This document shows, one piece after another, positions 1 to 64,000 of a stretch of DNA of 64,000 bases. The translations under genes were made by a program, and so were the position numbers. Origin of the DNA: Kosakonia sp. BYX6 (GTDB taxonomy: Bacteria; Pseudomonadota; Gammaproteobacteria; Enterobacterales; Enterobacteriaceae). A model generated the notes under the pieces. That model was not told the DNA's origin. It saw nothing but the letters and a program-made list of their open reading frames with translations, and did not search any database. The stretch spans positions 1,956,406 to 2,020,405 of the forward strand of contig NZ_CP151800.1 of NCBI RefSeq assembly GCF_038449125.1. The letters run 5' to 3'. The number at the start of each line of letters is the position of its first letter. Position 1 is the stretch's first letter.

Positions 1-22
1 TGAAGTGAGTAAGGGAATCGTG

Positions 23-220
23 ATGCAGACCATAAACAGCCGTACAGCTCGTCAGCATTTCAGCGCTACGCTTAACGCGGCAACGGCTGCACCGATTGAG
101 ATTACGCGCAGTGGGGGAGTTGAGTCGGTTGTGTGGATCAGTAAGCGAGAATATGAAACGTTGAAACATGCTGCGGGATGGCTGGTGGATACGCCAGTGA
201 AAGAGCCCGCCGCCGTGTGA
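23..220 (+). CDS. Phd/YefM-family antitoxin-like small protein
   Basis: This 65-residue protein has the layout of the Phd/YefM antitoxin N-terminal domain: a short strand, a helix with ARQHFSATLNAA, then PIEITRSGG and VVWISKREYETL. Family members bind operator DNA as dimers and neutralise a toxin through a C-terminal tail. The ATG lies six bases after AAGGGA; an in-frame GTG at position 5 has no ribosome site. No toxin gene follows: a terminator and then dcyD come next. Any partner must lie upstream of the window or be lost. The family call is moderately sure; the toxin-antitoxin role is inferred. Confidence 0.6.
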   Translation: MQTINSRTARQHFSATLNAATAAPIEITRSGGVESVVWISKREYETLKHAAGWLVDTPVKEPAAV

Positions 221-226
221 CAGTAA

Positions 227-1330
<1,104 letters not shown>

Positions 1331-1698
1331 CTGTTGTTCGGATTCGATTTTGGTTGATGAACGGCACCGGCGCGTATCCGCCAATTTCTGGAAACGTTTC
1401 TGTTGCAATAAACACACCGCGATTCAGCAACGCTTATTGCCTGAATCGCGGTAATTTGCCTTAAATCAGGCTGGAGAGGGAATTATTAGCGCACATATTA
1501 TCGGGCGCTATTTTTCCCTTCTGACAATGTGCCTTAAACGCCTGCCGCTATTTCCTTCCTTTCTTTGTCGTTAAATCCGGCAATTAATCCGACTTATTTC
1601 CAAATGTTCCGATATTTTATATTTATAATTAAGTTTTATGTGTTAGGTTATTGTATACAAAATAATGATTATTAAAAGCAGGGGTATTACCGGTCGGT
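1331..1698. other. Intergenic region dcyD-sdiA with long hairpin
   Basis: There is no gene in these 368 bases. At 1416-1452 a perfect 12-bp inverted repeat (ACCGCGATTCAG / CTGAATCGCGGT) closes a 13-base loop whose CAA/TTG could extend the stem. It probably ends dcyD transcription, although no long T-run follows. The stretch from about 1560 to 1690 is AT-rich and is the likely promoter and leader region of sdiA. In E. coli, tcyL and tcyN occupy this interval. Confidence 0.6.
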
Positions 1699-2421
1699 AT
1701 GCAGGAGAAAGATTTCTTTACCTGGCGGCGTGAAATGATCGCGCGATTCCAGGAGATGACAGCGGCACAGGACGTTTATACGGAGATTCAGCGGCAGACT
1801 CAGTTGCTGGAATTTGATTATTTTTCGCTTTGCGTGCGCCATCCGGTTCCTTTTACCCGGCCAAAGCTGAGCGTTGAAACTTCTTATCCGGCAGAGTGGA
1901 TGCTGCACTACCAGGCAGAGAATTACTTTGCCATCGATCCTGTGCTCAAAGCAGAGAACTTCATTCAGGGGCACTTGCCGTGGAATGACAAGCTCTTTCA
2001 TGACGCGATGACCTTGTGGGATGCCGCGCGGGATCACGGCTTGCGCAAAGGTATCTCGCAATGCCTGATGCTGCCTAACCACTCGCTGGGCTTTTTGTCC
2101 GTTTCACGCACCAGCCTGTTTGGCAAAATGATGGCGGATGATGAAATTGAGTTGCGGCTGCAAACGCTGGTGCAACAAAGTTTGATGGCGCTGACGCGAC
2201 TGGAAGATCACACCGTGATGACGCCGGAAATGAAATTCAGCAAACGCGAACGCGAAATCCTGAAATGGACGGCGGAAGGGAAAACCTCGGCGGAAATAGC
2301 GATGATTTTGTCTATTTCGGAAAATACCGTCAATTTCCACCAGAAGAACATGCAGAAGAAATTCAACGCGCCGAACAAAACGCAGATTGCTTGCTATGCG
2401 GCAGCAACGGGAATGATTTGA
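1699..2421 (+). CDS. sdiA: LuxR-type quorum-sensing regulator SdiA
   Basis: At 240 residues this has the full length of SdiA. The N-terminal autoinducer-binding domain (about 1-170) keeps the pocket residues Y63, W67, Y71, D80 and W95. The C-terminal LuxR helix-turn-helix (about 175-235) shows KREREILKWTAEGKTSAEIA followed by SENTVNFH. The family binds acyl-homoserine lactones and controls target promoters. No luxI-type synthase is in the window, so the protein probably senses foreign signals, as in other enterics. It is separated from uvrY by convergent yecF, so it is not co-transcribed with it. Confidence 0.95.
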   Translation: MQEKDFFTWRREMIARFQEMTAAQDVYTEIQRQTQLLEFDYFSLCVRHPVPFTRPKLSVETSYPAEWMLHYQAENYFAIDPVLKAENFIQGHLPWNDKLFHDAMTLWDAARDHGLRKGISQCLMLPNHSLGFLSVSRTSLFGKMMADDEIELRLQTLVQQSLMALTRLEDHTVMTPEMKFSKREREILKWTAEGKTSAEIAMILSISENTVNFHQKNMQKKFNAPNKTQIACYAAATGMI

Positions 2422-2450
2422 GAAATAAGCGCGCGGCGCATGCCAAACAA

Positions 2451-2482
2451 ATCCGGCTGACAGAAGACTCTGACAGCCGGAT
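2451..2482. terminator. Bidirectional terminator between sdiA and yecF
   Basis: The inverted repeat ATCCGGCTG / CAGCCGGAT (9 bp) lies between convergent sdiA and yecF, with AT-rich flanks on both sides, so it can serve both genes. Confidence 0.6.
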
Positions 2483-2487
2483 GTTAT

Positions 2488-2712
2488 TTATTGGCGGTAA
2501 GCTTGTTTAATTTGCTTAACAGTGACGGAATATACGCTGGCCTGAGCTTCATCTTCCATTTGTGCAATTTGCTTTTCCATTTTGATGATGACGCGGCCCG
2601 CGTCCGCCTGGCCCATCGCTTGCAGCATCAGTGTAATCATTGATTTCAGGCAAGAGACTTCCTGCGCCAGTTCCGTTGCATTATCAGCAGTGGAAAAATC
2701 AGGTGTGCTCAA
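2488..2712 (-). CDS. yecF: DUF2594 family protein YecF
   Basis: A 74-residue protein of unknown function that matches E. coli YecF in length and in the motifs [21 protein letters not shown] and [10 protein letters not shown]. It looks entirely helical, with no signal peptide or membrane segment. The start is a TTG: AGGAAA lies just upstream and the homology begins at this residue. The longer open frame reaching 2868 would add an unconserved N-terminus and is not used. It is convergent with sdiA and divergent from uvrY. Confidence 0.9.
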
Positions 2713-3179
2713 TTTATTTTCCTCGTTACGGTGTCGCGAACTTACGCGACGATCACTGTCAAAGCGGCGGAGTATACCACAAGGACCGCAAAAAAAAGCA
2801 GTGGTTGTTTTTTGATCATTGTGTCCGTTTATTGAATTAAACTCGTACGGCAATAAATCTCGGCACACTTTATTGCACTGAGAATATATGTTTAACCAAC
2901 GTTTAAGCGGGGTTAATTGTTGTTACATATAGCGCGCAGTAATTTGTACCAGTAAAAAACGGCTTTTTTGGTAACTTTCTGAAAACACGCATTTTTAAAA
3001 AACTCGCACCGCATTTAAAAAGCTGACAAAAGTTTCCACTTCATGTACAACTTAATTTCCAAAAGCGAGAACAAAATCCGACTGTAGTTGTTTTTTGACC
3101 TTTCATTGTTACGCAAAAAAAAGCTAATATATGCCGAATTAGGTTTTCGCAGCGTTATCCCTATTCCGGAGATACTCCA
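2713..3179. promoter_or_regulatory. Divergent control region of yecF and uvrY
   Basis: These 467 bases hold no supported gene. The uvrY-proximal 300 bases are strongly AT-rich with A and T runs, typical of an H-NS-prone control region. A possible -10 (TAATAT, 3125-3130) lies about 50 bases before uvrY, without a clear -35. Nothing else recognisable was found. Confidence 0.45.
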
Positions 3180-3836
3180 TTGATCAACGTACTACTTGTT
3201 GATGACCATGAACTGGTGCGCGCAGGGATACGACGCATTCTCGAAGATATTAAGGGCATAAAAGTCACGGGCGAAGTCAACTGTGGTGAAGACGCTATCA
3301 AATGGTGTCGCGCCAATTCCGTTGATGTCGTATTGATGGATATGAACATGCCCGGCATCGGTGGCCTTGAAGCGACGCGTAAAATCGCGCGCGGCACTGC
3401 CGACACCAAAGTCATTATGCTTACCGTTCACACTGAAAATCCCCTACCGGCAAAAGTTATGCAGGCCGGAGCCGCGGGATATCTCAGCAAAGGCGCCGCG
3501 CCGCAGGATGTGGTGAATGCCATTCGTTCTGTGCATTCTGGCCAGCGCTACATCGCTTCTGATATTGCTCAACAAATGGCGCTTAGCCAAATCGAACCGG
3601 AAAAAACGGACTCGCCGTTCGACAGTTTGTCTGAACGTGAATTGCAGATTATGCTGATGATCACTAAAGGCCAGAAGGTCAATGAGATCTCAGAGCAACT
3701 GCATCTGAGCCCGAAAACGGTGAACAGCTATCGCTATCGGATGTTCAGTAAATTGAACATTCACGGTGACGTCGAATTGACGCACCTCGCCATTCGCCAT
3801 GGTTTGTGCAATGCGGAGACGTTAATAAGTCAGTGA
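3180..3836 (+). CDS. uvrY: Response regulator UvrY (GacA/SirA family)
   Basis: This response regulator is the partner of the sensor kinase BarA. In relatives its phosphorylated form activates the csrB/csrC small RNAs, which titrate CsrA. At 218 residues it has a receiver domain (about 1-120, acidic pocket DD8-9, phospho-acceptor D54, lysine in YLSKGA) and a LuxR-type helix-turn-helix (about 150-210, [15 protein letters not shown] and [11 protein letters not shown]). The start is TTG after CCGGAG. Its stop overlaps the uvrC start in GTGA, the coupled arrangement found in enterics. BarA is not in the window. Confidence 0.97.
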
Positions 3837-5665
3837 CTGAAGTTTTTGATTCCAAAGCATTTCTCAAAACGGTAACCAGTAAGCCCGGTGTCTATCGTAT
3901 GTATGATACCGGCGGTACCGTTATCTATGTCGGTAAAGCGAAAGACCTCAAAAAACGTCTTTCCAGTTACTTTCGCAGCAATCTTGCCTCACGCAAAACC
4001 GAAGCGCTGGTCGCACAGATCCAACAGATCGATGTGACGGTGACCCACACCGAAACCGAAGCGTTGCTGCTGGAACACAACTATATCAAGCTGTATCAGC
4101 CGCGTTATAACGTGCTGTTGCGCGATGACAAATCTTACCCCTTTATTTTTCTCAGCGGCGATACTCACCCGCGCCTGGCAATGCACCGCGGTGCGAAGCA
4201 TGCGAAAGGTGAATATTTCGGGCCTTTCCCGAATGGTTACGCGGTGCGTGAAACCCTGGCGCTGTTGCAGAAAATCTTCCCGGTTCGCCAGTGCGAAAAC
4301 AGCGTTTATCGCAACCGCTCCCGTCCGTGCCTGCAATACCAGATTGGTCGCTGCCTCGGGCCGTGCGTTGCGGGGCTGGTGAGCGAAGAAGAGTATGCGC
4401 AGCAAGTTGATTATGTGCGTTTGTTTCTCGCCGGCAAAGACGACCAGGTATTGACGCAGCTTATCGCGCGGATGGAAAAAGCCAGCCAGTCACTGGAGTT
4501 TGAAGAAGCCGCGCGCGTTCGCGATCAAATCCAGGCCGTACGTCGAGTAACGGAAAAACAATTCGTGTCAAACACAGGCGACGATCTTGATGTGATCGGC
4601 GTGGCGTTTGATGCCGGGATGGCCTGCGTGCATGTGCTGTTTATTCGCCAGGGTAAAGTGCTGGGTAGCCGCAGTTATTTCCCAAAAGTGCCGGGTGGCA
4701 CAGAGCTTGGCGAAGTCGTGGAAACGTTTGTTGGTCAGTTTTATTTGCAGGGTAGCCAGATGCGCACGCTGCCAGGCGAAATCTTGCTTGATTTCAATCT
4801 CAGCGACAAAACGTTGCTCAGCGATTCGTTATCCGAACTGGCAGGGCGTAGAGTAAATGTGCAGACCAAACCGCGCGGCGATCGTGCGCGTTATTTAAAA
4901 CTGGCGCGCACCAATGCCGCCACGGCGCTCAGCACCAAACTTTCGCAGCAATCCACCGTACATCAACGCCTCGCCGCATTGGCGAGCGTCCTGGAGTTGC
5001 CAGAGGTTAAACGGATGGAGTGCTTTGATATCAGCCACACAATGGGCGAGCAAACCGTAGCTTCCTGCGTGGTGTTTGACGCGAATGGCCCGCTGCGCGC
5101 CGAATATCGGCGTTACAACATTACCGGCATTACACCGGGTGATGATTACGCGGCGATGAACCAGGTATTGCGCCGTCGGTATGGCAAAGCGATTGAAGAG
5201 AATAAAATTCCAGATGTGATCCTCATCGATGGTGGCAAAGGGCAACTGGGTCAGGCGAAAGCGGTTTTTGCCGAGCTGGATGTTCCCTGGGATAAGCACA
5301 AACCGCTGTTGTTAGGCGTCGCGAAAGGGGCGGATCGTAAAGCGGGCCTCGAAACGTTGTTTTTCGAACCGGAAGGTGAGGGCTTTAGCCTGCCGCCGGA
5401 TTCCCCGGCATTGCATGTGATTCAGCATATTCGCGATGAGTCCCACGATCACGCCATTAGCGGGCATCGTAAAAAACGCGCCAAAGTGAAAAATACCAGT
5501 TCGCTGGAGACCATCGAAGGTGTAGGCCCAAAACGTCGCCAGATGTTGTTGAAATATATGGGCGGGCTGCAGGGTTTACTCAACGCCAGCATCGAAGAAA
5601 TATCAAAAGTGCCGGGTATCTCGCAAGGTCTGGCAGAAAAGATCTACTACTCGTTGAAACATTAA
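3833..5665 (+). CDS. uvrC: Excinuclease ABC subunit UvrC
   Basis: UvrC makes the 3' and 5' incisions beside bulky DNA lesions after loading by UvrA2B. The 610 residues show the GIY-YIG nuclease domain (GVYRMY...VIYVGKA, about 15-95) and a Cys-rich stretch with [17 protein letters not shown] helical hairpin follows (about 200-235, [11 protein letters not shown]), then the RNase H-like second nuclease and tandem helix-hairpin-helix motifs ([23 protein letters not shown]). GTG at 3833 is taken as start because it overlaps the uvrY stop and gives exactly the E. coli length. An ATG nine codons earlier lies inside uvrY. Confidence 0.97.
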
Positions 5666-5721
5666 GGGCTCTGTAGCAACATAGAGCGAATATTTACGGA
5701 CAACAGACAGTTAACGCCGCT

Positions 5722-6270
5722 ATGCGATTCAATATTCCTACGTTGCTCACCCTTTTTCGCGTCATCCTGATTCCGTTTTTCGTGCTGGCGTTTTATCTGC
5801 CGTTTCAGTGGGCTCCGTTTGTTTGTGCGCTGATCTTCTGCTGCGCGGCGATCACTGACTGGTTTGATGGTTTTCTGGCGCGCCGCTGGAACCAAAGCAC
5901 GCGTTTTGGTGCGTTTCTCGACCCGGTTGCCGATAAGGTGCTGGTGGGGATTGCGATGGTGCTGGTCGCCGAGCATTACCACAGCTGGTGGGTAACGCTG
6001 CCGGCCGCGACGATGATTGCCCGTGAGATTATTATCTCCGCGCTGCGCGAGTGGATGGCCGAAATGGGTAAACGCAGCCGCGTGGCGGTGTCGTGGATTG
6101 GTAAAGTCAAAACCACATCGCAAATGGTGGCGCTGGTCTGGCTGCTATGGCGGCCAAATCTGTGGGTTGAGTACGCGGGAATTGCGCTATTCTTCGTGGC
6201 CGCCGTGTTAACGCTGTGGTCCATGTTGCAATATTTAAATGCCGCGCGCGGCGATCTGCTTGAACCGTGA
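5722..6270 (+). CDS. pgsA: CDP-diacylglycerol--glycerol-3-phosphate 3-phosphatidyltransferase
   Basis: This inner-membrane enzyme makes phosphatidylglycerol phosphate, the committed step toward phosphatidylglycerol and cardiolipin. It has 182 residues with several hydrophobic membrane helices and the complete CDP-alcohol phosphotransferase signature D-x2-D-G-x2-A-R-x8-G-x3-D-x3-D, starting at [10 protein letters not shown]. It follows uvrC by 56 bases on the same strand, as in E. coli, and precedes the tRNA operon. Confidence 0.97.
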
Positions 6271-6312
6271 TCGTTTCGTCGCAATTTTCAGCAAACGATC
6301 CGGCTTTTGAAA
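6269..6312 (+). terminator. Possible terminator after pgsA
   Basis: The 8-bp inverted repeat GATCGTTT / AAACGATC overlaps the pgsA stop codon, has a 16-base loop, and is followed by CGGCTTTTGA. The large loop and short T-run make it a weak candidate. Confidence 0.4.
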
Positions 6313-6319
6313 AATATCG

Positions 6320-6347
6320 TTGACTCAGTGCGTCAGGTAAGTAGAAT
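6320..6347 (+). promoter_or_regulatory. Promoter of the glyW-cysT-leuZ tRNA operon
   Basis: TTGACT and TAGAAT are separated by 16 bases, about 70 bases before the first tRNA. It is a good sigma-70 match in the right place for the tRNA operon. Confidence 0.65.
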
Positions 6348-6418
6348 GCAACGCATCGGAAGGCAGCATAGCTCGTCAGAAGATAGTAAAATCAAGCGAT
6401 TACATCAATCTTGATTAT

Positions 6419-6494
<76 letters not shown>

Positions 6495-6548
6495 GTTTTA
6501 TGCATCGGCTTCTATAGCGGATGCGGGCTGAAAAGCCTCAGGAATTCT

Positions 6549-6622
6549 GGCGCGTTAGCAAAGCGGTTATGTAGCGGATTGCAAATCCGTCTAGTCCGGT
6601 TCGACTCCGGAACGCGCCTCCA
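6549..6622 (+). tRNA. cysT: tRNA-Cys (GCA)
   Basis: A 74-base gene with an encoded CCA end. The acceptor stem GGCGCGT pairs with ACGCGCC, and the anticodon GCA is at 6581-6583. Second gene of the operon. Confidence 0.97.
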
Positions 6623-6634
6623 ATTTCCTCCCGA

Positions 6635-6721
6635 GCCCGGATGGTGGAATCGGTAGACACAAGGGATTTAAAATCCCTCGGCGTTCGCGCTGTGCGGGTT
6701 CAAGTCCCGCTCCGGGTACCA
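6635..6721 (+). tRNA. leuZ: tRNA-Leu (TAA)
   Basis: An 87-base class II tRNA with a long variable arm and an encoded CCA end. The acceptor stem GCCCGGA pairs with TCCGGGT, and loop TTTAAAA gives anticodon TAA at 6669-6671. Last gene of the operon. Confidence 0.97.
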
Positions 6722-6786
6722 TGGGAAAAGCAGAATAATCAAAGCAATAAGCAGTGTCGTGAAACCACCGAAAGGTGGTTTTTTTG
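6722..6786 (+). ncRNA. 3' external transcribed spacer of leuZ (sponge RNA 3'ETS-leuZ)
   Basis: The tRNA operon tail between leuZ and its terminator contains CAAAGCAATAAGCAGTG followed by TCGTGAAACCACC, which is how I recall the E. coli 3'ETS-leuZ. In E. coli this cleaved fragment binds and sequesters the small RNAs RyhB and RybB. Conservation of a non-coding spacer beyond the terminator itself supports the same role. The role is inferred from homology. Confidence 0.7.
6762..6785 (+). terminator. Terminator of the tRNA operon
   Basis: Stem AAACCACC / GGTGGTTT with a GAAA tetraloop, followed by a run of T. Confidence 0.9.
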
Positions 6787-6831
6787 TGCCGGCAAAACAC
6801 CTTTCGCCATATTTTTCGTTATTCAATTCAA

Positions 6832-6865
6832 CAAAAAACCGCACGCAAGTTACCTCACGTGCGGT
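6832..6865 (-). terminator. Terminator of tyrP
   Basis: Read on the minus strand, ACCGCACG and CGTGCGGT form an 8-bp stem followed directly by TTTTTTG, just beyond the tyrP stop. Confidence 0.8.
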
Positions 6866-6881
6866 GTGTATTCTTCCTGAT

Positions 6882-8093
6882 TTACCCTACCTCTGGCAGC
6901 CATCCTGCAACTATCAGGAACTGAATCGCGATAATCCCAATCCCGCAGACGAAAATCAGGCACAACACCGGTTTGCCGCCGAGTACGCGATAACCGTTTT
7001 GCGGATGGTGTTTACGGCTCTGCCACGCCAACATCGATGGCAGCAGCAGCGCCAGCACGGAAAGCGCGACACCGGCATAACCCAGCGCCATCACAAACCC
7101 GCGCGGGTAGAACAGCGCGAACGCCAACGGTGGCAGGAAGGTGATCACTCCAGTTTGCAAACGCCCGGCGGCGTTATTACCGCGCTGGAACAGATCGGCG
7201 AGGTAATCAAATAGCCCCAGCGAAACGCCAAGAAACGAGGTTGCTAGCGCCAGGTCAGCAAACAGATGCACCGCCAGTTCAACATGCGGCGACGCCACCA
7301 CTTCACGCAGTGCCTGCAACAAACCATTCAGTCCCGCCTGGCTGGCGAGTAATCCCATAAAGGTCGTTGAATCAATGCTGCCAAGCGTCGCCAGTTGCCA
7401 GAAAATGTACGCCACTAAAGGAATTGCACTGCCAGTGATAAATATTCCGCGCAGTTTACGAATGTTGCCGCCCATATAGCTGACAATGCTCGGCACACTG
7501 CCATGAAAACCAAATGAGGTGAAAATCACCGGCAGGGCAGAGAGTGCGAGGCCTTTTTCCAACGGCAGGGTCAGCAAGTTGGCCTGATGGATATGCGGCA
7601 TCAACAACACCAGCATGATCACAAGGAAAAGAATTTTCGCGCTGAACAGGAATCGGTTAAACAGATCGACCAGCGACGTTCCGGCACAGACCACGCCACC
7701 GGCAACGATTGTGAACAGCAGAACCCCCGCCACCGGAGTAAGTTGCACGTTAAACCACGCACTGATGCCCGATGCCAGCAATTCGCCTGCGCCGCTGATA
7801 TACGCAGCAGTCAATGCATACATCAGAAACATCATGCTGAAACCGGTGATCCATTGGCCGTAACGGCCCAAATAGCGCCGCGCGAGCGAGCCGAGACCGG
7901 TATCTGCCGGAACATGCTGGTAAACCTCCAGCAACAGCAGGGCGGTGTAACACATCACAGCCCACAGGGCGAAAAGTAATACTAAAGTGGTGGCAAAGCC
8001 GACGCCCGCAGCTGCCAGCGGCATTGCCAGCATCCCCGCGCCAATGGTTGTTCCGGCAACAATAAAGACGCTGCCAAGTGTCCGATTTTTCAC
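6882..8093 (-). CDS. tyrP: Tyrosine-specific proton symporter TyrP
   Basis: An inner-membrane tyrosine/H+ symporter of the hydroxy/aromatic amino acid permease (HAAAP) family. The 403 residues are hydrophobic throughout, with about eleven membrane helices, and the N-terminus [20 protein letters not shown] is the typical first helix. The start is GTG: AGAGGAAAAAC lies directly before it and the length then equals E. coli TyrP. The longer frame to 8156 adds unconserved residues. Two TyrR boxes over the promoter indicate control by TyrR with aromatic amino acids. In E. coli yecA lies between leuZ and tyrP; it is absent here. Confidence 0.95.
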
Positions 8094-8139
8094 GTTTTTC
8101 CTCTGTCCTGGAACATACTGCATATGCAATTCGCGGCGC

Positions 8140-8203
8140 AGAGTAAGTGAATTCATTCATTTCGTCAAACGACCGTTACAATCGCTGTATATATAAGTTT
8201 ACA
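8140..8203 (-). promoter_or_regulatory. tyrP promoter with two TyrR boxes
   Basis: A strong TyrR box (TGTATATATAAGTTTACA, 8186-8203; consensus TGTAAA-N6-TTTACA) lies upstream of a weaker box (8163-8180, read on the minus strand as TGTAAC-N6-TTGACG). The weak box contains the -35 TTGACG, and TACTCT lies 17 bases on as the -10. Box centres are 23 bp apart. This is the arrangement by which TyrR activates or represses tyrP in E. coli. Confidence 0.8.
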
Positions 8204-8333
8204 GCTTCATTTGGCCGGTCATCTGCCCAACAGAATCAGGCAATTTGCCTACTTCATCAGGGGAATATTTTTGCGCGACAATCAGGCGTACCTTAAAAAA
8301 GAATTATAAATTATCAAAAAAATGAGGAAGACG

Positions 8334-8675
8334 ATGCCGGGTGCAAACCCCTTCACAGCGAAATGGTCGCGCAACGGAAACCTGCTTTGCCACGGGCACT
8401 GGATCATTAGCTGGCAGGGTCAGACCATCATCCTGCCGGAGTCTCGCCAGGAGAAAGACATGGGAACCTGGGCTATCTATTCGATAATCGACCCGGACGA
8501 TGAAACCTTTGCACAAGGATTACAGGAAGATGAGTGGATTATCGAAAACGTCGAGTGGCTAACGGATTTGTTCTTTGATTACGGTATTGCGCTGGAAACG
8601 GAAAATTATCGCTATTTCTACCAGGCGGTGAATAAGCAAGACTGGCGTTGCACAAGTTGTGCGGGATGCATGTAA
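8334..8675 (+). CDS. Small hypothetical protein with C-terminal CxxCxxC
   Basis: I do not recognise this 113-residue protein. It has no signal peptide or membrane helix, is acidic and aromatic in the middle (DEWIIENVEWLTDLFFDYG), and ends in WRCTSCAGCM, a CxxCxxC motif that could bind a metal. The start is the ATG preceded by AGGAAG; another ATG four codons earlier lacks a ribosome site. It lies alone between tyrP and ftnA, where E. coli has yecH, but its sequence does not resemble YecH. It reads as a real gene from its ribosome site, codon use and shared terminator. Confidence 0.65.
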   Translation: MPGANPFTAKWSRNGNLLCHGHWIISWQGQTIILPESRQEKDMGTWAIYSIIDPDDETFAQGLQEDEWIIENVEWLTDLFFDYGIALETENYRYFYQAVNKQDWRCTSCAGCM

Positions 8676-8682
8676 AAATAAA

Positions 8683-8706
8683 GCGGTTAAGATTTACCTT
8701 AACCGC
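8683..8706. terminator. Bidirectional terminator before ftnA end
   Basis: Stem GCGGTTAAG / CTTAACCGC with a six-base loop, AT-rich on both sides, lies between the convergent hypothetical gene and ftnA. Confidence 0.7.
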
Positions 8707-8713
8707 AATTATA

Positions 8714-9211
8714 TTAATTTTGCGCGTCAAGCGTCGCCAGTTCTTTATCGATGAAATAAAGACCTTCGCCACTTTTACCGGCCAGCGTTAATTTATCAAT
8801 GACCGATTTGAATAATTTCTCTTCTTCGTGTTGTTCTGCCACATACCATTGTAGGAAATTAAAGGTCGGATAATCTTGTGACATCATGGCGACGTGCGCC
8901 AGTTCGTTAATTTTTTGTGTGATCAGTTGTTCGTGTTCGTAAGTGGCGCGGAACAGATCGTCAAGAGAAGTGTATTCCGCAACCGGCGACGCGATGGTAT
9001 TGATGCGGGGCAGGCTGCCGGTGTCGGCCAGGTAGTCGAACAGGCGCTGCATGTGGGTCATCTCTTCCTGCGCGTGGCGACGCAGGAACGCGGCGGCACC
9101 CTCAAAACTGTGGTAACTGCACCAGGCGCTCATTTGCTGATAAAGCAGGGAAGAAAAGAGTTCCAGATTCATTTGTTCATTGAGTTTTTCAATCATCTCT
9201 GCTTTTAACAT
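8714..9211 (-). CDS. ftnA: Ferritin FtnA
   Basis: A non-haem ferritin that oxidises Fe(II) and stores iron inside a 24-subunit shell. The 165 residues form the four-helix bundle with ferroxidase ligands E17, E50, H53, E94, Q127 and E130 all present. Its own upstream region carries GAGAAT repeats resembling Fur half-sites. In E. coli ftnA is induced by iron-loaded Fur through displacement of H-NS, which fits. The second ferritin gene ftnB, near here in E. coli, is missing. Confidence 0.97.
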
Positions 9212-9388
9212 GGTACCGCTCCAGAAATAGAATAAGGGAAAAATCTGCGGCCACTATAATTTGTTATTTAATTATTTGCAAAAGGTAAAATAAAAAACTC
9301 ATTTATTAAAAAAGAGAATGAGAATAACACGCATTGCCCGCGCACATAATTAAATGAATGAGAATTGTTTTAATTATTAATAGAAGAA
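9212..9388 (-). promoter_or_regulatory. ftnA upstream region with Fur-like repeats
   Basis: This very AT-rich stretch has GAGAATGAGAAT at 9314-9325 and ATGAGAATTGTTTT near 9357-9371. These resemble the GATAAT-type half-sites of Fur boxes, about 100-160 bases upstream of the ftnA start. No exact 19-bp Fur box is present, so the assignment is tentative. Confidence 0.5.
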
Positions 9389-9414
9389 TAAGCCAGCAAC
9401 GCTATGCTGGCTTA
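9389..9414 (-). terminator. Terminator of yecR
   Basis: Perfect 10-bp stem TAAGCCAGCA / TGCTGGCTTA immediately after the yecR stop; on the minus strand it runs into a T-rich tail. Confidence 0.75.
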
Positions 9415-9419
9415 AAATA

Positions 9420-9752
9420 TTACCAGGCGGACTGGGTTTGATTCACTGCCACACCGCGGCACTGATATTGAATCGTGATTTTGGTATTCATGCAGGCCGT
9501 TCCGCTGATCAAGCTACAGGTCTGCACTGGCTGGCCATATGGCACGGCAGTGGCATAGCCCATTTGCTGGCACTGCTTATTTGCCGTACCCTGCGCGGTA
9601 TATTCGTCATAACGCGCGGTCTGCATCATTGACTGGTTAAAGCTAAGACGCACCAGACCACTGGTGGTATCCACGCTGCTGACTTCCGCTTCCTTGGTGA
9701 TGGTGCACCCGGCAAGCAGCAGCAACGAGACGGCAACACATATTCTCTTCAT
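9420..9752 (-). CDS. yecR: Lipoprotein YecR
   Basis: A 110-residue lipoprotein: an N-terminal signal KRICVAVSLLLLAGC carries a lipobox (LLAGC), followed by TKEAEV. The mature part has conserved motifs ANKQCQQMGYA and QYQCRG shared with E. coli YecR. The ATG that opens the signal peptide is chosen over two upstream in-frame ATGs, which would bury the signal. In E. coli yecR is expressed with the flagellar regulon, but its function is unknown. I found no clear sigma-28 promoter upstream here. Confidence 0.85.
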   Translation of the reverse strand: MKRICVAVSLLLLAGCTITKEAEVSSVDTTSGLVRLSFNQSMMQTARYDEYTAQGTANKQCQQMGYATAVPYGQPVQTCSLISGTACMNTKITIQYQCRGVAVNQTQSAW

Positions 9753-9858
9753 GAAATCGCTCTGATTCATTTGGCATGATCTCATCTTATCGCGGTGATT
9801 GGGCGCCAATCGGTGGAATAACCCGTTGAATAGCCCCTACTAATCGCGACGGCGATGC

Positions 9859-10618
9859 TCAGTCGGCGAGATTGTCATAAATCACGCGAAAACGTTCATG
9901 ATGCTGGCGAAACACCGCGATTAGCCGGGGATCAAAGTGTTTGCCCGCACCGTCGATAATGGTCTGCCGGGTGAGTTCATGGCGAAAGCCCGGCTTGTAA
10001 ACGCGCTTCTGGCGTAACGCGTCGTACACATCGGGCAGCGCCAAAATGCGGGCTTCCAGTGGGATTTGCTCCCCCTTTAGCCCCTCCGGTTAACCGCTGC
10101 CATCCCATTTTCCATGGTGGAAATGGATGATATTTTCCGCCACCTGTCCCAGCCCCAGTCTCTGAATAATGCGCCAGCCTTTAATAGTATGGAGCCTCAT
10201 CTCACTAAATTCCTCCGGGGTGAGCGGCCCTTGTTTACGCAAGATATGGTCCGGCACGGCAATTTTACCGACATCATGCAGTGACGCGTAATTTTCAATC
10301 GATAACTGGAAAGCCGGTGTACCTGGGTCAGCAAATTGTGCAGCGGGTGACCCCTTTGTGCCACGGGCCAATCATGCCGCCGTGCGCCGGGGTTTGTGAA
10401 ACGTCGAGGATTTCCACCAACCGCACCGGCCACTGGGTTTTGCGCATTTCGGCGTAGTCGTTATCGATATAATGCACCTCGATTTTCGGTACGCAACACC
10501 CCGGCATACAACCCGTAGCTGTCTTCATTGAAACGCGTGAGGATTTCCGCGTCGTAAAGCCAGACCGGAATAGCGGTGCGAGGCGGGGGATCGGCGAAAA
10601 CTGTGAACCTGCTTTTGA
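9859..10618 (-). pseudogene. Decayed HD-GYP domain gene
   Basis: Frame fragments join into an HD-GYP domain: ASLHDVGKIAVPDHILRK, then IIHFHHGKWDGSG, a stop, and in the same frame PEGLKGEQIPLEARI and LPDVYDALRQKRVYK. HD-GYP proteins are usually cyclic-di-GMP phosphodiesterases. The stop (TAA at 10090-10092) replaces the Tyr codon of the GYP motif. Upstream, about 10370-10618, the coding continues in other frames (VWLYDAEILTRFNEDSYGLY; RKTQWPVRLVEILDV), so frameshifts or deletions have also struck the N-terminal sensory part, which I do not recognise. No start codon or intact frame remains. Confidence 0.8.
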
Positions 10619-10717
10619 TTTTTAAAACCATTTTTCACTAAATTTGAAAGTACGTTTGTCAGGTAGTAAGGTTTAAGCAACCTTTGCTATCTGAAGCATG
10701 TCCACAGGAGATCGAAA

Positions 10718-11356
10718 ATGAAAATTGCACTGATGATGGAAAACAGCCAGGCGGCGAAAAACGCCATCATCCTGAAAGAGCTGAAAACGGTTGCCGATGA
10801 GAAAGATTTCCCGGTGTATAACGTCGGCATGAGCGACGAAAACGACCATCATCTGACTTACATCCACTTAGGGATTATGGCCAGTATTTTGCTCAACGCC
10901 AAAGCGGTGGATTTTGTGGTTACCGGCTGCGGCACCGGTCAGGGTGCATTGATGTCGCTGAACATTCATCCGGGCGTGGTGTGCGGCTACTGCATCGATC
11001 CGGCGGATGCCTTCCTGTTCGCGCAAATCAATAACGGTAATGCGCTGGCGCTGCCGTTCGCGAAAGGCTTTGGCTGGGGCGCGGAACTGAACGTGCGCTT
11101 TATCTTTGAGAAAGCCTTTACTGGCCGTAACGGGGAAGGTTATCCACCGGAACGTAAAGAGCCGCAGGTGCGTAACGCGGGCATTCTGAATCAGGTGAAA
11201 GCGGCGGTCGTAAAAGAAAACTATCTTGATACGCTGCGCGCCATTGACCGTGAACTGGTGAAAACCGCCGTTTCCGGTGAGCGTTTCCAGAAGTGCTTCT
11301 TTGAAAATTGCCAGAGCAAAGAGATCGAAGCGTTCGTTCGCGAAGTGCTGGCCTGA
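10718..11356 (+). CDS. RpiB/LacA/LacB family sugar-phosphate isomerase
   Basis: A 212-residue protein whose first 140 residues follow the RpiB/LacAB fold: start MKIALMMENS, and the catalytic loop VVTGCGTGQGA with the base-type Cys at C71. Relatives interconvert aldose and ketose phosphates such as ribose-5-P/ribulose-5-P. It is about 60 residues longer than classic RpiB, with a C-terminal helical extension. The start is fixed by AGGAG before the ATG. No kinase or transporter lies beside it, so the substrate cannot be inferred. It is not part of the E. coli order at this locus. Confidence 0.8.
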   Translation: MKIALMMENSQAAKNAIILKELKTVADEKDFPVYNVGMSDENDHHLTYIHLGIMASILLNAKAVDFVVTGCGTGQGALMSLNIHPGVVCGYCIDPADAFLFAQINNGNALALPFAKGFGWGAELNVRFIFEKAFTGRNGEGYPPERKEPQVRNAGILNQVKAAVVKENYLDTLRAIDRELVKTAVSGERFQKCFFENCQSKEIEAFVREVLA

Positions 11357-11368
11357 TAGCCATATTGT

Positions 11369-11427
11369 GCCTGATAGCGCTTCGCTTATCAGACCTACAG
11401 ACCCGGTGAGCGTTCGCGCCACCGGGC
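11369..11427. repeat. Pair of REP-like palindromes
   Basis: Two consecutive hairpins lie between convergent genes: CTGATA...TATCAG (11371-11392, then ACCTAC) and CCCGGTG...CACCGGG (11402-11426). They resemble enterobacterial REP/BIME units. They may also terminate transcription from both sides. Confidence 0.65.
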
Positions 11428-11436
11428 ATTTCAACA

Positions 11437-12858
11437 TTAGGTATTTTTCTGCGACACCGCGCTACCGGCATCTTTTGTCAGGCGAAGCGTATCAAACATG
11501 CCCACCAGGCAAATCAGCGCGATAAATACAAACGCCAGCCGGAAACTGATCCCTTCAATATTTGTAATGTGCAGCCAACTGCTCACGTGCTCGCCAATGC
11601 GAATGCCAATTGCGCCCAGCGTAATCCCCAAACCGACCGCCAGTTGTGTCGCTGTACTAAACAGCGTGTTGGCGTAGCTCATTTGCGGTGACGGCACATC
11701 GGAAAAGGCGAGGGTGCTGACACCGGTAAACTGCACCGAACGGAAAACCCCGCCAAGATAAAGAATCACAAAGGTCAGCCAGGCCGGTGTATGCGACGTC
11801 AGCAACGCGCAGGCCACCAATGCCAGCACGTTAAGCGCGCCATTAATCAGCAGCAATTTTTTGAAGCCTAGCCAGCGGATCAGCGGCGTGGTGGCGGGTT
11901 TGATGCTGAGGTTTCCGGCAAACACCGCCAGCACCAACAGCCCGGCATGAAACGGATCCATGCCAAAACCCACCTGAAACAGCAGCGGCAACAGAAAAGG
12001 CACGGCGCTAATCGACGCGCGAAACAGCGAACCGCCGTACATAGTCACGCGAAACGTCGGTACCTGCATGGCATCAAGGCGGATCATCGGCCATTTTGCC
12101 CGCAGGAAATGACGCAACGTAAAGACCATTGTCACCGCGCCCAGCGCCAGCAGGCCGAAGGTTAACAGGCCTTGCGGATGCTCCGAACCGAGCGCTTCCA
12201 TGGCATACACCAGGCTGACCATCGCCACGGCGGTGGAAATAAACCCGGCCAGGTCGAACGGCCGGCGCTCCTCTTCGCGAATATTGGGAATAATGCGTAG
12301 CGCCAGCGCAATCGCCAAAATGCCGAGCGGCACATTAATAAAGAAGATCCAGCGCCAGTCGGCATAGTGGGTGATAAAACCGCCGAGCGGCGGGCCGATA
12401 ATCGGCGCGACCAGCGCTGGCCAGGTGAGCGTGGCGATGGCGGTAATCAACTGATGTTTCGGCGTGGTACGCAGCACAGCAAGGCGACCAACCGGCACCA
12501 TCAACGCGCCGCCGACGCCTTGCAAAATACGCATCGACACGAACATATCAACGTTGGTGGAAAGCCCGCACAGCACGGACGCGATGGTAAAAATCGCCAG
12601 CGCAATTGAGAACACATTGCGTGCGCCGAAGCGGTCGGCAATCCAGCCGCTGGCGGGGATCAATACCGCAAGGGTAATAAGATACGCGCTGATACCGATA
12701 TTCAACGCCACGGCTTCCACGCCAAAGGTTTTTGCCATATCCGGCAGCGCGGTGGCGATCACCGTGCCGTCGATAAACTCCATAAAGAACGCGCCGGCTA
12801 CCAGTAACGCAGCGGGAGAAAGACCTCCAGTCTTCCGCGAAAGGGTGCTTTCACTCAT
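11437..12858 (-). CDS. MFS drug efflux transporter, DHA2 (EmrB/QacA) family
   Basis: A 473-residue inner-membrane protein with many hydrophobic helices. Motif A appears as GWIADRFGARNVF after helix 2, and the antiporter motif C region as APIIGPPLGGFI in helix 5, both typical of 14-helix DHA2 proton antiporters. There is no EmrA-type adaptor or TolC beside it, so it probably acts alone in the inner membrane; substrates are unknown. The start at MSEST is preferred, although an ATG seven codons upstream is possible and neither has a strong ribosome site. Confidence 0.8.
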   Translation of the reverse strand: MSESTLSRKTGGLSPAALLVAGAFFMEFIDGTVIATALPDMAKTFGVEAVALNIGISAYLITLAVLIPASGWIADRFGARNVFSIALAIFTIASVLCGLSTNVDMFVSMRILQGVGGALMVPVGRLAVLRTTPKHQLITAIATLTWPALVAPIIGPPLGGFITHYADWRWIFFINVPLGILAIALALRIIPNIREEERRPFDLAGFISTAVAMVSLVYAMEALGSEHPQGLLTFGLLALGAVTMVFTLRHFLRAKWPMIRLDAMQVPTFRVTMYGGSLFRASISAVPFLLPLLFQVGFGMDPFHAGLLVLAVFAGNLSIKPATTPLIRWLGFKKLLLINGALNVLALVACALLTSHTPAWLTFVILYLGGVFRSVQFTGVSTLAFSDVPSPQMSYANTLFSTATQLAVGLGITLGAIGIRIGEHVSSWLHITNIEGISFRLAFVFIALICLVGMFDTLRLTKDAGSAVSQKNT

Positions 12859-12974
12859 TGTGGATCTGCCATTTGCCAAAAAAAGTTGAGAATGCTAAAA
12901 AAAATTTTAGCGCCCTAAATGCAGGATTTATAATCGAATTTTTAACAAAGTTACGGCATTTCTGATTTTTGAAA

Positions 12975-13024
12975 CGTGATTTCTATCACAGGTGAGTTGA
13001 TTTTTGTGACTAAGGTCATATTAT
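12975..13024 (+). promoter_or_regulatory. azuCR promoter with CRP sites
   Basis: A near-consensus CRP site (CGTGA-TTTCTA-TCACA, 12975-12990) is followed by a weaker one (TGTGA-CTAAGG-TCATA, 13005-13020). The latter overlaps the spacer of a promoter TTGATT - 16 bases - TATTAT (12997-13024). The site pair suggests glucose-dependent control of azuCR, as described in E. coli. Confidence 0.65.
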
Positions 13025-13072
13025 GTACGCACTTAGGCTTAACACCTGCATAACAAATCGCCGGAGCAACAC

Positions 13073-13156
13073 ATGAAACTGCGTAAAATCCTGAAGCATA
13101 TGTTTGAAACTTATTGCAAGACTTTCAAAGACGTACCGCCAGGCGCTATGTTCTGA
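13073..13156 (+). CDS. azuC: Small membrane-associated protein AzuC
   Basis: A 27-residue protein, M-K-L-R-K-I-L-K at the start and CKTFKDVPPGAMF at the end, almost the same as the 28-residue E. coli AzuC. It has a basic amphipathic N-terminus and no full membrane helix. In E. coli AzuC associates with the membrane and stimulates the aerobic glycerol-3-phosphate dehydrogenase GlpD. GGAG lies eight bases before the ATG. It is translated from the AzuCR RNA, whose terminator follows 8 bases after the stop. Confidence 0.9.
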   Translation: MKLRKILKHMFETYCKTFKDVPPGAMF

Positions 13157-13164
13157 TAATAAAA

Positions 13165-13189
13165 AAACCTGCTGAGGCAGGTTTTTTTA
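13165..13189 (+). terminator. AzuCR terminator
   Basis: Stem AAACCTGC / GCAGGTTT with a TGAG loop, followed by T residues. Confidence 0.9.
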
Positions 13190-13274
13190 TGCCCGCAATT
13201 TACCGCCAAAGCGCAAAACTACTCTTGCCCGCCGTTTCCCGCTACTATGGCGCCCTTTACGAAAGGAGCTTCCC

Positions 13275-13526
13275 ATGTCGCAAAACACCCCCGTCGACCA
13301 GGAACTGGTATCCGACGTCGTCGCCTGCCAGTTGGTCATCAAACAAATCCTCGATGTGATTGATGTTATCGCGCCCGTTGAAGTGCGTGAAAAAATGGCC
13401 AACCAATTAAAAAGCATCGATTTTTCTACTCATCCCGCCGCTGCCGATCCCGTCACGCGCCGCGCCATTCAAAAAGCCATCGCCTTAATTGAACTGAAGT
13501 TCACTCCGCAGGGCGAAGCGCACTAA
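13275..13526 (+). CDS. yecJ: DUF2766 family protein YecJ
   Basis: An 83-residue protein with the same length and core as E. coli YecJ ([19 protein letters not shown] and [14 protein letters not shown]). Function is unknown; there is no signal peptide or membrane helix, and it is probably helical. GAAAGGAG ten bases before the ATG gives a strong start. Its neighbour azuCR has its own terminator, so yecJ is transcribed separately. Confidence 0.93.
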
Positions 13527-13642
13527 CGGATCCTCACCGAAACACAGCGCCCGGTCTGTGACGCAGCGGGGATTTTGAAACGCTGTTTTGATCAACAATA
13601 CCGCCACTTTAGTCAACCAACCTTAAACACAAGGAGTCGGGA

Positions 13643-14200
13643 ATGAAAAAAGTGGCGATGTTGTTAGCGCCCGGTTTTGAAGAAGCGGAAGCGATTATCA
13701 CCATTGATATTTTGCGCCGCTTGCAAATCGATGTGGAAACGCTGGCCTGCGCGGAATCGCGCGCGGTGGTGAGTTATCACAATATTCCGATGGTGGCGGA
13801 CGCCACGCTGGCAGAACGGCAAAACACGCTGTACGACGCGGTGGTGTTGCCCGGCGGGCCGCAGGGCAGCGTCAATCTGGCCGCCAGCGAAGCCGTGGTG
13901 CAATTTGTTAAACACCATGACGATGCGGGCAAGTTTATCTGCCCGATTTGCTCGGCTGCCGCGCGCGTGCTGGGCGGGAATGGCCTGCTAAAAGGCCGCC
14001 GTTATGTCTGTTCCGGCGATCTCTACGAAACGGTGCGTGATGGCGAATATGTCGATGCGCCTGTGGTGGAAGACGGCAACCTGATCAGCGGCAAAGGCCT
14101 CGGGCTGGCCTTCGATTTCGCCTTGACCGTGGCCGCTCGCTTGCAAGGAGACGAAACGGCGGCGCGAGATCACGCCGATCATATCTACTATAGCTGGTGA
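13643..14200 (+). CDS. DJ-1/PfpI family protein
   Basis: A 185-residue single-domain protein of the DJ-1/ThiJ/PfpI superfamily. Family landmarks are the acidic residue in APGFEEAEA (E14/E15), the VVLPGGPQG turn, and the nucleophile elbow around C103 in CPICSAAARVL. Members include glyoxalase/deglycase-like enzymes and chaperones such as YajL; the exact activity cannot be read. AAGGAG precedes the ATG. It is not in the E. coli order at this position. A 9-bp hairpin with one G-T pair follows the stop (14208-14231) and may end the transcript. Confidence 0.8.
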   Translation: MKKVAMLLAPGFEEAEAIITIDILRRLQIDVETLACAESRAVVSYHNIPMVADATLAERQNTLYDAVVLPGGPQGSVNLAASEAVVQFVKHHDDAGKFICPICSAAARVLGGNGLLKGRRYVCSGDLYETVRDGEYVDAPVVEDGNLISGKGLGLAFDFALTVAARLQGDETAARDHADHIYYSW

Positions 14201-14518
14201 TGTTTTCGCCCGGCTGCGCACCTCAGTCGGGCACAAGGATAAGCTGGCTGATGTTATGGATTATCCTGCTTTTACCCTTCCGATTTGTCCGACAATAGCG
14301 GTTAACTTTATGTGAAAAATCGCTGAATTTATGTACGTAATTACTGTAATTCTGCCGTGTGATGCCGCTCTCCTATGGAGAATCAATTTCCCGCTACAAC
14401 TACTCCCAGCACAGATGTCCATGGGGCGCGTGGACTCTAATGCCTTGTTTTATGTCCTTTTAAATGAACCGATAGTTTGTTTTCCCTACATAAAAGAACG
14501 TTAAAGCTGGAGTTTACC
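14201..14518 (+). promoter_or_regulatory. araFGH control region
   Basis: No gene lies in these 318 bases. A candidate AraC half-site CAGC-N7-TCCATG (14406-14422) matches the TAGC-N7-TCCATA pattern of araI1. A weak CRP-like TGTGA-N6-GCTGA lies at 14311-14326. A second AraC half-site in the expected register was not found. Arabinose/AraC control is expected from the family. Confidence 0.45.
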
Positions 14519-15499
14519 ATGCACAAATTCACTAAAGCGTTGGCGGCCATCGGTCTGGCTGCCGTTATGTCACAATCCGCTATCGCTGAAACCATGAAGC
14601 TCGGGTTCCTGGTCAAGCAACCGGAGGAACCCTGGTTTCAAACTGAATGGAAATTTGCCGACAAGGCCGGCAAAGATTTAGGTTTTGAAGTGATTAAAAT
14701 CGCCGTTCCCGACGGTGAAAAAACGCTGAACGCCATTGATAGCCTGGCCGCCAGCGGCGCGAAAGGGTTTGTTATCTGTACCCCAGACCCGAAACTCGGC
14801 TCGGCGATTGCCGCCAAAGCGCGCGGTTACGACATGAAAGTGATTGCGGTCGATGATCAGTTCGTCAACGCCAAAGGCGAACCGATGACCTCCGTTCCGC
14901 TGGTGATGATGGCGGCCAGCGAAATCGGCGCGCGTCAGGGCCAGGAGCTATACAAAGAGATGCAAAAACGCGGCTGGAACGTGAAAGAAACCGGTGTGAT
15001 GGCGATTACCGCTAACGAACTGGATACCGCGCGTCGCCGTACCACCGGTTCAATGGACGCGCTGAAAAAAGCCGGTTTCCCGGAAAAACAGATTTATCAG
15101 GTGCCGACCAAATCTAACGATATCCCCGGCGCATTCGATGCCGGTAACTCCCTGCTGGTTCAGCACCCTGAAGTGAAACACTGGCTGGTGCTCGGCATGA
15201 ACGATAACACCGTGCTGGGCGGCGTGCGTGCGACAGAAGGTCAGGGCTTTAAAGCTCCGGACGTGATTGGTATTGGTATTAACGGCGTGGACGCGGTGAG
15301 CGAGTTGTCCAAAGCGCAAGCGACGGGCTTCTATGGATCGCTGCTGCCAAGCCCGGATGTGCATGGGTATAAAACCAGCGAGCTGCTCTACAACTGGGTG
15401 ACCAAAGGAACTGAACCGCCGAAATTCACTGCGGTCACCGATGTTGTGCTGATCACTCGCGATAACTTCAAAGAAGAGCTGGCGAAAAAAGGACTGTAA
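14519..15499 (+). CDS. araF: L-arabinose periplasmic binding protein
   Basis: The substrate-binding subunit of the arabinose ABC importer. It has 326 residues, with a signal peptide ending SAIA (cleavage before ETMKLG), then the type I periplasmic binding fold starting [14 protein letters not shown]. The sugar-contact region [14 protein letters not shown] is conserved with E. coli. The ATG at the signal peptide is chosen; an in-frame ATG 14 codons upstream has no ribosome site. araG and araH follow. A strong intergenic hairpin downstream probably lets araF be made in excess. Confidence 0.97.
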
Positions 15500-15512
15500 T
15501 TCTCCAGGTTGC

Positions 15513-15534
15513 GCTCCCCGGTAACTCGGGGAGC
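15513..15534 (+). promoter_or_regulatory. araF-araG intergenic hairpin
   Basis: Stem GCTCCCCG / CGGGGAGC with a six-base loop and no T-run, placed between araF and araG. Such hairpins stabilise the upstream message, giving more binding protein than transporter. Confidence 0.6.
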
Positions 15535-15567
15535 CAGACGTACAATCAACTGCTTTACGGAGACGTT

Positions 15568-17082
15568 ATGCAACAGTCTACCCCTTATCTTTCGTTTCGC
15601 GGCATCAGCAAAACCTTCCCCGGTGTGAAGGCGCTCAGCGACATCAGTTTTGATTGTCATGCCGGGCAAGTTCACGCGTTGATGGGCGAAAATGGCGCGG
15701 GTAAATCGACACTATTAAAAATCCTCAGCGGTAACTATGCGCCAACCAGCGGCACGCTGGCGATCAAAGGCGAAGAAGTGGCGTTTGCCGACACCACCGC
15801 CGCGTTGAACGCGGGCGTGGCCATCATTTACCAGGAGTTGCATCTGGTGCCGGAAATGACCGTCGCCGAGAACATCTATCTGGGGCAGCTGCCGCATAAA
15901 AGCGGCATTGTGAACCGCTCATTACTCAATTACGAAGCGGGTTTACAGCTTGAACATCTGGGGTTGGATATCGACCCGCAAACACCGTTGAAGTATCTCT
16001 CCATTGGTCAATGGCAGATGGTTGAAATCGCCAAAGCGCTGGCGCGTAACGCCAAAATTATCGCTTTCGATGAACCGACCAGTTCCCTCTCCGCGCGTGA
16101 AATCGACAACCTGTTTCGCGTGATCCGCGAGCTGCGCAAAGAAGGGCGCGTCATTCTGTATGTTTCTCATCGTATGGAAGAGATTTTCGCCCTCAGCGAT
16201 GCGATTACGGTGTTTAAAGATGGTCACTATGTGCGCACCTTTACGGATATGGAACAAGTCAACCATGACCAACTGGTGCAGGCGATGGTCGGGCGTGAAT
16301 TAGGCGATATCTATGGCTGGCAGCCGCGGGAATATGGCGAGCAGCGTTTGCGGCTGGAACAGGTGAAAGCGCCCGGTGTGCGCACGCCGATTAGCCTGAG
16401 CGTGCGCAGCGGTGAAATTGTCGGTCTGTTCGGGCTGGTGGGTGCCGGACGCAGCGAATTGATGAAAGGGCTGTTCGGCGGCACGCAGATCACCGAAGGG
16501 CAGGTATTTATCGACGGGGAAGCCGTCTCAATCCAGAAACCGGCGCAGGCGATTCGCGCGGGCATGATGTTATGCCCGGAAGACCGCAAAGCGGAAGGCA
16601 TTATCCCGGTGCATTCGGTGCAGGAGAACATCAATATCAGTGCGCGGCGCAAATACATTCATGCCGGTTGTCTGATTAACAACAGTTGGGAGAGTGATAA
16701 CGCGGAGCATCATATTCGTGCGCTCAATATCAAAACCCCGGGCGCCGATCAGCTCATTATGAATCTCTCCGGCGGGAACCAGCAGAAAGCCATTCTCGGG
16801 CGCTGGCTGTCGGAAGAGATGAAAGTCATTTTGCTCGACGAGCCGACGCGCGGCATTGATGTCGGGGCGAAGCATGAAATCTACAACGTCATTTACGCGC
16901 TGGCCGCCCGCGGTGTTGCGGTGCTGTTTGCCTCAAGCGACTTACCAGAAGTGATTGGCGTGGCCGATCGCATTGTGGTGATGCGTGAAGGGGAGATTGC
17001 CGGTGAGTTGCTGCACGGTCAGGGCGATGAACAGCAGGTGCTAAGCCTTGCGATGCCTAAAGTTAGCCAGGCTGTCGCCTGA
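15568..17082 (+). CDS. araG: L-arabinose ABC transporter ATPase
   Basis: At 504 residues this fused double ATPase has the exact E. coli length. The first cassette has Walker [10 protein letters not shown] and a relaxed signature [12 protein letters not shown]. The second has GLVGAGRSE in place of a canonical P-loop, with signature NLSGGNQQK and Walker [15 protein letters not shown]. Degenerate second P-loops are usual in the sugar CUT2 family. It energises arabinose uptake with AraH. Confidence 0.97.
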
Positions 17083-17096
17083 GTGAGGAGAATACG

Positions 17097-18083
17097 ATGT
17101 CATCTTTAACTACGTCCCGCGCGCCAAAGTCGAAGTCGCCGTTCAGCTTCGGGCGCATCTGGGATCAGTTCGGCATGCTGGTGGTGTTCGCCGTGCTGTT
17201 CCTCGGCTGCGCGATTTTTGTGCCGAACTTCGCCTCCTTCGTCAATATGAAAGGGCTGGGGTTGGCGATTTCCATGTCCGGCATGGTGGCCTGCGGCATG
17301 CTTTTTTGCCTGGCATCAGGGGATTTTGACCTCTCTGTCGCCTCGGTGATTGCCTGCGCCGGTGTCACCACCGCTGTGGTTATTAACCTCAGCGAAAGCT
17401 TGTGGATTGGCGTCTTCGCCGGTTTGTTGCTCGGCGTGGTCAGCGGTTTTATTAACGGCTTTGTGATTGCTCGCCTGAAGATCAACGCCCTGATTACCAC
17501 CCTTGCCACCATGCAAATTGTGCGCGGGCTGGCGTATATCATTTCCGACGGGAAAGCGGTGGGCATTGAAGACGAGCGCTTCTTTACGCTCGGCTATGCC
17601 AATTGGTTTGGTTTGCCAGCGCCGATCTGGCTGACGGTCGGCTGCCTGATTATTTTTGGCTTCCTGCTTAACAAAACCACCTTTGGCCGCAATACGCTGG
17701 CGATTGGCGGGAATGAAGAAGCCGCGCGGCTGGCGGGTGTGCCGGTGGTCAGAACCAAAATCATCATCTTTGTGCTGTCGGGGTTAGTGTCGGCAGCGGC
17801 GGGGATTATTCTCGCTTCGCGTATGACCAGCGGCCAACCGATGACCTCAATTGGCTATGAGCTGATTGTGATTTCCGCCTGTGTGCTCGGCGGCGTATCG
17901 CTGAAAGGCGGCATCGGCAAAATCTCTTACGTGGTGGCAGGGATTTTGATTCTTGGCACAGTGGAAAATGCCATGAACCTGTTAAACATCTCACCGTTCT
18001 CGCAATATGTGGTGCGCGGTTTGATCCTACTGGCGGCGGTGATTTTTGACCGCTACAAACAAAAAGCCAAACGCACCGTCTAG
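17097..18083 (+). CDS. araH: L-arabinose ABC transporter permease
   Basis: A 328-residue inner-membrane permease of the CUT2 family (BPD_transp_2), hydrophobic with eight to ten helices. It carries the ATPase-contact region GGNEEAARLAGVPV. It starts 14 bases after araG behind GAGGAG, so the two are translated from one message. It forms the membrane channel with AraG and receives arabinose from AraF. Confidence 0.96.
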   Translation: MSSLTTSRAPKSKSPFSFGRIWDQFGMLVVFAVLFLGCAIFVPNFASFVNMKGLGLAISMSGMVACGMLFCLASGDFDLSVASVIACAGVTTAVVINLSESLWIGVFAGLLLGVVSGFINGFVIARLKINALITTLATMQIVRGLAYIISDGKAVGIEDERFFTLGYANWFGLPAPIWLTVGCLIIFGFLLNKTTFGRNTLAIGGNEEAARLAGVPVVRTKIIIFVLSGLVSAAAGIILASRMTSGQPMTSIGYELIVISACVLGGVSLKGGIGKISYVVAGILILGTVENAMNLLNISPFSQYVVRGLILLAAVIFDRYKQKAKRTV

Positions 18084-18132
18084 CGCTATTTACTTGTATT
18101 TTAGAGACAACCTTTCAGTTTACTTCCCTTGC

Positions 18133-18158
18133 TTACCAGCCGCTAACCCGGCTGGTAA
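18133..18158 (+). terminator. Probable araFGH terminator
   Basis: Stem TTACCAGC / GCTGGTAA, extendable by one C-G pair, lies 50 bases after araH. No T-run follows, so it may instead protect the 3' end. Confidence 0.45.
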
Positions 18159-18169
18159 CGCATTCTTAA

Positions 18170-20474
<2,305 letters not shown>

Positions 20475-20479
20475 TCTAA

Positions 20480-20507
20480 AAACGCTCCCGCTTCGGTGGG
20501 AGCGTTT
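20480..20507. terminator. Bidirectional terminator otsA/uspC
   Basis: Ten-bp stem AAACGCTCCC / GGGAGCGTTT lies between convergent otsA and uspC. Confidence 0.85.
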
Positions 20508-20510
20508 CGT

Positions 20511-20936
20511 TTACTCCCGCAACGGTACCAGCAGCACATCCACTTCACTGGCATGCACAATGCTTTTCGCCGAACAGGCGGCACGCGAAAAAAACGTCTG
20601 GTTATGATTCCCGCACACCACTAAATCGACCCCTTCATTGCGACAGGTATGCAGGATATGTTCACTCAGTTCGCCGGAAGCAATCAGCGCGCGTTCGATA
20701 GGATAATTTGCGTTTTTGATGAGTTCGTCGAGAAACTGCTGCGTCTCTTCCTGCAACACTTCACGTACATTTTCCATCATCGGCGCGGCCAGGTGGTTAT
20801 ACAGCTCTGGGTCTGAAGCCAGGGTAATCAGGCTAATGCGGGCATTAAAAGGGCGGGCAATATCAATGGCTTTCGCCAGTAATTGTTGGCTTTCTGGCGT
20901 GACGGCTACAGCGACCAGAAGATGAGCATAATTCAT
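20511..20936 (-). CDS. uspC: Universal stress protein UspC
   Basis: A 141-residue UspA-type protein with the single alpha/beta fold: strand MNYAHLLVAVAV, DLVVCGNHNQ, and SIVHASEVDVLLVPL at the end. It groups with the non-ATP-binding UspA/C/D class because the ATP loop G-x2-G-x9-G is not present. In E. coli UspC is linked to motility and the KdpD scaffold. It sits divergent from flhDC, as in E. coli. Confidence 0.92.
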   Translation of the reverse strand: MNYAHLLVAVAVTPESQQLLAKAIDIARPFNARISLITLASDPELYNHLAAPMMENVREVLQEETQQFLDELIKNANYPIERALIASGELSEHILHTCRNEGVDLVVCGNHNQTFFSRAACSAKSIVHASEVDVLLVPLRE

Positions 20937-21713
20937 TCCTCACTCCCCGTGGCAATCAAGATTTTCTCACCATTACTCCGTTTGTCGAGCCAGTGCAACC
21001 CACGAATATGACAGGTCTGTGAAGGTAATCATAAATATTCATTAATTATTCTTAATAAATGACCTGGTCGCGCTTTAACCGTGTTAATCGAATTTAGAGT
21101 CTTAACCTAAATTCAAAGAATTTACGGTTAGATTGTTAAATTATCAATCGTACCGATTAACAAATTTGAAATGGTCACTTTGGTTAATTAATTAGCGATG
21201 CTTAAATCTTAATCTATTGTTTTATATGTATTTTTATTTTTGTCTCTGAGTTAGATACGGTTTGTTAAATGTTAACTGATTGGTATCGAACACCTCAGAC
21301 CAGTTGATGCATTCCCGCTGTGTTTTGCATGAGTATTCGGATAATTGGAATAGAAAAGAGGGTTAATAGAACAAAAAACAATCAACTCACAAGCGGGACT
21401 GATAGATTTCTTGTCCATAATCACTTAAATTATGTGACGTGGATCACAAAAATTTCAAATTTTCACACTAGTCAGATTGTATGTGTCAGCACCTACGAGT
21501 ACAGTTGCGTCGAATTAGGAAAAATCTTAGTTCTTTGTAAGAAATGATTAAGAGCGTAGCAAGGTATTAACATTTGAGCGAAGCGCCTTGCTCGCGAGAT
21601 CCTAAGTCAGTTATGCATTTGGCCTTTCTTTTTTATACCGGGTTTTTTCCCGGCGACATCACGGGGTGCGGTTCCACCGCATAAGTACAAGTTGGTTATT
21701 CGGGATGGGAAAA
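20937..21713 (+). promoter_or_regulatory. flhDC regulatory region and long leader
   Basis: This 777-base gene-free region ends at flhD. From about 21495 it follows the E. coli flhDC promoter and leader as I remember them (ACGAGTACAGTTGCGTCGA, GGAAAAATCTTAG, CCCGGCGACATCACGGGGTG, GTTGGTTATTC). TACAGT at 21500-21505 is the likely -10, putting the start near 21512 and giving a leader of about 200 nt. In E. coli CsrA and several small RNAs act on this leader. The upstream 400 bases are very AT-rich, suiting H-NS and LrhA-type control. Confidence 0.75.
21433..21448 (+). promoter_or_regulatory. CRP site of flhDC
   Basis: A perfect TGTGA-CGTGGA-TCACA. Its centre lies about 71 bases before the predicted start, the class I position known for E. 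coli flhDC, so flagellar synthesis should depend on cAMP-CRP. Confidence 0.88.
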
Positions 21714-22064
21714 ATGCATACATCCGAGTTGCTGAAACACGTTTATGACATCAATCTGTCGTATTTACTTCTTGCTCAGCGTCTGATCAGCCAGGACAAA
21801 GCGTCCGCCATGTTCCGTCTCGGTATTAATGAAGAGATGGCGACTACACTGGGTGAGTTAACCCTGCCACAAATGGTTAAATTAGCTGAAACTAATCAGC
21901 TGATCTGCCAGTTCCGTTTTGACAGTCATCAGACTATTACTCGTCTGACCCAAGAATCTCGCGTGGATGATTTGCAGCAAGTCCACACCGGTATTTTACT
22001 TTCAACGCGCCTGCTCAACGAATCAACTCAAACCGGCGACGCGGCCAGGAAGAAAAGGGCTTAA
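21714..22064 (+). CDS. flhD: Flagellar master regulator subunit FlhD
   Basis: FlhD joins FlhC in a D4C2 complex that activates class 2 flagellar promoters with sigma-70. The 116 residues match E. coli. The helical core has [20 protein letters not shown], and [10 protein letters not shown] and [10 protein letters not shown] cover the DNA-binding side. The ATG in GAAAAATGCAT is the usual start; in-frame codons upstream lie in the leader. GGGATGGGA just upstream serves as ribosome site and contains GGA motifs of the CsrA type. Confidence 0.97.
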
Positions 22065-22066
22065 CC

Positions 22067-22645
22067 ATGAGCGAGAAGAGCATTGTTCAGGAAGCACGCG
22101 ATATTCAGTTAGCAATGGAACTGATTACGCTGGGTGCGCGTTTACAAATGCTGGAGAGTGAGACGCAGCTTAGCCGTGGTCGTCTTATCAAACTTTATAA
22201 AGAGTTGCGTGGTAGCCCACCGCCAAAAGGCATGCTGCCATTCTCCACCGACTGGTTTATGACCTGGGAACAAAATATCCACGCGTCGATGTTCTGTAAC
22301 GCCTGGCAGTTTTTGTTAAAGACCGGTCTTTGCAGCGGCGTTGACGCAGTCATCAAAGCCTACCGACTTTATCTCGAACAATGCCCTCAAGCTGAGGAAG
22401 GACCACTGCTGGCGCTGACTCGCGCCTGGACATTGGTTCGTTTCGTGGAGAGCGGATTGCTGGAGTTGTCACGCTGTAATTGCTGCGGTGGTAATTTTAT
22501 TACTCATGCGCATCAGCCTGTTGGGAGTTTCGCCTGCAGTTTATGCCAGCCGCCGTCTCGCGCGGTAAAAAGACGTAAACTTTCCGGTGATGCTGCCGAT
22601 ATTATTCCACAACTGCTGGATGAACAGATCGCAAAGGCTGTTTAA
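22067..22645 (+). CDS. flhC: Flagellar master regulator subunit FlhC
   Basis: Second subunit of the FlhDC activator, 192 residues as in E. coli. Four cysteines of the zinc site appear in [10 protein letters not shown] and FACSLCQPP near the C-terminus. It begins two bases after flhD, so translation is coupled. Its last 70 bases also contain a near-consensus sigma-28 promoter for MotR/motA, an overlap of coding and control sequence. Confidence 0.97.
22576..22602 (+). promoter_or_regulatory. Sigma-28 (FliA) promoter inside flhC
   Basis: TAAACTTT - 11 bases - GCCGATAT against the consensus TAAAGTTT-N11-GCCGATAA, differing by two bases. It lies in the flhC 3' coding end and is the best class 3 promoter upstream of motA. 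Confidence 0.85.
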
Positions 22646-22701
22646 CCGAACCAGGTGGAAAAACACTCCAGCAGCGGTGCATTTATGCCGCTGCTTTTTT
22701 T
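22609..22701 (+). ncRNA. motR: MotR small RNA
   Basis: From the internal sigma-28 promoter to the intrinsic terminator between flhC and motA the RNA would be about 93 nt, close to the length I recall for E. coli MotR (motA 5' UTR RNA). MotR is an Hfq-dependent, sigma-28-driven regulator of flagellar output. Promoter, terminator and position are visible; the function is by homology. Read-through past the terminator would supply motA. Confidence 0.72.
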
Positions 22702-22702
22702 T
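22670..22702 (+). terminator. Terminator between flhC and motA
   Basis: Stem AGCAGCGG / CCGCTGCT with a short loop and a run of eight or more T. It ends flhDC and the MotR RNA. Confidence 0.9.
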
Positions 22703-22772
22703 TACCTGTTATTCGTTAAACCCCTCCGAAATGTTTATCCCGAGCCTTAGTCATTAGCAGAAGGATGATGTC

Positions 22773-23660
22773 GTGCTTATCGTTTTAGGTTACCTGGTTG
22801 TTCTTGGTGCAGTCTTCGGCGGTTATATTATGACCGGCGGGGAACTTGGCGCACTTTATCAACCGTCTGAACTGCTCATCATCGGTGGCGCGGGGGTAGG
22901 TGCATTTATCGTAGGCAACAACGGGAAAGCCATCAGAGGAACGCTGAAAGCGATGCCTTTGCTGTTTCGCCGTTCGAAATATACAAAAAGTATGTATATG
23001 GACTTGCTGGCACTGCTCTATCGCCTGATGGCGAAGTCGCGCCAACAAGGGATGTTCTCTTTAGAGCGGGATATTGAAAACCCGAAAGAGAGCGAAATTT
23101 TCGCCAGCTATCCGCGCATTTTAGCGGACGCAACGATGCTGGAATTTATTGTCGATTACCTGCGTCTGATCATCAGCGGCAACATGAACACCTTCGAAAT
23201 CGAAGCACTGATGGATGAAGAGATCGAAACCCACGAAAGTGAAGCGGAAGTCCCGGCTAACGCCCTGTCGGCGGTGGGCGACTCGCTTCCGGCGTTCGGT
23301 ATCGTCGCGGCAGTCATGGGCGTGGTTCACGCGCTGGCTTCGGCAGATCGTCCGGCCGCTGAACTGGGCGCGTTGATTGCGCACGCCATGGTCGGAACAT
23401 TCCTCGGCATTTTGTTGGCATACGGTTTTATCTCTCCACTGGCCAGCGTTTTGCGCCAGAAGAGTGCCGAAACCGCCAAAATGATGCAGTGTGTGAAAAT
23501 CACACTGCTGTCGAACCTGAATGGTTATGCGCCGCCAATCGCCGTCGAATTTGGTCGTAAAACGCTGTACTCCAGCGAGCGTCCGTCGTTTATCGAACTG
23601 GATGAACACGTGCGTGCGGTCCGCAATCCTAACCAACAGACGACCACTGAGGACGCATGA
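22773..23660 (+). CDS. motA: Flagellar motor stator protein MotA
   Basis: Stator subunit that surrounds MotB and passes protons to drive rotation. It has 295 residues with four membrane helices. The torque residues R90 and E98 in the cytoplasmic loop and P173 at the channel are present, as is [17 protein letters not shown]. The start is GTG after AGAAGGATG, as in E. coli. It overlaps motB by four bases and begins the motA-motB-cheA-cheW operon. Confidence 0.97.
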
Positions 23661-24604
23661 AAAACCAGTCCCATCCGATCGTCGTAGTCAGACGAAAAAA
23701 ACATAAAGGCCATGGCGGCGGCGGACATGGCTCCTGGAAGATTGCCTATGCCGACTTTATGACGGCGATGATGGCGTTCTTCCTGGTGATGTGGCTGATC
23801 TCTATCTCCAGCCCAAAAGAGCTTATCCAGATTGCGGAATATTTCCGTACGCCGCTGGCGACCGCGGTCACGGGTGGGCCGAGAATTTCCAATAGCGACA
23901 GCCCGATTCCGGGCGGTGGCGATGACTACACACAGCAACACGGCGAAGTGCAAAAACAGCCGAACATTGATGACTTAAAACGACGCATGGAGCAATCGCG
24001 CTTAAGTAAATTGCGCGGTGATTTAGACCAGTTAATTGAGGCCGATCCGAAACTGCGCGCGTTACGCCCGCATTTGAAAATCGACCTCGTGCAGGAAGGC
24101 TTGCGCATTCAGATTATCGACAGCCAAAACCGGCCGATGTTTAAAACCGGTAGCGCAGAAGTCGAACCTTATATGCGCGATATTTTACGGGCGATTGCCC
24201 CGGTGCTGAACGGCATTCCGAACAAAGTGAGCCTCTCCGGCCACACCGATGATTACCCCTACGCCAATGGCGATAAAGGGTACAGCAACTGGGAGCTGTC
24301 TGCCGATCGCGCTAACGCGTCGCGCCGCGAGCTGGTTGCCGGTGGGCTTGATGATGGCAAGGTTCTCCGCGTGGTCGGCATGGCAGCGACAATGCGCCTT
24401 GCTGACCGAGGACCGAATGATGCAATTAACCGCCGAATTAGTCTTTTGGTGCTCAACAAACAGGCAGAAGCGGCCATTTTGCATGAGAACGCCGAAAGTC
24501 AGAGTGCGCCGATAAGCGCGATTACACAGCCAGAGCCTGCACTCGCCCCCGCGCCAGCGGCTCCGGTAGCAGTTCCTACATCGCCACAAGCCAATCCGAG
24601 GTGA
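23657..24604 (+). CDS. motB: Flagellar motor stator protein MotB
   Basis: Proton-channel and peptidoglycan-anchoring stator subunit of 315 residues, slightly longer than E. coli. A Gly/His-rich cytoplasmic tail (GHGGGGHG) precedes the single membrane helix with the proton-carrying Asp33 in [16 protein letters not shown]. The OmpA-like domain (about 150-270) has [11 protein letters not shown] and [11 protein letters not shown] for peptidoglycan binding. The C-terminus is Ala/Pro-rich. ATGA overlap with motA indicates coupling. Confidence 0.96.
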
Positions 24605-24608
24605 TAGC

Positions 24609-26660
24609 GTGAGCATGGATATTAGTGATTTTTACCAAACATTTTTTGATGAGGCTGACGAACTGTTGGCCGATATGGAACAACATTTGTTGGATTTGGT
24701 GCCGGAAGCGCCAGATTCAGAACAGCTCAACGCCATCTTCCGTGCCGCACACTCCATTAAAGGTGGTGCGGGAACGTTTGGCTTTACCGTCTTGCAGGAA
24801 ACCACGCATCTGATGGAAAACCTGCTGGATGAAGCCCGGCGCGGCGAAATGCAGCTTAACACCGACATCATCAACCTGTTTTTGGAAACCAAAGATATTA
24901 TGCAGGAACAGCTCGACGCCTATAAAAGCTCTCAAGAGCCAGATGCTGCCAGCTTTGAATATATCTGCAATGCCCTGCGCCAGCTGGCGCTGGAAGCGAA
25001 AGGAGAAGGTGTTCCTGCGGCCACCAGTGGCGCAAAACTCTCCGTTGTAGAAAGTGCTGCGCTGGCCGCTGACACCACTACCGCACCGCAAGCTGAAAGC
25101 GACGGAAAATTGCGCATTGTCCTGACGCGTCTGAAAGAGAACGAAGTCGGGCTGCTGGAAGAAGAACTCGGTAACCTCGGTACCCTGAGCGATGTCGTGA
25201 AAGGTGCCGATAGCCTGAGCGCGACCCTCGATGGCGGCATCAGCGAAGACGATATTATCGCCGTGCTGTGCTTTGTTATCGAAGCCGACCAGATTGCGTT
25301 TGAAAAAGCCGCCGCCCCGGTCGCCGCTGAAGCGGTGGCTGAAGGTGTTGCTGAAGTCGCAGAAGCACCGGTTGAAGCCGCCGTTCCAGCAACAACACCG
25401 GCCACTGCGCCGGTGCTGAAAGCCGTGCCAAAAGAACAACCGGCAGGCCGCGAAAAACCGGCGCGCGGCAGCGAATCCACCAGCATCCGTGTGGCGGTCG
25501 AAAAAGTGGATCAGTTGATCAATCTGGTGGGCGAACTGGTGATCACCCAGTCGATGCTGGCCCAGCGCTCAAATGAGCTGGATCCGGTAACGCACGGTGA
25601 TTTGATCACCAGCATGACCCAGTTGCAGCGCAACGCCCGTGACTTGCAAGAGTCGGTCATGTCCATCCGTATGATGCCGATGGAATATGTCTTCAGCCGC
25701 TTCCCGCGTCTGGTGCGCGACCTGGCAAGCAAACTCGACAAACAGGTCGAACTGACGCTGCAAGGTAGCTCGACCGAACTGGATAAGAGCCTGATCGAAC
25801 GCATTATCGACCCGTTAACGCACCTCGTGCGTAACAGCCTCGACCACGGTATTGAAACGCCGCAAAAACGTGTCGAAGCCGGTAAGTCGCCGACTGGTAA
25901 CCTGATTCTTTCTGCGGAACACCAGGGCGGCAATATCTGCATCGAAGTGACCGACGATGGCGCAGGTCTTAACCGCGAGCGAATCCTTGCGAAAGCCATT
26001 TCGCAAGGGATGGCGGTTAACGAAAACATGACCGATGAAGAAGTCGGGATGCTGATTTTCGCGCCGGGCTTCTCGACTGCAGAACAAGTGACGGACGTTT
26101 CTGGCCGTGGTGTCGGGATGGACGTCGTAAAACGTAACATCCAGGAAATGGGTGGCCACGTTGAAATCAAATCGAAGCAAGGCACCGGTACGACCATCCG
26201 TATCCTGCTGCCGCTGACGCTGGCGATCCTCGACGGCATGTCAGTGAAAGTGAATAACGAAGTCTTTATTCTGCCGCTCAACGCTGTCATGGAATCCTTG
26301 CAGCCGCGCGAAGAAGATCTGCACCCGCTGGCCGGCGGCGAGCGCGTACTGGAAGTGCGCGGCGAATACCTGCCGCTGGTGGAACTGTGGAAAGTGTTTG
26401 ACGTCATGGGCGCGAAAACCGAAGCCACGCAGGGGATTGTCGTTATTCTGCAAAGCGCAGGTCGTCGCTACGCGTTGTTGGTCGACCAACTGATTGGTCA
26501 GCACCAGGTGGTAGTGAAAAACCTGGAAAGTAACTATCGCAAAGTGCCGGGGATTTCTGCCGCCACCATCCTCGGTGATGGTAGTGTCGCGCTGATCGTT
26601 GATGTATCAGCGTTGCAGGGGTTGAATCGTGAACATCGTATGGCGCACACAGCCGCCTGA
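24609..26660 (+). CDS. cheA: Chemotaxis histidine kinase CheA
   Basis: Autophosphorylating kinase of the receptor arrays. Its 683 residues have P1 with the phospho-site H48 in AAHSIKGG and a P2 domain (about 160-232). A long Ala/Pro/Val linker (about 233-287) leads to P3 dimerisation helices, the P4 ATP domain ([28 protein letters not shown]) and the CheW-like P5. It is 29 residues longer than E. coli CheA, mostly in the linker. GTG is the start, behind GAGGTGAT. Met98 is conserved as a possible internal start for short CheA (24900). Confidence 0.96.
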
Positions 26661-26682
26661 TTTAGTTAAAAAGGTATAAAAC

Positions 26683-27186
26683 ATGACCGGTATGAGTAAT
26701 GTAGCAAAACTGGCGGGCGAGCCATCAGGTCAGGAATTCCTGGTATTCACGCTGGGCGATGAAGAGTACGGCATCGATATTCTCAAAGTGCAGGAAATTC
26801 GTGGCTATGATCAGGTGACCCGCATCGCCAATACCCCAGACTTTATTAAAGGTGTGACCAACTTGCGCGGCGTGATCGTGCCGATTGTCGACCTGCGCGT
26901 GAAGTTCAGCCAGGGCGACGTCGAATACAACGAAAACACGGTGGTCATCGTGCTGAACCTCGGTCAGCGCGTGGTCGGTATCGTGGTGGATGGCGTGTCT
27001 GACGTGCTGTCGCTGGCGGCGGACCAGATTCGCCCGGCGCCGGAATTCGCTGTCACCCTGTCGACTGAATACCTGACCGGCCTCGGCGCGCTCGGCGACC
27101 GTATGCTGATTCTGGTGAACATCGAAAAACTGCTCAACAGCGACGAAATGGCGCTGCTGGACATCGCGGCGACCCACGTAGCGTAA
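26683..27186 (+). CDS. cheW: Chemotaxis coupling protein CheW
   Basis: Adaptor that links chemoreceptors to CheA; 167 residues as in E. coli. It is a single SH3-like CheW domain with the conserved [13 protein letters not shown] core and ILVNIEKLL end. It follows cheA by 22 bases and closes the motABcheAW operon, ended by a hairpin. The next chemotaxis gene, tar, is 5.7 kb away because a fimbrial operon intervenes. Confidence 0.97.
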
Positions 27187-27192
27187 TTTAAC

Positions 27193-27225
27193 GGGCGGGT
27201 GAAATAATCATCCGCCCATTTATTT
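27193..27225 (+). terminator. Terminator of the motABcheAW operon
   Basis: GGGCGG G-TGA pairs with TCA-T-CCGCCC (10 bp with one G-T) around a 5-base loop, then ATTTATTTC. Confidence 0.75.
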
Positions 27226-27582
27226 CCCACCCGCCAAACCCCGCTTTACCCTTCAGCAACGCTTAAGCACGATTTACCCTTTCTAATATCTTCTTTTTAC
27301 ACATTTAAATATATTGAGATAATTGTCACATTTTCATGCATATATCGTTTGCAATTGCTGACATTTTTTGCAAAAAGTGCACTTAACCTTCTGAATCTAT
27401 TCATTAAAAATGTTAACGAGCGCGTTACATTTTCGCGCTTCGTCAAAGTGGTTGAACCCTCCGACGTAAACTAAATTTCAGTTATTCCTGCGTTTTTTTA
27501 CTTTGTTTCTTTTTTTGCGTTTTTCCCGGGTGACTCATTGATTGGGTAATGAATGGCACACGGCATCTTCGGAGGCGACAAC
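27226..27582 (+). promoter_or_regulatory. Upstream region of the fimbrial operon
   Basis: No gene is present. The 27280-27420 segment is strongly AT-rich (ATTTAAATATATTG, GCATATATCG), in contrast to the GC-rich coding DNA around it, and typical of H-NS-silenced surface-organelle promoters. A small GAGCGCG/CGCGCTT hairpin lies near 27418-27440. No sigma-28 promoter was found, so the fimbriae are not obviously in the flagellar regulon. Confidence 0.5.
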
Positions 27583-28152
27583 ATGAACAGAAAACTTCTT
27601 TATGTGCTGGCAAGTGGCGCGCTGGTGATGGTTGGGCAGAATGCTCAGGCGGTCACCAGTAGCGGTACCATTGGTGCAACATTAACGCTGACGAATGGTT
27701 GTCTGATTAACGGTTCGCCGAGCCAGAACGGGATCAACTTCGGTACGCTGGATTTTGGTACGCACCCGGCGACCTTCTCGCAGCTCACCACGCAGTTAAC
27801 CGGCGCCAGCGGCGGTAACAGCTTCGGTATTCAATGTACCACCACCGATTACACCGTGCAGATCACCGGTAACACCAACTCCACCGCGCCGGGTACGGTT
27901 ATCGGCACGCCGGGCACACCGGCGCGTTATTTGGTTAACGCGGCGAACACCACCCAGGGCGTGGCGTACAGCCTCTACAGCGATAGCGGTTTCAGTAACG
28001 TTATCGCCAACAACACCAACATTCCTCGCGCCTCCACCACAGGCGGCGTCGACAACTACACACTCTACGGGCGAATCACCGGAGGCGGGAACAGCGTGAC
28101 CGTCGTACCAGGGACTTACACCGATACGATTAACGTGAGTGTGACGTACTAA
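27583..28152 (+). CDS. Spore coat U domain fimbrial subunit (CsuA/B-like)
   Basis: A 189-residue secreted protein. The signal peptide is cleaved after AQA, and a spore coat protein U (SCPU) domain follows, with GATLTLTNGCLING, NFGTLDFGTHP, FGIQCTTTDYTVQI and the C-terminal GTYTDTINVSVTY donor-type strand. By position and size it is the probable major pilin of a Csu-type (archaic) chaperone-usher fimbria. GGAGG fixes the start at the second ATG of the frame. It is first in a five-gene operon. Confidence 0.85.
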   Translation: MNRKLLYVLASGALVMVGQNAQAVTSSGTIGATLTLTNGCLINGSPSQNGINFGTLDFGTHPATFSQLTTQLTGASGGNSFGIQCTTTDYTVQITGNTNSTAPGTVIGTPGTPARYLVNAANTTQGVAYSLYSDSGFSNVIANNTNIPRASTTGGVDNYTLYGRITGGGNSVTVVPGTYTDTINVSVTY

Positions 28153-28162
28153 ACCTCTTCCT

Positions 28163-28717
28163 ATGAGAAAGGGCAGCGTGCGTGTTTCCCTGCGGGGGAA
28201 CCGGGGAGTTCTGCGCGCAATTTCAGGGCTGATTCTGCTGGGAATGCTGGCGCGACAAGAAGCGCTCGCGGTGACGACGCAAACATTCACCGTGGGCGCA
28301 ACAATAACGCCGGGGTGCTCAGTGGTGAGCGGCAGTGGCGGGGCGCTCGGTGCGCTCAATTTTGGCACCCGAACGGGTGTACAAAGCGGGCAGGTGACCA
28401 CCTCTTTTGTCCCCAACGCCTCACTCTCTTTGGGGTGCACGCCGGGCGTGGCGCTCAGTATGAGCATCAACGGCGGGCAGAATTATTCCACCGTGCGCAA
28501 TATGCAGCGCAGCGGCGGGACTGAGCGTGTGCCGTACCGCATTTACAGCAGCAGTACGCTGGCGGCGAATACGGAAATTGGCGTCAATCAGGCCGTCTCC
28601 GTGGCGTATACCGATGGCAATAACATTTCGCTGGCGATTTTTGGCGCGGCGCAACTCACCGGGTTTAGCCCGGCAGGAAACTATACAGATCAACTGACCG
28701 TGACATTGTCATGGTGA
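28163..28717 (+). CDS. Spore coat U domain minor fimbrial subunit
   Basis: A second SCPU-domain protein, 184 residues, with a long basic N-region and a hydrophobic signal core (SGLILLGMLARQEALA). The domain then shows TITPGCSVVSG, ALNFGTRTG, LSMSINGGQNY and the ending GNYTDQLTVTLSW. It is distinct from the first subunit and probably a minor pilin. The ATG lacks a ribosome site; a GTG five codons on (28178) has AAAGGG ahead and may be the true start. It lies ten bases after the first subunit gene. Confidence 0.82.
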   Translation: MRKGSVRVSLRGNRGVLRAISGLILLGMLARQEALAVTTQTFTVGATITPGCSVVSGSGGALGALNFGTRTGVQSGQVTTSFVPNASLSLGCTPGVALSMSINGGQNYSTVRNMQRSGGTERVPYRIYSSSTLAANTEIGVNQAVSVAYTDGNNISLAIFGAAQLTGFSPAGNYTDQLTVTLSW

Positions 28718-28731
28718 AAAGGGAGAAGTGC

Positions 28732-29496
28732 ATGAACGTCACCTCGTCTGCCCGCGCGGCAGGCTTATTGCTGGCGGGCGCGCTGACACTGACGGCGGGA
28801 AAAGCGCAAGCAGCGGCAACCATCTTACTCTGGCCCATCGACCCCTGGCTCGGCGCGACAACGAATGCCACCGAATTGTGGATTCAAAATCAGGGCGAAA
28901 CCCCAGCCACCATGCAGGTGCGCATCGTGCGCTGGACCCAAGAGGGCGGCCTTGAGCGTTACCAGCAACAAAACGATGTGGTCGCCAGCCCGCCTATCGT
29001 GCGCATCGACAAAGAGGGAAAACAGCTCATTCGCCTGATCAAACAGGTGCACATCCCCACCGGCAAAGAACAGGCCTACCGAATTATTGTCGATGAGATC
29101 CCGCAGCCGGAAGACACCGCAAACCCGCAAATCGGCCTGAAACTGCAAATGCGTTACTCCATTCCACTCTTTGCTTACGGGCAGGGCATCCAAACCAACA
29201 CCGAAGGCGCACACCATGCGGTGGCCGATCCGGCCAAATTGAGCTGGCGGGTGGTGCGTGACGGTGGTCGTCCGGCGCTCGAAGTCCGTAACGACGGCGA
29301 TGTTCACGTCCGGTTAAGTAAAGTGCGGGTACGCCAGGGCGGCCAGATGCGGCAAATCGCCGATGGCTTACTCGGTTACGTTCTTCCGCACAGCGCGCGC
29401 AGCTGGCCATTGCCGGCCAGTGTTACCAATCCATCGGAGCTGAACGCGACGATTAACGCGCGGGAAGGCCAATGGCAGTCGTCCGCGGGCAACTGA
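28732..29496 (+). CDS. Periplasmic fimbrial chaperone (CsuC-like)
   Basis: A 254-residue PapD-type chaperone with a signal peptide ending KAQA. An immunoglobulin-like first domain carries ATELWIQNQGE, MQVRIVRW and the RLIKQV strand, followed by YRIIVDEIP, the family signature region. It folds pilin subunits by donor-strand complementation and delivers them to the usher. The second ATG is used because GGGAG lies ahead. It overlaps the usher gene by 25 bases. Confidence 0.87.
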   Translation: MNVTSSARAAGLLLAGALTLTAGKAQAAATILLWPIDPWLGATTNATELWIQNQGETPATMQVRIVRWTQEGGLERYQQQNDVVASPPIVRIDKEGKQLIRLIKQVHIPTGKEQAYRIIVDEIPQPEDTANPQIGLKLQMRYSIPLFAYGQGIQTNTEGAHHAVADPAKLSWRVVRDGGRPALEVRNDGDVHVRLSKVRVRQGGQMRQIADGLLGYVLPHSARSWPLPASVTNPSELNATINAREGQWQSSAGN

Positions 29497-31868
29497 TCCT
29501 GCCGGTGACAATCATGCTGCTGGGAAGTTCGGCCTGGGCGCAGCAAGGCGACGATGGGTTACCGCCGCCGCCGGATGCGCGGGCGATCAACGAACAGGCT
29601 GTTTTTCACTTAGGTCTGGTAATCAACCATTACGACACGCAACAAGTCGTGCCGGTGACCCGGCGGCAGAATGATTTTTACATCTCGAACGCGGATCTGC
29701 TGCACGCGGGGATCCCCGCGGAGCATCTGCCGCAGGGCGAAGTCAATCTCTCGACCTTGCCAAATGTGCGCGCCGAATACGACAGCGAAGGCCAGCGCTT
29801 ATTGCTGACGGTGCCCAAAGAGTGGGTGCCGGAACGCGACACCGCCTTTTCCGGCAATGCAAAACGCAGCGAACCGAAATACGGGCAGGGCGCACTGCTC
29901 AACTACGACGTCTATACCAGCACCACGGAACATGCGGGCGGGCAGGCGGCGTTATGGCATGAGTTTCGTTACTTCAACGGCAATGGCACGTTCTCTTCCA
30001 CCGGTTCGCTGCGCAAAACGATCACTGGCGATATGGAGCAGCAAGAGGGCTATGTGCGTTATGACTCCACCCTCACTTTCCTCGATGAAGATGACGCCAC
30101 GCAATGGGATGTCGGGGATGTGATAACCGACGCGTTAACCTGGAGCAGCAGCGTGCGCGTGGGGGGCTTGCGTTACGGGCGGGATTTCTCGCTGCGCCCG
30201 GATCTGGTGACCTGGCCGATTCCGGCGTTTTCCGGTGAAGCGGCGGTTCCCACTTCGGTCGACGTCTTCATTAATGGTTACCGCGCCGGGAACACACAGA
30301 TTCAGCCCGGCCCCTTCACACTGACCAACATGCCTTATATCAACGGCGCCGGTGACGCGGTGCTGGTCACGACTGATGCGCTCGGGCGGCAGGTCAGTAC
30401 CACGTTACCTTTCTATGTCGCCAGCGATCTTCTCAAACCGGGTCTCAGCGATGGCGCGATTACGGTCGGTTCGCTGCGGCGAAATTACGGGGTGGACAAT
30501 TTTGATTACGGGCCGCTGGTAGGAAGCGGCTCGTATCGTTATGGCGTCAACGATTATTTAACTCTGGAAGCCCACGGCGAAGGGGCCGAGTCGCTGGCGC
30601 TTGGCGGCGCGGGCGCGGTGGTAAAACTGGGCCGCTTAGGCGTGGTGAACAGCGCGTGGACGCAAAGCCATATGTACGGCGAAGACGGCAACCAGTTCAC
30701 CTGGGGTTACCAGTACAACACCAGCCTGTTTAGCGTGAACACGCAACATAGCCGCCGCACGGCGGCGTTCGGCAACCTGGCGCTGTATGACCAAATCGGT
30801 AATTACAACGATATGCGTCAGGGCGGGGAGCGAACGCCGATTGCCAGCCTGAGCCGCAATACTGACCAATATTCGCTGACTTTTAATATGGGCAATTACG
30901 GTAACGTTGGCGCGGCGTGGATCGGCGTGCGCAGCTTCGACAACGACAAAACCGAACTGCTGAACCTCTCCTGGAGCCGCAACCTGTGGGGCAGCAGCAG
31001 TATTTACCTCGCCGCCAGCCGCGATAACCAACAAGGCGACTGGACCTTTGCCATGTCATTGCAAATTCCGATCGGCGAAACCGACAGCGCCGCCATCACC
31101 ATGGAGAAAACGCCGGATGCAGGCAGTACGCAGCGGATCAACTACAACCACGTGATGCCGACAGACGGCGGCTTTAGCTGGAACATGGCGCTGGCACGTC
31201 AGGCGGATAATAAAACGTACCAGCAAGGCACACTTGGCTGGCGCAATAATAAAGTCGAATTGCAGGGCGGCGCATATGGTGAGCGCGACATGATGACCTG
31301 GTGGGGCGAAGCGCTCGGTTCCGTGGTGCTGATGGACGGCCAGGTGTTTGCTGCCAACCGCATCAACGACGCCTTTGCGGTGATCAGCACCGGCGGGCAC
31401 GCCAACGTGCCGGTGAATTATGAAAACCAGCCGGTCGGCGTAACCGACGACAATGGTTATCTGCTGGTCAGCGGCGTGTCGGCCTATTACCCGGCCAGTT
31501 ACAGCATCGACACGCTCAATCTCCCGGCGGATACTCGCCTGAAAGACACCGAACGGAAAATCTCCCTGCGCCGCCACAGTGGTTACCTGGTGGAATTCCC
31601 GATGGTGCAGGAGCGCGTCGCCAGCGTGATTTTGCATGACGAAAACGGCGAGGCGATTCCGGTTGCCAGCCTGGTGGATCGCACAGGTAAAGCCACCGCC
31701 ATCGTTGGCTATGACGGCATCGCCTGGCTGGAAACGCTTGACGATGTTAACCCGCTGCATGTCCGCTTGCCGGAAGGGGGAAGCTGCGATGCGAGTTTCA
31801 CGGTCGCTCCCAATCCCGAACATAAATTGCAGACCTACGGGCCGCTTACCTGCCGGAGGAATCCATAA
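29472..31868 (+). CDS. Outer-membrane fimbrial usher (CsuD-like)
   Basis: A 798-residue usher with a signal peptide ending AWA and an N-terminal periplasmic domain (about 40-140). A 24-strand barrel follows, interrupted by a plug (PTSVDVFINGYRAGNTQIQPG), and the C-terminal domain ends with CDASFTVAPNPEH and a paired Cys in LTCRRNP. It threads chaperone-bound subunits across the outer membrane. Its length is typical of the archaic family. It overlaps the chaperone gene and its stop shares one base with the next start. Confidence 0.9.
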   Translation: MAVVRGQLILPVTIMLLGSSAWAQQGDDGLPPPPDARAINEQAVFHLGLVINHYDTQQVVPVTRRQNDFYISNADLLHAGIPAEHLPQGEVNLSTLPNVRAEYDSEGQRLLLTVPKEWVPERDTAFSGNAKRSEPKYGQGALLNYDVYTSTTEHAGGQAALWHEFRYFNGNGTFSSTGSLRKTITGDMEQQEGYVRYDSTLTFLDEDDATQWDVGDVITDALTWSSSVRVGGLRYGRDFSLRPDLVTWPIPAFSGEAAVPTSVDVFINGYRAGNTQIQPGPFTLTNMPYINGAGDAVLVTTDALGRQVSTTLPFYVASDLLKPGLSDGAITVGSLRRNYGVDNFDYGPLVGSGSYRYGVNDYLTLEAHGEGAESLALGGAGAVVKLGRLGVVNSAWTQSHMYGEDGNQFTWGYQYNTSLFSVNTQHSRRTAAFGNLALYDQIGNYNDMRQGGERTPIASLSRNTDQYSLTFNMGNYGNVGAAWIGVRSFDNDKTELLNLSWSRNLWGSSSIYLAASRDNQQGDWTFAMSLQIPIGETDSAAITMEKTPDAGSTQRINYNHVMPTDGGFSWNMALARQADNKTYQQGTLGWRNNKVELQGGAYGERDMMTWWGEALGSVVLMDGQVFAANRINDAFAVISTGGHANVPVNYENQPVGVTDDNGYLLVSGVSAYYPASYSIDTLNLPADTRLKDTERKISLRRHSGYLVEFPMVQERVASVILHDENGEAIPVASLVDRTGKATAIVGYDGIAWLETLDDVNPLHVRLPEGGSCDASFTVAPNPEHKLQTYGPLTCRRNP

Positions 31869-32830
31869 TGCGTCGGCTTCTCTTTTTCATTTTACTGTTC
31901 TGTACCGGCCAGGCCTGGTCGGCGTGCACCGTCAGCACCACCAACGGCGCATTCGGCACCGTCACCTCGTTTGTGCTCAACGCTACCGCGCAGAGCACCA
32001 CCGCTAACTTGATTTTGCAATGCGATGCGACGCTCAACCTGCTCACCAACGACTCGGCGACGCTGACATTAATTGGCGCATCGGCCACCGCGACCAACCG
32101 TGGGGTGATGAAACGCACCGATGACGCGACCGTCGCGGATACCATCCCGATTCGCGTCTGCGGGCAGGCGAACTGTGCCAATAACAGCGAGGCGGTGATC
32201 GGCGGTACGGGCTACACCTGGAGTGGCCCGACGCTGCTGGCGCTGCTCGGTTCGAAAACCTATACGTTGCCACTCTATTTTATGACCGTGCCGGGGCAGA
32301 ATGTCTCTGCCGGGCCGTACCGGGTGACGCTTAACTTCAGCGTCGCTTATAACATCTGTGCTGTTGGTCTGCTGGGGCTGTGTTCCACGGCGCAAGTCGG
32401 TACCGCCTCGACCAGCACACAAATAACCGGCACCATCACCAACGACTGCACCACCATCAGCGCGCCGAACGTCAATTTTGGTAGCGCGCCGCTGGTGCGC
32501 TCTTTCCCGACCATTTCGCAATCCATCGCCATTACCTGTACCAAAGGCAGCACCTATACGGTCGGTATCAATAACGGTCTTTATGCCAACGGCAGCGTGC
32601 GCAATATGGCGAGCGGCAGCAATCGCCTGAGTTATGAGATTTACAAAGCGGGAACCACCAGCCGCTGGGGAAGTGTCGGCGCCGATCGCTGGTCGAGCGG
32701 CGTGTCATCGCAAGTCAGTACCGACGGCTTGTTACGTACCTACAATTACACCGCGCAGGTGCTGACGTCGCAGACCACACCGCCGGGAGGAACCTACAGC
32801 GATACGTTGACTGTCGATATCACTTTTTAA
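31868..32830 (+). CDS. Two-domain fimbrial tip protein (CsuE-like)
   Basis: A 320-residue secreted protein with a short signal peptide (FFILLFCTGQAWS) and two consecutive SCPU domains, about 20-165 and 185-320. The second ends GTYSDTLTVDITF. Two-domain SCPU proteins at the end of Csu operons are tip adhesins in Acinetobacter; that role is inferred here. TAATG overlap with the usher couples translation. It is the last gene before the sigma-28 promoter of tar. Confidence 0.83.
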   Translation: MRRLLFFILLFCTGQAWSACTVSTTNGAFGTVTSFVLNATAQSTTANLILQCDATLNLLTNDSATLTLIGASATATNRGVMKRTDDATVADTIPIRVCGQANCANNSEAVIGGTGYTWSGPTLLALLGSKTYTLPLYFMTVPGQNVSAGPYRVTLNFSVAYNICAVGLLGLCSTAQVGTASTSTQITGTITNDCTTISAPNVNFGSAPLVRSFPTISQSIAITCTKGSTYTVGINNGLYANGSVRNMASGSNRLSYEIYKAGTTSRWGSVGADRWSSGVSSQVSTDGLLRTYNYTAQVLTSQTTPPGGTYSDTLTVDITF

Positions 32831-32858
32831 GCGACAATTTAATTCCCTTTCGCAAATG

Positions 32859-32885
32859 TAAAGTTCCCTGGCCGGATGCCGATAA
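32859..32885 (+). promoter_or_regulatory. Sigma-28 (FliA) promoter of tar
   Basis: TAAAGTTC - 11 bases - GCCGATAA, one mismatch from consensus, 31 bases before tar and 28 after the fimbrial operon. It drives the tar-tap-cheRBYZ operon independently of its new upstream neighbours. Confidence 0.93.
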
Positions 32886-32916
32886 CACCGTTAATCACTT
32901 ATGAAGAAGGTGTTGC

Positions 32917-34578
32917 ATGTTGAACCGTATCCGCGTCGTTACTCTGCTTATGAGCGTGCTGGTGGTCTTCGCACTGTTGCAGCTCGTTTCCGGGGGACTT
33001 TTTTTCTCGTCGCTTAAGCAAAACCAGCAAAGTTTTGCGGTCTCCAATGACTTGCGCATGCAGCAAACGGAATTGGGTAAAGCCTGGGAGTTGATGCTGC
33101 AAACCCGTATCAACCTGAGCCGTTCTTCTGCGCGTATGTTGCTCGACCCGAGCAACCAACAAAGCAGCGCCAAAACCGACTTGCTGAACAGCGCGAAAGC
33201 CTCGCTGGCCGATGCGGCGAAACATTACGACGCTTACCGCGCGCTGCCAACGCGCCCGGAAATGGACGCCGCCCGCCAAACGCTGGATGAGAAATACCAG
33301 ACTTATCACGCCGCGCTCAGCGAACTGGTGCAGTTCCTCGAAAGCGGCAATATCAACAGCTTCATGGCGCAGCCGACGCAGGGCATGCAAAACGCCCTCG
33401 GCGACGCAATGGCGAAATACGCCAGCCTGAGCGACAGCCTCTATCGCAACGCCTGGGATCAGAGCGTCAGTGATTACACCTTCGCCAAATGGCAGATGGC
33501 GGTGCTCGCATTGGCGCTGGTGATTGTGCTGGCGGGCGTTTGGTACGGCATCCGTCGCATTCTGCTCTCGCCGTTGTCGGCGGTGATCGCCCACATCCGC
33601 GAAATCGCCAGCGGCAACCTGACGCACTCGCTGCGCGTTGCTGGCCGCAGTGAAATGACTGAACTGGCGCAGAGCGTGGATCATATGCAAAACGCCTTGA
33701 TTGAAACCGTCACCAATGTGCGCCAGGGCTCGGATGCGATTTACTCCGGCACCAGCGAAATTGCCGCCGGTAACAACGATCTCTCCTCACGAACTGAAGA
33801 ACAAGCTTCCGCGCTGGAAGAGACCGCCGCCAGCATGGAAGAGTTGACCGCGACGGTGAAACAGAACGCCGATAACGCCCGTCAGGCGTCGCAACTGGCG
33901 CAAAGCGCTTCCGAAACCGCAGAACGCGGCGGCAAAGTGGTCGATGGCGTGGTGAAAACCATGCACGAGATCGCCACCAGTTCGCAGAAAATCGCCGATA
34001 TTATCAGCGTGATTGATGGTATTGCCTTCCAGACCAATATCCTCGCCCTTAACGCGGCGGTGGAAGCGGCGCGCGCCGGTGAGCAAGGCCGTGGTTTCGC
34101 GGTCGTGGCGGGTGAAGTGCGTAACCTCGCCAGCCGCAGTGCCCAGGCGGCAAAAGAAATTAAATCATTAATTGAAGATTCTGTTTCCCGTGTCGATACC
34201 GGTTCAGTACTGGTGGAAAGTGCAGGGGAAACCATGTCGGACATCGTCAACGCGGTTACGCGGGTGAACGACATCATGGGTGAGATCGCCTCGGCATCTG
34301 ATGAACAGAGCCGCGGCATCGATCAGGTTGCGCTGGCCGTCTCCGAAATGGACCGTGTCACGCAGCAAAATGCGTCACTGGTGCAACAATCGGCGGCCGC
34401 AGCGGCAGCCTTAGAAGAACAAGCCAGTCGTTTGACGCAGGCGGTATCGGCCTTCCGCCTTTCCTCTGTACCTGGCATGGCGCAGCACGCTATTACACCG
34501 GCAGCAGGCCGCGCTCAGACCCCGGCGCGGAGTCGCCAACTTGACACCGGACAAGAAGAGAATTGGGAAACCTTTTAA
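32917..34578 (+). CDS. tar: Aspartate/maltose-type chemoreceptor Tar
   Basis: A methyl-accepting chemoreceptor of 553 residues, exactly E. coli Tar length. It has two membrane helices and a four-helix periplasmic domain with the aspartate-binding arginines R64, R69 and R73 in [21 protein letters not shown] supplies the fourth-helix Thr. A HAMP domain (about 215-265), methylation helices and the receptor tip [20 protein letters not shown] follow. The C-terminal NWETF tethers CheR and CheB. Aspartate sensing is well supported; maltose sensing is inferred. Confidence 0.93.
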
Positions 34579-34620
34579 GCAGTGCTTAACCGCGGACTTT
34601 TTCCGCCATTTGGGGCGTTG

Positions 34621-36219
34621 ATGTTAAATCGAATTCGTATCTCAACAACATTATTTTTGATTTTGATTGTGTGTGGCGTTTTGCAGGTTGGCAGTAACGG
34701 GTTGTCTTTCTGGGCATTCAGGGAGAGCACCTCCCATTTACAAGAAGTGGAAAAGAGTAACCAGCAGCGCAGCGCGCTGATGGAGATGCGCACCACTTTA
34801 TTACAGGCCAGCACGGCGCTGAATAAAGCCGGTACGCTGACCGCGCTGAGCTATCCGCCGGATGATATCAAAGCACTGATGACGCAGGCGAAAGCCAGCC
34901 TCAAAGCAGCGGCGGAAACAGAAAAAGCTTTTGTCGGCAATGCGGCGATGACGCCGGAAGGCAAAGCTTTACAGGACGGTACGCAGGCCAGTTTTGCCGC
35001 CTGGCGCGGCGACCTGGAGCATCAGGCCACCTGGCTTGAGAATAACCAGTTGTCCGATTTTATGACCGCGCCGGTGCAGGAGTCGCAGGCCAAGTTTGAT
35101 GCCAATTTCAGCGCGTGGGAGAAACACATCAACCACTTTGCTGTTCAGGCGAGAACGGACAGCGAAAGCAACTACCACCGCTCGGCGGTGATTTTCATTG
35201 CTGTAGTGATCCTGGCTGCCCTGCTGACCAGCGTGGCGCTGTTCTGGTCACGCAAGATGATTGTGCAACCGCTGGCGATTATCAGCAGTCATTTTGACAG
35301 CATCGCCGAAGGCAACCTGGCGCGGCCGATTATGGTCTACGGGCGTAACGAAATTTCGGCGATTTTCGCCAGCCTGAAAAAGATGCAGGACGCGCTGCGC
35401 ACCACGGTGAGCGATGTTCGCCAGGGCAGCCACGCGATGCATACCGGCATCTCGGAAATTGCCGCCGGTAACACCGACTTGTCGGCGCGCACCGAAGAAC
35501 AGGCCGCGTCGTTGGCGCAAACCGCCGCCAGCATGGAACAACTGACCGCGACCGTCAGCCAGAACGCCGAAAACGCCGGACAGGCTTCCCAGCTTGCGCA
35601 GAGCGCGGCGCAAACGGCGACCAAAGGCGGGCAGCAAACGTCCAGCGTGGCGAGCACCATGCATGAGATTGCGCGCAGTTCGCAGAAAATTGGCGACATC
35701 ATCAGCGTGATTGATGGCATCGCGTTTCAGACCAATATTCTGGCGCTGAACGCCGCCGTGGAAGCGGCGCGCGCCGGTGAGCAGGGTCGCGGTTTCGCCG
35801 TGGTCGCCGGAGAAGTGCGCAACCTGGCGTCACGCAGCGCGCAGGCGGCAAAAGAGATTAAAGACCTGATTGAAGAGTCGGTTTCCCGCGTCGAGCAGGG
35901 CTCCCAACTGGTGGATACTGCCGCGCAGACGATGACCGAAATCGTCCGCTCCATCACTCAGGTTAACGACATTATGGGCGAGATCGCCTCCGCGTCAGAT
36001 GAACAACGCCGCGGTATTGAGCAGGTAGCACAGGCAGTAACTCAGATGGATCAGGTGACACAACAGAATGCGGCGCTGGTAGAAGAGGCCGCATCAGCTA
36101 CCGACCAACTGGCACACCAGGCGGATAACCTCACCGCGATGGTGGCTGTATTTAAGATTGAAGAGCATGTCGCAGTACCCGAAGTGGCACCGCCCAAAGC
36201 CGTGCCTGTTGCATCCTGA
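34621..36219 (+). CDS. tap: Dipeptide-type chemoreceptor Tap
   Basis: A chemoreceptor of 532 residues, very close to E. coli Tap in its periplasmic part ([34 protein letters not shown]). In E. coli Tap senses dipeptides through DppA. The HAMP, methylation and signalling helices are intact. It lacks the C-terminal NWETF tether, as Tap does, so it depends on Tar-type receptors for efficient methylation. The inner ATG (MLNRIRIST) is chosen; 13 extra upstream codons are unconserved. Confidence 0.9.
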
Positions 36220-36238
36220 ACTGAGTTGAGAAGGCGCT

Positions 36239-37108
36239 ATGACATCATCCATGCCCAACGGGCAAACGTCATCCATTTTGCAGCAGATGACACAGCGCCT
36301 GGCGCTGTCCGACGCGCACTTTCGTCGGATATGTCAATTGATCTACCAGCGTGCGGGGATTGTCCTCGCGGATCATAAACGTGACATGGTGTACAACCGC
36401 CTCGTTCGCCGTTTGCGCACGCTAGGGTTAGATGATTTTGGCCGCTATCTGAGCATGCTGGAAGCGAACCAGAACAGCGCCGAGTGGCAAGCATTTATTA
36501 ACTCGCTGACCACCAATCTCACCGCCTTTTTCCGTGAAGCGCATCACTTCCCGGTGTTGGCAGAGCATGCGCGTAAGCGCACGGGTGAATACCGGGTCTG
36601 GAGCGCGGCGGCGTCCACGGGCGAAGAGCCGTACTCCCTTGCCATTACCCTCGCGGACACGCTGGGTATGGCGCCCGGTCGATGGAAAGTGTTCGCCAGT
36701 GACATTGATACCGAAGTGCTGGAAAAAGCGCGCAGTGGCATCTATCGCCAGGACGAGTTGAAAACCCTCTCGCCCCAGCAGATGCAGCGCTACTTTATGC
36801 GCGGCACCGGCCCGCACGCCGGGCTGGTGCGCGTACGGCAGGAACTGGCGAACTGCGTCGAGTTCACCACGCTGAACCTGCTGGATAAGCAGTACAACGT
36901 GCCGGGGCCGTTCGACGCGATTTTCTGCCGTAACGTTATGATTTATTTTGATAAAACGACGCAACAGGACATTCTGCATCGTTTCGCTCCACTGCTTAAG
37001 CCGGACGGTTTACTGTTTGCCGGGCATTCGGAGAACTTCAGCAACCTCGTGCGCGAGTTTAGCCTGCGTGGGCAAACCGTTTATGCGCTGAGTAAGGATA
37101 AAGCATGA
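36239..37108 (+). CDS. cheR: Chemotaxis methyltransferase CheR
   Basis: SAM-dependent methyltransferase that methylates receptor glutamates during adaptation. The 289 residues include an all-helical N-terminal domain (about 15-90, [15 protein letters not shown]) and a Rossmann methyltransferase domain with [14 protein letters not shown] as SAM loop, [12 protein letters not shown], and FCRNVMIYF. The small beta subdomain that grips the NWETF tail is present. It overlaps cheB by four bases. Confidence 0.96.
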
Positions 37109-38154
37109 GTAAAATCAGGGTATTGTCCGTCGATGATTCCGCATTGATGCGCCAGATCATGACAGAAATCATCAATAGCCACAGCGATATGGAGATGGTG
37201 GCCACGGCACCGGATCCGCTGGTCGCCCGGGATTTAATCAAAAAATTTAACCCGGATGTCTTAACGCTGGATGTGGAAATGCCGCGCATGGACGGGCTGG
37301 ATTTCCTCGAAAAACTGATGCGCTTGCGCCCGATGCCAGTGGTGATGGTTTCGTCACTGACCGGAAAAGGGTCGGAGGTAACGCTGCGGGCCCTGGAACT
37401 GGGGGCGATTGATTTCGTCACCAAACCGCAGATCGGCATTCGTGAAGGCATGCTGGCTTACAGCGAAATGATTGCCGAGAAAGTGCGCACTGCCTCACGC
37501 GCCCGCATTGCGGCACATAAAACCATGGTGGTTCCGGAGACATTGAAAGCCGGGCCGCTACTCAGCTCGGAAAAATTGCTGGTTATCGGGGCGTCAACCG
37601 GAGGAACAGAGGCAATTCGGCATGTACTCCAGCCATTGCCGCTTTCAAGCCCGGGTATTCTTATCACGCAGCATATGCCGCCGGGCTTTACCCGCTCATT
37701 TGCTGAACGGTTGAATAAGTTATGTCAGATCAGCGTCAAAGAAGCGGAAGATGGTGAGCGCGTATTACCGGGACACGCGTATATTGCGCCCGGTGATCGG
37801 CATATGGAGCTGGCGCGCAGTGGCGCAAACTACCAAATTAAGATTCACGATGGCCCGCCGGTAAACCGGCACCGGCCTTCGGTGGACGTGTTGTTTCATT
37901 CGGTGGCGAAACATGCGGGCCGCAACGCCGTGGGGGTGATTCTCACGGGGATGGGGAACGATGGCGCGGCAGGAATGTTAGCGATGCACCAGGCGGGCGC
38001 CTGGACCATCGCGCAAAATGAAGCAAGTTGTGTGGTGTTCGGCATGCCGCGTGAGGCCATCAATATGGGTGGCGTCAGCGAAGTGGTCGATCTTAGCCAG
38101 GTAAGCCAGCAGATGCTGGCGAAAATCAGTGCCGGACAGGCAATACGTATTTGA
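37105..38154 (+). CDS. cheB: Chemotaxis methylesterase CheB
   Basis: Receptor methylesterase/deamidase of 349 residues. The N-terminal receiver domain has acidic residues D10-D11 and phospho-site D56 in [12 protein letters not shown]. The catalytic domain begins [13 protein letters not shown] with the nucleophile Ser, has the His in [17 protein letters not shown], and the Asp in [10 protein letters not shown]. CheA phosphorylation activates it. ATGA overlap with cheR balances the two opposing enzymes. Confidence 0.97.
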
Positions 38155-38165
38155 ACCAGGAGTAA

Positions 38166-38561
<396 letters not shown>

Positions 38562-38572
38562 GGACTGGATAA

Positions 38573-39217
38573 ATGATTCAACCTTTAATGAAACCAGCGG
38601 ATGAACATTCACCCACCGACATTATTGCCCGCATAGGCAGCCTCACGCGTATGCTGCGTGACAGCCTGCGCGAATTGGGTCTGGACCAGGCGATTGCCGA
38701 AGCGGCGGAAGCGATTCCGGATGCGCGCGACCGTCTGGACTATGTGGTGCAGATGACGGCACAAGCGGCTGAACGCGCGCTGAACAGCGTGGAAGCCTCT
38801 CAACCTCATCAGGATGAGATGGAAAAAGGCGCGAAAGCGCTGACCAAACGCTGGGACGAGTGGTTCGAAAACCCGATTGAACTGGCGGACGCGCGTGAAC
38901 TGGTGACCGACACCCGTAAATACCTGGGTGAAGTGCCTGGGCATACCAGTTTCACCAACGCCCAACTGCTCGACATCATGATGGCGCAGGATTTCCAGGA
39001 TCTGACCGGTCAGGTGATCAAGCGCATGATGGACGTGGTGCAGGAAATCGAACGTCAGTTGCTGATGGTGCTGCTGGAAAACATTCCAGAACAGTCAGCG
39101 CGTCCGAAACGTGAAAACGAAAGCCTGCTCAATGGCCCACAACTCGACGCGACCAAAGCGGGCGTGGTGGCAAGCCAGGACCAGGTGGACGATTTGCTGG
39201 ACAGCCTCGGTTTCTAA
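38573..39217 (+). CDS. cheZ: CheY-P phosphatase CheZ
   Basis: Accelerates dephosphorylation of CheY. The 214 residues form a long helical hairpin. The active-site Q147 and D143 lie in [14 protein letters not shown], and the C-terminal CheY-binding helix [10 protein letters not shown] is intact. It follows cheY by 11 bases. Last gene of the tar operon, ended by a terminator at 39284. Confidence 0.97.
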
Positions 39218-39283
39218 CCAAGCGTTATCAGTGGCTTACAGAAAAGTGGGCAGGGCAGAACCCTCCCGCTTTTTGCCTGCTTT

Positions 39284-39303
39284 GCGGTTTTAACCGCTTT
39301 TTC
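39284..39303 (+). terminator. Terminator after cheZ
   Basis: GCGGT / ACCGC stem followed by TTTTTCTC. A weaker imperfect G-rich hairpin precedes it at 39246-39269, before TTTTT. Confidence 0.65.
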
Positions 39304-39433
39304 TCGCAACCTATGCGTGAATCTTCCCTGCGCCAAATGGCGAAAACCCCCTGTTTTTATGCCTTACTCCGCCCATTAGACAGGCTTGACTCTGGCAATA
39401 TGACGTCACACCTGTAACCCGTGGACGTTGGCC

Positions 39434-40585
39434 GTGGCCTCTGAAGACAACGACGACAAAACAGAATCGCCCACCGCGCAACGACTGCAAAAAGCGCGCG
39501 AAGAAGGGCAGATCCCCCGATCAAAAGAGCTGACATCGTTACTGATTATGTTGGTCGGTATCTGCATCCTGTGGTTTGGCGGCGAGTCGTTTGCCCGTCG
39601 TCTGACGATGGTGCTCTCCTCCGGGTTACGCTTCGACCACAAAATCATTAATGACCCGAACCTGATCCTCGGGCAGATCATCATGATGCTGAAAACCGCG
39701 CTGATCGGCATGCTGCCGCTGCTGGTGGGCGTGGTGATTATCGCCCTGATCGCGCCGGTGATGCTCGGCGGGCTGGTGTTCAGCACAAAATCCCTGGCGT
39801 TTAAGTTTTCCAAACTCAACCCGCTGAGCGGGCTGGGGCGGCTCTTTTCCGCCCAGGTGGGCGCGGAGCTGGTCAAAGCGCTGATGAAAGCCCTGTTCAT
39901 GGGCAGCGTCGCTGGAATCTATTTGTGGAACCACTGGCCGGACATGATGCGCCTGATGAGCGAATCGCCGGTGATGGCGATGGCGAGCGCGATGAACATT
40001 GCCGGCCTGTGCGCGTTGCTGGTGGCGCTGAGCATTATCCCGATGGTCGGCTTTGACGTGTTCTGGCAGATCTACAGCCACCTGAAAAAATTACGCATGT
40101 CGCGCCAGGATATTCGCGACGAATTCAAACAGAGCGAAGGCGACCCGCATGTGAAAGGGCGTATTCGCCAGATGCAGCGTGCGGCGGCGCGTCGTCGCAT
40201 GATGGCCGATGTGCCAAAAGCGGATGTGATTGTTACCAACCCGACGCACTACTCCGTTGCGCTGCAATATGACGAAAACAAAATGAGTGCCCCGAAAGTG
40301 GTGGCGAAAGGCGCGGGCATCATTGCGCTGCGTATTCGCGAGCTGGGCACGGAAAACCGTATCCCTATTCTTGAAGCACCGCCGCTGGCGCGTGCTCTGT
40401 ATCGCCATGCTGAAATTGGTCAGCAGATCCCCGGCCAGCTCTATGCGGCGGTGGCTGAAGTGCTGGCCTGGGTATGGCAGTTGAAGCGCTGGCGTTTGTC
40501 AGGCGGACAACGCCCCATTAAACCTGAGAATCTCCCGGTGCCAGAGGCGCTGGACTTTTTGAACGAGAAGGACACTGATGGCTAA
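39434..40585 (+). CDS. flhB: Flagellar export switch protein FlhB
   Basis: An inner-membrane export-gate protein that switches substrate specificity from rod/hook to filament. It has 383 residues with four membrane helices and a cytoplasmic domain with the self-cleavage motif NPTH. Starting at GTG 39434 places the cleavage Asn at residue 269, as in Salmonella and E. coli. A TTG two codons earlier is the alternative. It overlaps flhA by eight bases in the flhBAE operon. Confidence 0.95.
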   Translation: MASEDNDDKTESPTAQRLQKAREEGQIPRSKELTSLLIMLVGICILWFGGESFARRLTMVLSSGLRFDHKIINDPNLILGQIIMMLKTALIGMLPLLVGVVIIALIAPVMLGGLVFSTKSLAFKFSKLNPLSGLGRLFSAQVGAELVKALMKALFMGSVAGIYLWNHWPDMMRLMSESPVMAMASAMNIAGLCALLVALSIIPMVGFDVFWQIYSHLKKLRMSRQDIRDEFKQSEGDPHVKGRIRQMQRAAARRRMMADVPKADVIVTNPTHYSVALQYDENKMSAPKVVAKGAGIIALRIRELGTENRIPILEAPPLARALYRHAEIGQQIPGQLYAAVAEVLAWVWQLKRWRLSGGQRPIKPENLPVPEALDFLNEKDTDG

Positions 40586-42656
40586 TCTGGTAGCAATGCT
40601 GCGTCTGCCGAGCAATCTGAAATCGACCCAATGGCAAGTGCTCGCCGGGCCAGTGCTGATTTTGCTTATTTTGTCGATGATGGTGCTGCCGCTGCCGGCG
40701 TTTGTCCTCGACCTGCTGTTCACCTTTAACATCGCGCTGTCCATTATGGTGCTGTTGGTGGCGATGTTCACCCAGCGCACGCTGGAGTTTGCCGCGTTCC
40801 CGACCATTTTGCTGTTCACCACCTTGTTGCGTCTGGCGCTGAACGTCGCGTCCACCCGTATCATCCTGATGGAAGGGCATACCGGTGCGAGTGCGGCGGG
40901 TCGCGTGGTGGAAGCCTTCGGTCACTTCCTCGTCGGCGGTAACTTCGCCATCGGTATCGTGGTGTTTATCATCCTCGTGATCATCAACTTTATGGTTATC
41001 ACCAAGGGTGCGGGGCGTATCGCCGAAGTGGGCGCGCGTTTCGTTCTCGACGGGATGCCGGGTAAACAGATGGCGATCGACGCCGACCTCAACGCCGGGA
41101 TCATCGGCGAAGATGAAGCGAAACGCCGCCGTTCAGAAGTGACTCAGGAAGCGGATTTCTACGGTTCCATGGACGGTGCGAGTAAGTTCGTCCGTGGTGA
41201 TGCCGTCGCCGGTATCCTGATTATGGTGATCAACATTATCGGCGGTCTGTTGGTCGGTGTTCTGCAACATGGCCTGTCGATGGGCGATGCGGCGGAAAGT
41301 TATACCCTGCTGACCATCGGTGATGGCCTGGTCGCGCAGATCCCGGCGCTGGTTATCTCTACCGCCGCGGGCGTTATCGTGACGCGCGTCAGTACTGACC
41401 AGGATGTCGGTCAGCAGATGGTCGGGCAACTGTTCTCCAACCCGCGCGTGATGATGTTGAGCGCCGGTGTGCTGGGTCTGCTGGGGCTCGTGCCGGGCAT
41501 GCCGAACTTTGTCTTCTTGCTGTTTACCGCCGCATTGCTGGGTCTTGCCTGGTGGCTGCGCGGCAAAGAGACGCAAGCGCCGGTGGAAACAGTACAAATC
41601 AAAGCGCCGGAAAACACGCAAGCCGTTGAAGCGACCTGGAACGATGTGCAACTGGAAGATTCCCTCGGCATGGAAGTGGGTTACCGCCTGATCCCGATGG
41701 TCGACTTCCAGCAGGACGGCGAATTGCTCGGGCGCATCCGCAGTATTCGTAAGAAGTTCGCACAAGATATGGGCTTCCTGCCACCTGTGGTGCACATCCG
41801 CGACAATATGGATTTGCCACCGGCGCGTTACCGCATTCTGATGAAAGGCGTGGAAATTGGCAGCGGCGAGGCCTATCCGGGGCGCTGGCTGGCAATCAAC
41901 CCAGGCACCGCAGCCGGTTCACTGCCGGGTGAAGCGACCGTCGATCCGGCCTTTGGCCTGGCGGCAATCTGGATTGAAAGCGCCCTGAAAGAGCAGGCGC
42001 AGATCCAGGGTTTCACCGTTGTGGAAGCCAGTACCGTGGTTGCCACGCACCTTAACCACTTGATTGGTCAATTCGCGCCGGAACTGTTTGGTCGCCAGGA
42101 AGCACAGCAGTTGCTTGACCGCGTCACCCAGGAGATGCCGAAGCTGACCGAAGATCTGGTGCCGGGCGTGGTGACCTTGACCACGCTGCATAAAGTGTTG
42201 CAAAACCTGCTGGCAGAACGTGTGCCTATCCGCGATATGCGCACCATTCTGGAATCGCTGGCGGAACACGCGCCGTTGCAAAACGATCCGCATGAACTCA
42301 CCGCCGTGGTTCGTGTGGCGCTGGGCCGTGCGATTACTCAGCAGTGGTTCCCGGGCAATGATGAAGTGCAGGTGATTGGTCTCGATACGCCGCTGGAGCG
42401 TTTGCTGCTGCAAGCTTTGCAGGGCGGTGGCGGTCTGGAGCCTGGCCTGGCCGATCGTTTGCTCGAACAAACGCAAGAAGCGCTGGCTCGCCAGGAGATG
42501 CTCGGCGCCCCGCCGGTGTTGCTGGTTAACCACGCGCTGCGTCCGCTGCTGGCCCGCTTCCTGCGCCGCAGCCTGCCGCAATTGGTGGTGTTGTCGAATA
42601 TGGAAATGTCCGACAACCGCAGTATCCGCATGACGGCAACCATTGGAGGCAAATAA
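40578..42656 (+). CDS. flhA: Flagellar export gate protein FlhA
   Basis: Major subunit of the flagellar type III export gate, which uses the proton motive force and docks chaperone-substrate complexes. The 692 residues equal E. coli. The N-terminal half has eight membrane helices with the FHIPEP region (GAGRIAEVGARFVLDGMPGK). The cytoplasmic ring domain (about 360-692) contains VHIRDNMDLPPARYRI and SLPQLVVLSNMEM. Its stop shares a base with the flhE start. Confidence 0.97.
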   Translation: MANLVAMLRLPSNLKSTQWQVLAGPVLILLILSMMVLPLPAFVLDLLFTFNIALSIMVLLVAMFTQRTLEFAAFPTILLFTTLLRLALNVASTRIILMEGHTGASAAGRVVEAFGHFLVGGNFAIGIVVFIILVIINFMVITKGAGRIAEVGARFVLDGMPGKQMAIDADLNAGIIGEDEAKRRRSEVTQEADFYGSMDGASKFVRGDAVAGILIMVINIIGGLLVGVLQHGLSMGDAAESYTLLTIGDGLVAQIPALVISTAAGVIVTRVSTDQDVGQQMVGQLFSNPRVMMLSAGVLGLLGLVPGMPNFVFLLFTAALLGLAWWLRGKETQAPVETVQIKAPENTQAVEATWNDVQLEDSLGMEVGYRLIPMVDFQQDGELLGRIRSIRKKFAQDMGFLPPVVHIRDNMDLPPARYRILMKGVEIGSGEAYPGRWLAINPGTAAGSLPGEATVDPAFGLAAIWIESALKEQAQIQGFTVVEASTVVATHLNHLIGQFAPELFGRQEAQQLLDRVTQEMPKLTEDLVPGVVTLTTLHKVLQNLLAERVPIRDMRTILESLAEHAPLQNDPHELTAVVRVALGRAITQQWFPGNDEVQVIGLDTPLERLLLQALQGGGGLEPGLADRLLEQTQEALARQEMLGAPPVLLVNHALRPLLARFLRRSLPQLVVLSNMEMSDNRSIRMTATIGGK

Positions 42657-43066
42657 TGCGCTCTCTTGCCTTGCTGTTCGCCTTCCCGCTATTGGCGCAG
42701 GCTGCCGGAGACGGCACCTGGCAGGCCAGCAGTATTGGCATCACGCTGGCGAATCGCGGTGTGGTGGCCTCATCGCGACCGCTGGGGCCACCGCAGCCGG
42801 TCAATGGCCTGATGACCGAGGTGTCGTGGCGCTATGAACTGAACGGCCCGACGCCTGCCGGTTTGTTGGTAAAACTATGTTCGCAAACACGCTGTGTGGC
42901 ACTGGATGGTCAAAGCGGCACCACGCGCGGTTTTACCAATGTGCCAGCGTTGGAACCGCTGCGTTTTGTCTGGGAAGTCCCCGGCGGTGGCCGTTTATGG
43001 CCGACGCTGACGGTACGCAGCAACCAGGTTATCGTCAATTATCGCCAACCCGCCGCGCAAAATTGA
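42656..43066 (+). CDS. flhE: Periplasmic flagellar protein FlhE
   Basis: A 136-residue secreted protein with a signal peptide ending AQAA. The mature part has one Cys pair (CSQTRC) and the conserved SNQVIVNYR end. In Salmonella FlhE affects proton leakage through the export apparatus and chaperones flagellar assembly. It has six more C-terminal residues than E. coli. TAATG overlap with flhA couples translation; it ends the operon. Confidence 0.92.
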   Translation: MRSLALLFAFPLLAQAAGDGTWQASSIGITLANRGVVASSRPLGPPQPVNGLMTEVSWRYELNGPTPAGLLVKLCSQTRCVALDGQSGTTRGFTNVPALEPLRFVWEVPGGGRLWPTLTVRSNQVIVNYRQPAAQN

Positions 43067-43115
43067 CCGTTTCGCTGGGAATTAATACAAGCTGTTAGCT
43101 GCTTTTTTAAACGCC

Positions 43116-43141
43116 AATCCCGCCGTCTGTGCGGGATTTTG
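43116..43141 (+). terminator. Terminator of flhBAE
   Basis: Stem AATCCCGC / GCGGGATT with a 7-base loop and trailing T residues, 50 bases after flhE. Confidence 0.85.
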
Positions 43142-43368
43142 CTATCTGCGCCTCATTTCTGACCTCTCCTTTTGAAGCAAAAGAAACGCTGTTTTATAAA
43201 TCAGTGAAGCGAGTATCGACACTCTTTGCGTTTTTGCCAACGGCATAGTTTTGATGGCAGAAACAGAAAGGTTTCCCGTTGCACATCCTCTTACTTTAGC
43301 CGTGTAAGAAATTCCTTTGGCTAAGCCGGATCGTCAAAGGTCCCCAATAATGAACAGGGTTGACGGCA
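43142..43368 (+). promoter_or_regulatory. Control region of the RhiT/RhiN-like unit with KdgR-like box
   Basis: AAAGAAACGCTGTTTTATA (43180-43198) resembles the KdgR operator (palindrome around GAAAC-N3-GTTTC) that controls pectin genes in Dickeya and relatives. A second inverted repeat, GAAAC-N6-GTTTC, lies at 43260-43275. Both precede the transporter gene by 90-190 bases. The assignment is by similarity to a remembered consensus. Confidence 0.5.
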
Positions 43369-44943
43369 ATGAAAACACGAAAAATTGGATTGGCTAATTA
43401 CCTCGCCTACGGCTCGGGCGATTTTCTGGGTGCGGGCACGACTGCGTTAACCGCAGCATGGTTACTCTATTTCTATACGACCTTCTGCGGCCTGACGCCG
43501 ATTGAAGCCACTTTTATCTTCGCTGCGGCAAGGGTGCTGGATGCAGTGGTCAGCCCGTTAATGGGCTTTTTAACCGATAACTTCGGCTCGACCAAACTGG
43601 GTAAACGCTTTGGTCGGCGTAAGTTCTTTATTCTGTTAGGTATTCCTTGCGTGTTCAGCTACTCGATTATGTGGGTAGGGGACATGAGCTTCTGGTATTA
43701 CCTGCTGACCTATCTGCTGTTTGACGTGGTTTACACCATGATTCTGGTGCCGTATGAAACGCTGGTGCCGGAAATGACCGATGATTTCAAACAGAAAACC
43801 AAATTCTCTGGCGCGCGTATTTCGATGGCGCAGATGTCGGCGATTCTCGCCTCTTTCCTGCCGGGCATCCTGCTGACCCACTTCGGAAAGGACAACCCGG
43901 TCTCTTTCTTCTATGCCAGCCTGGTGTTCTCGGTGCTGTGCGCATTGATGCTGACGTTTGTCTGGATCTTTACCTGGGAGCGCCCGCGTGAAGAGTGGAC
44001 AGAAGCCGCGCTGCGTGCGGAAGAGGAGAAAAAGAGTCTGTCGCTTGGGCAGAGTTTGCGCCGCTTGTTCGTTGAACTGAGCTCGACGCTGCGCATTAAA
44101 ATTTTCCGCCAGCATTTGGGCATGTACCTCGGCGGCTATATCGCCCAGGACGTGTTCAACGCCGTGTTCACGTATTACGTGGTGTTTGTGCTGATGCAGG
44201 AAGCATCGCTCGCCTCCAGCCTGCTGGGCACTATGGCTATCTTCCAGTTCATCGCCGTTATCGCCATGATCCCGCTGTGCATCCGCTTCGGGCCTGCGCC
44301 GTCTTACCGCATGGTGGTGGTGCTGTTTGGTCTGAGCGCCATGTCATACGCGGTGCTCTATTACGCCGGGCTGAGCGATGTTTACTCCCTGTTGCTGCTG
44401 ATTTCTGCTGTCGCCGGTTTGGGCCGGGGCGGGATCAACTATGTGCCGTGGAACACCTACACCTACATCGCAGACATTGATGAAGTGGTCACCGGCCAGC
44501 GTCGCGAAGGTATCTTCGCCGGGATTATGACGCTGACCCGTAAAGCCTCGCAGGCCGGGGCGGTGATGCTGGTGGGGATCGTGATGCAGGCTTCCGGCTT
44601 TGTTTCCGGCCAGAAAACCCAGGTTCCGGAAGTGAGCCACACCATTTTGATGATCATGTGCTTCGGCACGGTGGCGGTGTTGTGCTGCGGCTTCCTGGTT
44701 TCCCTGCGCTTTAAGCTGAACCTGAAAACGCACAGCGTGCTGCGCGAAGAGACGGCGAAAATGCGTGAAAGCGGCCATGCAATGCCAGAAAACATCACGC
44801 CGCAGGCGCGTGAAACTGTCGAAATGCTGGCGGGCATGCCGTACGAATCCCTGTGGGGGAACAACAATATCGGTTACCTGAATCGTAATAAACCGGCTGC
44901 GCCCGCTTTGAAAGACGCGCAACTGAAATCGACTTACAACTGA
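43369..44943 (+). CDS. MFS/GPH-type sugar transporter, RhiT-like
   Basis: A 524-residue inner-membrane symporter with about twelve helices. The N-terminus GLANYLAYGSGDFLGAG and the loop DNFGSTKLGKRFGRRKFF are characteristic of the glycoside-pentoside-hexuronide cation symporters. An 11-base gap to a GH105 hydrolase gene mirrors the Dickeya rhiT-rhiN pair, which imports and cleaves rhamnogalacturonan fragments; that is the basis for the name. ATG is chosen over a TTG three codons earlier. Substrate is inferred from context. Confidence 0.8.
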   Translation: MKTRKIGLANYLAYGSGDFLGAGTTALTAAWLLYFYTTFCGLTPIEATFIFAAARVLDAVVSPLMGFLTDNFGSTKLGKRFGRRKFFILLGIPCVFSYSIMWVGDMSFWYYLLTYLLFDVVYTMILVPYETLVPEMTDDFKQKTKFSGARISMAQMSAILASFLPGILLTHFGKDNPVSFFYASLVFSVLCALMLTFVWIFTWERPREEWTEAALRAEEEKKSLSLGQSLRRLFVELSSTLRIKIFRQHLGMYLGGYIAQDVFNAVFTYYVVFVLMQEASLASSLLGTMAIFQFIAVIAMIPLCIRFGPAPSYRMVVVLFGLSAMSYAVLYYAGLSDVYSLLLLISAVAGLGRGGINYVPWNTYTYIADIDEVVTGQRREGIFAGIMTLTRKASQAGAVMLVGIVMQASGFVSGQKTQVPEVSHTILMIMCFGTVAVLCCGFLVSLRFKLNLKTHSVLREETAKMRESGHAMPENITPQARETVEMLAGMPYESLWGNNNIGYLNRNKPAAPALKDAQLKSTYN

Positions 44944-44953
44944 GGTTAAGAAT

Positions 44954-46093
44954 ATGAAGGTTTGGCCTGTCAAACACAGCCCGTTACTGCGTCAGCCAGC
45001 GCGCTTTATCGACCGTGATGAATTGAAAGCGTTGATCCGCAAGGTGACGCACAACCTGGTCAATATTCACGATGACAGCGGCGAGTTTTTACTGCGTCTC
45101 GACGATGGTCGTGTGATTGACACCAAAGGCTGGGCTGGCTGGGAATGGACGCACGGTGTTGGGCTGTATGGCATGTATCAGTATTACCGCCAGACAGGGG
45201 ATGAGAGCATCCGCGAGGTGATCGACGCCTGGTTCGCCGACCGCTTTGCGGAAGGCGCAACCACCAAAAATGTCAATACTATGGCGCCGTTCCTGACGCT
45301 GGCGTATCGCTACGAAGAGACCGGCAACCCAACGTATTTGCCGTGGCTGGAGAGCTGGGCGGAGTGGGCGATGAACGAAATGCCGCGTACCGATCACGGC
45401 GGTATGCAGCACATCACGCTGGCGGAAGAGAACCATCAGCAGATGTGGGACGACACGCTGATGATGACCGTGCTGCCGCTGGCGAAAATCGGCAAGTTGC
45501 TCAACAAACCGGAGTATGTGGAAGAGGCGGTGTATCAGTTCCTGCTGCATGTGCAGAACCTGATGGACCGGGAAACCGGGCTGTGGTTCCACGGCTGGAA
45601 TTACGAGGGGCAGCACAATTTTGCCAATGCCCGCTGGGCACGCGGTAACAGCTGGCTGACGATTGTGATTCCGGATTTCCTGGAGCTGGTGGATCTGCCG
45701 GAAACCAACGCGGTGCGCCGTTATCTGGTGCAGGTGTTGAACGCGCAAATTGCCGCGCTGGCAAAATGCCAACATGAGAGTGGGTTGTGGCACACGCTGC
45801 TCGACGATCCGAATTCGTACCTGGAAGCGTCGGCCACCGCCGGGTTTGCCTATGGCATGTTGAAAGCGTTGCGTAAGCGTTATATCAGCGCCGATTACAG
45901 TGCGGTGGCAGAAAAAGCGGTGAAAGCGATTGTCGGCAATATTTCGCCGGAAGGGGAGTTGTTGCAGGTGTCGTTCGGCACCGGGATGGGCAGCAATCTT
46001 GAGTTTTACCGCCAGATCCCATTGACCTCCATGCCGTATGGTCAGGCGATGGCGATGCTCTGTTTGACCGAGTATCTACGCAAATATTTTTGA
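44954..46093 (+). CDS. Unsaturated rhamnogalacturonyl hydrolase (GH105), RhiN-like
   Basis: A 379-residue GH105 enzyme that removes the 4,5-unsaturated galacturonate from oligosaccharides released by pectin lyases. The (alpha/alpha)6 barrel is visible as repeated helix pairs. Active-site features are WEWTHGVGLYGMYQYY, QMWDDTLMMTV with the acidic pair D166-D167, ARGNSWLTI and SGLWHTLLDDPNSY. There is no signal peptide, so it works in the cytoplasm on fragments imported by the neighbouring transporter. Confidence 0.87.
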   Translation: MKVWPVKHSPLLRQPARFIDRDELKALIRKVTHNLVNIHDDSGEFLLRLDDGRVIDTKGWAGWEWTHGVGLYGMYQYYRQTGDESIREVIDAWFADRFAEGATTKNVNTMAPFLTLAYRYEETGNPTYLPWLESWAEWAMNEMPRTDHGGMQHITLAEENHQQMWDDTLMMTVLPLAKIGKLLNKPEYVEEAVYQFLLHVQNLMDRETGLWFHGWNYEGQHNFANARWARGNSWLTIVIPDFLELVDLPETNAVRRYLVQVLNAQIAALAKCQHESGLWHTLLDDPNSYLEASATAGFAYGMLKALRKRYISADYSAVAEKAVKAIVGNISPEGELLQVSFGTGMGSNLEFYRQIPLTSMPYGQAMAMLCLTEYLRKYF

Positions 46094-46108
46094 GTGTGCG
46101 AAAAGAGA

Positions 46109-46135
46109 AAAACCCCGGGAATCCGGGGTTTTTTG
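46109..46135 (+). terminator. Terminator of the RhiT/RhiN-like unit
   Basis: Stem AAAACCCCGG / CCGGGGTTTT with a GAAT loop and further T residues. Confidence 0.9.
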
Positions 46136-46154
46136 TGCGGGGTGGGGGGATTGT

Positions 46155-46249
46155 GCCGGATGGCGGCTGCGCCTTATCCGGCCTACAAAACCCGCACGTT
46201 ATACCCGCATGCATTACCCGTAGGCCCGGTAAGGGAAGCGCCATCAGGC
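46155..46249. repeat. Two inverted REP elements (BIME)
   Basis: GCCGGATGGCGGCTGCGCC followed by TTATCCGGCCTAC (46155-46185) is a standard enterobacterial REP unit. A second unit in opposite orientation (GTAGGCCCGGTAAGGG...CATCAGGC, 46220-46249) follows. They lie between convergent genes, just beyond the argS stop. Confidence 0.85.
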
Positions 46250-46256
46250 GTAAACT

Positions 46257-47990
46257 TTACATCCGCTCAACCGTTTCAATACCCAGCGTATCGAGGCCCT
46301 GTTTCAGCGTTTTCGCGGTCAACAGCGCCAGTTTCAAACGGCTGTGACGCACGTCGTCACTTTCCGCGCTGATGATGGGGCAATGCTCATAGAAGCTGGA
46401 GAACAGACCCGCCAGATCGTACAGATAAGCACACATCACATGCGGCGTACCTTCACGCGCGACAACGGACAGCGTCTCTTCAAACTGCAACAGGCGCGCA
46501 GCCAGTTGGGATTCACGCTCTTCGTTAATCTGCACCGGGGCATTTTCCAGCACGCTCTCTTCAATGCCCGCTTTGCGGAACACGGAAAGCACGCGGGTAT
46601 AAGCGTATTGCATATACGGCGCGGTGTTTCCTTCAAACGCCAGCATGTTGTCCCAGTCAAACACGTAGTCGGTGGTACGGTTTTTCGACAAATCGGCATA
46701 TTTCACCGCGCCGATACCGACCACGTTCGCCAGTTTTTCCAGCTCATCTGCTGGCATATCCGGATTCTTTTCCGCCACCAGACGGCGCGCGCGTTCCAGC
46801 GCTTCATCCAGCAGGTCAGACAGCTTCACCGTACCGCCCGCACGGGTTTTGAACGGTTTGCCATCTTTGCCGAGCATCATGCCGAACATGTGGTGTTCCA
46901 GCGGCACAGACTCCGGCACATAACCGGCTTTACGCACGATGGTCCATGCTTGCATCAGGTGCTGATGCTGACGGGAGTCGATGTAATAAAGCACGCGATC
47001 GGCATGCAGGGTTTCGTAACGGTATTTCGCACAGGCGATATCGGTTGTGGTGTAGAGGTAGCCGCCATCCTTTTTCTGGATGATGACGCCCATCGGTTCG
47101 CCTTCTTTATTTTTGTATTCGTCGAGGAACACCACGGTCGCGCCTTCGCTCTCCACCGCCAGACCTTTGGCGCGTAAATCCGCGACAATCCCTGGCAGCA
47201 TTGGGTTATAAAGGCTTTCACCCATCACGTCTTTGCGGGTGAGGGTCACGTTCAGACGCTCGTAGTTTTTCTGGTTCTGACTCATGGTGATGTCGACCAG
47301 CTTGCGCCACATTTCACGGCAATATTCATCGCCGCCCTGCAACTTCACCACGTAACCACGTGCGCGCTCGGCAAACTCGGCATCTTCGTCATAGTGTTTT
47401 TTGGCTTCGCGATAGAACGCTTCCAGGTCCGCCAGCGCCATTTCGCCCGCGTTTTCCTGCTGTTTCAGTTCGAGGAAAGCGATCAGCATGCCGAACTGGG
47501 TGCCCCAGTCGCCGACGTGGTTAGCGCGAATCACGTTATGGCCGAGGAATTCCAGCGTGCGCACCGAGGCGTCGCCAATGATGGTCGAACGCAGGTGACC
47601 AACATGCATCTCTTTCGCTACGTTCGGCGCGGAGTAGTCAACGACGATAGTTTGCGGCTGCGGCTGGGAAATGCCCAGACGATCGGATTTCAGCGCGGTG
47701 CTGACGTGTTCGGCGAGGAATTCCGGGGCGAGGAAGATATTGATAAAGCCCGGACCGGCGATCTCAACGTTGTTGGCAATCCCGTCGAGAGAGAGGTGAG
47801 ACAGAACTTGCTCAGCCAGTTGTCGTGGCGCCATGCCCAGTTTTTTCGCAACTGCCATCACGCCGTTAGCCTGATAGTCGCCAAACTGAACTTTTGCTGA
47901 CTGACGAACCTGCGCTTCGCAATCTGCTGGCGCGCCTGCCGCAATCATGGCCTGACTAACTTTTTCTGAGAGAAGAGCCTGAATATTCAC
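46257..47990 (-). CDS. argS: Arginyl-tRNA synthetase
   Basis: A class I aminoacyl-tRNA synthetase that charges tRNA-Arg; 577 residues as in E. coli. It has the N-terminal Add-1 domain (about 1-110), HVGHLRS as the HIGH motif, and the conserved [27 protein letters not shown] and anticodon-binding ends. It lacks a standard KMSKS, as usual for ArgRS. A long antisense frame lies within it but is a composition artefact. Confidence 0.98.
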
Positions 47991-48055
47991 CGGGATACCT
48001 TACATTTAGGGCGCCGCGTAACAGAGGCGGCGTCCGGGTGTTAAATAGAGGCGGG

Positions 48056-48084
48056 AGTATACTGCAAATGCCCGGTGGCGTCAG
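48056..48084 (-). promoter_or_regulatory. Probable argS promoter
   Basis: On the minus strand, CTGACG - 17 bases - TATACT, about 65 bases before the argS start. Confidence 0.55.
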
Positions 48085-48136
48085 CACTGCATAACACGGT
48101 AGATTATGCGCTTTGTTATGATTTGCGAGCACTGTT

Positions 48137-48697
48137 ATGAGCCATTGGCAAACTATCGAAGAGTTGCAGGATATCGTGGAAGATCTCCCGCGTTTCGCCA
48201 ACGATTTGCAGAAATTCACTATCCGTCTCGGATTAAATATCGCACCATTAACCGCCGACCATATTTCGCTGCGTTGCCATCAAAACACCACTGCGGAACG
48301 CTGGCGTCGTGGTTTTGAACAGTGCGGTGAATTGTTGTCAGAAAATACCATCAATGGTCGCCCGATTTGCCTGTTCAAGCTGCGCGAGCCAATCTGTGTG
48401 GCGCACTGGCAATTTACAGTCATTGAACTGCCGTGGCCGGGGGAAAAGCGCTACCCGCACGAAGGCTGGGAGCATATTGAAATTGTGCTGCCGGGAGAAG
48501 TGGAAATGCTGAATGCGCGCGCACTGGCGCTACTGGCGGACGAAGGCCTAAGCCAGCCGGGGATCGCGGTCAAAACCAGTTCGCCAAAAGGCGAGCGCGA
48601 ACGGCTGCCTAACCCGACACTGGCGGTGACAGACGGTAAGGTCACGGTGAAATTCCACCCGTGGAGCATTGAAGAGATTGTCGCCAGCGAGCAGTGA
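48137..48697 (+). CDS. yecM: VOC-superfamily protein YecM
   Basis: A 186-residue protein that matches E. coli YecM (RCHQNTTAERWRRGFEQCGE, ELPWPGEKRYPHEGWEHIEIVLPG). The fold is that of the vicinal oxygen chelate/glyoxalase group, with possible metal ligands H and E in the second motif. No reaction is known. It is divergent from argS and followed by cutC, as in E. coli. Confidence 0.92.
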   Translation: MSHWQTIEELQDIVEDLPRFANDLQKFTIRLGLNIAPLTADHISLRCHQNTTAERWRRGFEQCGELLSENTINGRPICLFKLREPICVAHWQFTVIELPWPGEKRYPHEGWEHIEIVLPGEVEMLNARALALLADEGLSQPGIAVKTSSPKGERERLPNPTLAVTDGKVTVKFHPWSIEEIVASEQ

Positions 48698-48766
48698 AAC
48701 GCAAGGGTGTGAGGGCGCGCAGATCTGCGTTTGTCAGCGCGTGCGATGATGAATAAAGGAGGAACC

Positions 48767-49510
48767 ATGACATTACTGGAAATCTGTTGTTATGGCGTCG
48801 AAGACGCAATGATTGCGCAGCGGCACGGAGCCGATCGCATTGAGTTTTGCGCCGCGCCGAAAGAGGGCGGTCTAACTCCGTCATACGGCGCGCTAAAAAC
48901 GATTCGCCAGCGGGTGACGATTCCGGTACACCCGATTGTGCGCCCGCGCGGTGGGGATTTTTGTTACCGCGAAGATGAATTTACCGCCATGCTCGACGAT
49001 ATTCGTTTGCTGCGCGAACTCGGTTTTCCGGGGATGGTGACAGGCGTGTTGGATGAAGACGGCAATGTCGATACACCCCGCATGCGTGAAATTATGCAGG
49101 CCGCAGAGGGGATGGCGGTGACATTTCATCGCGCGTTCGATATGTGCGCGGATCCGCAACAGGCGTTTGATTCTTTGGCTGAATTGGGTATCACGCGCAT
49201 CCTGACATCCGGTCAACAAGCCTCGGCGGAAAAAGGACTTTCATTAATCAGGGAACTAAATGCCCGGTGCGGTGTTCCAATCATCATGGCTGGCGCAGGT
49301 GTGCGCCCCGAGAATCTAGAAACCTTTCTCAATGCTGATGTGAAAGAGGTGCATAGCTCGGCAGGACGCTGGACACCGTCGCCGATGCGTTATCGCAATA
49401 CAGGATTATCGATGTCAGCCGATGTGAAGGCGGATGAGTATGCCCGCTACGGTGTTGACGGAGATGCAGTGGCGCTGATGAAAGAGATGATTATGGATCA
49501 CAGCCACTGA
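48767..49510 (+). CDS. cutC: CutC family protein
   Basis: A 247-residue TIM-barrel protein ([49 protein letters not shown]). It was first described as a copper-homeostasis factor, but in E. coli the copper phenotype was traced to the small RNA MicL encoded in the same locus. The start is set by AAGGAGGAA before the ATG; a longer frame upstream is unconserved. Its 3' third carries a sigma-E-like promoter for MicL. The torYZ genes that follow in E. coli are absent. Confidence 0.93.
49252..49280 (+). promoter_or_regulatory. Sigma-E-like promoter inside cutC
   Basis: GGAACTA at 49252-49258, a 17-base gap and TCCAA at 49276-49280 compare with the sigma-E consensus GGAACTT-N16-TCAAA. It would start a transcript near 49286. 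Confidence 0.6.
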
Positions 49511-49591
49511 AACAGTTTTTACCGCGCATCATGTCGCCCAATATGATGCTTGTTTGTACCAGGCCCCTGCCATTAACAGGGGCCTTTTTTT
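49286..49591 (+). ncRNA. micL: MicL small RNA
   Basis: From the internal sigma-E-like promoter to the terminator after cutC the transcript is about 306 nt; E. coli MicL is 308 nt and is processed to an 80-nt 3' form. The last 80 bases here (49512-49591) lie downstream of the cutC stop and end in the terminator. In E. coli MicL represses lpp, the abundant outer-membrane lipoprotein. Geometry supports the call; the pairing region was not checked. Confidence 0.62.
49561..49591. terminator. Terminator of cutC/MicL and cmoB side
   Basis: Stem AGGCCCCTG / CAGGGGCCT with a 7-base loop and seven T. The reverse strand may serve cmoBA. Confidence 0.9.
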
Positions 49592-49593
49592 AT

Positions 49594-51736
<2,143 letters not shown>

Positions 51737-51788
51737 ACAAACTCCCTTTAAGGTTACGGCGATGGCTTACCAATCATAGGTGCTGTAC

Positions 51789-52607
51789 TCAAAAAAGAGA
51801 AGATTGTAACGGCAGGGAAGGTGCGGCACCGATCGCGGGCACCACGGCGCGGAGATCTTGCCACAGGGTTTCCACCAGTTCAGGGGCGTGAGCGATATCC
51901 GGGGTGTGCAAAAAAAGGTAGGGTGTGGTGGTTTGCTCCCACAGCGGCAATTTGCGTAACCACACATCAAAAAGCTGGCGGTTCTGTTGCATGTCGTCGC
52001 TGCCGATAAAGCGCACCATGGGGTTATTGGCCGTGACTAACGCGTGTACCGGCACTTTTGGCTTTTTACGTTGCGCTTCACGTACTGCTTCGCTGTGTGG
52101 CCTGGCGCTGTGTACCGGGCGGCTATCAAGGATTACGCGGTTGATCTTGCGGGCATGCAAACCTTGATTGAGGGTTTTCTCTTCTTCGCCTTTAGCAAAA
52201 AAACTGGGATGACGAACTTCAACGCCGTAGGTAAAACCTGCAGGCAGCGCATCGAGAAACGCCCACAGAGCGGGCAAATCGCGTGGGCCGAAGGTGGCCG
52301 GTAACTGCAACCAATATTGGCCAATCCGGTTGGTGAGCGGCGACATGCGGCTAAAAAATTCGTTCGTCAGATCGGTGCAGTTGCGAAGCGCAGCCTGGTG
52401 CGAAATGGTGGCGGGAAACTTAAAACAAAAGCGAAAATCATCGGTGGTTTGTTCATGCCAGCGCGCGACGATCTCCGCTTTCGGTAAGGCGTAAAGCGTG
52501 GTGTTGCCTTCGACACAGTTAAAGTGGCGGGCATACTCTTCAAGGCTGGTGATGCCAAGGCGCACCCATTTCGGGTGCGACCATTGCGGCAAGCCGACAT
52601 ACATCAT
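51789..52607 (-). CDS. yecE: DUF72 family protein YecE
   Basis: A 272-residue DUF72 TIM-barrel-like protein, close to E. coli YecE ([55 protein letters not shown]). The function is not known. It starts inside the end of yecD with a four-base overlap, so the two are co-translated. It has no signal peptide or membrane helix. Confidence 0.93.
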
Positions 52608-53170
52608 AACGCGCTGAGGATCTCGTCCGTGCTGCGCACTCGGCCAATACGCGGGAAGATGTTTTTCATACTTCCCTGATGCTGCTCCGCGTCAGCCGCG
52701 CTGCATGCATCTTCGGCGATCACCAGTGAAAAGCCCATTTCCCAGGCGTTACGGGCGGTGGATTCCACGCCGATATTGGTCGAAATCCCGCACAGCACGA
52801 TGGTGTCGATACCGCGGCGGCGCAGTTGCAGTTCCAGATCGGTACCGTAAAACGCGCCCCATTGGCGTTTGGTGACTTCAATATCGCTCTCTTTTTTACC
52901 CAATGCGTCCGGGTAAACCCACCAGTTGTCCGGCAGCGCGTGACCGCCAGTCGCGGCATCGACGGGCTGTTTCAGCGCCTCGGCAAAATCCGCCGACCAA
53001 CCGACGCGTACCAGCGCAACCGGCGCGCCATTGGCACGAAACTTCTCGGCAAGTTTGGCGGCGCGTTTCACCACGTCTTGCGCAGTGTGCGGACCACCGG
53101 CAAAAGGCAGGATGCCTTCCTGTAAATCGATGACCACCAGCGCGGTTTTGTTCGCGTTGAGTTCCAGCAT
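52604..53170 (-). CDS. yecD: Isochorismatase-like protein YecD
   Basis: A 188-residue protein of the isochorismatase-like hydrolase superfamily: [12 protein letters not shown] with the family Asp, then [25 protein letters not shown] and [14 protein letters not shown]. Where cysteine hydrolases of the family have their nucleophile, a Gly stands (TNIGV), as in the EntB-type isochorismate lyases. The substrate is unknown. First gene of the yecD-yecE pair, divergent from aspS. Confidence 0.88.
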
Positions 53171-53306
53171 AATAACTCCAGAAAAAAGAATGACGTCGGT
53201 CGTTACCTTACGCGTTCTGCCGCCGTGCAGGGTTTACAATTTTTGTTAAATTTTGTGAGAATGCGCAATAAGCGCGCAGCAAACGTGCGTACAGTCAGTA
53301 GCGGGC

Positions 53307-53335
53307 TTATCGTAGGGCATTATTTCCAGTATAAT
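53307..53335 (+). promoter_or_regulatory. Probable aspS promoter
   Basis: TTATCG - 17 bases - TATAAT, about 100 bases before aspS; the -10 is a perfect consensus. Confidence 0.6.
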
Positions 53336-53436
53336 AGCCCCCTTTTTTCATCCAGTTGTGACATACGAAAATAGCTGCCACCAAAGCGCCTGCACCGCAG
53401 GTGACAGGTCGCGCGCAGCTAATTAAGGGATATCTC

Positions 53437-55215
53437 ATGCGTACAGTATATTGCGGGCAGCTCAATCAATCCCATGTGGGACAGCAAGTAACGCTTTGTG
53501 GGTGGGTCAACCGCCGTCGTGACCTCGGCAGCCTTATCTTTATTGATATGCGCGATCGTGAAGGCATCGTGCAGGTGTTTTTCGACCCGGACCGTCAGGA
53601 TGCGTTCCAGCTCGCCTCTGAACTGCGTAATGAGTTCTGCATTCAAATTACCGGTACCGTTCGCGCGCGCGACGGCAAAAACGTCAACAAAGATATGGCT
53701 ACCGGTGAAGTGGAAGTTTTCGCCACCGAGCTCAACATCATCAACCGCGCGGAAGCGTTGCCGCTCGACTCCAACCACGTCAATACCGAAGAAGCGCGTC
53801 TGAAATACCGCTACCTCGATCTGCGTCGCCCGGAAATGGCGCAGCGCCTGAAAACCCGCGCGAAAATCACCAGCTTTGTACGCCGCTTTATGGATGACCA
53901 CGGTTTTCTTGACATCGAAACGCCGATGCTGACCAAAGCCACACCGGAAGGCGCGCGCGACTATCTCGTGCCGAGCCGCGTGCATAAAGGCAAATTCTAT
54001 GCGCTGCCGCAGTCTCCACAGCTGTTCAAACAGCTGCTGATGATGTCTGGCTTCGACCGTTACTACCAGATTGTGAAATGCTTCCGCGACGAAGACCTGC
54101 GCGCTGACCGCCAGCCGGAATTCACCCAGATCGATGTGGAAACGTCCTTTATGACCGCGCCGCAAGTGCGTGAAGTGATGGAAGCGCTGGTTCGCCAACT
54201 ATGGCTGGAAATCAAAGGCGTGGATCTGGGCGATTTCCCGATCATGACCTTTGCCGAAGCCGAGCGTCGTTACGGTTCCGATAAGCCGGATTTGCGTAAC
54301 CCGATGGAACTGGTCGATGTCGCTGATCTGCTGAAAGCCGTCGAATTCAAAGTCTTCTCCGGCCCGGCAAATGATGCCAAAGGCCGCGTTGCCGCACTGC
54401 GTGTGCCAGGTGGCGCACAACTCAGCCGTAAACAGATTGACGACTACGGCAAATTTATCGAAATTTACGGCGCGAAAGGCCTGGCATATATCAAGGTCAA
54501 CGAAGCGGCGAAAGGCCTTGAAGGGATCACCAGCCCGGTCGCGAAATTCCTTAACGCGGACATCGTAAGCGCGATCCTTGAGCGCACTGGCGCGCAAGAT
54601 GGCGATATGATTTTCTTCGGCGCAGACAACAAAAAAGTGGTTGCCGACGCGCTGGGCGCACTGCGTTTGAAACTGGGCAAAGATCTGAATCTGACCGACG
54701 AAGCCAAATGGGCTCCGCTCTGGGTTATCGACTTCCCGATGTTTGAAGACGACGGCGAAGGCGGCCTGACGGCGATGCACCACCCGTTCACTTCTCCGCG
54801 CGATATGAGCCCGGCAGAGCTGAAAGTGGCACCGGAAACCGCGATCGCGAACGCCTACGATATGGTTATCAATGGCTATGAAGTTGGCGGCGGTTCTGTC
54901 CGTATTCATAGTGGTGAAATGCAGCAGACAGTGTTCGGCATTCTGGGCATCAATGAGCAGGAACAGCGTGAGAAGTTCGGCTTCCTGCTTGATGCGCTGA
55001 AATACGGTACGCCGCCGCACGCGGGCCTGGCGTTTGGTCTGGATCGCCTGACCATGCTGCTGACCGGCACCGACAATATCCGTGATGTTATCGCCTTCCC
55101 GAAAACCACGGCAGCGGCTTGTCTACTGACTGAAGCGCCGAGCTTCGCCAATCCGGCCTCTTTGACTGAACTGGGTATTGAAGTCATCAAAAAAGAGACG
55201 CCGGAGAATAAATAA
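53437..55215 (+). CDS. aspS: Aspartyl-tRNA synthetase
   Basis: A class IIb synthetase of 592 residues. It has an N-terminal OB-fold anticodon domain ([19 protein letters not shown]), catalytic motif 2 region [18 protein letters not shown], the bacterial-type GAD insert (about 290-420), and motif 3 [13 protein letters not shown]. The ATG at MRTVYCGQL is the homologous start behind AAGGGA; upstream in-frame codons are unconserved. First gene of aspS-nudB-yebC-ruvC. Confidence 0.97.
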
Positions 55216-55216
55216 G

Positions 55217-55660
55217 ATGTCATTTAAGCATCCCGTTTCCGTGCTGGTGGTGATTTATGCCGAGGACACAAAACGGGTGCTGATGTTGCAGCGACGCGAC
55301 GATGCTGATTTCTGGCAGTCGGTTACCGGCAGCCTTGAAGCAGGGGAAACCGCGTCGCAGGCCGCCGTGCGTGAAGTAAAGGAAGAGGTCAACATCGATG
55401 TGGCTCAAGAGTCGCTTCGCTTAGTTGACTGTCAGCGCACGGTGGAGTTTGAAATCTTTAGTCATTTACGTCATCGCTATGCGCCGGGCGTTACGCACAA
55501 TACCGAATCCTGGTTTTGTTTAGCGCTGCCCCACGAACGCCCGATTGTGTTCACTGAACATCTGGCGTACCGCTGGCTTGATGCGCCCGCTGCGGCCGCA
55601 TTAACCAAGTCGTGGAGTAACCGGCAGGCGATTGAAGAATTTGTAATTAATGCCGCCTGA
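55217..55660 (+). CDS. nudB: Dihydroneopterin triphosphate diphosphatase NudB
   Basis: A Nudix hydrolase that removes pyrophosphate from dihydroneopterin triphosphate in folate synthesis. The 147 residues show the Nudix box [20 protein letters not shown] and the conserved [19 protein letters not shown]. It begins one base after the aspS stop, so translation is coupled. It is three residues shorter than E. coli at the N-terminus. Confidence 0.95.
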
Positions 55661-55686
55661 ACAGGTGGTTTTTCTGGAGAATTTTT

Positions 55687-56427
55687 ATGGCAGGTCACAG
55701 TAAATGGGCCAACACCAAACACCGCAAAGCTGCACAGGATGCCAAACGCGGTAAGATCTTCACCAAAATCATTCGCGAGCTGGTGACAGCAGCGCGTCTG
55801 GGTGGCGGTGACGCCGCGTCCAACCCGCGTCTGCGCGCGGCGATCGACAAAGCGCTGTCCAACAACATGACCCGCGATACCTTAAACCGTGCTATCGCGC
55901 GCGGCGTCGGCGGTGATGATGATGCGAACATGGAAACCATCATTTATGAAGGTTACGGCCCTGGCGGCACAGCTGTGATGGTGGAATGCCTGAGTGACAA
56001 CCGTAACCGTACCGTTGCCGAAGTGCGTCATGCCTTCAGCAAATGCGGTGGTAACCTGGGTACCGACGGTTCCGTTGCTTACCTGTTCAGCAAAAAAGGC
56101 GTTATCTCCTTCGAAGCCGGTGACGAAGACACCATTATGGAAGCGGCGCTGGAAGCCGGTGCGGAAGACGTTGTGACCTACGACGATGGGGCAATCGACG
56201 TCTATACCGCGTGGGAAGAGATGGGTGCCGTGCGCGATGCGTTAGAAGCCGCCGGTCTGAAAGCCGACAACGCTGAAGTGTCGATGATCCCGTCTACCAA
56301 AGCGGACATGGATGCGGAAACCGCGCCGAAACTGCTGCGTCTGATCGATATGCTGGAAGATTGCGACGATGTGCAGGAGGTTTATCACAATGGTGAGATC
56401 TCTGATGAGGTCGCGGCGACTCTGTAA
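55687..56427 (+). CDS. yebC: YebC/PmpR family regulatory protein
   Basis: A 246-residue TACO1/YebC protein with the signature [17 protein letters not shown] at the N-terminus, [12 protein letters not shown] and EDVVTYDDG. YebC proteins have been described as transcription regulators and, more recently, as translation factors at proline-rich stretches. The surrounding aspS-nudB-yebC-ruvC order is conserved. Not to be confused with the paralogue YeeN. Confidence 0.95.
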
Positions 56428-56464
56428 TGTCGCTGACTAATCCACCTGTAGCTGGAGACGCATG

Positions 56465-56986
56465 ATGGCGATTATTCTCGGCATCGATCCGGGTTCACGC
56501 GTCACCGGCTATGGTGTGATTCGCCAGACGGGACGGCAACTGACCTATCTTGGCAGTGGCTGCATCCGTACCAAAGTGGACGATTTGCCGTCGCGCCTGA
56601 AATTGATTTATGCAGGCGTGACGGAAATCATCACCCAGTTCCAACCGGACTTTTTTGCTATCGAACAAGTGTTTATGGCGAAAAACGCCGATTCTGCACT
56701 GAAGCTCGGGCAAGCGCGCGGTGTGGCAATCGTCGCGGCCGTCAACCAGGACCTGCCAGTGTTTGAATATGCTGCACGTCAGGTAAAACAGACGGTCGTG
56801 GGAATTGGTAGCGCGGAAAAAAGCCAGGTGCAGCACATGGTGCGTAATCTGCTGAAACTGCCCGCTAACCCACAGGCCGACGCCGCCGATGCGTTGGCTA
56901 TCGCCATCACGCATTGTCATGTTAGCCAAAACGCGTTGCAGGTAAGCAGTTCGCGGCTTAACCTGGCGCGCGGTCGATTACGCTAA
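56465..56986 (+). CDS. ruvC: Holliday junction resolvase RuvC
   Basis: Cuts Holliday junctions held by RuvAB. It has 173 residues with the RNase H-like catalytic acids: the first in [12 protein letters not shown] (Asp8 counting Met), the second in FAIEQVF, and a pair in [14 protein letters not shown]. The second of two adjacent ATGs is used, giving the E. coli length. Unlike E. coli, ruvC is separated from ruvAB by a two-gene insertion of 1.8 kb. Confidence 0.97.
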
Positions 56987-56989
56987 AAC

Positions 56990-57013
56990 GCGCCGAAACC
57001 CGGCGCTTTTTTT
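56990..57013. terminator. Terminator after ruvC
   Basis: Stem GCGCCG / CGGCGC followed by seven T; it lies against the stop of the convergent regulator gene. Confidence 0.85.
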
Positions 57014-57830
57014 ATAACAGTGTACGGATTTTCTCCTCGTCCACCGCGTCTGAAGGGTTATAGACCACCACGGTCAAATCGGGCTGTCCTTCGACCGTAA
57101 AACTCGAATACTCCAGTGATAACCTGCCGACAGTGCCATGCAGCAACACTTTTGTGCCTTCCTCCATCGCGCCAATATCATTGCTCTGCCACAGCGATGC
57201 AAACTCCGGTGAAGCCGTGCTCAGCTCCTCAACCAGCGGCTGGATCTCTGCCGATGCGCCTGCGCGCGTGGCATCCGCGCGAAAGGCCGCGACCAGAAAA
57301 CGCGCCAGCCCATGCCAGTCTGTCTGCGCGGTGCGCACTGTAGGGTTCAAGAAAACGCGGCGCATAATATTGCGATCTTGCGCAGGCAGGGCGGCGTAAT
57401 CCGTCAACACCACCGTAGCAGGCTTATTCCAGGCGAGAACGTCCCATGTCGCGTTGCGCACCATTGCCGGGCTGAGCGGCATGCCATCAAGCACGCGTTG
57501 CAGCCTTTGCGTCACGGTGCCCGCCGCGCTGTATTGCACACCTGGCGCACGGCCCAACGCCAGGTGATACACATGCTCTCGCTCGCGCCCGGAGAGACGC
57601 AGTGCCTTGCAAATCCGCTCCAGCACTTCTGCCGACGGCATGCCGCCGCGCCCTTGCTCAAGCCAGGTGTACCAGGTTGCGCTGATACAAGCCAGATGCG
57701 CCACTTCTTCGCGGCGCAGCCCTGGTGTTCGGCGACGTCCGGTATGAAAGCCCAACGCTTCGGGATCAAGCTGCGCCCGGCGGGATTTCAGGTAAATGCC
57801 CAGATCTTTTGGCTGAGTAACACTCTGCAT
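57012..57830 (-). CDS. XRE-type regulator with MmyB-like ligand domain
   Basis: A 272-residue regulator: an N-terminal helix-turn-helix (about 10-80; GLRREEVAHLACISATWYTWLEQGR) and a C-terminal MmyB-like domain (about 100-270; NATWDVLAWNKPA, RNIMRRVFLNP, DWHGLARFLVAAFRADA). In Streptomyces such proteins bind a small or lipid ligand and repress a divergent oxidoreductase gene. The same layout holds here: the neighbouring SDR gene is divergent, with 95 bases between. It is not in the E. coli order, where yebB lies here. Confidence 0.85.
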   Translation of the reverse strand: MQSVTQPKDLGIYLKSRRAQLDPEALGFHTGRRRTPGLRREEVAHLACISATWYTWLEQGRGGMPSAEVLERICKALRLSGREREHVYHLALGRAPGVQYSAAGTVTQRLQRVLDGMPLSPAMVRNATWDVLAWNKPATVVLTDYAALPAQDRNIMRRVFLNPTVRTAQTDWHGLARFLVAAFRADATRAGASAEIQPLVEELSTASPEFASLWQSNDIGAMEEGTKVLLHGTVGRLSLEYSSFTVEGQPDLTVVVYNPSDAVDEEKIRTLL

Positions 57831-57846
57831 CCTGTTAGTCCTTATA

Positions 57847-57876
57847 CCACTATAAAGTCACTACTTTTTTCCACTA
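57847..57876. promoter_or_regulatory. Triple YCACTA repeat in the divergent promoter
   Basis: CCACTA, TCACTA and CCACTA occur at 57847, 57858 and 57871, in the same orientation and spaced 11 and 13 bases (about one helical turn). They lie between the divergent regulator and SDR genes, a natural place for the regulator's operator. The binding role is inferred. Confidence 0.45.
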
Positions 57877-57925
57877 CGGATATTTATCAGGATAGCTGCG
57901 CGAGTCAACATCAGGAGGCACACGC

Positions 57926-58807
57926 ATGCACGTTTTTCTGACTGGCGCGACCGGATGGGTCGGCGCAAAAGTAGCGGCGGAATTATTGGCCGCAGGGCAC
58001 CAGGTAAGTGGCCTGGTGCGTAACGCGGATAAAGCACAGGCGCTGCTTGCCGCAGGTGGACAGGTCGTTCACGGAACGCTGGACGATCATCAAGTGCTAT
58101 TTGATGCAGCCACGCAAGCCGACGCGGTAATCCACACTGCATTTAGTCATGACTTTTCCCGCTTTGCGGAGAGCTGTATTCAGGATCAGCGCGCCATTGA
58201 AGTACTGGGCGAAGCGCTGATGGGCAGCCAGCGCCCATTGATAGTTACTGCGGGTTTGGCTCGACTGGCGCAGGGGCGCCTGGCGATCGAAGAGGATAAA
58301 CCCGGTAGCGGACCGGAATACCTGCGTCGCTCCGAGCAAACGGCGATGAAGCTTGCGCAGCAAGGGGTCCGAACCGCCACGGTACGGCTGGCGGCCACCG
58401 TGCACGGGATTGGCGATCACGGTTTTATCCCGATGCTGATCGCGCTGGCGAAACAAACGGGCGTTTCCGCCTGGCCGAAAGAAGGAAATATTCGCTGGGC
58501 GGCGGTACACCGGTTGGATGCGGCGAAACTGTACCGGCTGGCGCTCGAAAGCGGTGTTACGCAACCGGTGTACCATGCGGTTGCCGAAGAGGGGATCACG
58601 TTGCGCGAGATAGCTGTCGCCATTGGTCAGATGCTCGGCCTGCCCGCAGAACCGCGCGAAGCAGCGCATTTCGGTTGGTTTGCCTCTTTTGCGGCAAGCG
58701 ACATGTCAGCATCGAGTGAGCAAACCCGAAAAGTACTAGGCTGGCAACCTACGCAGCGGGATTTATTAACCGACCTGCGCGATGGCGCGTATTATGCCAA
58801 TTCCTGA
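57926..58807 (+). CDS. SDR-family NAD(P)-binding oxidoreductase
   Basis: A 293-residue atypical short-chain dehydrogenase. The N-terminal Rossmann motif is VFLTGATGWVGAKVAAELL (GxxGxxG form), followed by LVRNADKAQALLAAG and HGTLDD. The usual YxxxK catalytic motif is not clear: YLRRSEQTAMKLA lies where it is expected. It may use NADPH on carbonyl substrates, or be a regulatory NmrA-like protein. AGGAGG precedes the ATG. It pairs with the divergent MmyB-type regulator. Confidence 0.8.
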   Translation: MHVFLTGATGWVGAKVAAELLAAGHQVSGLVRNADKAQALLAAGGQVVHGTLDDHQVLFDAATQADAVIHTAFSHDFSRFAESCIQDQRAIEVLGEALMGSQRPLIVTAGLARLAQGRLAIEEDKPGSGPEYLRRSEQTAMKLAQQGVRTATVRLAATVHGIGDHGFIPMLIALAKQTGVSAWPKEGNIRWAAVHRLDAAKLYRLALESGVTQPVYHAVAEEGITLREIAVAIGQMLGLPAEPREAAHFGWFASFAASDMSASSEQTRKVLGWQPTQRDLLTDLRDGAYYANS

Positions 58808-58835
58808 ACCGCGCTCGCGCTTTTAATCAATAATC

Positions 58836-58862
58836 GGCTGGATATCTATCCAGCCTTTTTTT
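58836..58862 (+). terminator. Terminator after the SDR gene
   Basis: Stem GGCTGGATA / TATCCAGCC followed by seven T; it separates the inserted gene from ruvA. Confidence 0.88.
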
Positions 58863-58906
58863 ATGATACAGCATTACATTTTTAGCCCTTAACGCAGGAG
58901 CGTCAC

Positions 58907-59518
58907 GTGATAGGCAGACTCAGAGGCATTATTGTAGAAAAACAACCCCCGTTGGTACTGCTGGAAGTCGGAGGCGTGGGTTATGAAGTTCATATGCCAA
59001 TGACCTGTTTCTATGAGTTGCCGGACGCCGGTAAAGAGGCGATTGTTTTTACTCAGTTTGTGGTGCGTGAAGATGCGCAGCTTCTTTATGGGTTCAACAA
59101 TAAGCAAGAACGTACGCTGTTTCGCGAACTGATTAAAACCAACGGCGTAGGGCCAAAACTGGCGCTGGCGATTTTATCCGGCATGTCGGCGCAGCAGTTT
59201 GTTAACGCCGTTGAACGTGAAGATCCTGCCGCGCTGGTTAAGCTGCCGGGTATCGGTAAGAAAACCGCTGAACGCCTGATCGTTGAAATGAAAGATCGCT
59301 TTAAAGGCTTGCACGGCGACCTCTTTACGCCAGCCGCTGATTTGGTGCTGACTTCTCCGGCAAGCCCGGCAACAGATGACGCTGAACAAGAAGCGGTTGC
59401 CGCGTTGGTGGCGCTGGGCTATAAACCTCAGGAAGCCAGCCGGATGATCAGCAAAATCGCGCGTCCGGACGTTAACAGTGAAACCCTGATCCGTGAAGCG
59501 CTGCGCGCGGCGTTGTGA
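58907..59518 (+). CDS. ruvA: Holliday junction helicase subunit RuvA
   Basis: Tetrameric junction-recognition protein, 203 residues. It has an OB-fold N-domain ([30 protein letters not shown]), two helix-hairpin-helix motifs ([27 protein letters not shown]), and a C-terminal RuvB-contacting domain (about 155-203). The start is GTG behind GCAGGAG, as in E. coli. ruvB follows after eight bases. Confidence 0.97.
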
Positions 59519-59523
59519 GGTAG

Positions 59524-60537
<1,014 letters not shown>

Positions 60538-60548
60538 TACATGAATGT

Positions 60549-60576
60549 GCCGGATGCGGTAAATCCGCGCTCCGGC
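60549..60576. repeat. REP-like element between ruvB and znuB
   Basis: GCCGGATGCGGTAAATCCGC followed by GCTCCGGC folds into a hairpin with GCCGGA/TCCGGC ends, typical of enterobacterial REP units at convergent gene ends. Confidence 0.75.
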
Positions 60577-60591
60577 GCTATTGGGCAACAC

Positions 60592-61377
60592 TCAACTGGC
60601 GGTTTTTTTCATCATACTGAAGATAAATAACACCGCTGCACACAGCACCACGGATGGGCCTGCGGGCGTATCGTAAAAGGCCGAAAACGTTAGTCCACCG
60701 GTGACGGCAACCATCCCGACACCGACGGCGACTCCCGCCATCTGCTCAGGCGTTCGCGCAAAACGACGCGCTGTCGCGGCCGGAATAATCAGCAGTGAAG
60801 TAATGATCAGCGCGCCGACAAACTTCATGGCGACACCAATCGTCAGCGCTGTCACCAGCATCAGCAACAACTTCACGCGTTGCAGTTTGACACCGTCAAC
60901 AAATGCCAGCTCCGGGCTGATGGTCATCGACAGTAAATTGCGCCATTGCCAGAGCAAAATCCCCAGTACCAGCACCACGCCCAATGCAATAGCGATCAGA
61001 TCTTCTGGCGTGACGGCCAGTAAATCCCCGAACAGATAGGCCATTAAATCAACGCGGATATTCGACATTAAACTGACCACAACCAGACCAAGCGACAAGG
61101 CGCTGTGCGCCATAATCCCCAGCAAGGTATCCACGGCCAGATGCGGGCGTTTTTCCAGCCACACCAGCCCAGCGGCGAGCAGTAACGTGACGGCAATGAC
61201 CGCGTAAAACGGGTTAATATCCAGCAGCAGACCAAAGGCAACGCCGAGCAAAGAGGCATGCGCCAGCGTATCGCCGAAATAAGACATGCGTCGCCAGACG
61301 ACAAACGAGCCCAGCGGCCCGGCCGCGCAAGCGAGCATGATCCCGGCAAGCCAGCCGGGCAGTAATAATTCAATCAT
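60592..61377 (-). CDS. znuB: Zinc ABC transporter permease ZnuB
   Basis: Inner-membrane channel of the high-affinity zinc importer, 261 residues with about eight helices, ABC-3 permease family ([26 protein letters not shown], then [13 protein letters not shown]). It overlaps znuC by four bases, giving the znuCB unit divergent from znuA. Confidence 0.96.
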
Positions 61378-62129
61378 GAGTGTCCATTACCCTGACGCAG
61401 TACAATGCGGCCTTGCAAATCGTGGCGGTGATTGTGGTTATGGCGGTAAATGCCGAGTTGCTCTGCGCCGCGCTGACCAAACATCGAGATAAACTCCGGA
61501 TGCAGGGAAACCACTTCTGGCGTTCCCGAGCAACAAATATGGTGATTCAGGCAAAGCACCTCATCGGTTTTCGCCATCACCAGATGCAGATCGTGTGAGA
61601 CCATCAAAACCGCGCAATCCAGCTCTTTACGCAACTGATCGATCAAATTGTAAAGCGCGACCTGACCATTGACGTCCACGCCTTGCGTCGGTTCGTCAAG
61701 CACCAGCAACTGCGGGCGATTGAGCAGTGCGCGAGCGAGTAAAACACGCTGTGTTTCACCACCAGAAAGTTTCTGCAGCGGGGCATCCACCAGATGGGCT
61801 GCCTGCACGCGTTTCAGCGCCGGAATAATGTCGTCTTTACGCGTGCCAGGACGCAGGCGCATAAAACGCCCGACGGTCAATGGCAGTGTGGCGTCGAGAT
61901 GCAATTTTTGTGGCACATAGCCGATGCGCAGGGTTTTGTCGCGCTTGATAATCCCAGAGTCGGGTGCTACAAGCCCAAGCACCACGCGCACCAGGGTTGA
62001 TTTGCCCGCACCATTTGGGCCGAGCAGCGTCAGAATTTTACCGGGACGCAAATTCAAAGAAATGTCAGACAGGACGCGCCGTTGGCCGAACGCGACGGTG
62101 ACATTTTCGAGCGTTACAAGATTCGTCAT
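61374..62129 (-). CDS. znuC: Zinc ABC transporter ATPase ZnuC
   Basis: ATPase of the zinc importer, 251 residues as in E. coli. It has Walker [10 protein letters not shown], signature LSGGETQRV, Walker [13 protein letters not shown] and the H-loop VSHD. A His-rich tail ([10 protein letters not shown]) near the C-terminus is typical. The ATG at [10 protein letters not shown] is the homologous start. Transcription starts beside a Zur box shared with znuA. Confidence 0.96.
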
Positions 62130-62156
62130 AGCATTTAAGGGGTTGCACAAGTTGTA

Positions 62157-62177
62157 GAATGTTATAATATCACATTC
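62157..62177. promoter_or_regulatory. Zur box between znuC and znuA
   Basis: A 21-bp near-palindrome with arms GAATGT and ACATTC around TATAATATC, matching the enteric Zur operator. It lies in the short divergent region, so zinc-loaded Zur can shut both transcripts. Confidence 0.88.
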
Positions 62178-62207
62178 CACATACTCATTACGATGAATAG
62201 TCGCATT

Positions 62208-63152
62208 ATGTTACATAAAAATACGCTTCTTTGCGCAGCGGTTTCGGCTGCGCTTCTCGCGGGTGTAGCACAAACCGCTAACGCCGCCGTCGTCACCTCG
62301 TTAAAGCCACTGGGTTTTATCGCTTCAGCCATCGCAGATGGCGTAACAACCACCGAAGTATTACTTCCAGATGGTGCATCAGAGCATGATTATTCACTGC
62401 GTCCATCAGATGTAAAACGCTTACAGAACGCGGACTTACTCTTTTGGGTTGGCCCGGAGATGGAAGCCTTCATGGCGCGCTCCGCCCAGCAAGTGCCAGC
62501 ACAAAAACAAGTGGTGATGGCGCAGCTTGACGGGGTGAAAACGCTGCTGATGAAAGGGACGGAAGAAGACGAGCATGAACACGGCGACGATCATCATCAT
62601 GATGAAAAAGGTGATGAACATCACCATCACGGCGAATACAACATGCATCTGTGGCTTTCCCCTGAGATTGCGCGGCTCTCGGCGGTTGCAATCCACGATA
62701 AATTAGTGGAAGTTATGCCGCAAAGTCGAGCGAGGCTTGACGCCAACCTGCAGGCATTTGAGGCATCATTAGCCCGGGCCGATAAGCAAGTCGGTAACGA
62801 GCTGGCACCGCTGAAAGGGAAGGGGTATTTCGTTTTTCACGACGCCTATGGCTACTTTGAAAAACACTACGGTCTGACACCGCTGGGTCATTTTACCGTC
62901 AACCCTGAAATTCAGCCTGGTGCGCAGCGTTTACATGAAATCCGAACACAGTTGGTTGAGCAAAAAGCAACCTGCGTTTTTGCTGAGCCACAGTTCAGGC
63001 CAGCGGTCGTTGAAGCTGTTGCCCGAGGGACATCCGTTCGAATGGGAACGTTGGATCCACTCGGCATCGGTATCAAGTTAGGTACAGAGAGCTACCCACA
63101 GTTCCTTGCCCAACTCTCAAACCAGTATGCGAGCTGCCTGAAAGGAGAATAA
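62208..63152 (+). CDS. znuA: Zinc-binding periplasmic protein ZnuA
   Basis: Captures zinc for ZnuBC. It has 314 residues from the ATG at MLHKNT: a signal peptide ending ANA, then the cluster A-I binding fold with the metal histidines in [20 protein letters not shown] and [10 protein letters not shown] His/Asp/Glu-rich loop (about 123-146, [20 protein letters not shown]) sits beside the site. An upstream ATG five codons earlier is the alternative start. It is divergent from znuCB. Confidence 0.95.
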
Positions 63153-63167
63153 CGAGGAAGTGAATAC

Positions 63168-64000
63168 GTGCAACAGATAGCCCGCTCTGTCGCCCTGGCA
63201 TTTAATAATCTGCCCCGACCCCATCGCGTTATGCTGGGGTCGCTTACGGTTCTTACTCTCACTGTCGCCGTCTGGCGGCCTTATGTTTATCATCCCGAGT
63301 CCACGGCCCCGATTGTCAAAGCCATCGAACTGCCGAAAAACGAAATTCGTTCGCTTCTTCCCGAAGCCAGTGAGCCTATTGATCAGGCGACGTCTGACGA
63401 TGTCGATGATATTCCGCAAGATGAGCTGGACGAGAAAACAGCCAATGAAGCCGGCGTTCACGAATATGTGGTGTCCACCGGTGACACGCTCAGCAGCATT
63501 CTCAATCAGTACGGCATTGACATGGGCAATATCAGCCAACTTGCCGCTGCGGATAAAGAGCTACGTAACCTGAAAATTGGTCAACAGCTCTCCTGGACGC
63601 TGACCGCAGATGGCGATCTGCAACGCTTGACCTGGGAGATGTCGCGCCGCGAAACCCGCACTTATGACCGCATAGATAGCGGCTTCAAAATGAGTAGCGA
63701 GATGCAGCAGGGCGACTGGGTGAACGCGGTGTTGAAAGGCACGGTGGGCGGCAGTTTCGTCTCCAGCGCCAAAGACGCCGGTTTAAGCAGCAGCGAAGTG
63801 AGTGCAGTGATTAAAGCCATGCAGTGGCAAATGGACTTCCGCAAACTGAAAAAAGGCGATGAATTCTCCGTGCTGATGTCCCGTGAAATGCTGGAAGGCA
63901 AGCAGGAACAAAGCCAATTGGTGGGCGTACGCTTGCGTTCTGATGGCAAAGATTACTATGCGTTTCGCGCGGAAGACGGAAAATTCTACGATCGTAACGG
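63168..64000 (+). CDS. mepM: Murein DD-endopeptidase MepM (5' part)
   Basis: A partial gene that runs off the window; 277 codons are present. The product opens the peptidoglycan mesh for growth by cutting D-Ala-DAP crosslinks. It shows an N-terminal membrane helix (VMLGSLTVLTLTVAVW), a LysM domain (about 95-145, VHEYVVSTGDTLSSILNQYG), and the OapA-like middle region. The M23 catalytic domain with its zinc ligands lies beyond the end. The start is GTG, as in E. coli. It follows znuA by 15 bases on the same strand. Confidence 0.95.
   Translation, partial: MQQIARSVALAFNNLPRPHRVMLGSLTVLTLTVAVWRPYVYHPESTAPIVKAIELPKNEIRSLLPEASEPIDQATSDDVDDIPQDELDEKTANEAGVHEYVVSTGDTLSSILNQYGIDMGNISQLAAADKELRNLKIGQQLSWTLTADGDLQRLTWEMSRRETRTYDRIDSGFKMSSEMQQGDWVNAVLKGTVGGSFVSSAKDAGLSSSEVSAVIKAMQWQMDFRKLKKGDEFSVLMSREMLEGKQEQSQLVGVRLRSDGKDYYAFRAEDGKFYDRN

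Follow-up and report, generated by a model that had tools for sequence, protein, structure and literature searches.

Why a complete set of pilus genes lies between the chemotaxis genes cheW and tar in Kosakonia sp. BYX6, whether it came there recently and whether it is controlled apart from its neighbours are the questions raised by this locus. The window analysed was a stretch of 64,000 nucleotides of this genome. We consider it probable that the locus holds an archaic pilus operon that the ancestor of the Kosakonia genomes sampled already possessed and that has been passed on or exchanged together with the chemotaxis genes, with its own CRP-type leader and a probable read-through into tar.

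Gene content and kinship of the operon

Inspection of the ORFs, the Pfam domains and the NCBIfam matches of the flanking genes bore out a sequence-only reading of this DNA, in which a five-gene Csu-like operon had been placed between cheW and tar. The operon was found to be a complete Csu-type (archaic, SCPU) chaperone-usher operon of five plus-strand ORFs at 27583-32830 (Table 1). MotA, MotB and CheA upstream, and CheR, CheB, a CheY-sized receiver, CheZ, FlhB and FlhA downstream, were recognised by their own Pfam domains.

Table 1. Features of the cheW-tar region, in window coordinates.
Feature	Position	Strand	Remarks
CheW	26683-27186		5' flank; above NCBIfam equivalog cut-off
Intrinsic terminator-like hairpin	27193-27217	+	after cheW, at the end of motAB-cheAW
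CRP-type site	27315-27330	+	TGAGA-N6-TCACA, 1 mismatch
Conserved ATATAT	27340-27345	+	25 bp from start of CRP-type site; in 29/31 leaders with CRP-type site
Candidate core promoter	27449-27477	+	TGGTTG-N17-TAAATT; holds conserved CTAAATT (27471-27477)
SCPU pilin 1	27583-28152	+	Pfam SCPU 4.2e-20; GGAGG just 5' of start
SCPU pilin 2	28163-28717	+	Pfam SCPU 3.4e-23
Periplasmic chaperone	28711-29496	+	Pfam PapD_N 3.7e-20; nearest solved relative CsuC
Outer-membrane usher (CsuD-type)	29472-31868	+	Pfam Usher 2.1e-34 and PapC_C
Two-domain tip protein, CsuE-like	31868-32830	+	Pfam SCPU 6.5e-35, 2 stretches
tar sigma-28 promoter	32859-32885	+	0 mismatches to pattern; 28 bp past tip stop codon
Tar	32917-34578		3' flank; above NCBIfam equivalog cut-off

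The SCPU domain (Pfam PF05229), the mark of archaic-pilus pilins, was present in three proteins of the operon. The chaperone matched CsuC with 1.3e-42, whereas the next-best chaperones reached only about 3e-4, which identified it as CsuC type. Kinship with CsuD was indicated for the usher by 34.4% identity over 95% to an annotated csuD, and kinship with CsuE for the tip protein by a match of 5.6e-20 over residues 105-320 (7.9e-29 with a profile). The N-terminal ~100 residues of the tip protein gave no sequence alignment to CsuE, and its AlphaFold model was poor (mean pLDDT 63.4) and too weak to use in looking for the hydrophobic finger loops of the strict Csu tip. Judged from sequence, the first pilin is probably the main rod subunit (CsuA/B-like) and the second probably a minor or adaptor subunit. 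The earliest start of the first pilin in the ORF list was at 27553. The best solved relative of both pilins was 8cio (listed in PDB as SCPU domain-containing protein), which we take to be the CupE archaic pilus of Pseudomonas aeruginosa; CupE belongs to a different operon and genomic place. By the families of its proteins, the operon is of the archaic (Csu-type, or sigma-fimbria) class of chaperone-usher pili. Once exported, the pilins would bind to the chaperone, and the usher would polymerise them into a thin pilus whose two-domain tip would provide attachment.

This kind of pilus is already known, and it is the details that are new. In the strict sense, a Csu pilus is a thin zigzag fibre that promotes biofilm. 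The Csu pili of Acinetobacter baumannii likewise have SCPU pilins, a CsuC-like chaperone, an usher and a two-domain tip; under the strict definition of that system, which has six proteins (CsuA/B, CsuA, CsuB, C, D and E) with two adaptor subunits, the present operon differs in having five genes and one minor subunit fewer (PMC9452303). The sigma-fimbria set of Dickeya fangzhongdai likewise lacks one minor subunit and consists of five csu-type genes, and it has left short remnants in a sister clade, as was observed in operon-less Kosakonia (see below); unlike in the window, no position in a chemotaxis locus is reported in the available portion of that paper (PMC6329079).

Residence of the operon in the motility locus

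In eight named genera, the same operon occupied this site, with cheW on the 5' side in 19 and tar on the 3' side in 19 of the 20 named loci. In the family sample, 41 ushers had at least 60% identity; 39 of them followed cheW on its strand at a distance of 2.2-9.3 kb, and the remaining two were on a different contig from cheW. Comparison of the cheW-tar interval across relatives, which had been proposed as a check, went against an insertion: within the genus, close relatives did not show the intact empty site that a recent mobile insertion would leave.

Within Kosakonia, the operon was present in 8 of the 15 genomes sampled. Pilus-gene remnants above the random control were detected in six of the seven operon-less genomes; those of the seventh (L056) were not above control, but its gap aligned to the scars of its sisters at 76-84% identity. 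These results indicated that Kosakonia once had the operon and then lost it, and the claim of an insertion in this lineage was not supported. Of the 28 operon-less sites tested from outside Kosakonia, 27 showed no pilus-gene scar, and only one (L074) passed the margin, so that an old loss was not shown there. The one exception was a leader-like pair of CRP site and CTAAATT at 157 bp in L078, whose overall similarity to leaders was at the null maximum.

The usher tree and the chemotaxis-gene tree had 27 of 30 splits in common. At support 95 they did not conflict, and at 90 they did so once, implying that the operon moves with its locus. When genera are compared, agreement of the usher tree with the tree of gyrB+rpoB+infB was limited to 9 of 18 splits, and there were three conflicts at support 95. 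The chemotaxis genes showed five such conflicts with the same tree, so that the whole locus has probably been exchanged between genera, and strict descent is not established. On the preferred reading, the ancestor of the Kosakonia genomes sampled here would already have had the operon in its motility locus, and operon and chemotaxis genes would have been inherited or exchanged as one.

That this lineage gained the operon by a recent horizontal insertion, placed exactly at the boundary between two operons, was considered extremely improbable. Such an event would agree with the missing usher of E. coli (no match at the DNA level in 5,426 genomes) and with a paper on Enterobacter sp. 638 that gives the order tar csuEDCAB int cheWA, describes pilus genes inserted in the flagellar region, links them to possible biofilm formation and proposes later acquisition (Taghavi et al. 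2010, PMC2869309). That operon is of the same kind and in the same place as ours; it has an integrase beside csu, and a second fimbrial set lies between cheZ and flhB, both of which are absent from the window. In contrast to later acquisition, the wider sample analysed here points to an old resident: the operon is widespread at one site, it left scars where it is missing, and its usher tree follows the chemotaxis genes. Moreover, the base composition of its genes was similar to that of their neighbours, no integrase was among the five operon genes of the window, and the cheW-operon gap of the window contained no ORF of 90 aa or more.

Plasmid-borne relatives were rejected as a source of the operon, since all 21 records at E 1e-100 or better were below 60% identity (about 34-40% for the best 20 of the 21). 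Switching by a FimB-type recombinase, considered because of the integrase of Enterobacter sp. 638, was also rejected; no recombinase was recognised among the large extra ORFs, the only ones covered, in the cheW-operon gaps of 17 of the 20 named relatives. Where present, these ORFs were symporter-like (L006 was checked with Pfam) or another pilin. In many relatives, an antisense sodium:dicarboxylate symporter gene separates cheW from the operon, and single loci have a porin, two Tli4-type immunity proteins or a 5'-nucleotidase in the cheW-tar gap.

The leader and control at the 5' end

The leader was found to be AT-rich (36% GC over about 320 bp; 52-62% for the genes in 500-bp windows) and to contain no sigma-28 box with up to 3 mismatches allowed, as had been noted earlier; sigma-28 control of the operon was rejected on the latter ground. 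The terminator expected after motAB-cheAW was also found as a hairpin, although the scan gave 8 terminator-like sites against a shuffle mean of 6.7. Such hairpins were seen 3' of cheW in 18 of 21 operon-bearing loci scanned, under loose criteria and with no shuffle control. That sigma-28 transcripts of motAB-cheAW run on into the pilus genes, making them a flagellar class 3 unit, was judged very unlikely: the first pilin starts only 396 bp after the cheW stop codon on the same strand, but the hairpin, the operon's own conserved leader and the antisense symporter gene of many relatives all argue against it.

A conserved upstream CRP-type site, the sequence feature of a CRP-regulated fimbrial operon, was observed with at most one mismatch in 31 of 33 leaders, 16 of these being perfect. 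As controls, 53 of 4000 random pieces of 320 bp had such a site, as did 69 of 6600 leaders after randomisation. In 29 leaders both this site and the CTAAATT element were present, and in 28 of these they lay 155-158 bp apart. This conservation suggests that CTAAATT may act as a promoter and that CRP may bind and act at the putative site. Transcription would then start from the operon's own leader, with the cAMP-CRP-type site ~260 bp before the first gene and at a near-fixed distance from the promoter-like element. Promoter matches in the leader region were no commoner than in shuffles (3 against a mean of 2.9). A sigma-70-like match at 27296-27323 was discarded; it overlaps the CRP-type site, and by eye its second hexamer is not kept in sister species. 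For 26600-33200, a comparison with Rfam gave no known RNA element at E up to 1.

Separate control at the 5' end is supported by the conserved leader with its CRP-type site, the fixed CTAAATT spacing and the missing sigma-28 box. The opposite regulation of swimming and attachment that had been suggested was not borne out: the one regulator site found was of the CRP type, and upstream of flhD there is a perfect site of this type as well (21433-21448). No study on the regulation of a cheW-tar pilus operon was found in the literature searched. Term searches gave no mention of csu, flagella, chemotaxis or motility in PMC11279048, and none of synteny, chemotaxis, flagella, sigma or csu in PMC5717340.

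The junction with tar

The sigma-28 promoter previously assigned to tar was confirmed by the pattern search. The interval from the tip gene to tar showed no terminator in the window, nor in 27 of 29 loci checked without a shuffle control. Because of this, fimbrial transcription could run into tar-tap-cheRBYZ, and a part of it probably would. The sequence-only reading held that both chemotaxis operons were spared and that the pilus operon was controlled separately; the first was half right, with a hairpin seen on the cheW side only, and separate control was supported at the conserved leader but not at the open junction to tar.

It could also be that the cheW-tar gap is merely a permissive site between operons, and that the position of the pilus genes has no regulatory meaning. 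We give this reading nearly even chances. The other genes that sit there in relatives and the frequent change in operon presence (14 changes on the 70-row tree) are in its favour; nevertheless, the fixed leader and, in 27 of 29 loci, a gap of 20-40 bp before the tar box are more regular than it needs, which is no proof of coupling to motility.

A further reading, which we regard as rather doubtful, is that the fimbrial operon provides tar-tap-cheRBYZ with a built-in second promoter system for which FliA is not needed. If so, firing of the cAMP-CRP-linked leader would yield attachment pili and, for want of a terminator, receptors and adaptation enzymes as well, a carbon-status signal would tie surface attachment to chemotaxis, and the close junction to tar kept across genera would be explained.

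Under the preferred reading of an ancestral pilus operon, the insertion story is corrected to that of an old resident repeatedly lost within the genus. With its CRP-type site, fixed leader and open 3' end, the operon offers a specific, testable link by which attachment pili may be connected to the chemotaxis genes in Kosakonia, Enterobacter and other Enterobacteriaceae of this kind.

A Csu-type operon between cheW and tar

The interval between cheW and tar contained five co-directional genes whose ends overlapped or almost touched, encoding two pilins with SCPU domains, a chaperone of the PapD type, an usher and a tip protein with two SCPU stretches. In sequence comparison the chaperone was closest to CsuC (1.3e-42) and the tip to CsuE (5.6e-20, aligned residues 105-320), and both pilins were closest to CsuA/B and to 8cio, which we take to be the CupE pilin. 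By its sequence, it is an archaic, Csu-type pilus operon of five genes instead of six. Pfam domains in its neighbours were MotA, MotB, CheA, CheR, CheB, CheZ, FlhB and FlhA, accompanied by a CheY-sized receiver. The operon is real and of a known kind, and its site was already in print: a passage of Taghavi et al. (2010, PMC2869309) gives the order "tar csuEDCAB int cheWA" for Enterobacter sp. 638 and terms it an insertion of pilus genes. In that strain a second fimbrial set was reported between cheZ and flhB, whereas in the window ~210 bp separate the CheZ and FlhB ORFs and such a set is absent. Among the matches listed in a search of non-subscription literature, no later study of the operon's regulation or of its placement in the chemotaxis locus was found.

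Coordinates of features in the window and at loci of relatives (L handles)
Locus	Feature	Position	Remark
Window	CRP-type site	21433-21448	perfect
Window	flhD	21666
Window	cheW	26683-27186	5' flank of operon
Window	CRP-type site in leader	27315-27330
Window	TGGTTG-N17-TAAATT	27449-27477	candidate core promoter (a guess)
Window	CTAAATT	27471-27477
Window	pilus operon	27583-32830 (+)
Window	tar	32917-34578	3' flank of operon
Window	CheZ-FlhB interval	39217-39428
L006	symporter gene	3416-4672 (-)
L007	region 5' of operon	1-5104
L008	extra first-pilin copy	4307-4666	Phytobacter
L014	extra first-pilin copy	4090-4650	Phytobacter
L063	gap genes	1090-4188 (oriented)
L067	porin	1365-2636
L107	Tli4-type and PGAP1/LCAT-like genes	809-4837 (-)
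L112	5'-nucleotidase and 434-aa ORF	760-3691

A scan of named genomes yielded 20 relatives of the usher, in Kosakonia, Enterobacter, Lelliottia, Leclercia, Phytobacter, Huaxiibacter, Silvania and Superficieibacter, and all five genes were matched in order at every one of these loci. cheW lay on the 5' side at 19 of the 20, and tar on the 3' side at 19, L016 having a Tap-like receptor there instead. The locus without cheW was L007 (Lelliottia sp. V86_10), whose 5.1 kb upstream of the operon gave no cheW, cheA or motB match; a larger insertion or rearrangement there is possible. Two Phytobacter loci had an extra upstream copy of the first pilin gene, 30% (L008) and 63% (L014) identical to the window's first pilin.

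Across the 295 genomes sampled from the family, cheW was matched in 170 (the best rows of 150 genomes were used among the matches listed), and an usher reached E 1e-150 or better in 80. When identity was at least 60% (n = 41), 39 ushers shared the strand of cheW and sat 2.2-9.3 kb past it, and 2 were on a different contig from cheW. Among ushers at 58% or below, 13 shared the cheW contig but were more than 50 kb off, 19 were on other contigs, and 8 came from genomes without cheW among the matches listed (two of them at 58%). No DNA-level match to the operon's usher was found in 5,426 E. coli genomes.

Inheritance with the motility locus and loss in Kosakonia

Trees of the usher and the chemotaxis genes (33 loci) had 27 of 30 splits in common. 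Every usher split supported at 95 or more (19 in total) was present in the chemotaxis tree, without conflict, and one conflict occurred at support 90. Compared with a gyrB+rpoB+infB tree (21 genomes), the usher tree shared 9 of 18 splits (500 label permutations: mean 0.2, maximum 3) with 3 conflicts at support 95, and the chemotaxis genes showed 5 conflicts at that support. Chemotaxis and usher trees of the same set shared 16 of 18 splits. Nesting within Kosakonia was identical, except in how three closely related rows were ordered. Judged from the agreement of these two trees, the operon and the motility locus travel as a single piece, and some exchange of the whole piece between genera is likely.

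The sequence-only reading had regarded the operon as an insertion at the boundary of two chemotaxis operons. cheW was present in all 15 Kosakonia genomes and the operon in 8. Operon-less cheW-tar gaps were scored for pilus-gene remnants (scars) against the top score among 60 first-order random sequences, with a pass margin of more than 4 above it. Six of the seven Kosakonia gaps exceeded the margin with pieces of the tip gene end, joined in L058 by pieces of the first pilin gene. The seventh, L056, was below it (tip score 28 vs null maximum 27) but was 76-84% identical to the gaps of L053, L054, L058 and L059 in alignments of 258-266 bp, and therefore holds the same scar. L057 retained the leader (126 vs null maximum 32). 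On a 70-row chemotaxis-gene tree, presence and absence required 14 changes; the Kosakonia absences fell at three places (one five-row clade, L055 and L057), which, taken with the scars, we read as three losses. The insertion reading is corrected to an old residence with repeated loss in Kosakonia. Outside the genus, where 28 gaps were tested (35 of 40 operon-less loci overall), 27 did not pass the margin; the sole exception was L074 (first pilin, 34 vs 29).

Other genes in the cheW-tar gap

L006 contained a sodium:dicarboxylate symporter gene (Pfam SDF), and similar ORFs were observed at L009-L011, L013, L017, L018, L020, L022, L060-L062, L065-L067, L076-L078, L091, L092, L102, L106 and L110, placed antisense in the stretch from cheW to the pilus genes, or as the sole gene of the gap. 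Five operon-less gaps (L060, L061, L062, L065, L091) beat the null against the operon leaders; because their best scores were against symporter-linked leaders, these may stem from the symporter's own upstream region. At L107, the stretch between cheW and the operon encoded two immunity proteins of the Tli4 type and an alpha/beta protein resembling PGAP1/LCAT, possibly a lipase effector set. The gap of L063, Phytobacter's neighbour on the tree, contained a pair of SCPU pilin genes plus an ORF of 404 aa that matched no Pfam family, and no usher in its genome reached E 1e-150. A 5'-nucleotidase and a 434-aa ORF without Pfam match occupied the gap of L112, and a porin that of L067. It appears that this gap is a preferred place for genes to lodge.

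The leader and the 3' end

The leader was AT-rich, and no sigma-28 box was found in it. Allowing one mismatch, a TGTGA-N6-TCACA site, presumably for CRP given the consensus, occurred in 31 of 33 leaders (16 perfect; lacking in L106 and L016), against 53 of 4000 random 320-bp locus pieces and 69 of 6600 randomised leaders. ATATAT followed at exactly +25 in 29 of the 31, and CTAAATT was 155-158 bp away in 28 of the 29 leaders having both; these counts are not independent, because the leaders are kin by descent. The spacing between CTAAATT and the start codon was variable (41 to 112). The window's site had one mismatch, common to the sister species L093. Operon-less L078 retained a CRP-type site with CTAAATT 157 bp away, its overall leader similarity being at the null maximum (37 vs 36).

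A terminator-like hairpin was present 3' of cheW in the window; under loose criteria without a null, such hairpins were seen at 18 of 21 loci with the operon and 16 of 19 without it. On the 3' side of the operon, the sigma-28 box of tar started 28 bp past the tip stop codon. This distance was 20-40 bp, with no terminator seen (without shuffle control), in 27 of the 29 operon loci examined, the exceptions being L103 and L110. With so short a distance and no terminator seen, read-through from the operon into tar-tap-cheRBYZ is likely.

Fimbria-linked repressors of flhD, MrpJ and PapX, and the dependence of pap pili on the cAMP-CAP complex are described in a review (PMC9820224); no MrpJ/PapX-like regulator was found among the operon's five genes. 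CRP-type sites with at most one mismatch numbered 5 in the window, against a shuffle mean of 1.6. Opposite regulation of swimming and attachment, as had been proposed, was unsupported, as a perfect CRP-type site also precedes flhD. New here are the leader's conservation and the operon's open 3' end; with CRP-type sites 5' of both the operon and flhD, the sequence suggests that a carbon-status signal may act on swimming and pili alike.
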